Positions 1 to 52,731 of a stretch of DNA of 52,731 nucleotides are shown one piece after another. The stretch covers positions 1 through 52,731 of the forward strand of contig JAPLEZ010000100.1 in NCBI GenBank assembly GCA_026390935.1. Reading direction: 5' to 3'. The first letter of the stretch is position 1. Each line of letters begins with the position of its first letter. The notes under the pieces were generated by a model that worked only from the letters and a program-made list of their open reading frames with translations, was not told where the DNA came from and ran no database searches. The position numbers and the translations under genes are program-made. The DNA comes from Bacteroidota bacterium (GTDB taxonomy: Bacteria > Bacteroidota > Bacteroidia > Flavobacteriales_C > GCA-002722245).

Positions 1-1130
1 AAGCATTAACTGCGATAGCAGCTGTGGCTGTGTTGGTGCAAGTTCCTGTTGTTCCTGTTACTGTATAAGTGGTGGTTGCACTTGGCGTGGCTGTTACTGC
101 TGCTCCTGTTGTAGCGCTTAAGCCCGTTGCTGGTGACCACGCATAGGTGGTGGCTCCGGCTGCTGTTAAGGATACATTTCCTCCTGCGCATATGGTTGCA
201 GTGGATGGCGTTACCGTCACTGTCGGTTTTGCATTAACCGTGATAACACTTGTAGCTGTGTTGGTACAAGTTCCTGTTGTTCCTGTTACTGTATAAGTAG
301 TAGTTGCACTTGGCGTTGCCGTTACCACTGGTCCTGTTGTAGCGCTTAAACCTGTTGCGGGTGACCATACATAGGTCGTAGCTCCGACTGCTGTTAAAGA
401 TACATTTCCTCCTGCACATACGGTTGCAGTTGCTGGTGTTACTGTCACTGTTGGTTTTGCGTTCACTGTCACTAATTTCGTTGCTGTACCCGTACATCCA
501 TTCGTTGTTCCTGTTACAGTATAGGTGGTGGTTGCTGTTGGTGTTGCTGTTACCGTTGCTCCTGTTGTAGCGCTTAAACCTGTTGCGGGTGACCACGCAT
601 AGGTGGTGGCTCCAGCTGCCGTTAACGCGATTGAATTTCCAGCGCAAACTGTTGCCGTTGTTGGTGTTACCGTCACTGCTAAACTTGCTCCAACAGTCAC
701 TAATTTCGTTGCTGTGCCTGTACATCCATTGGTTGTTCCTGTTACGGTATAGGTGGTGGTGGCTGTTGGCGTGGCTGTTACTGTTGCTCCTGTTGTAGCA
801 CTTAAGCCCGTTGCTGGTGACCACGCATAGGTGGTGGCTCCGGCTGCTGTTAACGCGACTGACGTTCCAGGGCAAACTACTGCCGTTGTTGGTGTTACCG
901 TCACTGTTGGTTTTGCAATAATTGTAATCGTTGTGCTTAGAGCTGACGTGGTACAACCCGTTCCGCTAACAGTTACTGTGTATGTTGTTGTTGCTGTTGG
1001 AGTAGCTGTTACCGTTGCTCCTGTAGTTGCGCTTAAACCCGTTGTAGGTGTCCAAGCATAGGTGTATGCTGAACCTCCAGTTCCTGTCGCTGTTAATGCT
1101 TTACTAGTTCCACTGCAAATTGAAGCAGAA
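1..1130 (-). repeat. 228-bp in-frame tandem repeats
   Basis: The anchor ACYGTCACTG recurs at 213, 441, 669 and 897, exactly 228 bp (76 codons) apart. A diverged first unit begins near 1130. Units are near-identical at the DNA level, including codon choice, which suggests recent duplication or gene conversion. The array continues past the window edge. Confidence 0.9.
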
Positions 1131-1372
1131 GCAGTCACCGTTCCCGCGCATCCAACTACAACCGATAAATTATTTTTCTTTAAAGAATTTGGGGTTTTTA
1201 AGTCGGTAGAAATTTCGCTGGTATCGGCTTCACTTAATATTTCATCAGGAGCTGTTGTTGCACTGGTATTTGAAATAACATTTGGTGCAGATGCGAAAAT
1301 ATCCATTGGTGCTTGCGCTCCAACAGAGCCAGCACAAATTAATAGCACTATTAAAAAACTTAACTTCCTCAT
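1..1372 (-). CDS. Giant exported Ig-like repeat protein, N-terminal part (3' end outside window)
   Basis: Reading from the ATG at 1372 gives an open frame to the window edge, about 457 codons with no stop. It starts with a signal peptide (MRKLSFLIVLLICAGSVGAQ), followed by about 50 low-complexity residues and then Thr/Ala/Val-rich repeats of about 76 residues. Each repeat carries a motif like TYAWSPATGLS, then TTTYTVTGT, a Cys, and VTVTP. Such repeats are typical of large Bacteroidota surface proteins with PKD/Ig-like modules (SprB-like adhesins), which T9SS usually exports. A C-terminal sorting domain would be expected outside the window. The repeats make other frames look open too, but only this one has the signal peptide and the conserved repeat protein. 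Adhesion or matrix function is inference; the open frame and repeats are directly visible. Confidence 0.85.
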   Translation of the reverse strand, partial: MRKLSFLIVLLICAGSVGAQAPMDIFASAPNVISNTSATTAPDEILSEADTSEISTDLKTPNSLKKNNLSVVVGCAGTVTASASICSGTSKALTATGTGGSAYTYAWTPTTGLSATTGATVTATPTATTTYTVTVSGTGCTTSALSTTITIIAKPTVTVTPTTAVVCPGTSVALTAAGATTYAWSPATGLSATTGATVTATPTATTTYTVTGTTNGCTGTATKLVTVGASLAVTVTPTTATVCAGNSIALTAAGATTYAWSPATGLSATTGATVTATPTATTTYTVTGTTNGCTGTATKLVTVNAKPTVTVTPATATVCAGGNVSLTAVGATTYVWSPATGLSATTGPVVTATPSATTTYTVTGTTGTCTNTATSVITVNAKPTVTVTPSTATICAGGNVSLTAAGATTYAWSPATGLSATTGAAVTATPSATTTYTVTGTTGTCTNTATAAIAVNA

Positions 1373-1489
1373 TTTATATTATTTTCAAATATTTTATTCG
1401 TTCAGCAGCTTATTGGCGATACAAATTTTTGCTTTTAATACAGAAGGAAAGCTGATTGCGCATCCATACACAGTCAGACTCTTTGTATA

Positions 1490-1513
1490 GAAAACAAAAA
1501 TATTTTTGCTTTC
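1490..1513 (-). terminator. AT-rich palindrome after the tail-fibre-like gene
   Basis: A core of CAAAAATATTTTTG with outer GAAA/TTTC arms touches the TAG stop of the 1513-2955 gene. It could end that transcript before the repeat-protein gene, but it is weak because it has no GC stem. The rest of the 140-bp gap to 1372 shows nothing further. Confidence 0.3.
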
Positions 1514-2955
1514 TATTTACTTTCTTTCAAAGCATCAATTTCCTTTTTTAATTGAATGATATACAACGTGAGCTCTTCAATTTTCTCCATTTGTTTCACT
1601 TGCATATCTCCTAAAGAAAGTCCGCTGTCTTTGATTTCTGCTGCAGTATTAATGTTGGGAAGATGATTGTTTTTGTCAATGAATTTTTCTAGTTCATAAA
1701 TGGGCATCAATTTATAATTGTTTTCAAAAACATAATCAGGAAAAGCGTCTGCAGTTACGGTTACTTCGCGAGCATAAGTAATACCGTCCAACCCACTTAC
1801 ACGGAAGTAGCTGTTTCCAATATTATCAGAAGCATCAATGATTGCATAGATGTTTCCAAGTGTACCTGCCTTAACTTGCAAGCCATTTCCGGCAGCAGCT
1901 GTGTTATTGATGATTGTTGCAAAAGAGGCTTGTGAAGATGCGAATTTAACATCTCCACTAACATGCAATTTTGCTTGAGGGTTAATGTTATTGATTCCTA
2001 CATTACTATTTCCAGAAAGAATAGTTAATTCTGGTGTTTCATCAAATAGTGCGCTATTATTTATACAAAACTTTATAGTCCCGTCATGAAATTGTGTACC
2101 AGCCATCCAACTTCCTGTACCATTTTTTGAAAAACGAATCGATGAATGATTACTAGAACTAGCAGCAATTTGCACATCACCATTATCATTATTAATATGT
2201 AATTTTTGCTGAGGGTCACTAATGCCCACTCCGATATAACCATTTTCACCAATTATCATTCTCTCTAATGGCCCTGATGACGATTGATGTGTGTAAAATT
2301 TTAGTTGAGATGCATCACTATTCGTAAAAGACTTTGTTCCTGCAATTGCCGCTATAGCTCTACCTCCAACAATGTCAAATATTAAAGCTCCACCGTTATA
2401 AGCTCCCGTTCCATTTGCATCATCTAGATTTTGAATTTTTATGTGTGGAATTGTATAGTTTTCGATGCTTGTTCCATTTACTGCGCTTGTGTTTATTTGT
2501 GAAACTGTTAAAGAACTACCATCAACCAACAAATTTCCACCTACATGTAATTTTGCTGTAGGCGACGCAACTCCGATACCAAAACGGCCAGTGCCATCCA
2601 CTATAAAAGCCTGACCTGATGGATTGTTAAATGCTAATTGATTATTCGCATACGAATATCTTAAATATGCCCTGGTTCTTTCTCCCGTTGTACCATAAGA
2701 GAAATCCAGTCCCGCTACATTATTTCCATAAAGCTTTATTAATGCATTATTTCCCTCTACTACCAAAGCATCATCGCCATTAAAAATATTTGGTGACCCA
2801 ACACTTGCTCCATTCCTAACATGCAGCATTACAGCCGGATTCGTGATTCCTATCCCAACAGCACCAGTGGTGGTTGTTGGATTTGTATTTGTAAATTGTG
2901 CTTGCAAAGTTGAGCCAACAGCAATAGCTGTTATTAAAAGACAAATCTTTTTCAT
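1513..2955 (-). CDS. Exported tail-fibre-like repeat protein
   Basis: A 480-residue protein with a signal peptide (MKKICLLITAIAVGSTLQAQ). The body has at least four copies of a motif resembling VGIGxxNPxxKLHVxG (near residues 33, 125, 240 and 318), typical of trimeric tail-fibre-like surface proteins in Bacteroidota. The C-terminal ~70 residues, with HLPNI, LSLGDMQVKQMEKIEELTLY and a Leu/Ile/Lys heptad pattern, match the coiled-coil tail common in these proteins and probably serve trimerisation. No catalytic motif is visible. It lies 140 bp upstream of the giant repeat gene on the same strand, so both may contribute to the cell surface. The exact role is unknown; the family assignment is from memory of motif patterns. 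Confidence 0.75.
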   Translation of the reverse strand: MKKICLLITAIAVGSTLQAQFTNTNPTTTTGAVGIGITNPAVMLHVRNGASVGSPNIFNGDDALVVEGNNALIKLYGNNVAGLDFSYGTTGERTRAYLRYSYANNQLAFNNPSGQAFIVDGTGRFGIGVASPTAKLHVGGNLLVDGSSLTVSQINTSAVNGTSIENYTIPHIKIQNLDDANGTGAYNGGALIFDIVGGRAIAAIAGTKSFTNSDASQLKFYTHQSSSGPLERMIIGENGYIGVGISDPQQKLHINNDNGDVQIAASSSNHSSIRFSKNGTGSWMAGTQFHDGTIKFCINNSALFDETPELTILSGNSNVGINNINPQAKLHVSGDVKFASSQASFATIINNTAAAGNGLQVKAGTLGNIYAIIDASDNIGNSYFRVSGLDGITYAREVTVTADAFPDYVFENNYKLMPIYELEKFIDKNNHLPNINTAAEIKDSGLSLGDMQVKQMEKIEELTLYIIQLKKEIDALKESK

Positions 2956-3292
2956 GCGTTTTTTTTCGTTTAGTTAAAAATCCCTTTCGACTCCATGAAC
3001 ACAGAAGTGTTTCGCAGTCGTACGCGAATGTACGTACGTATTCTTAATTATCAAAATCCATATGTTGATAAACCTAGAATCGGCAAGCAAGCTATTTCGA
3101 TGAAAATAGCGAAAACATGGAGTCAACGGCAATAAAAATCTGACGAACGGAGTAAAAAAAATATTTTACTGTTAAAAAAAACGTTTCTGTGCCGAGCAAA
3201 AATGATTTCCAAAAAAAATCATCTCATTTATCCTGACTCTAACACTATTTGTTAGTCTGCATTACACTACAAAATAAGATGACTTTGATTTT
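2956..3292. other. 337-bp non-coding stretch with three small hairpins
   Basis: No convincing gene is seen. The stretch holds a 9-bp inverted repeat (GACTCCATG at 2989-2997, CATGGAGTC at 3116-3124) and three short stem-loops: GCTATTT/AAATAGC near 3090-3110, AGTAAAA/TTTTACT near 3151-3170, and ATGATTT/AAATCAT near 3201-3222. It lies downstream of gspF and upstream of the tail-fibre-like gene, so terminator and promoter functions are expected here. I could not identify a clear TAnnTTTG element. Confidence 0.5.
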
Positions 3293-4438
3293 TTACCCCA
3301 TCACATTGGTGAGGCTAAACATAGGCAAGTACATCGCCACCAAAATAAAGGCCACCATAAATCCCAGGAACACAATTAATATTGGCTCAATGATGGTGCT
3401 GATTAATCCTGATTTGTGCTCTACTTCATCGGAATACTGCTGTGAAAGTCGACTGAATATTTTATCCTGTTGATTTACCTCTTCAGCCACTTTAATTAAA
3501 TAGAGCATCTTTCTTGGATAAATAGAATACTTCGCCATGCTTTCGTTTAAAGGCATTCCTTTCATAATATCTTTTTCAATGGTGTCCAAAGACACTTCAA
3601 TTGGATAGTAATTGATCATTTTCTTTACCAAAGGAAGCGCCTCAGTAATGTGCACTTTAGCAGAAAGCAACAACGACATAGATTGGCAAAAACGTGACAA
3701 ATAAGTAAGTTGCACCAAATTTCCAATCACAGGAATTTTTAAAATTACCGACGACACCCGTTTTCTCATCCACTCCTTTTCACGATTGGTGCGATAAAAC
3801 AACCAGCAGCCCAAAACTATCAATACGAAAATCAATACATAAGAAAGAAAGGATTCTGATAAGCTTAAAATAAATTTTGTGATGGGGGGAAGTTCCGACT
3901 TGAATCTTTTAAAAATATCAGCAAAGGCTGGAACAACAAAACTGATCATAAATGCCACTGCGGAAAATGCTACTACAATAACAATTAGAGGATAGGAAAG
4001 TGCGCCAGCAACCTGTCGGCGTTGCTTAATGCTCTTTTCAAAATACAAGCGAAGCTGTTGCAACACCTGAATCAACTGACTACTTTTCTCTCCAATTTTA
4101 ATTGAGTAATATTCATAATCAGAAAACTTACCGCTTTCCTTCATTGCCTCTGAAATACCCTTTCCGCTCACCACTTGTTTTCTTATTTCAGCAAAAAGCT
4201 CTTTGTCTTCTTTCTTTTGTTGTTCGGATTCAATGAGCTCAAATGCCGACTTAATATCTACCCCTGCTTCCAACAAGATTAGTAATTCACTATAAAAGCT
4301 TTCCTTTTTTTTGTTAGAGAGTTGTTTACTGCCAAAAGAAATATCCTTATTAAGCAAGGCCACAATACCAGCAGAAGCTCCTTTAGAACTCTGCTTGCTT
4401 TTTGATTCTGCTATTTTATTTAAATCTATTCCGGCCAT
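3293..4438 (-). CDS. Type II secretion/type IV pilus inner-membrane platform protein (GspF/PilC family)
   Basis: The 381-residue length is close to the usual ~400. Two T2SSF-type cytoplasmic helical domains are visible. The first contains ELLILLEAGVDIKSAFELIE and GKGISEAMKESGKFSDYEYYSIKIGE (about residues 50-120). The second contains LTYLSRFCQSMSLLLSAKVHITEALPL. Three hydrophobic segments sit where the family has them: about 145-170, 200-218, and the C-terminal IIEPILIVFLGFMVAF. The family forms the platform that couples the assembly ATPase to pseudopilus growth. It is the last gene of a run encoding pseudopilin-like proteins. The ATPase (GspE), major pseudopilin (GspG) and secretin (GspD) are not in the window and must lie elsewhere if the system works. 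Confidence 0.88.
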   Translation of the reverse strand: MAGIDLNKIAESKSKQSSKGASAGIVALLNKDISFGSKQLSNKKKESFYSELLILLEAGVDIKSAFELIESEQQKKEDKELFAEIRKQVVSGKGISEAMKESGKFSDYEYYSIKIGEKSSQLIQVLQQLRLYFEKSIKQRRQVAGALSYPLIVIVVAFSAVAFMISFVVPAFADIFKRFKSELPPITKFILSLSESFLSYVLIFVLIVLGCWLFYRTNREKEWMRKRVSSVILKIPVIGNLVQLTYLSRFCQSMSLLLSAKVHITEALPLVKKMINYYPIEVSLDTIEKDIMKGMPLNESMAKYSIYPRKMLYLIKVAEEVNQQDKIFSRLSQQYSDEVEHKSGLISTIIEPILIVFLGFMVAFILVAMYLPMFSLTNVMG

Positions 4439-4448
4439 TAAAATTCAG

Positions 4449-4469
4449 TTCAATGTTTAATGTTCAATG
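4449..4469. repeat. Three 7-bp tandem repeats TTYAATG over a stop codon
   Basis: Heptads TTCAATG, TTTAATG and TTCAATG follow one another, then a degenerate fourth. They contain the TAA stop (4457-4459) of the upstream pseudopilin gene and supply its last residues. The remaining bases lead to gspF. Confidence 0.7.
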
Positions 4470-4966
4470 TTTGGAGATGCACCATCAAAATAAGATGAAA
4501 AACCATATCGTTTATACACTTTCCACACAAAGGGTTTCTCTTCATTTTCTTTTGTAAATTCAATACGTATTTCATCTACCAATCCTGCTGTTTCTTTTTG
4601 TTTTTCATGTTCTCGAAAAAATTCCACCTGCACATTTTCAACTTCAATCATCCATTCTTCATCGTCCACCTTTCTAAGGATTTCATCCCCCGAAAAATCA
4701 TATTCAATTTCCTGCCCGTCACTCAACTTACATATAACTCCATTGATAGTAAGCACAACAGATTTCGCTTCAAAAAAATCATCTTGCAATGCACCCTGCA
4801 TCCGCATTAACTCACTTGAATCTCTGGTATCTGATTCATACAAAGAAAAGCTTTCCATCGCTTTGTTCCAAACCACATAGGAAAGCGTAACTACAATTCC
4901 CGACAAGGATATCACCACCAGAAACTCCAGTAAAGTAAAAGCTTTTATTTTTTTTTGCTTCAACAT
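4457..4966 (-). CDS. Pseudopilin-like protein (GspJ/GspH-like position)
   Basis: A 169-residue protein with a short Lys-rich leader and a class III prepilin signature, KA-FTLLEFLVV, followed by a ~22-residue hydrophobic helix. The +5 Glu is present; the residue before the cleavage site is Ala instead of the usual Gly. The remainder is a small soluble domain typical of minor pseudopilins. Processing would be by a prepilin peptidase, which is not in the window. The ATG directly abuts the stop of the preceding pseudopilin gene, and gspF follows 18 bp later, so the genes are co-transcribed. Assignment to a specific minor subunit (H, I, J) is uncertain. Confidence 0.8.
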   Translation of the reverse strand: MLKQKKIKAFTLLEFLVVISLSGIVVTLSYVVWNKAMESFSLYESDTRDSSELMRMQGALQDDFFEAKSVVLTINGVICKLSDGQEIEYDFSGDEILRKVDDEEWMIEVENVQVEFFREHEKQKETAGLVDEIRIEFTKENEEKPFVWKVYKRYGFSSYFDGASPNIEH

Positions 4967-5326
4967 CTATTTTTCGGGAACAATGAAATAATTCACCGTT
5001 TCAATAAGCATAGTATCCTGCATCACCTGAAAATTAAGCTGTTTCAAATTTTCGGTATCGCCCTCTTTTACTGTTTTTACAATCTTTAATGATCCCAATT
5101 CCTGCTCGTCATCAGCAAGATCACCATCCAACTCGGCCCTTTGCTTCATATCCTCAATCACCTCCATGGCCCTCATCATCTTTACACTTTTAGCGTTGGA
5201 GCTCACCAACTGAAAACAGATAAAAAAAGCAGTAAAGCAAATGGAAATAATTGTTACAGCCACCAAAACCTCAACGATGGTTGAAGCTTGCAAATCACCT
5301 TTTTTATTTTTCTTTAATTCAGCCAT
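4967..5326 (-). CDS. Pseudopilin-like protein (GspI-like position)
   Basis: A 119-residue protein with a polar leader of about 15 residues and the prepilin signature QA-STIVEVLVAVTIISI, then a hydrophobic helix and a small C-terminal domain. The +5 Glu is retained and the -1 residue is again Ala. Length fits a GspI-type minor pseudopilin. The start overlaps the end of the upstream GspK-position gene by 13 bp, which suggests translational coupling. A 14-bp palindrome TTTGAAATTTCAAA lies immediately upstream of the ATG on the mRNA and could influence initiation. Confidence 0.78.
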   Translation of the reverse strand: MAELKKNKKGDLQASTIVEVLVAVTIISICFTAFFICFQLVSSNAKSVKMMRAMEVIEDMKQRAELDGDLADDEQELGSLKIVKTVKEGDTENLKQLNFQVMQDTMLIETVNYFIVPEK

Positions 5327-6561
5327 TTTGAAATTTCAAATTGGGTATCTTCCTTCAGTAAATAAAATCCCACAAAACCTTTTGGCAATTGGGAAATGTC
5401 GATAGTGGTATTTAATAAGTGATTTTCATAAACTGATGACGGAGTCTTCAATAAAAACTGCGCACACACCACGCTACCAAAAACCTCACCCTGCAACTCT
5501 AAATATCCGTTGGAATAAACCTGTCCATAAACCTCTGTGTCTTTTAAAAGAATCAAAATATTTTTATTTCGGATGCTTTGCTTTTCCTGAAAAGAAAAAA
5601 CAGCGCCCTGAATTTTACTTCCTTCGCCCACTTTTAAAAGTGAACTTTTATCGCTAGAGCTTGCATTGATCACAGCTAAAACAGAAGGATAATTCAACTT
5701 ACAATCCATGCCAGCCAGCAAAGAATCGGAAGCATAAAATTGTCCCGACCCTGAAAAATCATCGTCAATAAAAACAAAAGGAGCAAAAACTAATACATCT
5801 TCCAGAATGGCGCTTTTCTTCACCTGCACCCATTGCGCTGACCGAATAATTATTTTTCCTCGCAGTTCAATATTGTCTAAAACAATAGGCGCGGCGCTTG
5901 AAATCACTAAAGCATTTTCACCAAATGATTGAATTATTTTTGTTGAATCTTTTGAAAAAGCGAGCACCGAATCACCATCCATTTTATCGCCATTCAGGTA
6001 CTTTGAAATATTATCAATGGCTTCCATTTTCAACTCAGGCAATGCAGAAGCACTAGTTTTTTGTTCTCCATTGATGAGCTTATTGCCCATGAAATTTTGC
6101 CCTTCAATATAGGCCCTTTCCACTCCTGCTTCTGGAACGAACGCATTTCCTGTGATGTTAGTTCGTCCGCATAAAGACAGGGGCTTATTGGAATTCCCCA
6201 TATATAATGCATATTCATTTTTATGATGCAAAAGGCCACCCAACAAAGCACTTTTGTTTTTTGACCGTGAACCAGAAAAAGCTTTGACGGTGATTAAATT
6301 GAACAAACCCCAGCTTCGCGTTTTCAGCTCAACACTATCTCTATTTTCTCCAAAAAGATCCTTCACTTCAACACCTTCCTTGATCTGATTTTCGCGCATC
6401 CAATTGAAAGCAGATTCCACGTTCGAGCGCAATCTGGCATCTGTTTCGTAAATATAAGTTTCTCTGTCGTTGAGATAATAAAGAGTCAATAAGCTGCCGC
6501 AAATCAGCGCAACAATCACTGATATCATAAGTGCCACATATAAAGCGAAGGCACGCAGCAT
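5314..6561 (-). CDS. GspK-position minor pseudopilin-like protein with beta-solenoid-like body
   Basis: A 415-residue protein that begins MLRAFALYVALMISVIVALI: a very short leader, one hydrophobic helix and no Glu at +5, as in GspK-type tip pseudopilins. A +5 Glu is the norm for the other subunits. The body does not look like the usual GspK domains. It contains successive short beta-like segments rich in small residues and Gly turns (LCGRTNITGNAFVP; IQGAVFSF; VYGQVYSNGYLELQGEVFGSV), resembling the right-handed beta-solenoid of bactofilins and polymer-forming proteins. It sits 4 bp after the MORN-type gene and overlaps the next pseudopilin gene by 13 bp. The structural reading of the body is inference from residue pattern only. 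Confidence 0.65.
   Translation of the reverse strand: MLRAFALYVALMISVIVALICGSLLTLYYLNDRETYIYETDARLRSNVESAFNWMRENQIKEGVEVKDLFGENRDSVELKTRSWGLFNLITVKAFSGSRSKNKSALLGGLLHHKNEYALYMGNSNKPLSLCGRTNITGNAFVPEAGVERAYIEGQNFMGNKLINGEQKTSASALPELKMEAIDNISKYLNGDKMDGDSVLAFSKDSTKIIQSFGENALVISSAAPIVLDNIELRGKIIIRSAQWVQVKKSAILEDVLVFAPFVFIDDDFSGSGQFYASDSLLAGMDCKLNYPSVLAVINASSSDKSSLLKVGEGSKIQGAVFSFQEKQSIRNKNILILLKDTEVYGQVYSNGYLELQGEVFGSVVCAQFLLKTPSSVYENHLLNTTIDISQLPKGFVGFYLLKEDTQFEISKWLN
5324..5345 (-). promoter_or_regulatory. Hairpin motif at the start codon of the 5326 gene
   Basis: On the minus strand CCCAATTTGAAATTTCAAA is followed at once by ATG. The core TTTGAAATTTCAAA is a perfect 14-bp palindrome. The same 22-bp element, 20/22 identical, occupies the start codon at 9543-9564. 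Confidence 0.5.
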
Positions 6562-6565
6562 ACTG

Positions 6566-7183
6566 TTATTTTACAGGGGTTGTAGCTGATTTTACTTTTT
6601 CAGATTTTCTCTTTTCTTCCAGAAGCTTTTTCTTTTCAGCTCTAGCCTTCCTTTTGGCCTCGCATTTTTGTTTGCATTTAGCAATGCATTCTTCCTTTTT
6701 CTTTTGTTTTTCCAGATTAGCTGCGATGACATCTGTTTTTTTGTTACAGGAATATCTGTAGTGATTTATGGTATTTCCATTTTCATCAAAAATCTTTTGT
6801 TCGCCGCACATAAAACCCTTGCACCAATGCGAAATCTCTTTCAGTTTTCCGCTGGCATACCATCTTTTCCACTCACCTGTTTTTAAACCTTTTTCAAATT
6901 GACCTTGGGCCAGCAAATGATCTGCGTTGTCGTATTCTTTATAAATTCCATCTAACAGCATACCGTCGTAGCCGCCCTGCGTGCTTTGTATTTGATCGTT
7001 ACTATACCAAGAGTATGTGTATTTATCTGAAGGCTTAATTTTTACCTTCTTTGTCTTAACCTGAAATTTAACTGTAGTTGCAGGCATCACAACAATAATC
7101 TCTCGGTATTCAGGAACCCCAGATTTTTGTGCTGAAGCAAAAAATCCGTGAACAATTAAAATTAAGACAACTAAATAGCGCAT
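6566..7183 (-). CDS. Exported MORN-repeat-like protein with charged tail
   Basis: A 205-residue protein with a signal peptide (MRYLVVLILIVHGFFASAQ). The middle has MORN-variant units (GIYKEYDNADHLLAQGQFEKG, then LKTGEWKRWYASGKLKEISHW and a third with GEQKIFDENGN), as in YwqK-type proteins. The last ~50 residues are Lys/Glu-rich with several Cys (EECIAKCKQKCEAKRK), predicted helical. It is 4 bp upstream of the GspK-position gene and so probably belongs to the same operon. Function is unknown; MORN units often mediate envelope or protein contacts. Whether it is part of the pseudopilus system is inference from position. Confidence 0.7.
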   Translation of the reverse strand: MRYLVVLILIVHGFFASAQKSGVPEYREIIVVMPATTVKFQVKTKKVKIKPSDKYTYSWYSNDQIQSTQGGYDGMLLDGIYKEYDNADHLLAQGQFEKGLKTGEWKRWYASGKLKEISHWCKGFMCGEQKIFDENGNTINHYRYSCNKKTDVIAANLEKQKKKEECIAKCKQKCEAKRKARAEKKKLLEEKRKSEKVKSATTPVK

Positions 7184-7209
7184 TTGAATAATTTATATCG
7201 TTTAAGATA

Positions 7210-7701
7210 CTACTTTTCTCCTTTAAATTTTTTGTTCACAAATTCAGTCGCAGCTTTGCTTACATCCTTTGCTTCATCGGCAACTATATTGCTTTTAATA
7301 AATAAATAGGTATACCCTTCCTCTTTGCGGAAATCCTCAATGTACTGATTGAGCTGCTTCCATATTTCAGAAGTGTACTGATCGTCCATGGCTTTGTTTT
7401 GCTGCTCGTCTTCTTGCAATTTTTGCTCGAAAATCTGACGATCAATTTGAAATTTCTCCACTTCTTTTTTGTCAGGAGCTTTGGTTTCCGACAACATTTT
7501 GTAAACCTGCTGCAATCTCAACTTTTCTTTATCGGTGATTTCTTTTCTTTTTGATATGGTATTTTCGTACTCGGCTTTCTTCTGTTTTGTGAGCTCAAAC
7601 TCATTAAACACCTTGTCAACATCAATGAACGCTGTTTTGTCGGCTCCACCGCACGAGTACAAACTTGTAACTACCGCTAAAAGAATAAATAATTTTTTCA
7701 T
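7210..7701 (-). CDS. OmpH/Skp-like lipoprotein
   Basis: A 163-residue protein from the ATG at 7701. That start gives a lipoprotein signal (MKKLFILLAVVTSLYSCGG, Cys 17). A longer in-frame start at 7755 would prepend 18 residues that spoil the signal and lies upstream of the predicted promoter box at 7726-7733. The mature protein is a Lys/Glu/Gln-rich coiled coil of the OmpH/Skp type (FELTKQKKAEYENTISKRKE through KFQIDRQIFEQKLQEDEQQN), ending in a small alpha/beta segment (YTYLFIKSNIV). Skp-family proteins chaperone outer-membrane proteins in the periplasm; a lipidated Skp-like protein would do this while tethered to a membrane. Confidence 0.75.
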   Translation of the reverse strand: MKKLFILLAVVTSLYSCGGADKTAFIDVDKVFNEFELTKQKKAEYENTISKRKEITDKEKLRLQQVYKMLSETKAPDKKEVEKFQIDRQIFEQKLQEDEQQNKAMDDQYTSEIWKQLNQYIEDFRKEEGYTYLFIKSNIVADEAKDVSKAATEFVNKKFKGEK

Positions 7702-7725
7702 GAAATACTTTAAAAAATGAGAACG

Positions 7726-7733
7726 CAAATTTA
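7726..7733 (-). promoter_or_regulatory. TAAATTTG (-7 element) for the OmpH-like gene
   Basis: A perfect TAnnTTTG on the minus strand, 24 nt upstream of the ATG at 7701. No clear -33 TTTG at the usual distance. Confidence 0.5.
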
Positions 7734-7832
7734 CGAATTTTGTTTTTGTTTTCACTGACTTAAAATTCTTTGAGACATTTTATAGCAAAGTCTGGTCCTA
7801 CATGAACAAAAGCAAACCGAATATGAAAGCAT

Positions 7833-7872
7833 AAAAAACCGGAGTCTTCATTCTTGAAGTTACTCCGGTTTA
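7833..7872 (-). terminator. Intrinsic terminator of tRNA-Leu
   Basis: On the minus strand AAACCGGAGT and ACTCCGGTTT form a stem directly after the tRNA 3' end, followed by a run of six T. Confidence 0.85.
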
Positions 7873-7874
7873 AG

Positions 7875-7958
7875 TGCCCTGGAAGAGACTCGAACTCTTA
7901 TGCCCTTACGAGCGCCACCACCTCAAGGTGGTACGTCTACCAATTTCGCCACCAGGGC
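7875..7958 (-). tRNA. tRNA-Leu (anticodon GAG)
   Basis: An 84-nt class II tRNA. The acceptor stem is GCCCTGG/CCAGGGC with discriminator A. The anticodon arm is CCACC-TTGAGGT-GGTGG, giving anticodon GAG (reads CUC/CUU). There is a variable arm and a T-arm AGAGTTCGAGTCTCT. No CCA is encoded. The terminator hairpin follows immediately. Confidence 0.95.
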
Positions 7959-8001
7959 AGAGGAAGACCAAAGGTAAGCATATTACTTTTACAATAAAAA
8001 A

Positions 8002-8925
8002 CTAGCGAAAAAAGATCTTCTTCCACAACCTTAAAAAAATGGAATCAGAATCAGGAGTATATGCTTTTCTATATCCTTTATACATCTTTTCAATCACAGA
8101 TTTTTCTTCCCTTACCTCTACTTTAACCAAGCGAACAGGTTGATCCATGAAGCGCTGTGTATCAAATATTGCATTGACTGTATGTGTATGTGTCCCCAAA
8201 TGATCAAATCCAAAATTATAAGATATAGGAACACGGGAATATAGCGACAGTTTATCATGGATATAAGCTACTGCCTGCCACCGCACCGACCAAGAATTGT
8301 TTTTCCCATTGATTTGATCCATGAGCATCTCTTCATAATTGTATGCGCCAAACAAATTAAATTTGTCCATCAAATCTTTTTCCTGCAGTTGCTGCAATAA
8401 TTTTTTACCATCTCTTTCAAAAAGTTTCCATCGATTCCTCCACGTTGCCCAGCCCCAGCAATCTGGAATGGGAATGAAAAAAGTATCGGGTGTTGACGCA
8501 TCGTTGGCAAAAAAATTACAGGCACCTATACTCAAAACTTTTTCTTCATTTTCATACATGGTCAAAGCCTCATTCATAAACTGAAGAAAGTATTTAGACG
8601 TTTGAATATCATCTTCAAGAACAATGATTTTTCCGTGTTTTTCCAATATTTCATCCACTCCACATATTATGGATTCTGCCAAACCTCTATTTTCAATTTG
8701 TTCAACTATAGTAACCTTCCCAAAACATTTAACGGATTTCACCATTGCACGAACCTGATTTATTTTGCTCAGGTTTTCATCAGAGCAATTTTCTTTTGGC
8801 CCATCACAATAAATGTACAATGTGGATTTTTCTGCCAACAAATTTTTTGACAAAAAATCAAGGGTTTTTTGAGTGTGTTCAGGACGATTGTAAACAAACA
8901 AAACTATTGGAGCAAGTTCATTCAT
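8002..8925 (-). CDS. GT-A fold glycosyltransferase
   Basis: A 307-residue protein beginning with a nucleotide-sugar-binding Rossmann-like strand (APIVLFVYNRPEHTQKTLDFL), characteristic of family 2-like and GNT-I-like transferases. An acidic metal/sugar-nucleotide motif is at VLEDDIQTSKYFL (about residue 100), followed by PIPDCWGWATWRNRW, an aromatic stretch seen in Bacteroidota members of this group. No membrane helix, so probably cytosolic. The start codon overlaps the stop of the metallophosphoesterase gene (ATGA type), so the two are translationally coupled. The acceptor sugar cannot be inferred; lipopolysaccharide or surface-glycan assembly is most likely. Confidence 0.8.
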   Translation of the reverse strand: MNELAPIVLFVYNRPEHTQKTLDFLSKNLLAEKSTLYIYCDGPKENCSDENLSKINQVRAMVKSVKCFGKVTIVEQIENRGLAESIICGVDEILEKHGKIIVLEDDIQTSKYFLQFMNEALTMYENEEKVLSIGACNFFANDASTPDTFFIPIPDCWGWATWRNRWKLFERDGKKLLQQLQEKDLMDKFNLFGAYNYEEMLMDQINGKNNSWSVRWQAVAYIHDKLSLYSRVPISYNFGFDHLGTHTHTVNAIFDTQRFMDQPVRLVKVEVREEKSVIEKMYKGYRKAYTPDSDSIFLRLWKKIFFR

Positions 8926-9545
8926 ATGTTAACCACTATTGGCTCATGAATGAGCAGATAATTTTCGTTTAAAACAGATGCGTTGATGTATTGAGTATAT
9001 CCTTTGATCAGGCTGCCATGACCTTCATGAATATGTCCGAAAACAAAGTATTTAGGATTCACTCTTTCTATGGCTTTTGACAATTCAGTGCAACCTACAG
9101 ATAAACCAGAAAAAATAACATCCAACGCACCAAAGGCCGGTCCGTGTGTCAAAAGAATATCAATTCCATCAGGAATCAAATCCCATTGCTTTTTCATTTC
9201 TGCGCCGGCTGGCTTCATGAAAGCCCAGTTCATAAACTCGGGAGTCCACGGACTTCCATAAATTTTCAAACCCCCAATTTCCACGAGCTTATCTTCCAGA
9301 TAAGTAATATTAGAAGGCAACATGGAAAGAAATTCATTATGATTTTGCTGAATAAAAAAATCGTGGTTACCCGCAATAAAAACCTTGTGCTTATGAGGTT
9401 GCGCAGAAAACCAACTCAAAAAATCTTGTACTTCTTTTTTCGTTCCTCTTCCCGAAATATCTCCAGCATGAAGCAACACATCGCCTTCTGGCAAGACAAC
9501 TTTATGATGCTGATTGTGCGTATCGGAAATTAATATTATTCGCAT
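8922..9545 (-). CDS. Calcineurin-like metallophosphoesterase
   Basis: A 207-residue protein with all family metal-ligand motifs in order: ISDTHNQ (residues 6-12), LLHAGDISG, FIAGNHDFF, LLTHGPAFG and VFGHIHEGHG. These build the di-metal centre that hydrolyses phosphate esters. Length fits the small cytosolic YfcE/MPP239-like group; the natural substrate is unknown. The gene ends in an ATGA overlap with the glycosyltransferase gene. Its start codon lies inside a stem-loop (CATTTTGA/TCAAAATG at 9543-9562). Confidence 0.88.
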   Translation of the reverse strand: MRIILISDTHNQHHKVVLPEGDVLLHAGDISGRGTKKEVQDFLSWFSAQPHKHKVFIAGNHDFFIQQNHNEFLSMLPSNITYLEDKLVEIGGLKIYGSPWTPEFMNWAFMKPAGAEMKKQWDLIPDGIDILLTHGPAFGALDVIFSGLSVGCTELSKAIERVNPKYFVFGHIHEGHGSLIKGYTQYINASVLNENYLLIHEPIVVNI

Positions 9546-9564
9546 TTTGAGATTTCAAAATGGG
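9543..9564 (-). promoter_or_regulatory. Hairpin motif at the metallophosphoesterase start codon
   Basis: On the plus strand CATTTTGA-gatt-TCAAAATG is a perfect 8-bp stem with a 4-base loop that includes the start codon complement. The element is 20/22 identical to 5324-5345, where it also abuts a start codon. Confidence 0.5.
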
Positions 9565-9567
9565 AAT

Positions 9568-10041
9568 TTAAGAATAAAAATAATGTTGCTCTAATCGAAT
9601 TACCAATTTCTTAGCGATCTCCATTGTTTGCGCAAAATGCTTGAGTTTTGCTTTTACCTCTTTCACTTTCCCTCCATTGTAATACCAACGGTAAGGGAAT
9701 ATGACATAGTACAATATCTTTTTGGGCATCGAAAATTCTTTAACATCTTCAGAACTAAGCGACGGTTTCGCGAAATAAATGTCGTTGAGGGAATTGACCA
9801 ACTCCATGATTTCCGGCTCGTACGATTGAGCACGAAGATGGTTGAGCAACTTATGGTAATTCACCATCCATTTATCAATGTGAGGATAAATGGGTGCATC
9901 CAGCGGAATACCTGTCCAGTTGTTTTTAAACCCGAAATAATGTTTGCACTCCTCGCTTACTTTTTTAGAAAAATTATCCAGGTAATTCACCTGATTTCTA
10001 ATGTATTCAAAGTCTTCAGCGATATTCAACTTCCCCTCCAT
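9568..10041 (-). CDS. Unknown conserved-looking protein
   Basis: A 157-residue soluble protein without signal peptide, membrane helix or recognised motif. It is rich in aromatic and charged residues (NYHKLLNHLRAQSYEPE; FPYRWYYNGGKVKEVKAKLKHF) and probably mostly helical. Its ATG overlaps the TAA of the FKBP gene by one base (TAATG), so translation is probably coupled, and the metallophosphoesterase follows 22 bp later. The coupling supports it being real. I do not recognise the family and assign no function. Confidence 0.6.
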   Translation of the reverse strand: MEGKLNIAEDFEYIRNQVNYLDNFSKKVSEECKHYFGFKNNWTGIPLDAPIYPHIDKWMVNYHKLLNHLRAQSYEPEIMELVNSLNDIYFAKPSLSSEDVKEFSMPKKILYYVIFPYRWYYNGGKVKEVKAKLKHFAQTMEIAKKLVIRLEQHYFYS

Positions 10042-10946
10042 TATTTGTTGATATCAAGAAGTTCAACATCAAAAATCAATGTAGAATAAGGAGGTATACC
10101 ATTTTGAGATTGCTCACCGTAAGCCAAATAGTAAGGAATAAAAAACTGGAATTTTGACCCAACTGGCATGTATGGAATACCTTCTGTCCAACCTTTAATT
10201 ACCTGATCTAAACCAAAAACAGCGGGCTCGCCTCTTTTATAAGAAGAATCAAATTCCTTACCGTCCAATAAAGTTCCTCTGTAGTGTACCTTCACTTTAT
10301 CTGTAGCTTTTGGCTTTGGTCCTTTGCCCATTGTAACCACTTTATATTGCAATCCGCTTGGCAAGGAAATAACTCCTGCTTGCGTTTTATTTTTTTCCAT
10401 GAAAGCATTTCCAATATCTTTTCCTTTTTCAATTTTATAATTGTTTAAGAAATTATTGGCCTGACGGAAATCCAATTGCAAATCGTCCTCAAACATCCCG
10501 TGCTGCATTCCTTTTTTGTATTTCTCCAAATCCAAATTACTCACATCTCCAAACTGTCCGTAGCCCAATCCCAATGTTAAACCGTAAGCATAACTTAAAT
10601 CGGCTTTTTTACCATTTTTGTCAAATGCGCTTTTGTTTTTAATAAAATCATCCACCATGCCAGATGCCACTTCTTTTGTCATTCGCGGCGCTTCATTTTT
10701 AATAGCATTCGTCACCGCTTTTAAAAACTCATTGATGTCCACATCAGTAAATTCTTCCTTACGCAAACCAATTCCTGCGTTGGCTCCCAACACATAAGAA
10801 ACCTTATCGGTAGCGGTAACCAATGGAATAGTGTCGGTTAATGGTTTCGCAACATTGGTTGCACTTTCTTCAGCTTTGTTTGAATGCTCTCCGGAACATG
10901 AAAAAAAGGCAACTGCCAACACGAAAGGAATAAATTGTTTCATCAT
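10041..10946 (-). CDS. FKBP-type peptidyl-prolyl isomerase lipoprotein
   Basis: A 301-residue protein. The N-terminus MMKQFIPFVLAVAFFSCSG is a lipoprotein signal with Cys 17. Residues about 45-190 are the helical dimerisation domain of Mip/FkpA-type isomerases (SYVLGANAGIGL, SYAYGLTLGLGYGQF). Residues about 200-301 form the FKBP catalytic domain, with VKVHYRGTLLDGKEFDSSY, the GWTEGIPYMPVGSKFQF loop and AYGEQSQNGIPPYSTLIFDVELLDI. It catalyses cis-trans isomerisation of prolyl bonds in envelope proteins. It is coupled to the downstream unknown gene by a one-base overlap. Domain order and length match the Mip-like group well. Confidence 0.9.
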   Translation of the reverse strand: MMKQFIPFVLAVAFFSCSGEHSNKAEESATNVAKPLTDTIPLVTATDKVSYVLGANAGIGLRKEEFTDVDINEFLKAVTNAIKNEAPRMTKEVASGMVDDFIKNKSAFDKNGKKADLSYAYGLTLGLGYGQFGDVSNLDLEKYKKGMQHGMFEDDLQLDFRQANNFLNNYKIEKGKDIGNAFMEKNKTQAGVISLPSGLQYKVVTMGKGPKPKATDKVKVHYRGTLLDGKEFDSSYKRGEPAVFGLDQVIKGWTEGIPYMPVGSKFQFFIPYYLAYGEQSQNGIPPYSTLIFDVELLDINK

Positions 10947-11006
10947 AAGGTTCTTTTTGTAAATGTAAATGCGATTGCGAAAATGATAAAATTAAAATCA
11001 CTTCTA

Positions 11007-12467
11007 TCACTCTTCCTCCAAAACTTTTAAACATGACAATTGTGGATTGGCGTTTTCCATCAAAACATCAAAATAATTCTTGCCATATTTGGAATAGAAC
11101 TCTAGGAAATTCACTCTTCTTTCCTGAAAAACGCCTTCCGGGAAAAGTTGATTTTTCAATTTATCTATTTTATTCAAATCAATTTCGTGACGTGATTTTT
11201 CTGCTTTCTTAATTCGTGCAATCAAAGCTTCCAGAGCTTTCAACGATTTCGCCTTTTCAGCCTCTACTGTACCTTCCAAGGAGCCGTCCACTTTTATTGC
11301 TTCCGCTTTTAATTGAGTGTACATTGTTTCTACCTGACTTTGAAAAACAGCATCATTAAACTCAGTTTTACTTTGTATGTACTCTTTTTTCAATTGCTCC
11401 GCTGATTGAAATAAAGCACTTGAATTGAGACCCAAAGTCTGCATTAATTTTTGCTGACCTGCGGAAACAAACAAAAAAGAATCTCTCAAAATCAATTGCG
11501 GATAGGGAATGTTATGCGCTGCAAAAACACCTTTCAACTGAAACCAATAACCTAGTTCATTTGGCCCGCCGACGTACGCAACGTTGGGCAAAATAAATTC
11601 CTGGTAAAGCGGCCTGTAAATCACATTCGGACTAAATTTCTCCGGAGAAAACTTCAATAATTCTTCCCAATTCCTTGCGTCATTTTCTACAAATCTTTCA
11701 CGAATTTCATCGTCGAGAAAAAAGAAATTAATCTCTCTCGGATTGACTTGAATTTTATATTTTTTCTCCAATTCAAGATTTGCTTTTTCGACTTCCCTTT
11801 TGCCAACTTTTTCTTTAAATTCATTTTCAATCACAGAAGAAAAACTTCCTTTCAATTCCTTGTCATCGGCATCAATGATCACTAAACCGTATTTCCCAAA
11901 AACTTTATTCAGCCAGTGACGGGTAAATTCCGACAGGGTTTTTTCTGTAATCGCTTCTTCAAAAATATCGTTGTCAACCAATCCTTTTATTTGCTGCAAC
12001 ACTTCATCCAATCCTTCAGTATTCAATCTTCCAACAGCGCCCTTCGCTTCTCTATTCCACTCAATTTTTTTGTTGAATAAATACAAATGATTCACTTCTT
12101 CAAAATCATGGTCTTCGGAAGCCAACCAAAAAACGGGAACAACCTTTTTTTCCGGATATTTCTCCGAATAAATTCGCGCCAATTTTATCGTTGAAACAAT
12201 TTTATAAATGAAATAAGCCGGCCCGCCAAACAAGCACAATTGATGGCCTGTGGTTACCGTAAAAGTATTTTCGTTGAGCAAAGAAGAGATGTTTTCTTGT
12301 ACTGCTTTTTCTATTTGAAAACCTTTATATTGAGTCTGGAGAGTGGAAACCAATAATTTCCTATCCGTAGATTTATTGAAATTCAGTTCTTCCTCCTTCA
12401 GCAAATCATGAACGATAGGCGGAACGAGGTTGGTTTGGGTGAAAGGTATTTGAGATAATTTAAACAT
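11007..12467 (-). CDS. bshC: Bacillithiol biosynthesis cysteine-adding enzyme BshC
   Basis: A 486-residue protein with hallmark BshC sequence: IPFTQTNLVPPIV at the N-terminus, FTVTTGHQLCLFGGPAYFIYKIVSTIKLA (about residues 73-101), VVPVFWLASEDHDFEEVNHLYLF, and a C-terminal coiled coil. BshC links cysteine to glucosaminyl-malate in the last step of bacillithiol synthesis, giving the cell its main low-molecular-weight thiol. It is somewhat shorter than the ~530 residues usual for the family, mostly before the TTGHQ motif, but the core is intact. bshA and bshB are not in the window. The gene follows rimO after a 101-bp gap filled by a long inverted repeat, so it may be transcribed separately. Confidence 0.92.
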   Translation of the reverse strand: MFKLSQIPFTQTNLVPPIVHDLLKEEELNFNKSTDRKLLVSTLQTQYKGFQIEKAVQENISSLLNENTFTVTTGHQLCLFGGPAYFIYKIVSTIKLARIYSEKYPEKKVVPVFWLASEDHDFEEVNHLYLFNKKIEWNREAKGAVGRLNTEGLDEVLQQIKGLVDNDIFEEAITEKTLSEFTRHWLNKVFGKYGLVIIDADDKELKGSFSSVIENEFKEKVGKREVEKANLELEKKYKIQVNPREINFFFLDDEIRERFVENDARNWEELLKFSPEKFSPNVIYRPLYQEFILPNVAYVGGPNELGYWFQLKGVFAAHNIPYPQLILRDSFLFVSAGQQKLMQTLGLNSSALFQSAEQLKKEYIQSKTEFNDAVFQSQVETMYTQLKAEAIKVDGSLEGTVEAEKAKSLKALEALIARIKKAEKSRHEIDLNKIDKLKNQLFPEGVFQERRVNFLEFYSKYGKNYFDVLMENANPQLSCLKVLEEE

Positions 12468-12482
12468 TAATTTTTTATGTTG

Positions 12483-12567
12483 AGGGCGATAGATCCTTCC
12501 TTCGTCAGGAGGACAACCAGAGTATAGATGAGTATGTCCTCCTGACGAAGGAAGGATCTATCGACCT
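12483..12567. repeat. Long inverted repeat (29-bp perfect arms) between rimO and bshC
   Basis: Arms 12487-12515 and 12535-12563 are perfect reverse complements over 29 bp. They extend three more pairs past one mismatch to 12483 and 12567, with a 19-base loop (12516-12534). The element begins 1 bp after the rimO stop. The arms contain CTTCCTTCGTCAGGAGGACA. There is no T-run, so it is less like a terminator than a dispersed palindromic (REP/MITE-like) element. Confidence 0.85.
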
Positions 12568-12568
12568 G

Positions 12569-13882
12569 TTATTCTACAATTGTACCGGTCAAATCAAAAA
12601 AATCAGCACTTTCAATTTTTACATTCGCGAAATCACCTAATCGAACATAATTTCCTTTGGTTGGAACGAGAACTTCATTGTCTACTTCAGGAGAATCAAA
12701 CTCCGTGCGACCGATGAAATTGCCACCTTCCACTCTATCAAAAAGAACTCTTAAAGTTTGTCCGATTTTAGCCTGATTTTTCTCGTAAGAAATATTGGCT
12801 TGCACTTCCATGATTTCCTCGGCGCGACGTTGTTTCACTTCTTGCGGAACATCATCCTCTAATTTAAAAGCATGCGTATTTTCTTCATGAGAATAGGTAA
12901 ATGCTCCAAGGCGATCAAACTTTTGCTCGGCCACCCATTCTTTCATTTCCTGAAATTGCTCTTCTGTTTCTCCCGGATACCCAACGATTAATGTAGTTCT
13001 CAAAGATATCCCCGGAACTTTTGCGCGAATTTCTTCCAGTACACGATTGGTTTTTTCTTTGGTAGTTCCGCGGCGCATCGATTTCAAAACCGGATTTGAA
13101 ATGTGCTGCAGAGGCATATCTAAATAATTGCAAATGTTTTTTCTTTCGTTCACCACATCCAGCACATCCATAGGAAAACCGTGTGGGAATGCGTAATGCA
13201 AGCGAATCCATTCAATGCCTTCCACATCGGAAATGGCTTTCAATAACTCTGCTAAATTTCTTTTGCCGTAGATATCCAATCCGTAGTAAGTCAGGTCCTG
13301 CGCAATAAGCATCAATTCCTTTACTCCTTTTGCAGCGAGTGCTTTTGTTTGTGTCACCAAATCTTCTATCGGCGTCGACAAATGTTTTCCACGCATCAGT
13401 GGAATGGCGCAGAAAGAACAGGGGCGATCACAGCCTTCTGAAATTTTTAAATAAGCAAAGTGATTTGGAGTTGTCAACACTCTTTCTCCTACCAACTCAT
13501 GTTTGTAATCTGCTTTTAGAGCTTTCAGCAATCTTGGTAAATCACGTGTTCCAAAATATTCATCCACATTTGGAATTTCCTTCTCAAGATCCGGTTTGTA
13601 GCGTTCAGACAAACATCCGGTAACATATACTTTGTCGATCAATCCTTTTTCCTTCGCTTCAACTGCTGAAAGAATTGTATTGATGGATTCTTCTTTAGCG
13701 TTTTCAATGAAACCGCAGGTATTGATGATTAAAATTCCCGCATCTTTTTTAGTAGATTCATGCTCCACTTCAATGTTGTTGGCACGCAGCTGGCCCATCA
13801 AAATCTCAGAGTCGTAAATGTTTTTAGAACATCCGAGCGTAATAACGTTGACCTTATTTTTTTTGAGTGTTTTGGTTTTCAT
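12569..13882 (-). CDS. rimO: Ribosomal protein S12 methylthiotransferase RimO
   Basis: A 437-residue protein matching the MiaB/RimO layout. The N-terminal UPF0004 domain has Cys 18 (TLGCSKN), Cys 56 (NTCGF) and Cys 90 (TGCLSERY). The radical-SAM CxxxCxxC is at 151-158 (EGCDRPCSFC), and a C-terminal TRAM domain ends the protein. RimO beta-methylthiolates an aspartate of ribosomal protein S12 using two Fe-S clusters. ISEGCDRPCSFCAIPLMRGK is typical of RimO and not MiaB. It lies 15 bp after ftsY, as in the common Bacteroidota order rpmG-DUF4295-ftsY-rimO. Confidence 0.94.
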   Translation of the reverse strand: MKTKTLKKNKVNVITLGCSKNIYDSEILMGQLRANNIEVEHESTKKDAGILIINTCGFIENAKEESINTILSAVEAKEKGLIDKVYVTGCLSERYKPDLEKEIPNVDEYFGTRDLPRLLKALKADYKHELVGERVLTTPNHFAYLKISEGCDRPCSFCAIPLMRGKHLSTPIEDLVTQTKALAAKGVKELMLIAQDLTYYGLDIYGKRNLAELLKAISDVEGIEWIRLHYAFPHGFPMDVLDVVNERKNICNYLDMPLQHISNPVLKSMRRGTTKEKTNRVLEEIRAKVPGISLRTTLIVGYPGETEEQFQEMKEWVAEQKFDRLGAFTYSHEENTHAFKLEDDVPQEVKQRRAEEIMEVQANISYEKNQAKIGQTLRVLFDRVEGGNFIGRTEFDSPEVDNEVLVPTKGNYVRLGDFANVKIESADFFDLTGTIVE

Positions 13883-13897
13883 TGTTTGTGTTTTTTA

Positions 13898-14851
13898 TCA
13901 GGCACCAAAAAGGGAATCTACAAATTCCTTTCTTCTGAAAACCTGCAAATCTTCCATTCCTTCACCAATGCCAATATATTTTACTGGAATTTTAAACTGA
14001 TCGGAAATTCCTATCACTACTCCACCTTTTGCTGTACCATCTAATTTTGTGAGCGCCAAAGCGGTCACATCCGTTGCAGCGGTAAATTGTTTAGCCTGCT
14101 CAATTGCATTTTGTCCAGTTGAACCATCTAATACCAGCAATACTTCATGCGGTGCATTGGGAACTACTTTTTCCATCACCTTTTTAATTTTGGTGAGTTC
14201 ATTCATCAAATTGATTTTGTTGTGCAACCTTCCAGCAGTATCAATAATCACCACATTTATATCCTTTGCCTTCGCCGATTGTAAAGTATCGTATGCCACC
14301 GCTGCAGGATCAGCATTCATTCCTTGCTCAACAATAGCTACATCGGCACGTTTGGCCCATATTTTCAATTGATCCACTGCTGCCGCCCTGAAGGTATCGG
14401 CTGCACCCAACATCACTTTTTTACCTGCCTTTTTGTACTGATAGGCCAGCTTACCAATAGAAGTAGTTTTACCCACTCCATTCACTCCAACCACCATGAT
14501 TACATGGGGTTTTGCTGCTAAAGGCGCCGTGAATTCGCCGCCATCCACGGAGTTGTTCTGCTCCAATAAAGAAGCTATTTCTTCACGCAAAATACCATTG
14601 AGCTCACTGGTGCCCATGTACTTGTTTTTCGCTACTTTTTCTTCTATTTTTTTAATGATTTTGAGGGTGGTTTCAACACCAACGTCTGAAGTAATTAGCA
14701 CTTCTTCCAAATTATCCAGCACCTCAGAATCTACCGTTGATTTCCCAACCACAGCTCGCGCCAGCTTGGAAAACACACTTTCTTTGGTTTTAGAAAGACC
14801 TTCGTCTAATTTTTGTTTTTTTTCCTTTGAAAAAAAATCGAATAAACCCAT
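13898..14851 (-). CDS. ftsY: Signal recognition particle receptor FtsY
   Basis: A 317-residue NG-domain GTPase. The N domain is about residues 1-110. G1 is GVNGVGKTTS (122-131), followed by DTFRAAAVDQL, DTAGRLHNK and TKLDGTAKGG. The C-terminus has the GxGE signature (GIGEGMEDL). FtsY docks SRP-ribosome complexes at the inner membrane for co-translational insertion. The acidic A domain found in E. coli is absent, usual for short FtsY proteins. It sits between the DUF4295 gene and rimO, with a strong hairpin terminator in the 92-bp gap upstream. Confidence 0.95.
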   Translation of the reverse strand: MGLFDFFSKEKKQKLDEGLSKTKESVFSKLARAVVGKSTVDSEVLDNLEEVLITSDVGVETTLKIIKKIEEKVAKNKYMGTSELNGILREEIASLLEQNNSVDGGEFTAPLAAKPHVIMVVGVNGVGKTTSIGKLAYQYKKAGKKVMLGAADTFRAAAVDQLKIWAKRADVAIVEQGMNADPAAVAYDTLQSAKAKDINVVIIDTAGRLHNKINLMNELTKIKKVMEKVVPNAPHEVLLVLDGSTGQNAIEQAKQFTAATDVTALALTKLDGTAKGGVVIGISDQFKIPVKYIGIGEGMEDLQVFRRKEFVDSLFGA

Positions 14852-14891
14852 TGTGCCCGATTTAACTTATTTCTGCTCTGAGCTAAAAATG

Positions 14892-14921
14892 AAAAAAGCT
14901 CCCGTCCCTCGACAGAAGCTT
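14892..14921 (-). terminator. Terminator-like hairpin between the DUF4295 gene and ftsY
   Basis: On the minus strand AAGCTTCTGTC pairs with GGACGGGAGCTT (11 pairs, two of them G-U), with a 3-4 base loop and then six T. It would end or attenuate the ribosomal-protein transcript before ftsY. Confidence 0.75.
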
Positions 14922-14943
14922 TTATAAATACCTTGCACGGAAA

Positions 14944-15102
14944 TTACTTTCCTGCTAAAAAATCGTTTACCTTTTCATTAGGCACCATTTCTTCTTTGAA
15001 AGAATATGCACCTGTTTTAGGAGATTTTATAGCTCTTATAACCTTAGTTAAAGATTTGCTAACTGATTTATCTTTAAAGCTTGCTACCGTTTTCTTAGCC
15101 AT
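14944..15102 (-). CDS. DUF4295 small basic protein
   Basis: A 52-residue protein (starts MAKKTVASFKDKSVSKS, ends NEKVNDFLAGK). It lies 7 bp after rpmG and before ftsY, exactly where Bacteroidota carry the short DUF4295 family. Very basic, with no cysteine or membrane segment. Its constant neighbourhood with L33 suggests a ribosome-associated role, but the function is unknown. It is a genuine gene despite its size: position, start codon and composition all fit. Confidence 0.88.
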   Translation of the reverse strand: MAKKTVASFKDKSVSKSLTKVIRAIKSPKTGAYSFKEEMVPNEKVNDFLAGK

Positions 15103-15109
15103 GACTTAA

Positions 15110-15292
15110 TTATTTAATTTCTTTATGAACTGTATATTTCTTCATGATAGAGTTGTATTTTTTCAATTCAATTCTATCAGGAGTATTTTTCCTGTTTTTT
15201 GTTGTGATATACCTTGAAGTGCCTTTCAAACCTGAAGCTTTGTGCTCAGTGCACTCCAAAATCACTTGTATTCTATTACCTTTCTTTGCCAT
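15110..15292 (-). CDS. rpmG: 50S ribosomal protein L33
   Basis: A 60-residue protein with the L33 signature: [18 protein letters not shown], then [18 protein letters not shown]. It is the Cys-poor form that lacks the zinc-binding CxxC pairs. It heads the unit rpmG-DUF4295. L28 (rpmB), which usually precedes it in this phylum, is absent: upstream is the end of icmF. A promoter fits at 15315-15345. Confidence 0.95.
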
Positions 15293-15314
15293 GATTAAAA
15301 CTTTTTTCGGACGG

Positions 15315-15345
15315 CGAATTTAGGAAGAAAGATTGTATTACACAA
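15315..15345 (-). promoter_or_regulatory. rpmG promoter (TTG-N20-TAAATTCG)
   Basis: On the minus strand TTG (15345-15343) is followed after 20 bases by TAAATTCG (15322-15315), close to the TTTG/TAnnTTTG consensus. The distance to the rpmG ATG is 22 nt. Confidence 0.5.
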
Positions 15346-15378
15346 TACTTTGTCAATAAAATGCAATCTTTTTTCTTC
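15324..15378 (-). terminator. Imperfect long hairpin after icmF
   Basis: Arms GAAGAAAGATTGTATT (15324-15339) and AATGCAATCTTTTTTCTTC (15360-15378) pair imperfectly, starting at the icmF stop. This could terminate icmF. The -33 part of the rpmG promoter lies in its loop. Confidence 0.45.
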
Positions 15379-18300
15379 CTACATACTTCTTCTATACTGA
15401 CCGCCTACTTCAAAGAGGGCTTCCGTTAGCTGTCCGAGTGAACATACTTTAGCAGCTTCCATCAGTGTTTCAAACACATTTGCACCTTTTAATACCGCTT
15501 GTTTTACCTCTTCTATCGCCTTTTCAGCTGCAACTTTCCGAGCTTTATGCAAAACATTTAGCGTTACAATTTGATTTTCCTTTTCCTTTTTTTCTGCCCT
15601 GATGATCTCTTTTGGCAAAATGGTAGGACTACCTTTAGAAGACAAAAATGTATTTACCCCTATTATCGGAAACTGCCCGCTGTGCTTCAACCCTTCATAA
15701 TACATGGATTCTTCCTGAATTTTGGAGCGCTGATACATGGTTTCCATGGCACCTAGCACTCCTCCCCTTTCTGTAAGACGATCGAATTCAACCATAACTG
15801 CCTCTTCCACCAGATCAGTTAACTCTTCTATAATAAAGGAGCCTTGCAGTGGATTTTCGTTGACCGCCAAACCTAATTCCTTATTAATGATCATTTGAAT
15901 CGCTAGCGCCCTCCTTACCGATTCTTCTGTTGGAGTGGTTATAGCTTCATCGTAAGCGTTGGTATGCAATGAGTTGCAGTTATCGTAGATAGCATATAAT
16001 GCCTGCAAGGTCGTTCTAATGTCATTGAAATCAATTTCCTGAGCATGCAATGATCTTCCTGAAGTTTGAATATGATATTTCAGCATTTGCGCCTTTTCAT
16101 TGGCACCATACTTCAATTTCATGGCTTTGGCCCAAATTCTTCGAGCCACTCTGCCTATTACAGCATATTCCGGATCCAATCCGTTGGAAAAGAAAAAACT
16201 CAAATTTCCACCGAAATCATTGATGTTCATTCCCCTGCTTATATAATACTCTACATATGTAAATCCATTCGCGAGGGTAAATGCCAGCTGAGTAACCGGA
16301 TTAGCGCCTGCTTCAGCGATATGATACCCCGAAACAGAAACTGAATAATAGTTCTGGATTTTATTTTGAATAAAATATTCCTGCACATCGCCCATCATCT
16401 TCAAGGCAAAATCAGTAGAGAAGATACAGGTGTTTTGTGCCTGATCTTCTTTTAAAATGTCGGCCTGAACTGTTCCTCGAACTTGACGCAGTGTTTCGGC
16501 CTTTATTTTATTATATACTTCTTTAGATAACACCTCATCCCCTGTTATTCCCAATAATTTCAAGCCTAAACCATCATTTCCTTTTGGTAATGAGCCATTG
16601 TATTGCACTTTTTGGCTTTTGACTTTTTGTACAGACGCAAAATTTTGCGTCTCTACCGCCATATATTTCTCACATTGCTGATCAATCGCCGCATTTAAAA
16701 AGAAAGCGAGAACAATGGGTGCCGGACCATTAATGGTCATGCTTACGGAAGTATTCGGACTGCACAAATCAAAACCCGAGTACAACTTCTTGATGTCATC
16801 TAAACAACATACGGAAACTCCCGAATTACCAACCTTTCCGTAAATATCCGGACGATGATCAGGATCGCGACCGTAAAGTGTAACCGAATCAAAAGCAGTT
16901 GACAATCGCTTTGCAGGCATATCTGCGCTCACGTAATGAAAACGCTTATTGGTGCGCTCCGGAGAACCTTCGCCAGCAAACATCCTCGTTGGATCTTCTC
17001 CACTTCTTTTAAAAGGGAATAATCCGGCGGTATATGGAAATTCTCCTGGCACATTTTCTTGCAGCGACCAACGCAAAATATCGCCCCAAGCTTCAAAACG
17101 GGGCAAAACTACTTTTGGAATTTTGTTTTGGGAAAGAGATTCTGTGTACAAAGGAACTTTGATGTCCTTACCTCTCACAGAATAAGTGAATTCGGATTTC
17201 TTATAAGCTTCTTTCTTTTTCTTCCAATTTTCCAGCAATTGGAGATTCTCTTTGGACAATTGTTGTTTGAGCTCTTCGTATTTACTTTGTAGATCTTTAT
17301 TCTGCAATACTTCCAAAGCTTTTTGAAAACCATAAACCTGATTGGCTACTTCAGCTTTTTTTTCAACTTCAGCGTTGTACTTTCTTATTTCTTCTGAAAT
17401 TTCAGATAAGTAGCGAACTCTGCTGGAAGGTATAACCGCAGCCATTTCTGTTTGATTAGCAACAATGGCTGTTGTTTTAAATTTTGCTCCCTTTTCATTC
17501 AACAATGCTACAATCCTACTGTATAAATCATTGATCCCTTCATCATTGAAACGAGATGCTACCGTACCAATCACAGGCATTTCTTCCGACTGCTGCTTCC
17601 ACAATCCGTGATTGCGTTGGTACTGTTTTTTAATGTCGCGCAAAGCATCCAATCCGCCCTTTTTATCAAATTTATTAAGCGCAATAAGATCTGCGAAATC
17701 CAACATATCAATCTTTTCGAGCTGACTAGGCGCACCAAATTCAGGCGTCATCACATACAAGCTAACGTCGGCATACTGTGTAATTTCCGTATCCGATTGG
17801 CCGATGCCTGAAGTTTCTAGAAGAATTAAATCAAAGTCGGATGATTTTAACACCTGTAGCGCATCTTTCACAAAAGGCGAAACCGACAAATTGGCCTGGC
17901 GTGTAGCCAGCGAGCGCATATACACCCTGCCATTGGAAACAGCATTCATGCGAATTCTGTCGCCCAGCAAAGCCCCACCGGTTTTTCTCTTGGAAGGATC
18001 AATGGAGATTACTGCAAACTTTTTTGTAGGATTTTGTTTCAGGAGCCTTCTGAGCAATTCATCGGTGATGGTTGATTTTCCTGCGCCTCCAGTCCCAGTA
18101 ATTCCCAATACAGGTATGTTTTTTGCCTTTAACTTTTTCAGTTCTTTCTTTGCTTCAGAAGGAGAATTTTCACAGAGAGAAATCAACGAGGGCAAAGTAA
18201 CTTTGAACTTTGAACCTTGAACTTTAAACTTTGTAATTCTCGACAGCATATCGTCAATCATTCCCTGCAATCCCATTGCTCTTCCATGATCGGGATGGTA

Positions 18301-18654
18301 AATTTTCTCAATTCCGTATTTCTCCAATTCCTTAATTTCAGAAGGAAGAATAGTACCGCCTCCTCCACCAAAAATTTTGATGTGACCAGAATTCTGCTGA
18401 TTCAGCAAATCGAAAATGTATTTAAAAAACTCAATATGGCCACCCTGGTATGAAGTAATAGCAATGGCATCAACATCTTCCTGAATGGCGCAATCCACTA
18501 TTTCTTTTGCCGAGCGATCATGCCCCAGATGGATTACCTCAGCGCCCGAAGCCTGAATGATCCTACGAAAAATATTGATAGAAGCATCGTGCCCGTCAAA
18601 TAAAGATGCGGCGGTTACAATTCTTATTTTATTTTTGGAAAGGTTTTTCGACAT
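15379..18654 (-). CDS. icmF: Fused isobutyryl-CoA mutase/GTPase IcmF
   Basis: A 1091-residue protein with the IcmF fusion order. The N-terminal B12-binding domain has [11 protein letters not shown] (base-off His 22). The MeaI-type G-protein chaperone has GTGGAGKST (187-195) and LNKFDKKGG. The C-terminal acyl-CoA mutase catalytic barrel has [17 protein letters not shown] and [14 protein letters not shown]. It interconverts isobutyryl-CoA and n-butyryl-CoA (or a related pair) using adenosylcobalamin, with the fused GTPase guarding cofactor loading. Two linkers carry repeat-derived peptide: [13 protein letters not shown] (141-153), encoded by five 7-bp repeats, and V667-V683, encoded by a palindrome plus a short tandem. 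The ATG lies 5 nt after a TACATTTG box, so the transcript may be leaderless. Confidence 0.93.
16607..16656 (-). repeat. Palindrome plus short tandem repeat inside icmF
   Basis: 16629-16656 is a 28-bp palindrome with one mismatched pair; its core 16633-16652 (AGACGCAAAATTTTGCGTCT) is perfect. It abuts ACTTTTTG/GCTTTTG/ACTTTTTG (16607-16629). The reading frame stays open and yields [16 protein letters not shown]. Confidence 0.85.
18199..18233 (-). repeat. Five 7-bp tandem repeats (AACTTTG-type) inside icmF
   Basis: On the plus strand: AACTTTG, AACTTTG, AACCTTG, AACTTTA, AACTTTG, without gaps. They encode [11 protein letters not shown] in the linker between the B12 and GTPase domains. Confidence 0.9.
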
Positions 18655-18659
18655 AATCT

Positions 18660-18667
18660 CAAATGTA
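18660..18667 (-). promoter_or_regulatory. TACATTTG (-7 element) for icmF
   Basis: A perfect TAnnTTTG only 5 nt before the icmF ATG, which has no plausible later start. Confidence 0.5.
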
Positions 18668-18675
18668 AAAAGGAA

Positions 18676-19446
18676 ATGTTCTTCATCCTATCTAAAATAC
18701 TGGCTTTTTTAATTTCTCCTTTTTCGTGGATCGCCATCGGTTTGATTTATGCTATTATTAGCAAAATACCTGAGCGAAAGAAAAAAGCATTGATCATCTC
18801 TGGAATTATTTTTCTCTTATTTTCCAATGAGTTTGTAGCAGAAGAGGTCATTCGTGGTTTAGAAGCTCCCAATAAAAATCTTAGTCAGAAAGAGCACTTT
18901 GATGTAGGAATTGTGTTGGGCGGAATGATCAATTACGATGGGCACAACAAAAAATTAATTTTTAACTCCAATATCGACCGTCTCCTACAGGCCCTGATTT
19001 TATACAGAAAAGGACATATTGATAAAATTCTTATTTCAGGGGGATCAGGCGATATAACTTATCCCGAAATTGTAGAATCGAAATTGCTGTTGGATTTTGT
19101 GAAAGATCTGGGCTTTGATGAAAAAGATATCTGGATTGAAACCAAGTCGCGAAATACCCGAGAAAATGCGACTTACAGCTACGAGTTTTTAAAAACGAAG
19201 TTTGATCATCCTGAAAAACGAAAATATCTACTCATAACTTCAGCCACTCACATGAAACGCTCATTGGCTTGTTTTACAAAAGCTGGTTTAAAAACCGACG
19301 ACTACAGCACCAGCAGGATTTCCGGTCCGCGCAGATTCTCATTTCAAAACATGCTAATCCCCAATATATGGGCATTTGGTATGTGGGAAATATTTTTCCA
19401 CGAAACCATAGGCTATTGGACTTATAAAATAGCGGGATATATTTAA
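18676..19446 (+). CDS. YdcF/ElyC-like DUF218 membrane-anchored protein
   Basis: A 256-residue protein. Two N-terminal membrane helices (about residues 5-27 and 37-54) precede a DUF218 domain. The domain starts with [15 protein letters not shown] and includes [40 protein letters not shown] and [16 protein letters not shown]. In E. coli, ElyC (a DUF218 protein) affects peptidoglycan and lipid-carrier use, so an envelope role is plausible here. It is transcribed divergently from icmF (21 bp between the ATGs). It ends exactly where valS ends on the other strand, stop to stop with no spacer. Confidence 0.85.
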
Positions 19447-22065
19447 CTATTTCATCGCCGACAAGCTCTCCTCCAGCATTTTAATTTTCGCCTCAGCATC
19501 TGCCTTTTTCTTGCGCTCAGCCTCAATCACCTGAGGATTTGCATTTTGAACAAAGCGTTCGTTCGACAATTTTTTATCTACTGAAATCAAGAAGCCTTTA
19601 TTGTATTCCAACTCCTTCGTCATGCGCTCAATTTCATCGGCAGCATTCACTTCCAATGGAATAAACACCTCATCGGTTTTAACGATAAACGATTTGGCAT
19701 CATTCACTTTTTCACTCACATATTCCAAAGTAGAAACATTGGCCAGCTTACTAACAAGATTTTCAAAAGGAGAATAATTTTGTTTTTGCGCGGTTTTGAT
19801 TTTTACTTCCAAAGCTTCTTTGGGAGAAAGATTGTTTTGATTACGAACGTTACGTATGCCCGTCACTAATTCCTTCATGATTTCACCGTGCTGCAAAACA
19901 ACAGTATTGGATATTTTTTTCTCGGTCCATTTCAATACCATAATACTTTCACCTTCTTTTCGTTCTTTTAAATTCTGCCAGATTTCCTCGGTAATGAAAG
20001 GCATAAAAGGATGCAGAAGAACCATTAACTCTTCAAAATATTGAATGGTTTTGTTCAACACATTTCGCGCAATCGGTTGTCCGAATTCAGGTTTAATCAA
20101 CTCTAAATACCAGGCGCAAAACTCATCCCAAATCAAACGGTAAGTCTCCATCAAAGCATCGGAAATACGATATTTATCAAAGGCGTCGTTGATTTTTACT
20201 AAGCTTTCCGCCATCTTGTTTTCAAACCAGGAGAAAACAACATCGCAGTCTTTGTTTTCAGTTTCAGTGATTTCTAATCCTTTCACCAAACGAAGGGCGT
20301 TCCATATTTTATTGGCGAAGTTTCTTCCTTGTTCACATTGCTTTTCATCAAACATCAAATCGCCGCCAGCAGGAGAAGAAAACAATACACCTACACGAAC
20401 GCCGTCTACGCCGTACTTATCAAAAATCTCAAATAAATCGGGAGAGTTCCCTAATGATTTCGACATTTTTCTTCCTTGCTTATCTCTCACCATTCCGGTG
20501 AAATAAACATCCTTGAAAGGAATTTCCGTTTCATATTCCAAACCAGCCATGATCATTCTCGCCACCCAGAAAAAGATGATATCCTGTCCGGTTACCAATA
20601 CGTTCGTAGGATAATAATATTTGATATCGGCATTTCCTGGATCGTTGATTCCGTTGAAAACAGCAGTTGGCCACAACCAAGAAGAAAACCAGGTATCCAC
20701 CACATCTTCGTCTTGTTTTAAATCCGCAACAGATAAACTCTTTCCTGTTTTTGCTTTAGCTAATTCCAATGCCTTTTCAATAGTTTCAGCAACTACAAAA
20801 TCATTTACGCCGCTACCAAAATAAAAAGCAGGAATGCGCTGTCCCCACCACAACTGACGAGAAATACACCAGTCGTTGATATTTTCCAGCCAGTGCTTAT
20901 AAGTGTTCACTGTATTTTTAGGATGCAGTATTAATTTCTCTTCCAACACTACCTTCAAAGCAGGATCAGCCAGTTCTTTCATTTTGCAGAACCATTGCAA
21001 TGATAACTTAGGTTCAACAACAGCACCTGATCTTTCAGAGCAGGAAACTTTATTTTTGATTTCTTCAATCTTCACCATTTGCCCACCTTCTTCCAAAGTT
21101 TGAGCGATGGCTTTGCGCGCAGCAAAACGATCTTTCCCAACAAAGAATTGAGCTTTCTCATTTAAAGTACCGTCTGCATTTAAAATATCGATGATCTCTA
21201 AATTGTGCTTCATTCCCAGTTTGTAGTCGTTTTCATCGTGAGCAGGCGTCACTTTCAAAGCTCCTGTTCCGAATTCCTTATCAACATACTCATCAAAAAT
21301 GATAGGAATAGAACGATTCACCAATGGCACAATCGCGTTTTTACCTTTCAAATGCGCATACCTTTCATCGCTTGGATTTACGCAAATAGCAGTATCTCCA
21401 AGAATTGTTTCAGGACGAGTAGTTGCTATTGTGATAAATTCACTTGTTCCTTCAATCGCGTATTTAACGTGGTACAATTTCGAGTTTACTTCTTTATAAT
21501 ATACTTCCTCATCCGACAAAGCAGTTTGGCGCATAGGATCCCAATTTACCATTCGCACCCCTTTATAGATGTATCCTTTATTGAACAAATCAACAAAAAC
21601 CTTGATCACAGATTGATACTGATTGTCGTCCATGGTAAATGCAGTACGATCCCAATCGCAGGAAGCGCCCAATCTTTTGAGCTGACTCAAAATAATACCA
21701 CCATATTTTTCTTTCCATTCCCAAGCATACTTCAAAAACTCGTCGCGGGAAAGGTCTTTTTTGCTGATGCCTTTTTCGGCCAGCATTTCAATTACTTTAT
21801 TTTCTGTGGCTATAGAAGCATGATCGGTTCCCGGCACCCAGCAAGCATTTTTACCTTGCAAACGCGCTTTACGCGTTAAGATATCCTGCAGAGTATTATT
21901 TAAAGTGTGTCCAAGATGCAGCTGTCCGGTCACATTTGGCGGAGGCATCACTATAGTAAAAGGCTCCCTATCATCTGGAACCGATTTAAAAAATCCTTTA
22001 TCTAACCAGTATTGGAACCATTTTCCTTCAATTCCCGAAGGATCGTATTTTGTGTCGATCAGCAT
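19447..22065 (-). CDS. valS: Valyl-tRNA synthetase
   Basis: An 872-residue class I synthetase. The HIGH motif is in PPPNVTGQLHLGHTLNN (near residue 50) and KMSKS in GRKMSKSLGNSPD (near 535). The editing domain has TTRPETILGDTA and GTGALKVTPAHDENDY, and the C-terminal Lys/Glu coiled coil is the tRNA-binding arm of ValRS. It charges tRNA-Val and hydrolyses mischarged Thr-tRNA. Length is normal. It is monocistronic: divergent from the DUF1573 genes and convergent with the YdcF-like gene. Confidence 0.97.
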   Translation of the reverse strand: MLIDTKYDPSGIEGKWFQYWLDKGFFKSVPDDREPFTIVMPPPNVTGQLHLGHTLNNTLQDILTRKARLQGKNACWVPGTDHASIATENKVIEMLAEKGISKKDLSRDEFLKYAWEWKEKYGGIILSQLKRLGASCDWDRTAFTMDDNQYQSVIKVFVDLFNKGYIYKGVRMVNWDPMRQTALSDEEVYYKEVNSKLYHVKYAIEGTSEFITIATTRPETILGDTAICVNPSDERYAHLKGKNAIVPLVNRSIPIIFDEYVDKEFGTGALKVTPAHDENDYKLGMKHNLEIIDILNADGTLNEKAQFFVGKDRFAARKAIAQTLEEGGQMVKIEEIKNKVSCSERSGAVVEPKLSLQWFCKMKELADPALKVVLEEKLILHPKNTVNTYKHWLENINDWCISRQLWWGQRIPAFYFGSGVNDFVVAETIEKALELAKAKTGKSLSVADLKQDEDVVDTWFSSWLWPTAVFNGINDPGNADIKYYYPTNVLVTGQDIIFFWVARMIMAGLEYETEIPFKDVYFTGMVRDKQGRKMSKSLGNSPDLFEIFDKYGVDGVRVGVLFSSPAGGDLMFDEKQCEQGRNFANKIWNALRLVKGLEITETENKDCDVVFSWFENKMAESLVKINDAFDKYRISDALMETYRLIWDEFCAWYLELIKPEFGQPIARNVLNKTIQYFEELMVLLHPFMPFITEEIWQNLKERKEGESIMVLKWTEKKISNTVVLQHGEIMKELVTGIRNVRNQNNLSPKEALEVKIKTAQKQNYSPFENLVSKLANVSTLEYVSEKVNDAKSFIVKTDEVFIPLEVNAADEIERMTKELEYNKGFLISVDKKLSNERFVQNANPQVIEAERKKKADAEAKIKMLEESLSAMK

Positions 22066-22084
22066 TTGTAAAAATTTTGAGCGA

Positions 22085-22092
22085 CAAAAATA
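22085..22092 (-). promoter_or_regulatory. TATTTTTG (-7 element) for valS
   Basis: A perfect TAnnTTTG on the minus strand, 19 nt before the valS ATG. Confidence 0.45.
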
Positions 22093-22102
22093 GTGATTTG
22101 CT

Positions 22103-22150
22103 TTAACAAGTCATTAACAGCATTTGGAATAGTAATTGAATAGCTTAGTA
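22103..22150 (+). promoter_or_regulatory. Shared promoter/operator architecture, first DUF1573 gene
   Basis: TTAACAAGTCATTAACA (22103-22119), 21 bases, then TAGCTTAGTA (22141-22150). The same layout with identical spacing precedes the second DUF1573 gene. The ATG is 17 nt further on. Confidence 0.55.
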
Positions 22151-22167
22151 AAAGAAAATCCATTATT

Positions 22168-22554
22168 ATGAAGTACTTATTTTTATCCCTTATTCTTCTC
22201 GCAACAAGTTTCAAAGGATTTGCCCAAACCAATTCCGAAACCAATGCACCGGTTTTAAAATTAGAAACAATGACCCTCGATTACGGAACGGTAGCGAAAG
22301 GATCTAATAAAAACAGAATAGTAAAATTCACCAACACAGGAAAGTCCCCTTTAATTATTGTAAGTTGCGAAGGTTCTTGCGAATGCACCACTGGCAAGTG
22401 TCCTCATGATCCTATAATGCCAGGAAAAACAGGTGAGATTGTGGTGACTTACAACACTGATAAAGTAGGCAAATTCAATAAAACAGTGACAATTTCTTCA
22501 AACAACGGAAGTGGAAATATATACTTAAATGTAAAGGGCGTCGTCACTGAATAA
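22168..22554 (+). CDS. DUF1573 exported protein (copy 1)
   Basis: A 128-residue protein. The signal peptide MKYLFLSLILLATSFKGFAQ is followed by a single Ig-like DUF1573 domain: LDYGTVAKGSNKNRIVKFTNTG, then the Cys cluster CEGSCECTTGKC, PIMPGKTGEIVVTYNTDKVGKF and the closing strand NIYLNVKGVV. These proteins are abundant periplasmic or surface proteins in Bacteroidota with no assigned biochemical role. It is paralogous to the next gene (same order of motifs, Cys cluster conserved) and shares its upstream promoter architecture. Confidence 0.88.
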   Translation: MKYLFLSLILLATSFKGFAQTNSETNAPVLKLETMTLDYGTVAKGSNKNRIVKFTNTGKSPLIIVSCEGSCECTTGKCPHDPIMPGKTGEIVVTYNTDKVGKFNKTVTISSNNGSGNIYLNVKGVVTE

Positions 22555-22563
22555 ATTAAATCG

Positions 22564-22611
22564 TTAACAAGTCGTTAACAAGAAAAGAAACAAATACCAT
22601 TTATCTTGGTA
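22564..22611 (+). promoter_or_regulatory. Shared promoter/operator architecture, second DUF1573 gene
   Basis: TTAACAAGTCGTTAACA (22564-22580, 16/17 identical to 22103-22119), 21 bases, then TATCTTGGTA (22602-22611). The spacer sequence differs from copy 1 while the spacing is the same. The ATG follows at 22657. Confidence 0.55.
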
Positions 22612-22656
22612 CAATCATTGAAATAAAACAAAGACAACCAAAAACAATTAAAGAAA

Positions 22657-23103
22657 ATGAAAAAACTAATTTTATCCTTTGTAATTCTGATGAGCGCTGC
22701 TATCAGCGGCTTTGCGCAAAATGACGGAACAGTTGCTCCAGATCCTAAAGCTCCAAAAATTGAATTCCAAACTTTAGATGTTGACTACGGAACCATCAAA
22801 CAAGGTTCGGAGCCATTCAGAACAGTAAAATTCACCAATACAGGTAAAACGCCTTTGATCATTACTTCTTGCGCAGGTTCATGCGGATGCACAGTTCCAA
22901 CTTGTCCTACAGAACCAATTATGCCAGGTGAAAAAGGTGAAATGCAAGTACGATATGACACAAACAGATTGGGTGCCTTTACTAAAACAGTAACTGTAAC
23001 CTCTAATGCTGGTAACGGAACAATCACTTTAAAAATACATGGTACAGTAGAAGCTGCTGAAACAGGTTTACCAACAAAAACCGGCGGACCTACAGCTCAA
23101 TAA
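22657..23103 (+). CDS. DUF1573 exported protein (copy 2)
   Basis: A 148-residue protein. The signal peptide MKKLILSFVILMSAAISGFAQ precedes a DUF1573 domain with VDYGTIKQGSEPFRTVKFTNTG, CAGSCGCTVPTC, PIMPGEKGEMQVRYDTNRLG and TITLKIHGTVE, then a 15-residue Pro/Thr/Gly-rich tail. It is closely related to copy 1, so the pair arose by tandem duplication followed by divergence. It is closed by a perfect intrinsic terminator at 23150-23180. Function unknown beyond an exported Ig-like fold. Confidence 0.88.
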   Translation: MKKLILSFVILMSAAISGFAQNDGTVAPDPKAPKIEFQTLDVDYGTIKQGSEPFRTVKFTNTGKTPLIITSCAGSCGCTVPTCPTEPIMPGEKGEMQVRYDTNRLGAFTKTVTVTSNAGNGTITLKIHGTVEAAETGLPTKTGGPTAQ

Positions 23104-23149
23104 GAAAGTTCACAAGTTCATTTTTTTCAAGATTATAACTTACTTACAG

Positions 23150-23180
23150 AAAAAACCCTCCGAAAATCGGAGGGTTTTTT
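23150..23180. terminator. Strong bidirectional terminator
   Basis: A perfect 14-bp stem (23150-23163 with 23167-23180), 3-base loop, and A/T runs on both sides. Confidence 0.93.
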
Positions 23181-23251
23181 TATTTAGCAACAATAATTCG
23201 GAATGACGAAAAAAAATAAGAAATTTGGCTCCCTTTAAGTAAAATGGTTTT

Positions 23252-24451
23252 ATGATAAGAATTTCAGAAAGAGGAAAAGAAATCACCCTGTCTCCAATCC
23301 GCAAGTTGGCTCCCTTAGCCGAAGCTGCTCAGCGCAAAGGAGTGCATGTGCACTTTTTAAATATCGGTCAGCCCGACATCCCTACTCCTGAAATTGCGTT
23401 GAACGCAGTTAAAAATGCCGATCTAAAAGTTTTGGAATACAGCCATTCTGCTGGAAACTTGAGCTTCAGAACTAAACTTGTTGAATACTACAGTAAGTTC
23501 AGCATCGGTTTATCCACAGAAGACATCATCATTACATCCGGAGGTTCGGAAGCAATATTAATTGGTTTTTTGGTTTGCCTAAATCCAGGTGATGAAGTAT
23601 TAGTGCCTGAGCCATTCTATGCAAACTATATCAGCTTTGCGAAAGCAGCTAGTGCATCCATCAAAACGATTCCTACAAAAATTGAAGATAATTTTGCCCT
23701 GCCTCCTATCTCCACTTTTGAAAATTATATTTCGGATAAAACAAAGGCCATCATGCTTTGTAATCCGGGAAATCCAACCGGAAAAATATATTCTCGTGAT
23801 GAACTAGAACAATTGAAAAATCTGGTGAAAAAACACGACATGTTTCTTTTTGCCGATGAAGTATATCGTGAATTTTGCTACGATCAAGCAATTCCTTTTT
23901 CAGTAATGCAGCTGGAAGGTGTGGAAGACAACGTGATATTGATTGATTCCATCTCGAAGCGTTACAGCATGTGCGGCGCAAGAATAGGAACCTTGATTTC
24001 CCGTAACAAATCGGTAATTGAAACGGCATTAAAATTTGCTCAGGCACGATTGAGTCCGCCTACGTACGGACAAATCGCTGGTGAAGCTGCTTTGGATGTA
24101 AAGCAAGAATACTTCGACAGCGTTAAAAACGAATACATCAAAAGAAGAGATATTTTGTGCGAAGCGCTTTCAAAAATGAAAGGCGTTGTTTTCTCAAAAC
24201 CGTCGGGAGCATTTTATATTATGGCTAAACTTCCGGTAGATAGCGCTGATAAATTTTGCAAATGGCTGCTCACTGATTTCCGTCACAATGGAGAAACAGT
24301 AATGTTGGCCCCAGGAAATGGATTTTATTCAACACCGGGAATGGGTGAACAAGAAGTGCGTATGGCTTATGTGCTGAATCAAACAGCCCTAAGTAAAGCA
24401 ATGGTTTGTTTGGAAATCGCTCTGGAACAATACCCAGGAAAAACTTTATAA
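23252..24451 (+). CDS. PLP-dependent class I/II aminotransferase
   Basis: A 399-residue fold-type I enzyme. Substrate loop LNIGQPDIPTPE (about 36-47), PLP phosphate/ring contacts TSGGSEAI and CNPGNPTGKIYS, LFADEVYREF, the Schiff-base Lys in SISKRYSMCGARIG, and the C-terminal Arg region EQEVRMAYV. It transfers amino groups between an amino acid and a 2-oxo acid; the substrate (aspartate- or aromatic-type) cannot be fixed from sequence alone. It stands alone between two terminators. Confidence 0.92.
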   Translation: MIRISERGKEITLSPIRKLAPLAEAAQRKGVHVHFLNIGQPDIPTPEIALNAVKNADLKVLEYSHSAGNLSFRTKLVEYYSKFSIGLSTEDIIITSGGSEAILIGFLVCLNPGDEVLVPEPFYANYISFAKAASASIKTIPTKIEDNFALPPISTFENYISDKTKAIMLCNPGNPTGKIYSRDELEQLKNLVKKHDMFLFADEVYREFCYDQAIPFSVMQLEGVEDNVILIDSISKRYSMCGARIGTLISRNKSVIETALKFAQARLSPPTYGQIAGEAALDVKQEYFDSVKNEYIKRRDILCEALSKMKGVVFSKPSGAFYIMAKLPVDSADKFCKWLLTDFRHNGETVMLAPGNGFYSTPGMGEQEVRMAYVLNQTALSKAMVCLEIALEQYPGKTL

Positions 24452-24480
24452 AAAAAAGTCCCGGGGGACGGGACTTTTTT
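24451..24480. terminator. Terminator after the aminotransferase
   Basis: AAAAAAGTCCCG and CGGGACTTTTTT form a perfect 12-bp stem with loop GGGGA, immediately after the stop codon. Confidence 0.93.
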
Positions 24481-24647
24481 AAGGGCACTTTAAACTTAAC
24501 AAGGGATGTAAAAGGAAGTGCTTTACATAATCCCAAGACCGTGCCACAATTAATTTTCAATCTATTTTTATTTTTCTGTAACTAAGCACACTTTTTGCTG
24601 ATCATACGTCTTAATAGGATAAATTAGTACTTACCAATTTTGACGCA

Positions 24648-27600
24648 TTGAATTACAAAATAAAATATCTCCTCGTAGTAATATTCACAGCATTCTCAAT
24701 TTGCGGATTTGCGCAAAAAGAGTATGATCAATGGTACTTTGGTGCAGGTGCAGCACTTGATTTCAGCTCAGGAAATCCAGTTGCTAAATCTGGAAGTGCC
24801 ATGCACAACTCTGAAGGAACTGCTTCTATTGCTGATTGCAATGGTAAACTTCTATTTTATACTGACGGAATCACGGTTTGGAACAAAAACAATAAGCAGA
24901 TGCCCAATGGAAATAACTTGCACGGCGATGCATTTTCCACACAATCGGCTTTAATACTTAAGCGGCCAAATAGCTCTAACATATATTACATTTTCACAGC
25001 TTCGGACAATTCCGGACTTCAGTACTCTATTGTGAATATGACCACCAACGGCGGACTAGGAGACGTCACCTCAAAAAACATTTCACTAAATACTTCGGGA
25101 ACTGAGAAAATCACGGTGACTCGCCATGCCAACGGACAAGATGCTTGGATAATTACTCATTTAGAGGACAGCGATGAATTTGACGCTTTTCTTGTGACAA
25201 GCGCAGGAGTATCTACTAGTCCTGTAGCAAGTTTTTCTGGACCCGTTCATACCTCAGGACATGGCGACATAAAAATTTCACCAAAAGGAAATAAAATTCT
25301 TACTTGCGTGGAGTTTATGGATTTAGTGAGCTTATCTGACTTCAATAACTCGACAGGTGTGGTGAGTAACACCAACACAACTTACAAATTTCCGCAGCCG
25401 CACGGTGGTGAATTTTCAGCCAATGGAAATCTGGCGTACGTCAGCTCTGCTTGTTTCTTTGGAAGCAATTGTACCAATACAGGGATTTCACAACTAAATT
25501 TACTTTCACCAACATTGGTCATGTGGAGTACTTCTATAAAAGTGAGCGGCTCCTCAAGAACATGGGGTTCGTTGCGAAGACATAGCAACGGCGTAATATA
25601 TTGTACTGATGACGGAAGCTCGTTCCTTGGAACGATAGCAAATCCTGATGTATTGGGGACGGGATGCAATTACAACCACAACAGTATTTTTTTAGGAGGC
25701 AATAAAGCAGGATGGGAATTGCCTAATGATATTTTAACTAGCGCTCCCATTGCGCCAGGAGCTGTTGACTTTACAATTACTGGCGGGGTGTGCCCAGAAG
25801 ATCCTTACACCTTTAAAATTATTAGTGCTCAACCTGTTATTTCAGCTTCCTGGGACTTTGGTGATCCCGCCTCTGGCTTTTCAAATTTCTCTTCCCTTAC
25901 CCAAACTACGCATAAATTTTCCGCAACAGGAACTTACACGATCTCTGTTTTCATAAATGTAGATGGTTGCCATACTATCACTCTCAATAAAACTTTGACA
26001 GTGAATAAAAACCCTACCGCTGATGCGGGAGTGGATGTAAGTGTTTGTTTGGGGAGTACGGTTAACATTGGCGAAAACAGCAGCTCAGGCGTGACTTACT
26101 CCTGGACTCCAAATGATAAAATTTCAAATCCCAACATCAGCAATCCATTGGTTTGGCCGCTCACTCCTCGATACTATTATCTAAAAACTACTGACGCGAA
26201 AGGATGTAATGCATTCGACACTGTATTTGTATTGGCTTCTGGGACCGTTCCACCCAATGCCGGTCCAGACACCAGTATCTGTTTAAATGACAGTGTTAAA
26301 ATTGGCGGAAACCTGAAAGCACCCAACAACACCACCTACAGCTGGATACCCGCCACGGGCCTAAGTAATTCTCACATCCCCAATCCGATGGCCAGTCCAG
26401 CAACTACCACCAAATACTATTTATACTCACAAAATGATACCTGCGCAGGTCTAGATTCTATGATACTCACTGTGCATGCATTACCTCCCGTAATCGCATC
26501 TTCTTCCAAAAGTGAAATATGTTTTGGCGACAGCACTCAACTTAATGCTGTTGGGGCTTTGAGTTACATATGGAGTCCAGCAGGAAACATAAACAACATC
26601 AACATTCAATCACCATTAGTATTTCCGAAACAAAATACATTTTACAAAGTTATGGGAACAGATGTGTTTTCTTGTAAAAATTCAGACAGCATAGAAGTTG
26701 TGGTTAATCCTCTTCCTATTTCTACTGCTGGACTGGATACCGGACTTTGTGTGAACGACACCATTCAATTACAGGCATCTGGAACCGGCACTTATTTGTG
26801 GCAGCCCTCTGCAGGATTGAGCGATAGTACCATCGAAAATCCTTTGGTTTACACCACTAAAAGCATAGTCTACACGCTGTTAGTTACAGATGTAAAAGGC
26901 TGTAAAAAGAAAGATTCCATAAAAGTTGTAGTGCACACCCCTCAAGCTTTCACACTAGATAACACCCTTATTTGTGAAGGAAGTAGCCAACAACTTTGGG
27001 CAAAGGGAGGTGTTAAATACAAATGGTGGCCAGGAGAAAGTTTGAGCGATAGCACCATTGCCAATCCGGTGGCAAAACCCATAAGTCCAACTACGTATTA
27101 TGTGGAAGTCACCGATTCGTATAAATGTATTGATACCGCTTCTTTCCAAATATCATTAAACATAGTGCCCACTTCTGTTTTCTCCATCGTGAAGCAAACT
27201 CCGAGTTGTGAAGGATTCCGAACCGAATTCACCAATACTTCTATAAATGCCGATTCACAATTGTGGATTTACGGAGACGGAACAATATCAAGCGAAAAAG
27301 TACCTCAACACACCTATCCATTTGGCAAAAACGTACAAACGAGCTTAATCGTTACCAACAACGGAATTTGTCATGACACCATGAGCCTTTCCCTTGACAT
27401 CAAGAGTATATCCGATGCAGTAACAATTGCCAATGGCAACGTATTAACCTTAAACAACGATAACATCAACGATTGTTTCTCTGTGGAAGTAAAAGATGAA
27501 TTTCAGGGTTGTGTGTCGCTGAGAATATATGACCGCTGGGGCCTATTGATGTATGAAAATAAGGCCTATGCATACGGGGAGTGTTGGGACGGAAAAAGCA

Positions 27601-27692
27601 ATTTGACCAAACAGTGGGTAAACCCAGGTACATACTACTATATCATTTCCATCAAGGACTACAGCAAAACTGGCTACATCACTGTTTTTTGA
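24648..27692 (+). CDS. Large T9SS-type surface protein with PKD/Ig repeats and gliding-motility-type C-terminus
   Basis: A 1014-residue protein. The start is TTG at 24648, which places a good signal peptide (MNYKIKYLLVVIFTAFSICG) at the N-terminus; no in-frame ATG precedes the signal cleavage. Residues ~25-360 resemble a beta-propeller-like module common in these proteins (QWYFGAGAALDFSSG, then LLFYTDGITVWN). A PKD domain follows (SWDFGDPASGFSNF). Then come about five Ig-like units of the form SICxxDSxxL...YSWxPxxGLSNSxIxNP...TTYYVxVTD, and a second PKD-like unit. The end (VSLRIYDRWGLLMYENKAYA, then CWDGK and GTYYYIISIKDYS) matches the gliding-motility-associated C-terminal domain used for T9SS export. 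Probable surface adhesin or structural protein. Confidence 0.87.
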   Translation: MNYKIKYLLVVIFTAFSICGFAQKEYDQWYFGAGAALDFSSGNPVAKSGSAMHNSEGTASIADCNGKLLFYTDGITVWNKNNKQMPNGNNLHGDAFSTQSALILKRPNSSNIYYIFTASDNSGLQYSIVNMTTNGGLGDVTSKNISLNTSGTEKITVTRHANGQDAWIITHLEDSDEFDAFLVTSAGVSTSPVASFSGPVHTSGHGDIKISPKGNKILTCVEFMDLVSLSDFNNSTGVVSNTNTTYKFPQPHGGEFSANGNLAYVSSACFFGSNCTNTGISQLNLLSPTLVMWSTSIKVSGSSRTWGSLRRHSNGVIYCTDDGSSFLGTIANPDVLGTGCNYNHNSIFLGGNKAGWELPNDILTSAPIAPGAVDFTITGGVCPEDPYTFKIISAQPVISASWDFGDPASGFSNFSSLTQTTHKFSATGTYTISVFINVDGCHTITLNKTLTVNKNPTADAGVDVSVCLGSTVNIGENSSSGVTYSWTPNDKISNPNISNPLVWPLTPRYYYLKTTDAKGCNAFDTVFVLASGTVPPNAGPDTSICLNDSVKIGGNLKAPNNTTYSWIPATGLSNSHIPNPMASPATTTKYYLYSQNDTCAGLDSMILTVHALPPVIASSSKSEICFGDSTQLNAVGALSYIWSPAGNINNINIQSPLVFPKQNTFYKVMGTDVFSCKNSDSIEVVVNPLPISTAGLDTGLCVNDTIQLQASGTGTYLWQPSAGLSDSTIENPLVYTTKSIVYTLLVTDVKGCKKKDSIKVVVHTPQAFTLDNTLICEGSSQQLWAKGGVKYKWWPGESLSDSTIANPVAKPISPTTYYVEVTDSYKCIDTASFQISLNIVPTSVFSIVKQTPSCEGFRTEFTNTSINADSQLWIYGDGTISSEKVPQHTYPFGKNVQTSLIVTNNGICHDTMSLSLDIKSISDAVTIANGNVLTLNNDNINDCFSVEVKDEFQGCVSLRIYDRWGLLMYENKAYAYGECWDGKSNLTKQWVNPGTYYYIISIKDYSKTGYITVF

Positions 27693-27729
27693 GGACAGTA
27701 ATTTCTTTTTTAAGCCTCGGGCATTTTAT

Positions 27730-27737
27730 TATATTTG
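27730..27737 (+). promoter_or_regulatory. TATATTTG (-7 element) for the receptor operon
   Basis: A perfect TAnnTTTG 30 nt before the ATG at 27768. It overlaps a possible TTG start at 27735, which argues for the ATG instead. Confidence 0.5.
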
Positions 27738-27767
27738 GCCGTCGTTAAACTGAAATCACAGCCCCTT

Positions 27768-30700
27768 ATGGCCAAATTACTGTTTCGTGTTTTACTCATT
27801 TTATTGTTGCCTTTGGCGGCGCAAGCCCAAACAGGTACGCTTAAGGGAGTGATAAAAGATGAAGCTGGAAATGCTTTAATGTATGCCGAAGTCAGTGTTC
27901 AAAAAAACGGGGAAAATGTTTCCTCAACACAATCCAATGACAAAGGAGAATTCACTATTAAGCCAATCAATCCAGGTTCCTATGACGTTGTAGCCACATA
28001 CATGGGCCTGCAATCGGAAAGAACAGAGGGGGTTCAGATCGTTATTGAAAAAATCACCTTTTTAGATATTGTATTAAAAAAGGCAATCGTCACAGAAGCC
28101 ATCTCAATAAAGAAATATAAAGTACCACTGATTGATCCTGACTTTAAATCGGGAAGTACTAAAACTGCAGAAGACATTATTAAATCACCATTAAACAATG
28201 TTGCTGATATCGCTTCGACAACTGCGGGTGTTTATGCTGAAGACAATGGAAGTGGAGAGTTAAACATTCGTGGTTCTAGGGCCAGCGGAACATTGTATTA
28301 CGTAGATGGCATTAAACTTAGGTCTTCAATTGAGTTGCCAAAATTAGGATTGGAACAAATCACTGTAATTACAGGAGGGTTTCCTGCAAGATATGGTGAT
28401 GCCACAGGAGGATTGGTTGTGGTGACAACGAAAGGACCTAGTCGAAAACATGAACAAGGCGTGAACTTCGAAAGCTCTAAATTTTTAGATGGCTATGACA
28501 ACAATACCATGGAATTCTTTTTTCTTGGACCATTGTACAAATCGAAAACTAAACCATTATTTGTAGGCTATTCACTTTTAGGTCAGTTGCACTCCATGCA
28601 AGATCCAAGACCTTCAGCTGTTGGAGTATGGACAGTAAAAGACAGTGCATTTGCAGACTTACAACAAAACCCATTGGCTCCTTCTCCTACCGGACAAGGA
28701 ACTATCCGCCGTGCAGAACTGCTGACCAAAGATGATTTACTGTGGAAAAAAGCCCATCAAAATGGAGCTTCTAAAGGATTTACCCTTACTTCAAAAATAG
28801 AAATTCGTCCGACAAAAAAACTAAACTTCACATTAGGTGCGTATGCTAATTATGTTAATAATCATGCGGACGTGTACAACTACTCTCTATTAAATTATGA
28901 AAACAACCCCATGAATACTGTGTTCAACTGGAGGCTATATGCAAAAATGTCCCAAAAAATAGGAGTACAGGATGAAGACTTGACTGATGACACTAAAAAA
29001 CCTTTGGTTAAAAACATGTATTATACACTGCAAGTGGATTTCGACCGGTTAAATTCCACATCCGAAGACGATAGCCATGGTGACAATATATTTGAATACG
29101 GTTACATTGGTCAGTTTAAAACCAGTAAAGAAAAAACGTATACTTTTGATTCCCTAGGAGCAAGTGGAGCTAAATACTATATGCAGGGCTGGCAAGATAC
29201 CCAATATGATCTTTTGAAAGTCGGTAACAATCAAACTGCTTCCCGATACACTCAACAATATTATGATTTTTACAATGGTTTCGTGAAAGACAATTACGAA
29301 AACTATGCACAGGTGCAAAAAGGAGGTGCTTTACTGAATGGAGATCGCCCTCAACATGTATATGACATATGGTACAATACAGGTCGACAAAGTAATGGAT
29401 ACAGCAAATCACAAGACGACCAATTCCGCTTAATAGGCAGCTTGTTTGCTGACATTAAAAATCACGAAGTCAATATGGGCTTTGAATATGAAAGACGAAT
29501 AATACGATCCTACGGCATCAGCCCTATGGGATTGTGGACTGTAGCTCGACAATTGGCCAATGCCAAAAACATAGAGCTCGACAAAAGCACAGCTATTATT
29601 GTTGGTGATAGCGTTGATTACAACAGATTATATGTACCTACTATTGATCCAGTGACGGGAAAAGTGATCAACGGTTTTTTTGAAAACGTGCGCACAAAAA
29701 CAGGGAATGCCAATACTGATTTTGTGGACACAGACAACCTTACCCCAGATGACCTATCTCTAAGTATGTTCAATGCTTCAGAATTGTTGCAAAGCGGAAA
29801 CAATAGCCTATACAACGGCTTCGGGTATGATTATCTCGGGAATAGTTTAAGCAACTCCGCGTCCTTTGGAAATTTCTTCACACAAACGGATGGAAATAAT
29901 GCCTTACTCAGAAATGCTCCGGCTTTTCAACCAATATATATGGCAGGTTATATTCAGGATAAATTTGTATTTAATGATATCATCTTCAATGTTGGACTTC
30001 GTGTTGACCGTTACGACGCAAATCAAATGGTGCCAAACGATCTTTATTCACTATACCCCATTAAATCAGCAAAGGAAGCTAGAGACGAAGGCATAAGCAT
30101 ACCTACAAACATTGGCGACAATTACAAAGTATACGTTACCGATCAGAACGCTGCTTTAAAAACAGCAACAGGTTTCAGAGATGAAAACAACAATTGGTAC
30201 AATGCACAAGGAACTGAAATAAATGACCCTTCTATTATTGCATCCTCTTCTTCCACTGGAACAATTACTCCTTATCTTGAAAATCCTAAAGCAAATGTAA
30301 AATCCAGTAATTTCGACTTTGCAAGCTCTTTCAAAAAATACGAAGCTCAATATACTGTGTGTCCTAGAATTTCTTTCTCTTTCCCAATTTCAGATGAAGC
30401 AATGTTTTTTGCTCATTATGACATTCTTGCCGAACGTCCTATGGAGGGCATTTCAAGAAATGACCCAATGAATTATCTCTTTATGGAAAATTTGGTGGGT
30501 GGATTAATCAATAACCCTAATTTGAAACCTCAGAAAACTACAGATTATGAGCTAGGTTTTGCCCAAAAATTAACGAAATCTTCAGCAATTAATATTTCTG
30601 CCTTCTATCGCGAAATGAAAGACATGATGCAACTCACTCAAATTAGATTTGCATATCCCGTGAATTACTTGACTTTTCAAAACATTGATTTCGGAACAGT

Positions 30701-31418
30701 AAAAGGCTTATCTATCGCCTACGATTTGCGCAGAACTAAAAACATTAAAATGGGAGTTAACTATACTCTTCAATTTGCAGAAGGAACGGGAAGCGGTGCA
30801 TTCAGTAGTTTAAATATTTTAAATTCAGGATCACCTAATTTGCGAACCATAATGCCTTTGGATTTCGATAGACGACACAACGTCAACCTAGAAGTAGACT
30901 ATAGATATGGACAAGGAAAAAACTATGATGGACCATCATGGGGACGAAAAATATTAGCAGGTGCAGGTATCAATTTTTTAGTGCGGACAGGATCAGGCAC
31001 ACCTTATTCACGACAATCCAATATTACAGAAGACATTGCCTTATCTAAAAGTCAAAGCAGAACATTAAGTGGTCAAATTAATGGCTCTCGCCTACCATGG
31101 ACTTTCAGGATTGATTTGAGAGCTGATAAAAACGTGGTCATTAAATTTGGACAGGAAAAGGATAAACAAAAAACAACTGTACTCAACGTCTATTTGTCGG
31201 TAAATAATTTACTAAACACGCGAAACATTTTGAATGTTTACCACTACACTGGAAACCCGAACGACGACGGCTTCCTTACCGCCGCGGTTTCACAACAAGA
31301 AATTAACGCCAAGGTAAACCGCCAGTCATTTATCGATTTGTATTCGGTTGCAATTAATAGTCCGAATAACTACAGTTTACCAAGGTTAATAAAATTAGGT
31401 GCGATATATAACTTCTGA
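27768..31418 (+). CDS. TonB-dependent outer-membrane receptor with N-terminal carboxypeptidase-like domain
   Basis: A 1216-residue protein from the ATG at 27768, which gives the signal peptide MAKLLFRVLLILLLPLAAQA. An earlier in-frame TTG at 27735 would put 11 residues before it and lies in the promoter box. About residues 22-100 form the carboxypeptidase-D-like regulatory domain (GTLKGVIKDEAGNALMYAEV). A plug domain follows (NIRGSRASGTLYYVDGIKL; GFPARYGDATGGLVVVTTKG). The rest is a 22-strand barrel ending in the aromatic residue of LGAIYNF. Substrate unknown. The next gene starts 1 bp after the stop and a PorV/PorQ protein follows, forming a compact receptor/partner/PorV unit. Confidence 0.9.
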   Translation: MAKLLFRVLLILLLPLAAQAQTGTLKGVIKDEAGNALMYAEVSVQKNGENVSSTQSNDKGEFTIKPINPGSYDVVATYMGLQSERTEGVQIVIEKITFLDIVLKKAIVTEAISIKKYKVPLIDPDFKSGSTKTAEDIIKSPLNNVADIASTTAGVYAEDNGSGELNIRGSRASGTLYYVDGIKLRSSIELPKLGLEQITVITGGFPARYGDATGGLVVVTTKGPSRKHEQGVNFESSKFLDGYDNNTMEFFFLGPLYKSKTKPLFVGYSLLGQLHSMQDPRPSAVGVWTVKDSAFADLQQNPLAPSPTGQGTIRRAELLTKDDLLWKKAHQNGASKGFTLTSKIEIRPTKKLNFTLGAYANYVNNHADVYNYSLLNYENNPMNTVFNWRLYAKMSQKIGVQDEDLTDDTKKPLVKNMYYTLQVDFDRLNSTSEDDSHGDNIFEYGYIGQFKTSKEKTYTFDSLGASGAKYYMQGWQDTQYDLLKVGNNQTASRYTQQYYDFYNGFVKDNYENYAQVQKGGALLNGDRPQHVYDIWYNTGRQSNGYSKSQDDQFRLIGSLFADIKNHEVNMGFEYERRIIRSYGISPMGLWTVARQLANAKNIELDKSTAIIVGDSVDYNRLYVPTIDPVTGKVINGFFENVRTKTGNANTDFVDTDNLTPDDLSLSMFNASELLQSGNNSLYNGFGYDYLGNSLSNSASFGNFFTQTDGNNALLRNAPAFQPIYMAGYIQDKFVFNDIIFNVGLRVDRYDANQMVPNDLYSLYPIKSAKEARDEGISIPTNIGDNYKVYVTDQNAALKTATGFRDENNNWYNAQGTEINDPSIIASSSSTGTITPYLENPKANVKSSNFDFASSFKKYEAQYTVCPRISFSFPISDEAMFFAHYDILAERPMEGISRNDPMNYLFMENLVGGLINNPNLKPQKTTDYELGFAQKLTKSSAINISAFYREMKDMMQLTQIRFAYPVNYLTFQNIDFGTVKGLSIAYDLRRTKNIKMGVNYTLQFAEGTGSGAFSSLNILNSGSPNLRTIMPLDFDRRHNVNLEVDYRYGQGKNYDGPSWGRKILAGAGINFLVRTGSGTPYSRQSNITEDIALSKSQSRTLSGQINGSRLPWTFRIDLRADKNVVIKFGQEKDKQKTTVLNVYLSVNNLLNTRNILNVYHYTGNPNDDGFLTAAVSQQEINAKVNRQSFIDLYSVAINSPNNYSLPRLIKLGAIYNF

Positions 31419-31419
31419 T

Positions 31420-34400
31420 ATGAAGTATGAAAAAATAAAATATACTTTTTTTGCTTTACTGCTCGCAGTGGTAAACACTTTATTTGCTAGGGAAAATGTT
31501 GGCATAGTTCAACTTCTTCCGCAGCAAAACGGATCGTATTACGCTGCAGATTGTGATCCGGCAACAAGTGAAATTGATTTGAGTTTGAATAATGTTCGTG
31601 CGCGTATTTTAGGCGGTGGTGACATGTGGTGGGATTTGAATAAAAGTGCGCAATATGAAATACCAAAAAATGGAGGTGTAAGCTCTCTCTTTGCAGGTGC
31701 ACTATGGATTGGCGGTACAGATCAAAACGGTAACCTGAAAGTGGCAGCAATGACATACCGTCAAACAGGTAATGATTTCTGGCCCGGACCAGTGAGCAAA
31801 ACCACAGTAAGTACTGACCGCACTACATGTTTGCAATACGACAAGCACTACAAAGTGAAAAGAAAAGAAGTGGAAGATTATGTTGCTGCTTACGAAGCAG
31901 GACAAAATCCTAGTGTTCCTGAATCCATGATGAACTGGCCTGCGCATGGAAGTAATGCTATGGGACAAGATTATTTCCTCGCTCCTTTTCACGACACCGA
32001 TGGCGACAATATTTACAATCCTGCAAAAGGCGATTATCCCAACTATGATCTTTCAGGTCAATCAGGTTGCAGTGGCAGTTATTTATATGGAGATGAAACT
32101 ATCTGGTGGATTTTCAACGACGTTGGAAATATCCATACCGAAACAGGAGGACAATCCATCGGACTGCAAATCAAGGCTCAGGCCTTTGCTTTCAGCACGA
32201 ATGACGAAATCAACAACATGACTTTTTACAATTATGAAATTGAAAACAAGTCGAGTTTTGCCATGCAAAACACTTATTTCGGTCAATGGGTGGATCCCGA
32301 TCTCGGTGGTCCTCGTGATGACTATATAGGTTGTGATGTATCCCGCGGATTAGGATATTGCTATAATGCTGACGACAATGATGGCGCCGATCAAGGAAGT
32401 GCTGGTTACGGACAAACGCCACCTGCCATTGGACTCGATTTTTTTCAAGGTCCGAAGGCTGATCCAAACGACGGTATTGACAATGACAGAGATGGCACCA
32501 CTGATGAAGTGGACGAGTTGATCATCATGTCGAATTACATGTATTACCGCAATGATCAAACCGACATGGGTAACCCACAAAATGCTACCCACTTCTACAA
32601 TTATCTCAAAAACATTTGGAAGGACGGCACGCACCTACAATACAAGGGCAATGGCTGGCCAACTGGCGGAGGTACCAATGGTGTAAGCACCAACTTTGCT
32701 TTTCCTGATAATAGCGATGCTACTAAATTTGGATCTTACGGCGCATGGTCGCAAATTACTGAGAATGATATACCTGCCGATTTGCGTTTTATTCATTCTG
32801 CCGGACCATTTACTTTGCAATCTGGACAAGTCAACAAAATCACGGTTGGTGCAGTTTGGGCGCGTGCACAGCAAGGTGCATCAGCATGGGCTTCTGTGTT
32901 AGCAGTAAAAGCAGCAGATGATAAAGCTCAGGCTCTTTTTGACAATTGTTTTAAAGTATTGAACGGTCCGGATGCACCTGATATGAATATTCAGGAAATG
33001 GAAAATTCATTGTTGATTTCATTGGAAAACAAATCTTCTTCAAACAACTATCTTGAAAAGTATACTGAGTTTGATCCACTGATTGATGCTTCAGGAACAC
33101 AAAACTATGATTCTCTTTATCGCTTTCAAGGTTATCAGATTTATCAACTCAAATCCGCAACTGTTTCTGCATCTGAATTGAATGACCCTGCAAAAGCTCG
33201 TTTAGTGGCACAATGTGATTTAGACGACAATGTATCACAAATCATTAATTACAATCAAGATGAAGCACTAGGAGCGCTAGTTCCTGTGGAAATGGCTAAA
33301 GGTGACGACAAAGGAATTGCTCATAGTTTCAAAATTGAAAAGGATATGTTTGCTACAGGTGATGATAGGCTAGTGAATCACAAGCAATATTATTACATGG
33401 CGATCGCATATGGATACAACGAATACAAGAAATTTTCATTCAGTGACCCATCGTCATTTGATGGACAGAAAAAACCATATAAAGCAGGACGAAGAAATGT
33501 AAAGGTTTACGATGCAATGCCGCATGATCCATTGCCGGAATTGGGTGGAACACAAATTAACTCTTCATATGGACTGCAGGCCAAACTCACTAGAGTAGCT
33601 GGAAAAGGACATGGCCGAGAATTCATCAATTTAGCTCCTGAAACCATTACTGAAATATTGGCGAACAATACTGCTTCCACCGTCACATACGCTAATGATG
33701 GAGCACCTGTAAATATAAAAGTGATTGACCCTTTGCTGGTTCCCGATGGAAATTTCATTTTCAGAATGTTGGATACCATTACCGCCAACGATTTAAAAGA
33801 TGCTTATTGGATGCTTATCCACAAAGAGAAAAACGACACGGTTTTTGCTGAAAAAAACATCGGATCAGCCAACGAACAAATTATAAAAAAATGGGGCCTC
33901 TCGGTTACTGCTTTTCAAAACTATGGCCCTGGGGATTTAAAAGCGACAAACAATGCATACGTGGGTTCATCCATGACTTTCGGCAAAGACGGGAATGGAA
34001 TTGCATGGTTGAGCGGAGTAAAAGATTTAGATGGCTCTCCTGTTTTTCAAGATTGGATACTTTCTGGTGCAGGCGATAAAGATGAAACCCCTGGAACAAA
34101 CAAAAACAATAAGTTAGATGTTAATCAGGATTACGAAAAGATATTGGAAGGGATCATTGCTCCATACCGATTGACTTCCCACGACAGAAATGGTCCTGCG
34201 TGGAATTGGTCGATTTCCCTCACTCAAAACAAGATCAGTAATTTAATGTCTGTTGACCTTGTGATTACCTCCGACACTTCAAAATGGACGCGCTGTCCAG
34301 TGCTTGAAATGTGTGATAGCTCGCTGCTAAGCGAAGGAAATGCTGGTAAATTAGATTTACGAAAATCTCCATCCGTTGATAAAAAAGGCAATCCTGATAA

Positions 34401-35223
34401 TTCAGGAACCACTGGAATGGGATGGTTTCCAGGCTATGCCATCAATGTTGAAAGCGGACACCGACTCAATATGGCGTTTGGAGAAAATTCCGGACAAATT
34501 GAAAATCACGGTAGAGATATGAAATGGAATCCTACCAACAAGGATTTCAACAGCAAAATAGACACGTTTAAAGTGATGGATGCAGTATTTGGAGGTATGC
34601 ATTCCATATTCATTTTTCAAGATGCTAAAGATGTTCCAACTTATGACCATGGTGAATATGTTCGCGCTAAACTTTCTGCCAATAATATCAACGAAAAAAC
34701 AAAGGCTATTAAAGATATTCAATGGGTATTTGCATACCCTCTAGCGAATGAGGTTTTTGGATATATTCCTTCCGATGTACACATAAAAATTAGAGTAGCT
34801 AAACCATATGCGGCAACCAGCAACGGTGCTCCTTTGCCTGAATTTACTTTTAATACTACAGATATAAAAGCTGTTACAGGAGATCGCTCTTCTGCAAAAT
34901 TTGCCCTTGATAAAATCAACATCGTTCCAAATCCATATTATGGCTATTCAGCCTATGAAGAACGTCAATTGGAAAGAATTGTAAAAATCGTCAATCTTCC
35001 GGACAAATGTAAAATCAGAATCTTTACGCTAAACGGAACCTTGGTTAAAACCTTTAACAAGGACGATAAGTCAACGACGAATGTGGAATGGAATCTCGAC
35101 AATGATGCGGGAATTCCAATTGCTTCAGGTTTTTACATTGTTCACGTGGAAGTTGAAGGCGTTGGAGAAAAAATATTGAAATGGTTCGGTGTAATGCGAC
35201 AAACTGATTTGAGTACTTTTTAA
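31420..35223 (+). CDS. Large exported partner protein with Ca-binding-like loops and C-terminal FlgD/T9SS-like domain
   Basis: A 1267-residue protein from the ATG at 31420, one base after the receptor stop; an in-frame start at 31399 would overlap the receptor gene and displace the signal peptide (MKYEKIKYTFFALLLAVVNT). Near the N-terminus are conserved Trp/Gly-rich stretches (GGGDMWWDLN, FAGALWIGG). Two Asp-rich calcium-loop-like motifs follow: DTDGDNIYNP and DGIDNDRDGTTDE. The C-terminal ~100 residues (VPNPYYGYSAYEE, KIRIFTLNGTLVKTF, EWNLDNDAGIPIASGFYIVHV) form an FlgD-type beta-sandwich like those in T9SS cargo, but the end (KWFGVMRQTDLSTF) differs from the basic tail of common type A sorting domains. 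Probably surface-exposed and working with the receptor. Function otherwise unknown. Confidence 0.8.
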   Translation: MKYEKIKYTFFALLLAVVNTLFARENVGIVQLLPQQNGSYYAADCDPATSEIDLSLNNVRARILGGGDMWWDLNKSAQYEIPKNGGVSSLFAGALWIGGTDQNGNLKVAAMTYRQTGNDFWPGPVSKTTVSTDRTTCLQYDKHYKVKRKEVEDYVAAYEAGQNPSVPESMMNWPAHGSNAMGQDYFLAPFHDTDGDNIYNPAKGDYPNYDLSGQSGCSGSYLYGDETIWWIFNDVGNIHTETGGQSIGLQIKAQAFAFSTNDEINNMTFYNYEIENKSSFAMQNTYFGQWVDPDLGGPRDDYIGCDVSRGLGYCYNADDNDGADQGSAGYGQTPPAIGLDFFQGPKADPNDGIDNDRDGTTDEVDELIIMSNYMYYRNDQTDMGNPQNATHFYNYLKNIWKDGTHLQYKGNGWPTGGGTNGVSTNFAFPDNSDATKFGSYGAWSQITENDIPADLRFIHSAGPFTLQSGQVNKITVGAVWARAQQGASAWASVLAVKAADDKAQALFDNCFKVLNGPDAPDMNIQEMENSLLISLENKSSSNNYLEKYTEFDPLIDASGTQNYDSLYRFQGYQIYQLKSATVSASELNDPAKARLVAQCDLDDNVSQIINYNQDEALGALVPVEMAKGDDKGIAHSFKIEKDMFATGDDRLVNHKQYYYMAIAYGYNEYKKFSFSDPSSFDGQKKPYKAGRRNVKVYDAMPHDPLPELGGTQINSSYGLQAKLTRVAGKGHGREFINLAPETITEILANNTASTVTYANDGAPVNIKVIDPLLVPDGNFIFRMLDTITANDLKDAYWMLIHKEKNDTVFAEKNIGSANEQIIKKWGLSVTAFQNYGPGDLKATNNAYVGSSMTFGKDGNGIAWLSGVKDLDGSPVFQDWILSGAGDKDETPGTNKNNKLDVNQDYEKILEGIIAPYRLTSHDRNGPAWNWSISLTQNKISNLMSVDLVITSDTSKWTRCPVLEMCDSSLLSEGNAGKLDLRKSPSVDKKGNPDNSGTTGMGWFPGYAINVESGHRLNMAFGENSGQIENHGRDMKWNPTNKDFNSKIDTFKVMDAVFGGMHSIFIFQDAKDVPTYDHGEYVRAKLSANNINEKTKAIKDIQWVFAYPLANEVFGYIPSDVHIKIRVAKPYAATSNGAPLPEFTFNTTDIKAVTGDRSSAKFALDKINIVPNPYYGYSAYEERQLERIVKIVNLPDKCKIRIFTLNGTLVKTFNKDDKSTTNVEWNLDNDAGIPIASGFYIVHVEVEGVGEKILKWFGVMRQTDLSTF

Positions 35224-36254
35224 TGAAAAGAACAGCTAAAATATTGATCCTCTTGTTGTGCTCTCATTCATTGTTTGCTGGAAACGGAGACAGGTCAGGA
35301 GAAGCCGGAGCCACGCAATTGCTCATTAATCCTTATGCACGCTCATCGGCATTAGGAAATGCTAGTACATCTAGCATTGAAGGTTTGGAATCGCAATTCA
35401 TCAACATTGCAGGAATCACAAAAACCAAAGGAACTGAGTTGATCTTTTGCAGAACAAGCTGGTTGAAGGGAACTGATATCAACATAAATAATTTTGGTTT
35501 CAGTCAGAAACTTGGTGAAAGAAATTACATTGCATTTGGCATTATGTCTTTTAGTATGGGGAATATTCCCATTACAACGGTAGACTTGCCTGATGGAGGC
35601 ATTGGCACGTACAGTCCGCAATTCATAAACATCGGCACCTCCTATGCCCGACAATTCACCAGCAGTATTTCGGGAGGAGTTACCCTACGTGTTATTTCTG
35701 AAGCAATTGCCAATATCCAAGGTTTAGGTATGGGCATTGACGCCGGAATTCAATACATCACTGGAAAGAAAAAGAACATTGGATTTGGAATTGCATTGAA
35801 AAATGCCGGACCGAAAATGCGATACACCGGTGACGGCTTATCTGTAAAAGCTATGTTTAGTGCCGACAGACAACAAGTAACATTGGAGTCGCGTTCCCAA
35901 GCTTTTGAGCTTCCACTACTAATGAATATTGGCGCTCACTACCGCTTTGACATAGGTACAAGCCATCAGTTATTTGCACAGGCAACTTTCGTTTCCAATG
36001 CTTTCATGAAAGATCAGTATTGCGTAGGAGTAGAATATCGCTTTAAAAAATACTTCATGGCACGCACAGGTTTTGTGTACGAAGACGGCATTTTTAATGT
36101 GGCTACACGAACTACAGCTTTAACTGGACCAACAGCTGGTTTTTCAGTAGAACTGCCTTATAAAGAGAAGATGGTTTTTGCTTTTGACTATTCCTATCGC
36201 GACACCAGTCCTTTTCAGGGAACACATAGCTTTGGCGCAAGAATCAGCTTCTAA
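35223..36254 (+). CDS. PorV/PorQ-family outer-membrane protein
   Basis: A 343-residue protein. The signal peptide MKRTAKILILLLCSHSLFAG precedes a PorV/PorQ-type start (AGATQLLINPYARSSALGNAST) and FadL-like beta-barrel strands to the end (FQGTHSFGARISF). PorV shuttles T9SS cargo to the attachment complex and PorQ is a paralogue. This copy is not obviously either, so it may be dedicated to the neighbouring large exported protein. Its ATG shares one base with that gene's TAA, indicating translational coupling. A terminator-like hairpin follows at about 36323-36352. Confidence 0.87.
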   Translation: MKRTAKILILLLCSHSLFAGNGDRSGEAGATQLLINPYARSSALGNASTSSIEGLESQFINIAGITKTKGTELIFCRTSWLKGTDININNFGFSQKLGERNYIAFGIMSFSMGNIPITTVDLPDGGIGTYSPQFINIGTSYARQFTSSISGGVTLRVISEAIANIQGLGMGIDAGIQYITGKKKNIGFGIALKNAGPKMRYTGDGLSVKAMFSADRQQVTLESRSQAFELPLLMNIGAHYRFDIGTSHQLFAQATFVSNAFMKDQYCVGVEYRFKKYFMARTGFVYEDGIFNVATRTTALTGPTAGFSVELPYKEKMVFAFDYSYRDTSPFQGTHSFGARISF

Positions 36255-36282
36255 TTTCACTGCTTTACGTTTCCTCTTTTCT

Positions 36283-36312
36283 TTTGCTTTTGAAAATAAT
36301 TTCGTAATTTCG
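36283..36312 (+). promoter_or_regulatory. Putative greA promoter
   Basis: TTTG (36283-36286), 18 bases, then TAATTTCG (36305-36312). The same octamer also occurs directly upstream (36297-36304). Predicted transcription start near 36318. Confidence 0.45.
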
Positions 36313-36322
36313 ACGCTTTAGA

Positions 36323-36352
36323 GAGGGATCCCTAGCAATTGGGATTCTTTTT
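36323..36352 (+). terminator. Hairpin plus T-run between the porV-like gene and greA
   Basis: GGGATCCC-TAGCAATT-GGGATTC forms a 7-10 bp stem (some G-U), followed by TTTTTATTTT. It could end the receptor operon. Because the greA promoter lies upstream of it, it could also act as a leader attenuator for greA. Confidence 0.6.
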
Positions 36353-36378
36353 ATTTTGTATAGATTAAAGCTACTGTT

Positions 36379-36852
36379 ATGTCTGAAATGATTTATTTTA
36401 CCGAGGAAGGTTTGAAAAAACTTAAAGAAGAGTTGCATCAACTTAAAACATCAGAACGCAAAAAATTATCACAACAAATCGCAGAAGCAAGAGACAAAGG
36501 AGATTTGTCGGAAAATGCTGAATATGATGCTGCAAAAGAAGCCCAAGGTTTATTGGAAGTAAAAATAAACAAATTAGAAAGCGACTTAGGCAATGCACGA
36601 TTGATTGATGAGTCAAAAATTGACACTTCAAAGGTTTTTATTTTGTCTACAGTTAAAATCCGCAACACAAAATCCAAGGCGGAAATGAAATATACTATAG
36701 TAGCTGAAAACGAAGCTGATTTTAAATCGGGCAAAATTTCGGTAAGCTCTCCAATTGGCAAAGGTTTACTGGGCAAAAAAGTAGGCGACAAAACCACTAT
36801 AAAAGTACCAACAGGCGAAATGGAATTTGAAATCGTGAAAATTACGAGATAA
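36379..36852 (+). CDS. greA: Transcription elongation factor GreA
   Basis: A 157-residue protein. The N-terminal coiled coil carries the acidic tip (ARDKGDLSENAEYDAAKEAQ) that reaches into the RNA polymerase secondary channel and stimulates cleavage of backtracked RNA. The C-terminal FKBP-like domain ends with SPIGKGLLGKKVGDKTTIKVP. Full length. The HIT-family gene follows 4 bp later and is co-transcribed. Confidence 0.96.
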   Translation: MSEMIYFTEEGLKKLKEELHQLKTSERKKLSQQIAEARDKGDLSENAEYDAAKEAQGLLEVKINKLESDLGNARLIDESKIDTSKVFILSTVKIRNTKSKAEMKYTIVAENEADFKSGKISVSSPIGKGLLGKKVGDKTTIKVPTGEMEFEIVKITR

Positions 36853-36856
36853 GTCC

Positions 36857-37249
36857 ATGTCGAGTATTTTTACCAGAATCATCAAAGGAGAAATTCCATG
36901 TTATAAAATTGCTGAAACCCAAAATTTCATTGCTTTTTTGGATGTTAATCCCCTGAAAAAAGGGCACACCTTAGTGATACCTAAAATGGAAGTTGATTAT
37001 ATTTTTGACCTGGAAGATCAGTTACTGGCCGATCTTCACGTCTTTTCAAAGAAGGTAGCAAAAGCCATTGAAAAAACTATTCCTTGCTTAAGAATTGGCA
37101 TTGCCGTGATAGGCCTGGAAGTACCACATGCACATATTCATTTGGTGCCTTTGGAAGACATGGGGGATTTAAATTTTTCAAATCCGCGTGTTCAATTGAC
37201 TAAAGAAGAATTTAGCACTTTGGCCGCCACCATTGCTTCAAATTTATAA
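36857..37249 (+). CDS. HIT-family nucleotide-binding protein
   Basis: A 130-residue protein with the histidine triad VPHAHIHLVPL near the C-terminus and the N-terminal FTRIIKGEIPCYKIAET of the HINT branch. The family hydrolyses nucleoside phosphoramidates or related adenylated compounds; the physiological substrate is uncertain. The Cys residues of zinc-binding HINT members are absent except Cys 16. It is paired with greA, a common arrangement in the phylum. The end overlaps radC by 6 bp on the opposite strand. Confidence 0.92.
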   Translation: MSSIFTRIIKGEIPCYKIAETQNFIAFLDVNPLKKGHTLVIPKMEVDYIFDLEDQLLADLHVFSKKVAKAIEKTIPCLRIGIAVIGLEVPHAHIHLVPLEDMGDLNFSNPRVQLTKEEFSTLAATIASNL

Positions 37250-37948
37250 GATCCCTTCATCAGCAAAACTAAAGTATTCCGCACCACAGAAAATAAGATG
37301 GTCCAATAAAGAGATATCCATCAAGCGTGCAGCATCCTTCACTTTATGTGTTAAATCGACATCCTGTTTACTTGCTTTTTTATTATGAGAAGGATGGTTG
37401 TGTGCGATAATAATACTAGAAGCCATGTGATCCAAAGCATGCTTCATGATCACCTTAACATCTGCCACTACACCCGACACCCCGCCTATTCCAATCCGCC
37501 GCTTGTCGATTACCCGATTGGCAGTATTTAGGAGCACTAGCCAAAACTCCTCTACTTGTAAATCAGCAAAATCATTTTTTAACAATGAAAAAATATCCTC
37601 GCTACATGTTATTTTATCAAGCTCCTGTGGCAATGAATTGTTGATGCGAGAAGCCATTTCCAGCACAGAAAGAATATTGATAGCTTTTGCCGGACCAATA
37701 CCTTTGAAGCGAAGTAGTTCTGAATAGGATATTTTTGACAGCAGGTCTATTTTATTGTCGACCGAAGCCATGATTCTCTTGGAAAGATCCAAGGCACTTT
37801 CATTAGCGCTTCCCGAGCCAATAATAATGGCCAGTAGCTCCGAGTCCGATAAACTCTTTCTCCCTTTCAGCAATAGCTTTTCCCTTGGACGGTCTTGTTC
37901 TGACCAATCCTTAATGGTGTTCTTGGTACTTAAATACGAATGCAACAT
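37244..37948 (-). CDS. radC: RadC/JAB-domain protein
   Basis: A 234-residue protein. An N-terminal UPF0758 helix-hairpin-helix module (LRFKGIGPAKAINIL) is followed by the JAMM-type metal-binding motif IIAHNHPSHNKKASKQD and the upstream Glu in GIGGVSGVVADVKVI. The Gly usual in HNHPSG is His here. The family name reflects an old DNA-repair annotation; the biochemical role is unclear. Single gene between convergent greA-HIT and rpsT. Confidence 0.9.
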   Translation of the reverse strand: MLHSYLSTKNTIKDWSEQDRPREKLLLKGRKSLSDSELLAIIIGSGSANESALDLSKRIMASVDNKIDLLSKISYSELLRFKGIGPAKAINILSVLEMASRINNSLPQELDKITCSEDIFSLLKNDFADLQVEEFWLVLLNTANRVIDKRRIGIGGVSGVVADVKVIMKHALDHMASSIIIAHNHPSHNKKASKQDVDLTHKVKDAARLMDISLLDHLIFCGAEYFSFADEGIL

Positions 37949-37960
37949 CTATAAAATAAT

Positions 37961-37990
37961 TAGGCCCTCCCGAAGAATCGAGAGGGCCTA
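37961..37990 (-). terminator. rpsT terminator
   Basis: TAGGCCCTC (37961-37969) pairs with GAGGGCCTA (37982-37990), with inner pairs near the loop. On the minus strand it is followed by AT-rich sequence. Confidence 0.85.
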
Positions 37991-38012
37991 ATTTACAATT
38001 AAATTTCTTTGA

Positions 38013-38264
38013 TTAAAGCGCTGCTGCTTTTTTCATTAACTGAGATTTCAAGTTGGCAGCTTTATTTTTAGAAATGATATTTCTTTTTGCCAATTTATCA
38101 ATCATGCTGATCACCTTAGGTGTAGATTCAGTGATTTCTGTTTTGTCAGAAGTCTCTCTTACCTTTTTCAAAGCATTACGCGTTGTTTTGTGATAGTACT
38201 TGTTACGATCACGTTTGGCCTCGTTAGACCTGATTCTTTTCTTTGACGATGCGTGGTTTGCCAT
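38013..38264 (-). CDS. rpsT: 30S ribosomal protein S20
   Basis: An 83-residue, very basic protein with the S20 signature [21 protein letters not shown] and the helical end [16 protein letters not shown]. It binds 16S rRNA early in 30S assembly. Monocistronic, ending in a clear hairpin terminator. Confidence 0.96.
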
Positions 38265-38339
38265 AATTTCTAAATCAAAATATTTATTCTCTCTTCTCTA
38301 TATTTTAGTGTCGATCGCTCTCAACCAAAACACTTATTG

Positions 38340-38411
38340 TAGCCCGTAGGGGAATCGAACCCCTGTTAACAGAATGAAAATCTGCCGTCCTAACCCCTAG
38401 ACGAACGGGCC
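38340..38411 (-). tRNA. tRNA-Glu (anticodon TTC)
   Basis: 72 nt. Acceptor GGCCCGT/ACGGGCT with discriminator A. Anticodon arm GCAGA-TTTTCAT-TCTGT gives TTC. T-arm AGGGGTTCGATTCCCCT. CCA is not encoded. Confidence 0.94.
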
Positions 38412-38520
38412 ATAAAATGCCCCTCTTTTTAAAAAGGGAGAGCAAAGGTATGATATTTTTTAAAATTACAAAATATCACACCTTCTTTTTTTCTTGGTAT
38501 TATGCAGAAAGCTTCATTTT

Positions 38521-39182
38521 TCAAGTAATATCGTCCTCACTACTGAATTTAAATCCGAGACGCTTACCTGTAGAAACCTTCATATTCTGACTTGCCTCTT
38601 CCATTTCACTCACCCTTACTTCAGTCACTTCACCGAAAGGAGGGGTTAATAAATCGAAGCCGACACAGTATAAAATAATGGACTCAATCACAGCAACGAT
38701 GGACTGTTTGGTGAATTCATTGTTAGAAAAATCGTTGTACAAATAACTCAACTGCCGTTTGCCTTCTACAAAAAAATGATTGTCCTTATTAATAAAAACA
38801 CGGGCGATTAAATAACCTAGATCATTCACTCTATTGTATTTAAAGGAATCCGAAAGAAAATTATACACATTAATAATTCCGCAATATACCCTTTGATGAT
38901 CATCGCTGATATAAGAGGTTTTATAAATAGAATGGCTTTTATAAAAACGATGGTATCGCCAGCTATTTTCAGTCGGACCTCAAATTCACCGTGTTTCTTG
39001 TATTCCAGAAAAACACCTTTATCGGGCTGGTTGAATTTTGTGTAGAGGTCGTGATATATCTCTTTAACACTATCGTTCAGTGCTGAGAAAGATTGCAGAG
39101 TGTTCCTATACACCTTTTGTTTCAGAAAAGCTTTTTCCTCTATAAGAGTATAAATCCTTTCTCTTGATAATTTTTCTTCCAT
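38521..39182 (-). pseudogene. Conserved-looking protein interrupted by a single-base frameshift
   Basis: Two overlapping frames, 39182-38826 and 38868-38521, read as one protein if one base is added in the T5 run at 38943-38947. The joined frame (663 nt, 220 residues) passes from GEFEVRLKIAGDTIVF straight into YKSHSIYKTSYISDDHQRVY and on to NVYNFLSDSFKYNRV, with no stop. Without the base, the first frame ends in an atypical Ile-rich tail. The protein is soluble, with no signal peptide or recognised motif. Either the gene is decayed or the sequence has a homopolymer error. The site does not fit a classical X-XXY-YYZ slippery heptamer. Confidence 0.75.
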
Positions 39183-39237
39183 AAGTCAGGTTTTATAGGT
39201 TTAACGTTAAAAGCACAAAATTGATTACCCTATTTAA

Positions 39238-39268
39238 TAAAAAAGGCCGCCTTAGTCGGGCGGCCTCT
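39238..39268 (-). terminator. mdh terminator
   Basis: AGGCCGCC (39244-39251) pairs with GGCGGCCT (39259-39266). On the minus strand a T-run follows. Confidence 0.9.
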
Positions 39269-39288
39269 GATAATCAACCAATAAATAT

Positions 39289-40227
39289 TTATGCTACTTT
39301 CTCCATTTTGTCCAAAACATCCATTACCTCTTTAACGGCAACAGCTGAATCAGCCAATAATTTTTTCTCGTCAGCAGTCAATTGTAATTCAATGATTTTT
39401 TCAATTCCACCTTTTCCTAAGATTACCGGCACACCAAGGAAAATATCTTTCAAACCATACTCACCCTCTAACCACGCACAAACAGGATAAACTCTTTTTT
39501 GGTCTCTTACAATAGCTTCAACCATTTGAGCAGCAGCAGCTCCAGGAGCATACCATGCAGAAGTTCCCATTAGATTTACTAATTCACCACCACCTTTTTT
39601 TGTTCTTTCAACGATAGCATCCAACTTGTCTTTAGCCACCAACTCAGTTACTGGAATACCACCAACAGTAGTGTATCTAGGCAAAGGAACCATTGTATCA
39701 CCGTGACCACCCATCAATATTGCTTGGATATCTTTTGGAGACACATTCAATTCTGTAGCAAGGAAAGCTCTGTATCGCGCAGTATCCAAGATACCAGCCA
39801 TTCCCATTACTTTATTCTTTGGCGCTTTTGCAGTTAAGTAAGCGCAATATGTCATAACATCCAAAGGATTGGAAACCACTATGATAATTGCGTTTGGAGA
39901 ATATTTAATAACGTTTTCAGTTACTGATTTTACAATACCAGCGTTGGTAGCGATAAGATCATCGCGTGACATTCCTGGTTTTCTTGGTAAACCTGAAGTA
40001 ATCACTACCACTTCAGAACCAGCCGTTTTAGAGTAATCATTGGTTGAACCGATGATTTTTGAATCATACATGTTGATTGGCGCAGTTTGCCACATGTCTA
40101 AAGATTTCCCTTCAGCAGTACCTTCTTTGATATCCAAAAGAACCACTTCATTAGCCAACTCTTTGTGCGCGATAACGTTAGCACATGTTGCGCCCACATT
40201 TCCTGCACCTACTACGGTAATTTTCAT
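39289..40227 (-). CDS. mdh: Malate dehydrogenase (LDH-like type)
   Basis: A 312-residue protein. The NAD-binding fold begins MKITVVGAGNVGATCANV with adenine-ribose Asp in VVLLDIKEG. The mobile substrate loop GLPRKPGMSRDDL carries the two Arg that select malate/oxaloacetate. VVSNPLDVMTY and GGHGDTMVP (catalytic His) follow. It interconverts malate and oxaloacetate with NAD in the TCA cycle. Monocistronic with its own promoter and terminator. Confidence 0.96.
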   Translation of the reverse strand: MKITVVGAGNVGATCANVIAHKELANEVVLLDIKEGTAEGKSLDMWQTAPINMYDSKIIGSTNDYSKTAGSEVVVITSGLPRKPGMSRDDLIATNAGIVKSVTENVIKYSPNAIIIVVSNPLDVMTYCAYLTAKAPKNKVMGMAGILDTARYRAFLATELNVSPKDIQAILMGGHGDTMVPLPRYTTVGGIPVTELVAKDKLDAIVERTKKGGGELVNLMGTSAWYAPGAAAAQMVEAIVRDQKRVYPVCAWLEGEYGLKDIFLGVPVILGKGGIEKIIELQLTADEKKLLADSAVAVKEVMDVLDKMEKVA

Positions 40228-40265
40228 ATATATAAGATTTAAATTTTATTGATTTTTGAGAGATG

Positions 40266-40273
40266 CAAACGTA
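40266..40273 (-). promoter_or_regulatory. TACGTTTG (-7 element) for mdh
   Basis: A perfect TAnnTTTG on the minus strand, 38 nt before the mdh ATG. Confidence 0.45.
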
Positions 40274-40379
40274 CGTGATTTTTCGCAAAAATGATAAAAC
40301 ATGCGGAAAAAATAGCTAGTTTAAAGCAACTAATTTTATGATTGTCGTCTTGTAAACAGGTATACCTTAAATTTAACTT

Positions 40380-41264
40380 ATGAAAAAAACATTTTTGTTG
40401 CTCCTAGCTGCCAGTGTAGTAATATCCTCCTGTAAAAAAACGGCAGACAAAACCAATGAAGGCGATAACAGCAGCAATACTGTAGACCCTTGCACAATGT
40501 CTATCAGCAGCAACGATGGTCCCGCTGCCGGTGATCTATTTCTTTTAGGAACCGACAACAGTTTCAATGACACCAACTTATTTAAAAAAACAGGAAGTGC
40601 TCAAACTTGGGATTTCTCTGCACTTATAAGCAGCCAACAAGACACTTTTCAATTTATGTCAAGTTTGTCAACGACATTAGGAACAGCCTTTCCGTCGGCA
40701 AACATGATTATTTCTGCCCAAGGATTGGATCTTGCAGCAATCAAATCAACAACGGGAATTTCTATTATAGCTACTGAATTACCTCCTATCATCAATAACA
40801 TCTCTATCACACCAGCATTTACTGATCCTGCTGTTTTTATTCCTTATCCTTTACAAAAAGGAGGCTCATTCAATGACACTTACAGTGCCGGAGTAACTAT
40901 GAGGTATGACACTACTCTACTTAGCGGCCTTGTAGTAATTGACTCGATAAGAGCAACGTTAACAGGGTCAAACAGCTTCGTAATTGATGGCTGCGGTAAA
41001 ATAACCACACCCAGTGGAACTTATGATTGTGTAAAATACAAGCTCACTCCTGGAACCCTAGTTGAAAAATACGAAGGTCGCGCCAACGGAACTTGGACGG
41101 ATTTCACAGTTATGATAAAAGGACTGGCCGGATTTAAAACTCCAGAATTCCCTTTGATCAACAGTAAAGCTTATGTTTGGGTAAGCAAAGACAAAAAATT
41201 CCCAGTGTGTATGATCAATGTAGATGCATCAGGAAATGCAACTTCTGTTCAATACCTTAAATAA
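40380..41264 (+). CDS. Lipoprotein of unknown function
   Basis: A 294-residue protein. MKKTFLLLLAASVVISSC is a lipoprotein signal (Cys 18), followed by a charged linker (KKTADKTNEGDN). The remainder is a Ser/Thr-rich, beta-predicted domain with PAAGDLFLLGTDNSFNDTNLF, DGCGKITTPSGTYDCVKYKL and a C-terminal WVSKDKKFPVCMI. No enzymatic motif is recognised. It is flanked by terminators and stands alone. Anchored to the periplasmic or outer face of a membrane. Confidence 0.8.
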   Translation: MKKTFLLLLAASVVISSCKKTADKTNEGDNSSNTVDPCTMSISSNDGPAAGDLFLLGTDNSFNDTNLFKKTGSAQTWDFSALISSQQDTFQFMSSLSTTLGTAFPSANMIISAQGLDLAAIKSTTGISIIATELPPIINNISITPAFTDPAVFIPYPLQKGGSFNDTYSAGVTMRYDTTLLSGLVVIDSIRATLTGSNSFVIDGCGKITTPSGTYDCVKYKLTPGTLVEKYEGRANGTWTDFTVMIKGLAGFKTPEFPLINSKAYVWVSKDKKFPVCMINVDASGNATSVQYLK

Positions 41265-41281
41265 AAACTGATTCCTTATTG

Positions 41282-41318
41282 ACAAAGCCTTTCGAGATTT
41301 CGAAAGGCTTTGTTGTTT
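41282..41318 (+). terminator. Strong terminator after the lipoprotein gene
   Basis: ACAAAGCCTTTCGA and TCGAAAGGCTTTGT form a perfect 14-bp stem with a 4-base loop, followed by TGTTTTT. Confidence 0.93.
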
Positions 41319-41393
41319 TTAAAATAGCATGTCGACGCAGATCTGAAACTTATTTCAGTGTCAAGTGTAATTGTCATTCAAGAGAGAAAACAT

Positions 41394-41435
41394 AAAAAGA
41401 AATCCATGATTTGTTAGAATCATGGATTTCTTTTT
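41394..41435 (-). terminator. gyrB terminator
   Basis: A perfect 17-bp stem (41394-41410 with 41419-41435) and an 8-base loop, with A/T runs at its base, just after the gyrB stop. Confidence 0.9.
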
Positions 41436-41457
41436 TGTGAATTATTTAAGAAGCAAA

Positions 41458-43455
<1,998 letters not shown>

Positions 43456-43534
43456 CTAAATCATTTGAAATTACTGCATATTCAAAGGATTTTTCAACAA
43501 AGAATTAACATATTGGAGTAGTCCTGTTTTTTTA

Positions 43535-45193
43535 CTAAAAAGCGTAGGTAAATCCACCCAGGAAATTTATACCATAACCAGGATATTGATTCCATCTGCG
43601 GTATTGCTTATTAAGCATGTTGTTAACGTTTAAAAAAGCAGAAATTCGCTTGTTGTACTTGTACTCTATGCCAATATTAGCATCCACAATTCCTGGTAAT
43701 TTTTCAGCAGAATATGTTGTGCCATCATAAGCTCCCCGAGCAAATTGTTCACCCAAATAATACACATCCACTTTTGCGAACACCATATCCTGAAAATTGT
43801 ATCTGCCCGAGAAACCAATTTCTACGGCCGGTAAATGCCATGCTTTCACTTCATGGAAAGCAGTATAACTTCTATAATCTCCTTTCACAGAAAGTTGAAT
43901 TTTTTGCATGTCCCACGACAATTGTCCGAAGTACCTGAACATAGTCACATCATCAACAGCCACAGTAAACAAACGATTCCCAAATGAAGCATTGTCATTT
44001 ATATACAGTGGGAGATTTTTCATCTTATCAAACTCAATCCCAGTATTGAAAGTAATTTTAGAACTGATGTTCCCTTTTATTCCTCCAAACACATTATTAA
44101 GGTGACTGGTATTGGTTAATGGGGACGAAGTCCCGAAAAAGGGATTAGATTCAATGTGACGCAGATAATCGTAACGCTCAAAATATCCACGATATTTAGC
44201 ATACACCATAAATACATCCTTAATTAAAGCATACTCACCTTCAGCAAAGGGATAAATATGCCCTCGCGTGCTGTCCGTTACTAACACATAAGTATTAATC
44301 CCAACCTTTGCAGTATAGCGATCTCCTTTGAAATGGACCCCAGGACTCACTTGTACCAACCATGAGGACTTTGTGCCAGCGTTGTTGGAAGCTGTAAACC
44401 AATCTACAGCAGCATCAACATTGCCTTTGTACCCTGCAACAGTTGGAGCTACATTTCCAGTTACGGAAATTCTATTTTCCTGCATATTGAAAGCATCAAA
44501 AATGTTGTAATAATCGAAAGTTACTTTGTGATGCAAATCCGACTCCTTTCTATAATTGCTCTTGAATCCGCCCTGCAAATGACCAATGCCAAAATATTGT
44601 TTCAAGAGATCGGGATTCAAAGTATCCAATCCATAATCAGAACCATAGTATCTGCGGGTATTATAGTTATAGCTGAAGTCACCAAAAAGTGTGTAGGTTT
44701 TTAAAAATCTCTTGCCAGAAGCCTGAATTCCGGTTTCGGTGTTGCGAGCAGGATTTGTTTTGCTGGAAGCCGCAGTCCGAAGATCAGATGCAAAATGATC
44801 CACATTTATTGTGTACACATAATCCTTCGAATACTTAGAACCATAAGTCAATTCCATCACAGGTAAAGTGGTGAAATCAATCAAACCCACCTTCATCAAC
44901 CCATTGTACATTTTAGGAACTGCCGTTTTATCTGTTCCTAATTTTGGGGCATTGATGGCTTTAGGAACAAATACAGAAGGAGCCTTTCGCTCTACCATGC
45001 CGTATTTTAATTCGGATTTAATTTTCACAGAATCCTCAAAAGAAGGATTTTCAGAAATTTTTTGCGAAGACTCCACTTTTAAATCACTCACGCCTTTCAC
45101 TTCAGCGCCATCGGCAACAGTTTGAGCTAAGCCCACTGAAGCTGTGCTTAACAATAAAAACAAAAGCAGATTTCTATGTGTTGACTGCTTCAT
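43535..45193 (-). CDS. Outer-membrane beta-barrel protein (TonB-receptor-like barrel, no plug)
   Basis: A 552-residue protein from the ATG at 45193, which gives the signal peptide MKQSTHRNLLLFLLLSTASVGLAQ. A start at 45223 would overlap the TPR gene by 11 bp and is less likely, and still earlier starts are implausible. After a ~90-residue charged linker with VFVPKAINAPKLG, the rest is alternating amphipathic beta strands. It ends in the receptor-type motif FLNVNNMLNKQYRRWNQYPGYGINFLGGFTYAF, terminal Phe included. No plug domain is visible. It follows the TPR protein on the same strand with an 19-bp gap, so the two probably form one outer-membrane assembly. Confidence 0.8.
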   Translation of the reverse strand: MKQSTHRNLLLFLLLSTASVGLAQTVADGAEVKGVSDLKVESSQKISENPSFEDSVKIKSELKYGMVERKAPSVFVPKAINAPKLGTDKTAVPKMYNGLMKVGLIDFTTLPVMELTYGSKYSKDYVYTINVDHFASDLRTAASSKTNPARNTETGIQASGKRFLKTYTLFGDFSYNYNTRRYYGSDYGLDTLNPDLLKQYFGIGHLQGGFKSNYRKESDLHHKVTFDYYNIFDAFNMQENRISVTGNVAPTVAGYKGNVDAAVDWFTASNNAGTKSSWLVQVSPGVHFKGDRYTAKVGINTYVLVTDSTRGHIYPFAEGEYALIKDVFMVYAKYRGYFERYDYLRHIESNPFFGTSSPLTNTSHLNNVFGGIKGNISSKITFNTGIEFDKMKNLPLYINDNASFGNRLFTVAVDDVTMFRYFGQLSWDMQKIQLSVKGDYRSYTAFHEVKAWHLPAVEIGFSGRYNFQDMVFAKVDVYYLGEQFARGAYDGTTYSAEKLPGIVDANIGIEYKYNKRISAFLNVNNMLNKQYRRWNQYPGYGINFLGGFTYAF

Positions 45194-45212
45194 TGCTACG
45201 ATCTTTTGCTGA

Positions 45213-48200
45213 TTATTTTCCATTGTTTTCTGTGTTAGATTGCGGTGCTTTTTCGCCACCGAAATCAATGATAATATCTTGTTCAGGATTTGCAGATTGC
45301 GTTGGGAGCTCTGATTTCTCAATAGACTTTAACTTATCTACCGCCTGCTGTTTCAAATCTTCTCCCTTGTAATTGTCGATTACTGTTGTCAGCACAGACT
45401 TGGCCTGAAACAAATCCCCTTTGGCAATGAAATTATCTGCCAACAATAACATGCCTTTGGTCACCCATTTTTTATAGCTCGAGAATTTTTTGGCAAAAGC
45501 GTAAATATCTTTGATGGATCCATCATAATCCTGCTGAACATAAAGGATATAAGCCAAAGAATATTTAGCCTCCACTGCTCTTTCGTTTTCTGTTCCACCG
45601 CTCACCGCTGAATAATAGTTACGGGCTTTTTCCCAATCGAATAACGACAAATAATTGCGAGCCAAAACCAGGTTTGCTTCCTGTTTGATATTATCAGCAC
45701 TGCTCTCATTTTTTAAAACCTTGTCGGCGTACTCAATTGCTTTTGAATGATTTTCCGCGCTAGCATAATCGCGCATCAAGGCCAATTGAGCATCATAAAT
45801 ATTCGCTGGATCCTCTGCAATTAGCTCCAGCGCCTCGAAATGCTTGTTGGCTTCAACACTGTTTTTTTGCTTTTGATAAATCACAGCAGCTTTATACAAG
45901 GCCTCCTCTGTATTATCGCCTTTTGGCTTACCTACCACAAACTCGTAGGAAGGCAATGCTGCATCAAACAACCCTTTGTCGTATTGACATTCGGCTTTGT
46001 AAAAATGTGCGTCAACTGCAAAAAACCCACTTGGGAATTTCTCCAAATAATTTCCGAAATTTTTAACTGCCCCATCACAATCCTTTTTATCATAAAAAAT
46101 TTTAGCAGCGTAGAAAAACAAACTGTCAGCTTCATAAGTCGACAATGGCGCAACACCTATAGAAACTCTAAACTGCTCATGTCTTTCGGCATTTCCTATT
46201 TCGGCTGAAGTTGCTTTGTGCAAATCCAAAGCATTTTTAACTTCCGACGAACTTGGATTTGCCTTAATTGCTTTTTCAAAATTTTCCAATGCTTCATTTC
46301 CATTCCCTTGGTTTCTTTGCACTAATCCAATTTTCACATAAGACTTTTGAACCAATTCAGAATTCCCAGGATGATCAGTAATTGCCTTTTGAAAATATTC
46401 TATGGCTTTAGCGTACTGATTTTCTTTAAAATAAGTATCGCCCAGCATAAACTCAGCGTCATCAGCATAAATAGATTGAGGATATTTATAAATCAGAGTT
46501 GCCAACGCATCAGCTTTATCGGTTGGTTTTTTAAGTAAGCCATAAGCTATTGCTTCATTGAACAAAGCATAGTCCGTTCTTACCAATCCCAACGCGATGG
46601 CTTTATTGTAAAACTCAACAGCTGTAAAATAACTACGGGTAATTAAATAGCAATCCGCTGTTTTGATGTAAGCATCATTTAGTTTTTTGTTTCGACTTCC
46701 TTCGTTTTCAGAAATGAATTTACGGAAAGCGTCTGCAGCCTTCAAATAATCTCTCTTTGCCCCTTCAGAGCTCTGTTCTTGTTGTTCGGCCAAAGTAAAA
46801 TAACAATAGCCTACATTATAATAAACGTCTCTTGCTTCCGGCAAATGGTCAGCTTCTGGTAAAGACAAAAACTTACTATAGTTCGTCAAGGCTTTATTCA
46901 AACTATCTAAGCGGTAATATGCCTCTGCTTTCCAATAATGGCATTCAGCTGTTATTTTAGGATCAATGTTATAAGTCATTGAGCGATTGAAATAATAAAT
47001 CGCTTCATTAAAATTGCTTTTAGACTTCTCCCCCTGCATCATTATTTTTTCATCATTGAATCTTTCAATGGCCTGGAAATATGCAATTCGCTGATACGCA
47101 TATTGCAATTCAGGCCCCTTCTTCTGAATTTTTTCAATTGCCCCTAAGGCTTGTTTGTAATCCTTTGTAGTGAGATAAACTTCCAACAAATATTTTCTGG
47201 CGTCATCAATTCTCTCCGATTGAGGAAATCTTTTGATGAAGTCTTCCAACGCATAAATAGCTTCATGATAGGGATCCAGCGACAATTCATACGACAACTT
47301 TGCGTAATTGAAAGTCGAGTTTTCACTAATCACCGGATCAAAATCGCCTTTTGAAGCAAAACGAAATGCACTTCTTGCCGATTCTTTGTTTCCAACCTGC
47401 ATATAGGAATCACCAATATAATACAAGGCCATTTGACCAAGAGAGGTTTCCTTATCAACCACTTTCTGAAAACCCAAAATGGCTGGTTGATAGTTGCGCA
47501 CCTTATAGTTAGTAAAGGCCAATTGATAAATGTCGTTGATGGAATTCGTCCCAGATTCTTCCACATATTTTTTCAAATAAGGCAAAGCCTGTTCGTAGTG
47601 ACTCAACCCGTAATGTCCTTCACCAATCAAACGTGAAATTTCAAGCGCCCTGGTTGGTTTCACACTATCCAGCAACGGCGTTGCATAGGCTACTAACTCT
47701 TCATATTTCTTTTGCAGAAAATATATTTGTGAAATGTAATAAGGCACTATTGATCCGAAATCACGATCGCCTTTCAACTGCTCAAAGCCTTTTAATGCTG
47801 TTTCGTAATTACCATTTTTATACTCCAAATGCGAGTAATAAAACAAAGCCGGAACCTTAAATTCTGATGGTTCGTCCTTTACCGAAAAAAACTGCGTTTG
47901 CGCCTTTGCCGAATCTCCTTTTTGCAAGTAAGCATAGCCCAATTTAAAATTGTATTCAGGCAGTTCAACTGCGCTTAAATCGTGCACATTCACCAACTCA
48001 AACCATTTTATTGTATTTGGCCAATGCTGATAACGATAGCTATAAATGCCAAGACAATAGCGCGCTTGCTTTACTTTAGGACTTTGCGCATTGTGCTCCA
48101 TGAAAGCAAGAAAAAGATCGGCGGCGTCTTTATTAAACAACTTAAAGGCACACATCGCTGAATAAAATTCAGCATTCATTTTCAATTCCGAATTGGGATC

Positions 48201-48383
48201 CTTAACAGCAGAAATAACTTTTTGGAACTCTCGTTGAGAATTGCTGTACTTTCCCTTTTCGTAAAAGTCCACAGCCTTTTTATAACCCGCATCAACATTA
48301 GTATACGCAGAAGTTTTTTGCGAAAACGCACTAAAAAAAAACAACTGAAAAATTAGAAACGGAAGGAATAAGCGAAAGTTCAT
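45213..48383 (-). CDS. Exported tetratricopeptide-repeat protein
   Basis: A 1056-residue protein with a signal peptide (MNFRLFLPFLIFQLFFFSAFSQ), then TPR/SEL1-like helical repeats along nearly the whole length. Examples: GYKKAVDFYEKGKYSNSQREF near the start, GDTYFKENQYAKAIEYFQKAI and QGNGNEALENFEKAIKANP in the middle. The C-terminus is less repetitive and ends with QDIIIDFGGEKAPQ. Such scaffolds bind partner proteins in the periplasm. It is immediately upstream of an outer-membrane barrel gene; I recall this ~1000-residue TPR plus barrel pairing from other Bacteroidota. Function not established. Confidence 0.85.
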   Translation of the reverse strand: MNFRLFLPFLIFQLFFFSAFSQKTSAYTNVDAGYKKAVDFYEKGKYSNSQREFQKVISAVKDPNSELKMNAEFYSAMCAFKLFNKDAADLFLAFMEHNAQSPKVKQARYCLGIYSYRYQHWPNTIKWFELVNVHDLSAVELPEYNFKLGYAYLQKGDSAKAQTQFFSVKDEPSEFKVPALFYYSHLEYKNGNYETALKGFEQLKGDRDFGSIVPYYISQIYFLQKKYEELVAYATPLLDSVKPTRALEISRLIGEGHYGLSHYEQALPYLKKYVEESGTNSINDIYQLAFTNYKVRNYQPAILGFQKVVDKETSLGQMALYYIGDSYMQVGNKESARSAFRFASKGDFDPVISENSTFNYAKLSYELSLDPYHEAIYALEDFIKRFPQSERIDDARKYLLEVYLTTKDYKQALGAIEKIQKKGPELQYAYQRIAYFQAIERFNDEKIMMQGEKSKSNFNEAIYYFNRSMTYNIDPKITAECHYWKAEAYYRLDSLNKALTNYSKFLSLPEADHLPEARDVYYNVGYCYFTLAEQQEQSSEGAKRDYLKAADAFRKFISENEGSRNKKLNDAYIKTADCYLITRSYFTAVEFYNKAIALGLVRTDYALFNEAIAYGLLKKPTDKADALATLIYKYPQSIYADDAEFMLGDTYFKENQYAKAIEYFQKAITDHPGNSELVQKSYVKIGLVQRNQGNGNEALENFEKAIKANPSSSEVKNALDLHKATSAEIGNAERHEQFRVSIGVAPLSTYEADSLFFYAAKIFYDKKDCDGAVKNFGNYLEKFPSGFFAVDAHFYKAECQYDKGLFDAALPSYEFVVGKPKGDNTEEALYKAAVIYQKQKNSVEANKHFEALELIAEDPANIYDAQLALMRDYASAENHSKAIEYADKVLKNESSADNIKQEANLVLARNYLSLFDWEKARNYYSAVSGGTENERAVEAKYSLAYILYVQQDYDGSIKDIYAFAKKFSSYKKWVTKGMLLLADNFIAKGDLFQAKSVLTTVIDNYKGEDLKQQAVDKLKSIEKSELPTQSANPEQDIIIDFGGEKAPQSNTENNGK

Positions 48384-48530
48384 CTGAAATACTTTTAGTC
48401 ATCATAAATGTATGCAAAGCCCGAGCCCGAAAAATTATACAGATTCAATAATTATCAACCACCTCATGTTCAAACGATGAAAGCAGCGTAGTTCGTATGC
48501 AAAGCACTGAAAAACAAGTTGAATCTTTTA

Positions 48531-48538
48531 TATATTTG
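48531..48538 (+). promoter_or_regulatory. TATATTTG (-7 element) for the adenylation gene
   Basis: A perfect TAnnTTTG 19 nt before the ATG at 48558, supporting that start. Confidence 0.5.
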
Positions 48539-48557
48539 ACTTGATTGAAACAGCAAC

Positions 48558-50033
48558 ATGATGCAAGGCACTTCTTTTGAAAATATTTACGAGCTCTTTA
48601 TCATTAGTTGCAAGAACCATGCGCAACGCGAAGCCATTTTCATCAACAATACCAGCTATTCATACTCCGAATTCTTAAGTATTGTAAGCTCCATTAAAGC
48701 ACAAATCCCCAAAGAAATAACAAGTTCAGAATTTATTGGAGTGTTCACCGACGAACACATTAACTCCTATGCAACAATATGGGCAATTCTCTCGCTGGGA
48801 TTAGCTTATGTCCCTATCAACAAAAAATACCCCATTGATCGTTGTGTAGAAATCATAGAGCATTCCGGATTAAAAATTCTGCTCTATGCAGAAGAAAGTG
48901 AGGAGTTATCTGAATTAAAAAAACGTTTAAAAAACAAAGTGGTTTTCATTCAAACTACAACGGTAACGAATGGTTTTTTGGATTATACCTACAATGAAAT
49001 CAGCCCTGATAACTACATTTACTTACTGTATACTTCTGGCAGCACAGGCAAGGCAAAAGGAGTTCCCATACAACACAAAAACATCAACGCGCTTGCAAAA
49101 GCCCACCTATTCAATCCCAAATACAACATCAGCGAAAAAGACAAGTTTCTGCAAATGTTTGAACTCACATTCGACTTCTCTGTTTTGCCTACTTTGTTCC
49201 CCTTTTGTGTTGGAGCAGCAGTTTATGTTGTTGCAAAAAAAGGGATCTTGTTTATGGAGGTGCTAAAAACCCTGAGGGATTATAAAATCACAAAAGCATA
49301 TTTAGTTCCTTCTGTGATCAACTATCTAGAGCCTTATCTCAACGAAATCACTTTGCCGGAAATTGAATGGACATTGTTTTGCGGAGAAGCACTTTATGAA
49401 AATACTGCGTTAAAATGGGGCGCATCCACTCCAAATGGAAAATCAATAAATACTTACGGTCCCACAGAGGCTACAGTTTTTATGACTGAATATTTTATCG
49501 ATCCAAGCACCATAGAAAGTCACAACGGAATTGTCTCCATTGGAAAAGCAATTTCTGACATGAGCACTTTATTGATTGATGGAGAACTTTATATTTCAGG
49601 AGATCAAACAAGTTCTAATTATTGGAAAGATGAAGCACTTAGCAGAGCGTCTTTCACAAGCATCAATAACGTTCCTCACTACCGTAGCGGAGATCTTTGC
49701 TTTGAAAACGAAAACGGAAATTTGATGTATGTTGGCAGAGCCGACCAGCAAGTGAAAATCAACGGATACCGCATTGAACTGGAAGAAATTGAGTTTCACG
49801 CAAAGTCGTTTTTTAAAACAAAAAATCTTGCAGCCTTGTGCTTCAATGAAAAATCGGAAATCGCTTTGGTGGTGGAAAATTACGATAGCACGTCCGAATC
49901 AGCCTTATTTCAGTATTTACAGGAAAAGCTGCCAGCTCACGCTCTTCCAACAAAAATTTCAAACATAGATGCGTTGCCCCTTAGTATTAATGGAAAAACG
50001 GATAGGAAAGCTTTATCAAAACTCCTTAGTTGA
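48558..50033 (+). CDS. Stand-alone amino-acid adenylation enzyme (ANL family)
   Basis: A 491-residue protein with the adenylation core motifs in order: AYVPINKKYP (A2), LYTSGSTGKAKGVP (157-170, A3), FDFSVLPTLFPFCVGA (205-220, A4, with the Asp that binds a substrate amino group), NTYGPTEATVF (A5), YRSGDLC (A7), GRADQQVKINGYRIELEEIE (A8) and SINGKTDRKAL (A10, catalytic Lys). It activates an amino acid as aminoacyl-AMP for transfer to a carrier thiol, as DltA and NRPS A-domains do. No carrier or condensation domain is fused and none is adjacent. The end overlaps the opposite-strand glycosyltransferase by 8 bp. Substrate unknown. Confidence 0.88.
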   Translation: MMQGTSFENIYELFIISCKNHAQREAIFINNTSYSYSEFLSIVSSIKAQIPKEITSSEFIGVFTDEHINSYATIWAILSLGLAYVPINKKYPIDRCVEIIEHSGLKILLYAEESEELSELKKRLKNKVVFIQTTTVTNGFLDYTYNEISPDNYIYLLYTSGSTGKAKGVPIQHKNINALAKAHLFNPKYNISEKDKFLQMFELTFDFSVLPTLFPFCVGAAVYVVAKKGILFMEVLKTLRDYKITKAYLVPSVINYLEPYLNEITLPEIEWTLFCGEALYENTALKWGASTPNGKSINTYGPTEATVFMTEYFIDPSTIESHNGIVSIGKAISDMSTLLIDGELYISGDQTSSNYWKDEALSRASFTSINNVPHYRSGDLCFENENGNLMYVGRADQQVKINGYRIELEEIEFHAKSFFKTKNLAALCFNEKSEIALVVENYDSTSESALFQYLQEKLPAHALPTKISNIDALPLSINGKTDRKALSKLLS

Positions 50034-51267
50034 TTTTTTCTGAAAATATTCCTTTCCAATACTTTTCAAAACCCAACCCACAAATTATAAAATAGAAGGG
50101 TAAAAATGGCACACCAAAACGCGGACTGTAAAAAACGATAACAGCACCTAAAAACAATCCGAAAAATAAGGCCAACACAGGAAGTAGTGCAAATAACTTT
50201 TGCTTTACCATCACAATTAATCCTCCAATAAAAAACACAGATAACAGTCCATTAAGCAGTAATGAAGATTTTTCAACAAAAATAGAGGAAGGTTTGGCCG
50301 ACAATTCTATTAAATACTTGAACGCCTGAGAAACCTTCAACTTAATGTATCCAACTGGATTTTCGAGAACTCTACTTTTATATTTTTCCTTTATTTTATC
50401 CGATGCTTCAACTTCATTCAAATCATTATAAATTGCCACTTCATTCGTCATTAACTCCTCCCATTCGTCAGGTTGTTCCCATGTAAAATCGGTTGTTCCC
50501 AAAAAAAGATTGGTTCCTGAATTACTGCTGACCATCACAAATTTATCAAGCACTAGATAATTTCTAATCGTTGTCACTGAAAGAATAACAAGTAAGGGCA
50601 AAGTGAAAATTGCATTTCCTTTGAAAACAGAAATAAGCATACTGAAGCTGACTTTCTTTATAAAAAAAGAATACAAAACATAAAACAGAATTCCAATATA
50701 TACGACAGGCATTGTAGTACCTCTTGTGATTACAGCCAAACCTAAAACAGCAAAAAACAAATATTTATCCCTCGACCTTTTTTTATCATTAACAAGATAC
50801 AAAAGATACAAAGCGAGCAATAATAAGAAAGAGTAAAGTATTTCTGACATCAGTGAAAAACAAAAAACTGTGATAGGCGGCCATAAAATCCAAAACGCAG
50901 CAGTAAAATACCCCGCTATACTAAAATTTAAAAACTTAGCTATTTTGAACAACAATAAGCCCGACAAAATCCATAGAACCCATTGAAAATAAATCATTCC
51001 CTGATCACCTAATCCGACTGAATGAAAAACTGAAAGTACCATAGGATAGAAAGGCGGACGAAATGCTCTATAAGGATTCGCCTCAGGCCATCGTTCGGCA
51101 TAAATATGTTTTTCAGAAATCTGTTCTGCTAAAAAATGATAGGTCCTCGCATCTCCGTCAACATCAACTATAGCTTCATAACTGACATCGTGACGAAGCA
51201 ATTGAAAAACGCAAAATGCAAAATAAAAAATCCAGAAAGCGATGGAAAAAATTTTGTTTTTGTTCAT
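50026..51267 (-). CDS. Polytopic GT39/GT83-like membrane glycosyltransferase
   Basis: A 413-residue protein from the ATG at 51267 (MNKNKIFSIAFWIFYFAF); a start eight codons earlier at 51291 is possible. About ten membrane helices are visible. The first periplasmic loop has the acidic motif IVDVDGDARTYHFLAEQI followed by FRPPFYPMVLS, matching the Asp/Glu and Arg/Pro-rich loop of ArnT/PMT-type enzymes that use lipid-linked sugar donors. Likely transfers a sugar to a surface glycan or protein in the periplasm. Neighbours give no closer hint. Confidence 0.8.
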   Translation of the reverse strand: MNKNKIFSIAFWIFYFAFCVFQLLRHDVSYEAIVDVDGDARTYHFLAEQISEKHIYAERWPEANPYRAFRPPFYPMVLSVFHSVGLGDQGMIYFQWVLWILSGLLLFKIAKFLNFSIAGYFTAAFWILWPPITVFCFSLMSEILYSFLLLLALYLLYLVNDKKRSRDKYLFFAVLGLAVITRGTTMPVVYIGILFYVLYSFFIKKVSFSMLISVFKGNAIFTLPLLVILSVTTIRNYLVLDKFVMVSSNSGTNLFLGTTDFTWEQPDEWEELMTNEVAIYNDLNEVEASDKIKEKYKSRVLENPVGYIKLKVSQAFKYLIELSAKPSSIFVEKSSLLLNGLLSVFFIGGLIVMVKQKLFALLPVLALFFGLFLGAVIVFYSPRFGVPFLPFYFIICGLGFEKYWKGIFSEKIN

Positions 51268-51387
51268 AGACTTGATTTGAATTTCAAACAAAAGAAATCA
51301 AAAAAAACGAAAATCAATCCATTGATCAAAAACTGCCTCCCTGCAATTGGAAGATGATTATCTTTTCTATACTTTGGCTGAATAAAG

Positions 51388-51395
51388 TACATTTG
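51388..51395 (+). promoter_or_regulatory. TACATTTG (-7 element) for ftsE
   Basis: A perfect TAnnTTTG only 4 nt before the ftsE ATG, the same octamer and near-identical distance as at icmF. Confidence 0.45.
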
Positions 51396-51399
51396 TCTG

Positions 51400-52080
51400 A
51401 TGAAAGAATTGATTTCCATAAAAAATGTTGATGTATTTCAACGCGATCAAAAAGTGTTGGAAAGTATTTCCTTATCTATCCATGAAGGTGAATTTATATA
51501 CCTCATCGGTAAAACGGGAAGCGGCAAGAGCAGTATCTTAAAAATGTTGTACGCCGAACTAGAGATGAAAGAAGGAGATGCTGAAATATTAGGATTCAAC
51601 TTGAAGAAAATAAAACACAAAAACGTTCCTCTATTGAGACGTCAGTTGGGAATTATTTTTCAGGATTTTCAGTTGTTAAATGACAGAACCATCAAAGACA
51701 ATCTGCTTTTTGTATTAACTGCTACCGGCTGGACAGAGAAAAATGAAATTGAAACACGAATCAAGGAAGTTTTGTGGGAAGTAAATCTAAGTGGTCACGA
51801 CAATAAATATCCGCATCAACTATCGGGAGGAGAACAACAACGCGTAGCAATCGCAAGAGCTTTGCTGAATCGCCCAAAAATAATTTTAGCCGACGAGCCT
51901 ACAGGAAATTTGGATCCTGAAACATCAGAAGGAATTTTGAAGTTGCTTTTTAACATCAATAAAGAAGGTACTACTGTAGTTATGGCAACACACGATCACA
52001 ACCTCATCAAAAATTATCCAGGAAGAACCATCAGATTTGAAAATCAGAAAATTCACGAAGAAGGAAAAATAAACGCATAA
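51400..52080 (+). CDS. ftsE: FtsE-type ABC transporter ATP-binding protein
   Basis: A 226-residue ATPase. Walker A GKTGSGKSS, Q-loop IIFQDFQLL, signature LSGGEQQRVAIARALL, Walker B IILADEPTGNLDPE and switch His in MATHDHNL. The LKKIKHKNVPLLRRQLGIIFQDFQLL region is typical of FtsE. FtsE pairs with the membrane protein FtsX to couple divisome events to peptidoglycan hydrolase activation; ftsX is not seen next to it here. The 3' end overlaps the opposite-strand glycosyltransferase by 28 bp. Confidence 0.85.
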   Translation: MKELISIKNVDVFQRDQKVLESISLSIHEGEFIYLIGKTGSGKSSILKMLYAELEMKEGDAEILGFNLKKIKHKNVPLLRRQLGIIFQDFQLLNDRTIKDNLLFVLTATGWTEKNEIETRIKEVLWEVNLSGHDNKYPHQLSGGEQQRVAIARALLNRPKIILADEPTGNLDPETSEGILKLLFNINKEGTTVVMATHDHNLIKNYPGRTIRFENQKIHEEGKINA

Positions 52081-52731
52081 AGCTTAGCAGCGTTTATTTT
52101 GTTGGAGTAAAATCCTGACGTCAAATGTTTTCTTTTTGCTATATCGGACTTTGTAAATTCCATCTCCTTCAGCTTTTCAATTTCATTTATCCACTGTTCT
52201 CGCGTTTTCGCTACAACGCAATAATCAGCTAATCCGGTACCTTTTACCATAGCTTCGTTCACTAAACAAAATCTGCCCGAATACAAAGCCGAAAGCAATT
52301 TCAACTTCACTCCTGTAGCTTGAAAAGTGGGCAACACATTGATTTGCGCCTCGGCCAACAATCGATGAATTTCATGAGTTGAAAGTCCCGTGCGGACTTC
52401 TATATTCTTTCTTTTTGCCGCAGCGGTCAATAATTCTTTTGAAGGATTTGAACCTACAATTAATAAGGGATAATTGGATTTTGAAAAAACTTCATGAACC
52501 AAAAAAAGTGCTGCTTCATTGTTTTCGGCAACGTCGAGTTTACCATGATAGAGAGCGAAATCACTTTTACCTTCAACAGCGCTTATATCATCAAAAGAAT
52601 GAAATGCGCCAACAAATGATGTATTTCCATAGGATTGCAATTGTTGAGTATCCTTCTCTGAAACTGTAAAAATGCCGCTTGATTTACCAAGAATGCTTTT
52701 TTCATAGATCGCCAACTTGCGAGATTCAAGG
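52053..52731 (-). CDS. Glycosyltransferase, C-terminal part (5' end outside window)
   Basis: The frame is open through the right edge (LESRKLAIYEKSILGKSSG...), so a TTG at 52715 is not the start; the N-terminal half lies outside the window. Visible sequence: GIFTVSEKD, the hinge into the second Rossmann domain (ALYHGKLDVAENNEA), a donor-binding region with LLIVGSNPSKELL, and HEIHRLLAEAQINVLPTFQATGVKLKLLSALYSGRF, the family 4-like E/K-x7-type motif region. GT-B fold; specificity cannot be judged. No signal or membrane helix in this part. Confidence 0.8.
   Translation of the reverse strand, partial: LESRKLAIYEKSILGKSSGIFTVSEKDTQQLQSYGNTSFVGAFHSFDDISAVEGKSDFALYHGKLDVAENNEAALFLVHEVFSKSNYPLLIVGSNPSKELLTAAAKRKNIEVRTGLSTHEIHRLLAEAQINVLPTFQATGVKLKLLSALYSGRFCLVNEAMVKGTGLADYCVVAKTREQWINEIEKLKEMEFTKSDIAKRKHLTSGFYSNKINAAKLYAFIFPSS

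Follow-up and report, generated by a model that had tools for sequence, protein, structure and literature searches.

A TonB-dependent transporter (TBDT), an exported protein (the cargo) and a PorV-family outer-membrane barrel are encoded, in that order, by a trio of genes that is ancient and recurs across the whole Bacteroidota phylum, at times in many copies per genome. The linkage of the three genes is far beyond chance. We hypothesise, and consider it reasonably likely, that the operon specifies a three-part outer-membrane receptor unit, consisting of a cargo exported by the T9SS, a private barrel that would anchor it, and the TBDT that the cargo would serve.

The window is the whole stretch of DNA that was analysed, 52,731 nucleotides of contig JAPLEZ010000100.1. 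Its features are as follows.

27730-27737, + strand: promoter element (Bacteroidota -7 box), TATATTTG, 31 bp 5' of the TBDT ATG, assigned by motif and position
27768-31418, + strand: TBDT, 1216 aa, with signal peptide, CarboxypepD_reg domain, plug and barrel; a family of its own
31420-35223, + strand: exported partner (cargo), 1267 aa, without a family name
31420-31488, + strand: Sec signal peptide at the start of the cargo (approximately residues 1-23), with no lipobox Cys; read from the sequence rather than by a predictor
31543-32964, + strand: conserved N-terminal β-rich domain of the cargo, about residues 42-515, from sequence comparison and AlphaFold
32965-33489, + strand: putative FN3-like β domain of the cargo, about residues 516-690, named from sequence pattern and predicted strands
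34903-35220, + strand: T9SS sorting domain (CTD) of the cargo, residues 1162-1267, of the PorZ/PorU (uncleaved) type by sequence, profile and fold
35223-36254, + strand: PorV/PorQ-family outer-membrane barrel, 343 aa, the fourth PorV-family paralogue of the genome and the proposed private carrier/anchor
36321-36352, + strand: terminator-like hairpin with a T-rich stretch after it, at the end of the operon and ahead of greA
36379-36852, + strand: greA, a neighbour outside the system, named from a reading of the protein
36857-37249, + strand: HIT-family gene, likewise a neighbour outside the system and named from a reading of the protein

The three genes form a tight operon. Between the TBDT stop codon, whose last base is 31418, and the cargo ATG at 31420 there is a gap of 1 bp, and the cargo TAA (35221-35223) shares position 35223 with the ATG of the PorV-family gene, an overlap of 1 bp. 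Gene ends were re-read and profiles matched, and the first-pass annotation was correct in its coordinates, its gene classes and both of these junctions.

The first-pass annotation described an FlgD-like end lacking the type A tail. This is a fair description, as the whole cargo scores 15.4 bits on FlgD_ig and 19.1 bits on TIGR04183 (cut-off 23), both below cut-off. The CTD has clear landmarks: a PNPY start, the motif IFTLNGTLV, a W.L.N..G.PIASG.Y insertion, a near-invariant lysine (Lys 1254) and a terminal aromatic residue, which is F or Y in 151 of 179 cargo homologues. After the lysine come 13 residues, most of them non-basic and the last F/Y, and the basic end of type A is absent. The PorZ model NF052228 matches 53/53 CTDs (best 4.3e-13), as does TIGR04183. 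On the cargo itself only the CTD part matches NF052228, at 33.6 bits against a cut-off of 260, so that the similarity to PorZ is one of domain and not of the full-length protein. The best match in the PDB is PorZ (5m11), both by sequence (5.3e-4) and by fold (1.6e-6), and a further fold match is the CTD of NucA in its complex with the SprA-PorV translocon (8glk_D; probability 1.00, TMt 0.70). By fold and sequence, the CTD is of the PorZ/PorU type.

Another reading treats the cargo as a standard type A substrate, carried by the general PorV, cleaved by PorU and linked to LPS. The adjacent barrel would then do something else, for example form a FadL-like channel through which a hydrophobic ligand passes, and shared regulation alone would account for the linkage. 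When the CTD is excised it reaches 24.2 bits on TIGR04183, just above the 23 needed, it keeps the near-invariant lysine that is a feature of type A CTDs (PMC10994853), and there are transporters among the FadL-fold barrels. We consider this reading unlikely: the nearest models are the CTDs of PorZ and PorU, which are not cleaved, and a conserved, mostly non-basic tail stands in place of the basic end. It also gives no reason for the one-sided gene adjacency and joint divergence described below.

The barrel scores 145 bits on the PorV-family model NF033709 (cut-off 90), and all 35 trio barrels scanned match this model. It falls far below the cut-offs of the equivalog models for PorV (70.9 bits, cut-off 250), PorQ (71.9, cut-off 220) and PorV2 (37.9, cut-off 325), and scores 19.9 bits on the PorP/SprF model TIGR03519, whose cut-off is 90.55. 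Trio barrels form a clade with 100% support, apart from PorU-linked PorV, and are a separate orthologous group. The same genome also encodes SprA, two PorU, PorZ (at C92), PorV, PorQ and PorV2. The presence of a true PorZ, PorU, PorV and PorQ bears on a further reading, in which the cargo is a PorZ-like accessory that belongs to the T9SS attachment complex or regulates it, and acts on LPS or on other cargoes and not in import. A PorZ-type CTD beside a PorQ/PorV-type barrel does mirror the PorZ-PorQ pair, and close relatives have a single copy per genome. However, the genome has those proteins as well, the cargo is missing from many genomes that have SprA (see below), and the constant presence of the TBDT is left unexplained. 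We regard this reading as very unlikely.

The relation between cargo and barrel was surveyed across 112 PorV-family genes. A PorZ-type CTD protein lies directly upstream of 63 of them and directly downstream of none (Fisher 9e-25). When such loci were extended outwards, all 16 had a TBDT before the cargo, giving 17 trios with diverged cargoes; in four of four other loci extended, the order was TBDT-PorV, and a CTD cargo lay upstream at a greater distance. Within genomes, the distances between CTDs correlate with those between their adjacent barrels (r 0.52, 0/2000 permutations), and the correlation persists when PorU-PorV is removed (r 0.41, 1/2000 permutations); joint divergence of this kind could also stem from co-duplication of the operon without contact. 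Because of the one-sided adjacency, the orthologous clade apart from PorU-linked PorV and the joint divergence, a dedicated PorV-family partner for the cargo is supported. T9SS export of the cargo and cargo-barrel pairing are well supported.

The "private export route" of the first-pass annotation therefore stands as regards the dedicated partner, by position, separate clade and joint divergence. The route itself is probably not wholly private, since SprA occurs in each genome that carries the cargo, and the CTD adopts the type A/PorZ fold, for which docking in the SprA-PorV translocon is known. The private part looks like the carrier or anchor.

On the published view, PorV serves all type A CTDs. 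It has also been described that the CTD of PorU stays on PorV and that of PorZ on PorQ, and cognate barrels have been proposed to shield CTDs from cleavage (PMC10202324). By analogy, we propose that the T9SS would export the cargo, and that the barrel encoded by the next gene, rather than the general PorV, would collect it and stay bound, holding it as PorV holds PorU and PorQ holds PorZ. With the barrel bound, PorU would not cut the sorting domain and the cargo would stay on the surface. The anchored cargo would then work with the TBDT of the operon, most likely to capture a ligand or to present it for uptake, in the manner of the lipoprotein SusD with SusC. The single observation that suggests joint action of cargo and receptor is that the TBDT gene is constantly present.

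The first-pass annotation had named routinely unlinked genes as one finding that would speak against it. The gene-order comparison was run, and linkage is phylum-wide: of 179 long cargo homologues, 145 show the trio in the same order and strand, with median gaps of 24 and 22 bp. A restriction of the trio to a few relatives was considered and rejected. One example is on plasmid pRMAR01 of Rhodothermus marinus DSM 4252 (RMAR_RS14120/14115/14110), where the middle gene is annotated "hypothetical protein". greA adjoins 97 of the 145 trios and the HIT-family gene 95. The remaining 34 homologues are outside a full trio, some of them at contig ends. Some are full-length, carry the same CTD and stand alone, and these must therefore use a barrel encoded elsewhere. 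Another fixed partner for such orphans was sought and rejected, as their neighbours are unrelated (M28 peptidase, MFS, AIR synthase and others). SprA is present in all 136 cargo-containing genomes tabulated, and the cargo is found in 0/68 genomes lacking SprA and is missing from 92 of 228 that have it. This co-occurrence is partly phylogenetic, as many of the SprA-negative genomes belong to one family.

The N-terminal parts of the cargo are confidently modelled, with a mean AlphaFold pLDDT of 90.6 over residues 26-700. The Sec signal peptide is kept in the homologues, and the N-terminal domain contains a near-invariant acidic motif, DxDLG...DD...D, at residues 292-306. The same domain occurs in short paralogues that bear a type A T9SS tail. 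Its fold matched no known binding protein (all TM <0.3), which leaves a SusD-like role without structural support. Several identities for the cargo were rejected: an enzyme, as there is no Pfam or NCBIfam catalytic domain and the likeness of the N-domain is limited to portions of GH15/94/116-type enzymes (TM <0.3, too weak to name a function); SusD, as there is neither a SusD match nor a lipobox; and a type B protein, as there is no TIGR04131 match.

The TBDT matches Plug (1.4e-11) and CarboxypepD_reg (2.1e-13), with no match to the SusC model TIGR04056 at 1e-5; this model is matched by 14 of 34 TBDT homologues. No recognisable ligand family was found for it. The trio might be an adhesion or envelope-structure module. 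In such a module the cargo would serve as an adhesin or matrix protein at the surface, and the TBDT would be an outer-membrane base or signal receiver instead of an importer. The cargo is large and β-rich, and one weak fold match is to an S-layer protein (7ptp; 1.6e-3, probability 0.44). In the class Bacteroidia there is a single such locus, in synteny with greA-HIT, which is household-like rather than typical of a nutrient cassette. Against this, the receptor retains its plug, CarboxypepD_reg domain and conserved barrel, and outside this class the trios have multiplied and their cargoes diverged (6-24 PorV-family genes in a genome), which fits many ligands. We consider an adhesion module quite unlikely, and return to the receptor unit.

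The trio resembles several known systems. As in PorZ-PorQ and PorU-PorV, a surface protein with an uncleaved Ig-like CTD would be held by a PorV/PorQ-family barrel, and porU-porV are also adjacent in the same order; however, the rest of the cargo is unrelated to PorZ or PorU, the operon adds a TBDT, and the barrel is in a separate clade. Type B CTD cargo has a cognate PorP/SprF shuttle, and PorE (PMC12618676, PMC9143113). There too the cargo gene is followed by its own FadL-fold shuttle/anchor gene, with a third envelope protein in the operon, but the trio has a type A/PorZ-like CTD, a PorV-family shuttle and, as third partner, a TBDT. The likeness to SusC-SusD lies in a TBDT with CarboxypepD_reg whose operon also encodes a dedicated partner, presumably exposed on the surface, and in the many copies in some genomes; the partner in the trio is a T9SS cargo of 1000-1500 aa and not a lipoprotein, and the TBDT of the window lacks the TIGR04056 match. 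Finally, the PorU2-like/PorV2 pair (NF052325; C66 of the same genome) also has a PorV-family paralogue adjoining its own CTD protein, which in that case is a PorU-like peptidase.

A search of openly licensed PMC papers on the trio, on PorV-like proteins and PorV paralogues, and on T9SS-TonB links found no description, and earlier work may exist elsewhere. The trio may be a second way of building nutrient-receptor complexes. More broadly, and with slightly less than even confidence, we suggest an undescribed phylum-wide class of receptor complex, in which TBDTs have a T9SS-delivered extracellular partner on a private PorV-type barrel; it would be a counterpart of SusCD, either older or parallel to it, that has expanded in those Bacteroidota lineages where SusD proteins are scarce or absent. 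With it would go a general rule, by which most PorV-family paralogues carry, as cognate barrels, the CTD protein of the gene immediately upstream and protect it from cleavage. SusD was absent by either of two models in 9 of 16 genomes examined. The pairs bear on why PorZ and PorU are spared the cleavage that removes the sorting domain from other T9SS cargoes. The trio provides natural cargo-barrel pairs by the tens, with many in a single genome, and the cognate-barrel idea is testable with them in cultured bacteria such as R. marinus. If the receptor link is true, T9SS export and TonB-dependent import, treated as separate systems, become joined, and a role is given to many Bacteroidota gene pairs annotated "hypothetical protein - PorV/PorQ family protein".

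The promoter and terminator motifs were rejected as stand-alone evidence, as their counts are not above chance: the -7 motif occurs 61 times in the window against 66.6 expected, and the number of terminator-like sites in the region is likewise not above chance. The -7 box and downstream hairpin pointed out earlier are nevertheless present. The hairpin has 12 pairs, the longest terminator-like stem in the region. In the other genomes of the genus that were read, TAnnTTTG occupies approximately the same position, and the -7 motif lies near the TBDT start in 35 of 143 trios, against 15.3 expected.

The three genes of the trio share one strand, with a 1-bp gap between the first two and a 1-bp overlap between the last two, as the first-pass annotation had described. 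The features are as follows.

27730-27737, forward strand: -7 element, a motif upstream of the trio
27768-31418, forward strand: ORF, TonB-dependent receptor (TBDT; Pfam CarboxypepD_reg and Plug)
31420-35223, forward strand: ORF, exported cargo of 1267 residues
35223-36254, forward strand: ORF, PorV/PorQ-family barrel (NCBIfam PorV_fam)
36321-36352, forward strand: terminator-like hairpin, a stem downstream of the trio

Searches covered 60 relatives, of which 53 have the cargo, and 296 genomes sampled across the phylum, of which 137 have it. Neighbourhoods of 100 matches and 80 named contigs were scanned with profiles of all three proteins. The full trio, with order and strand kept, occurs at 145 of 179 long cargo homologues (median intergenic gaps 24 and 22 bp), so that the expected linkage in other Bacteroidota is indeed found; the other homologues are mostly extra cargo paralogues with no partners, or are clipped by contig ends. 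Sequence comparison thus identifies the trio as a predicted operon conserved phylum-wide. Trios of class Bacteroidia adjoin greA (97/145) and a HIT-family gene (95/145), which indicates that the locus is old and its inheritance mostly vertical. A named trio outside Bacteroidia is on Rhodothermus marinus pRMAR01, annotated in the order TonB-dependent receptor, hypothetical protein, PorV/PorQ family protein, with homology to the window in cargo (5e-15) and receptor (4e-26). Full-length cargo paralogues lacking TBDT and barrel are also seen, for instance at L170, L204 and L209; in all three of the loci tested, a gene for an M28 peptidase comes before the paralogue.

The flanking -7 box and hairpin noted earlier are both present, but neither exceeds chance by count. 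TAnnTTTG stands at about the same position in the other genomes of the genus that were read. Directly 5' of the trio lies a gene (24684-27692, forward strand) for a T9SS type B cargo with PKD and Ig-like domains (CHU_C/TIGR04131); as just the window and the two closest genomes have it in this position, it probably does not belong to the system.

The cargo has no family of its own in Pfam or NCBIfam, where its C-terminus gives weak matches to PorU, TIGR04183 and FlgD. The last 106 residues (CTD) were aligned separately, using 53 members. Models of PorZ and TIGR04183 each match 53/53 and PorU 43/53, and a PDB sequence search gives PorZ (5m11) as top hit (5.3e-4). PorZ is again top (1.6e-6) in a fold search with the AlphaFold model of residues 690-1267 (mean pLDDT 87.7), and the first ten include PorU and the NucA CTD bound to SprA-PorV (8glk_D). 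The CTD retains the equivalent of the lysine that touches PorV in solved translocons (PMC10994853), with 13 more residues to the terminal aromatic, which is F/Y in 151/179 homologues. By sequence, the CTD is therefore classed as PorZ-type. The CTDs of PorU and PorZ are those that escape removal (PMC11285876, PMC10202324), and uncleaved CTDs on PorV/PorQ are already known for these two proteins (PMC10202324).

SprA is present in 136/136 tabulated cargo-positive genomes of the phylum sample, and the cargo in 0/68 SprA-negative genomes, which are largely one family. Cargo and SprA thus co-occur, phylogeny accounting for part of this. Beyond the trio, the window's genome encodes SprA, two PorU, PorZ, PorV (482 bits), PorQ (338) and PorV2 (491). 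The PorU sortase genes form a tandem pair immediately 5' of the canonical PorV (contig C130, 22069-30584); genome G055 also has a second PorU copy.

The trio barrel scores 145 bits against PorV_fam (cut-off 90) and far under the NCBIfam PorV, PorQ and PorV2 equivalogs. As these three are encoded elsewhere in the genome, it is a fourth, additional member. A reverse survey started from 112 PorV-family genes in 16 genomes instead of from the cargo. A protein with a CTD of this kind lies directly upstream on the same strand in 63/112 and downstream in 0 (Fisher 9e-25); excluding PorU-linked PorVs and the window, the upstream count is 46/94, with six more cases in which two tandem barrels follow the CTD protein. 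Barrels of full-length-cargo trios form a single clade (100% support) separate from PorU-linked PorV. Within genomes, CTD distances correlate with those of adjacent barrels (r 0.52, 0/2000 permutations; 0.41 and 1/2000 without PorU-PorV). The proposed PorV paralogue dedicated to the cargo is well supported by these three results, and the pairs have duplicated and diverged as pairs. This is as expected for cognate partners, although co-duplication alone would suffice too. Eight loci have tandem PorV-family pairs (L333, L339, L341, L345, L347, L351, L353, L354), and in six of the eight a PorZ-type CTD protein precedes the pair. A second cargo-barrel pair of the window's genome (L245; contig C66, 7742-13811) has PorV2 (NF052325, 491 bits) adjoining a PorU-like protein of 1755 aa that itself carries a CTD.

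Sixteen CTD-barrel loci, in whose choice TBDT played no part, were extended outwards. A TBDT lies ahead of the cargo in 16/16, giving 17 trios (L358 has two in tandem); in the four other extended loci, where a TBDT is directly ahead of the barrel, a CTD protein lies a few genes further upstream. The cargoes of the sixteen belong to the family of the window's cargo but have diverged; in most, the profile matches segments of the N-terminal half as well as the CTD.

On the basis of the near-constant presence of the TBDT, its retained plug and barrel features, and the multiplication of trios in genomes where SusD is scarce or absent, we hypothesise that the trio is a SusCD-like receptor. Its outer partner, the cargo, would be delivered to the surface by the T9SS, held with CTD uncleaved by its own PorV-type barrel, and complexed with the TBDT for import. 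T9SS delivery and the PorV-type barrel would distinguish it from SusCD. Neither a receptor-cargo-PorV trio nor a family of private PorV paralogues is described in the openly licensed papers searched. The expansion where SusD is scarce is only suggestive of a receptor role: SusD is absent from 9/16 genomes (two SusD models) and PorV-family genes number 4 to 24 per genome, yet G118 is SusD-rich (15) with six PorV-family genes, and the window's genome, which lacks SusD, has just four.

Residues 26-700 of the cargo are confidently predicted to be beta-rich (pLDDT 90.6), with an invariant acidic stretch, DxDLG...DD...D, in the N-terminal part. The sole fold similarities of this region are to parts of GH15/94/116-type enzymes (TM <0.3), a comparison that points to no function. 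Six short paralogues (L116-L121; 522-605 aa) carry the cargo N-terminal domain followed by an ordinary type A tail, and have no TBDT or PorV partner. With the cargo they form a naturally occurring domain swap, in which one kind of N-terminal domain is joined to either a cleaved-type or a PorZ-type sorting signal.
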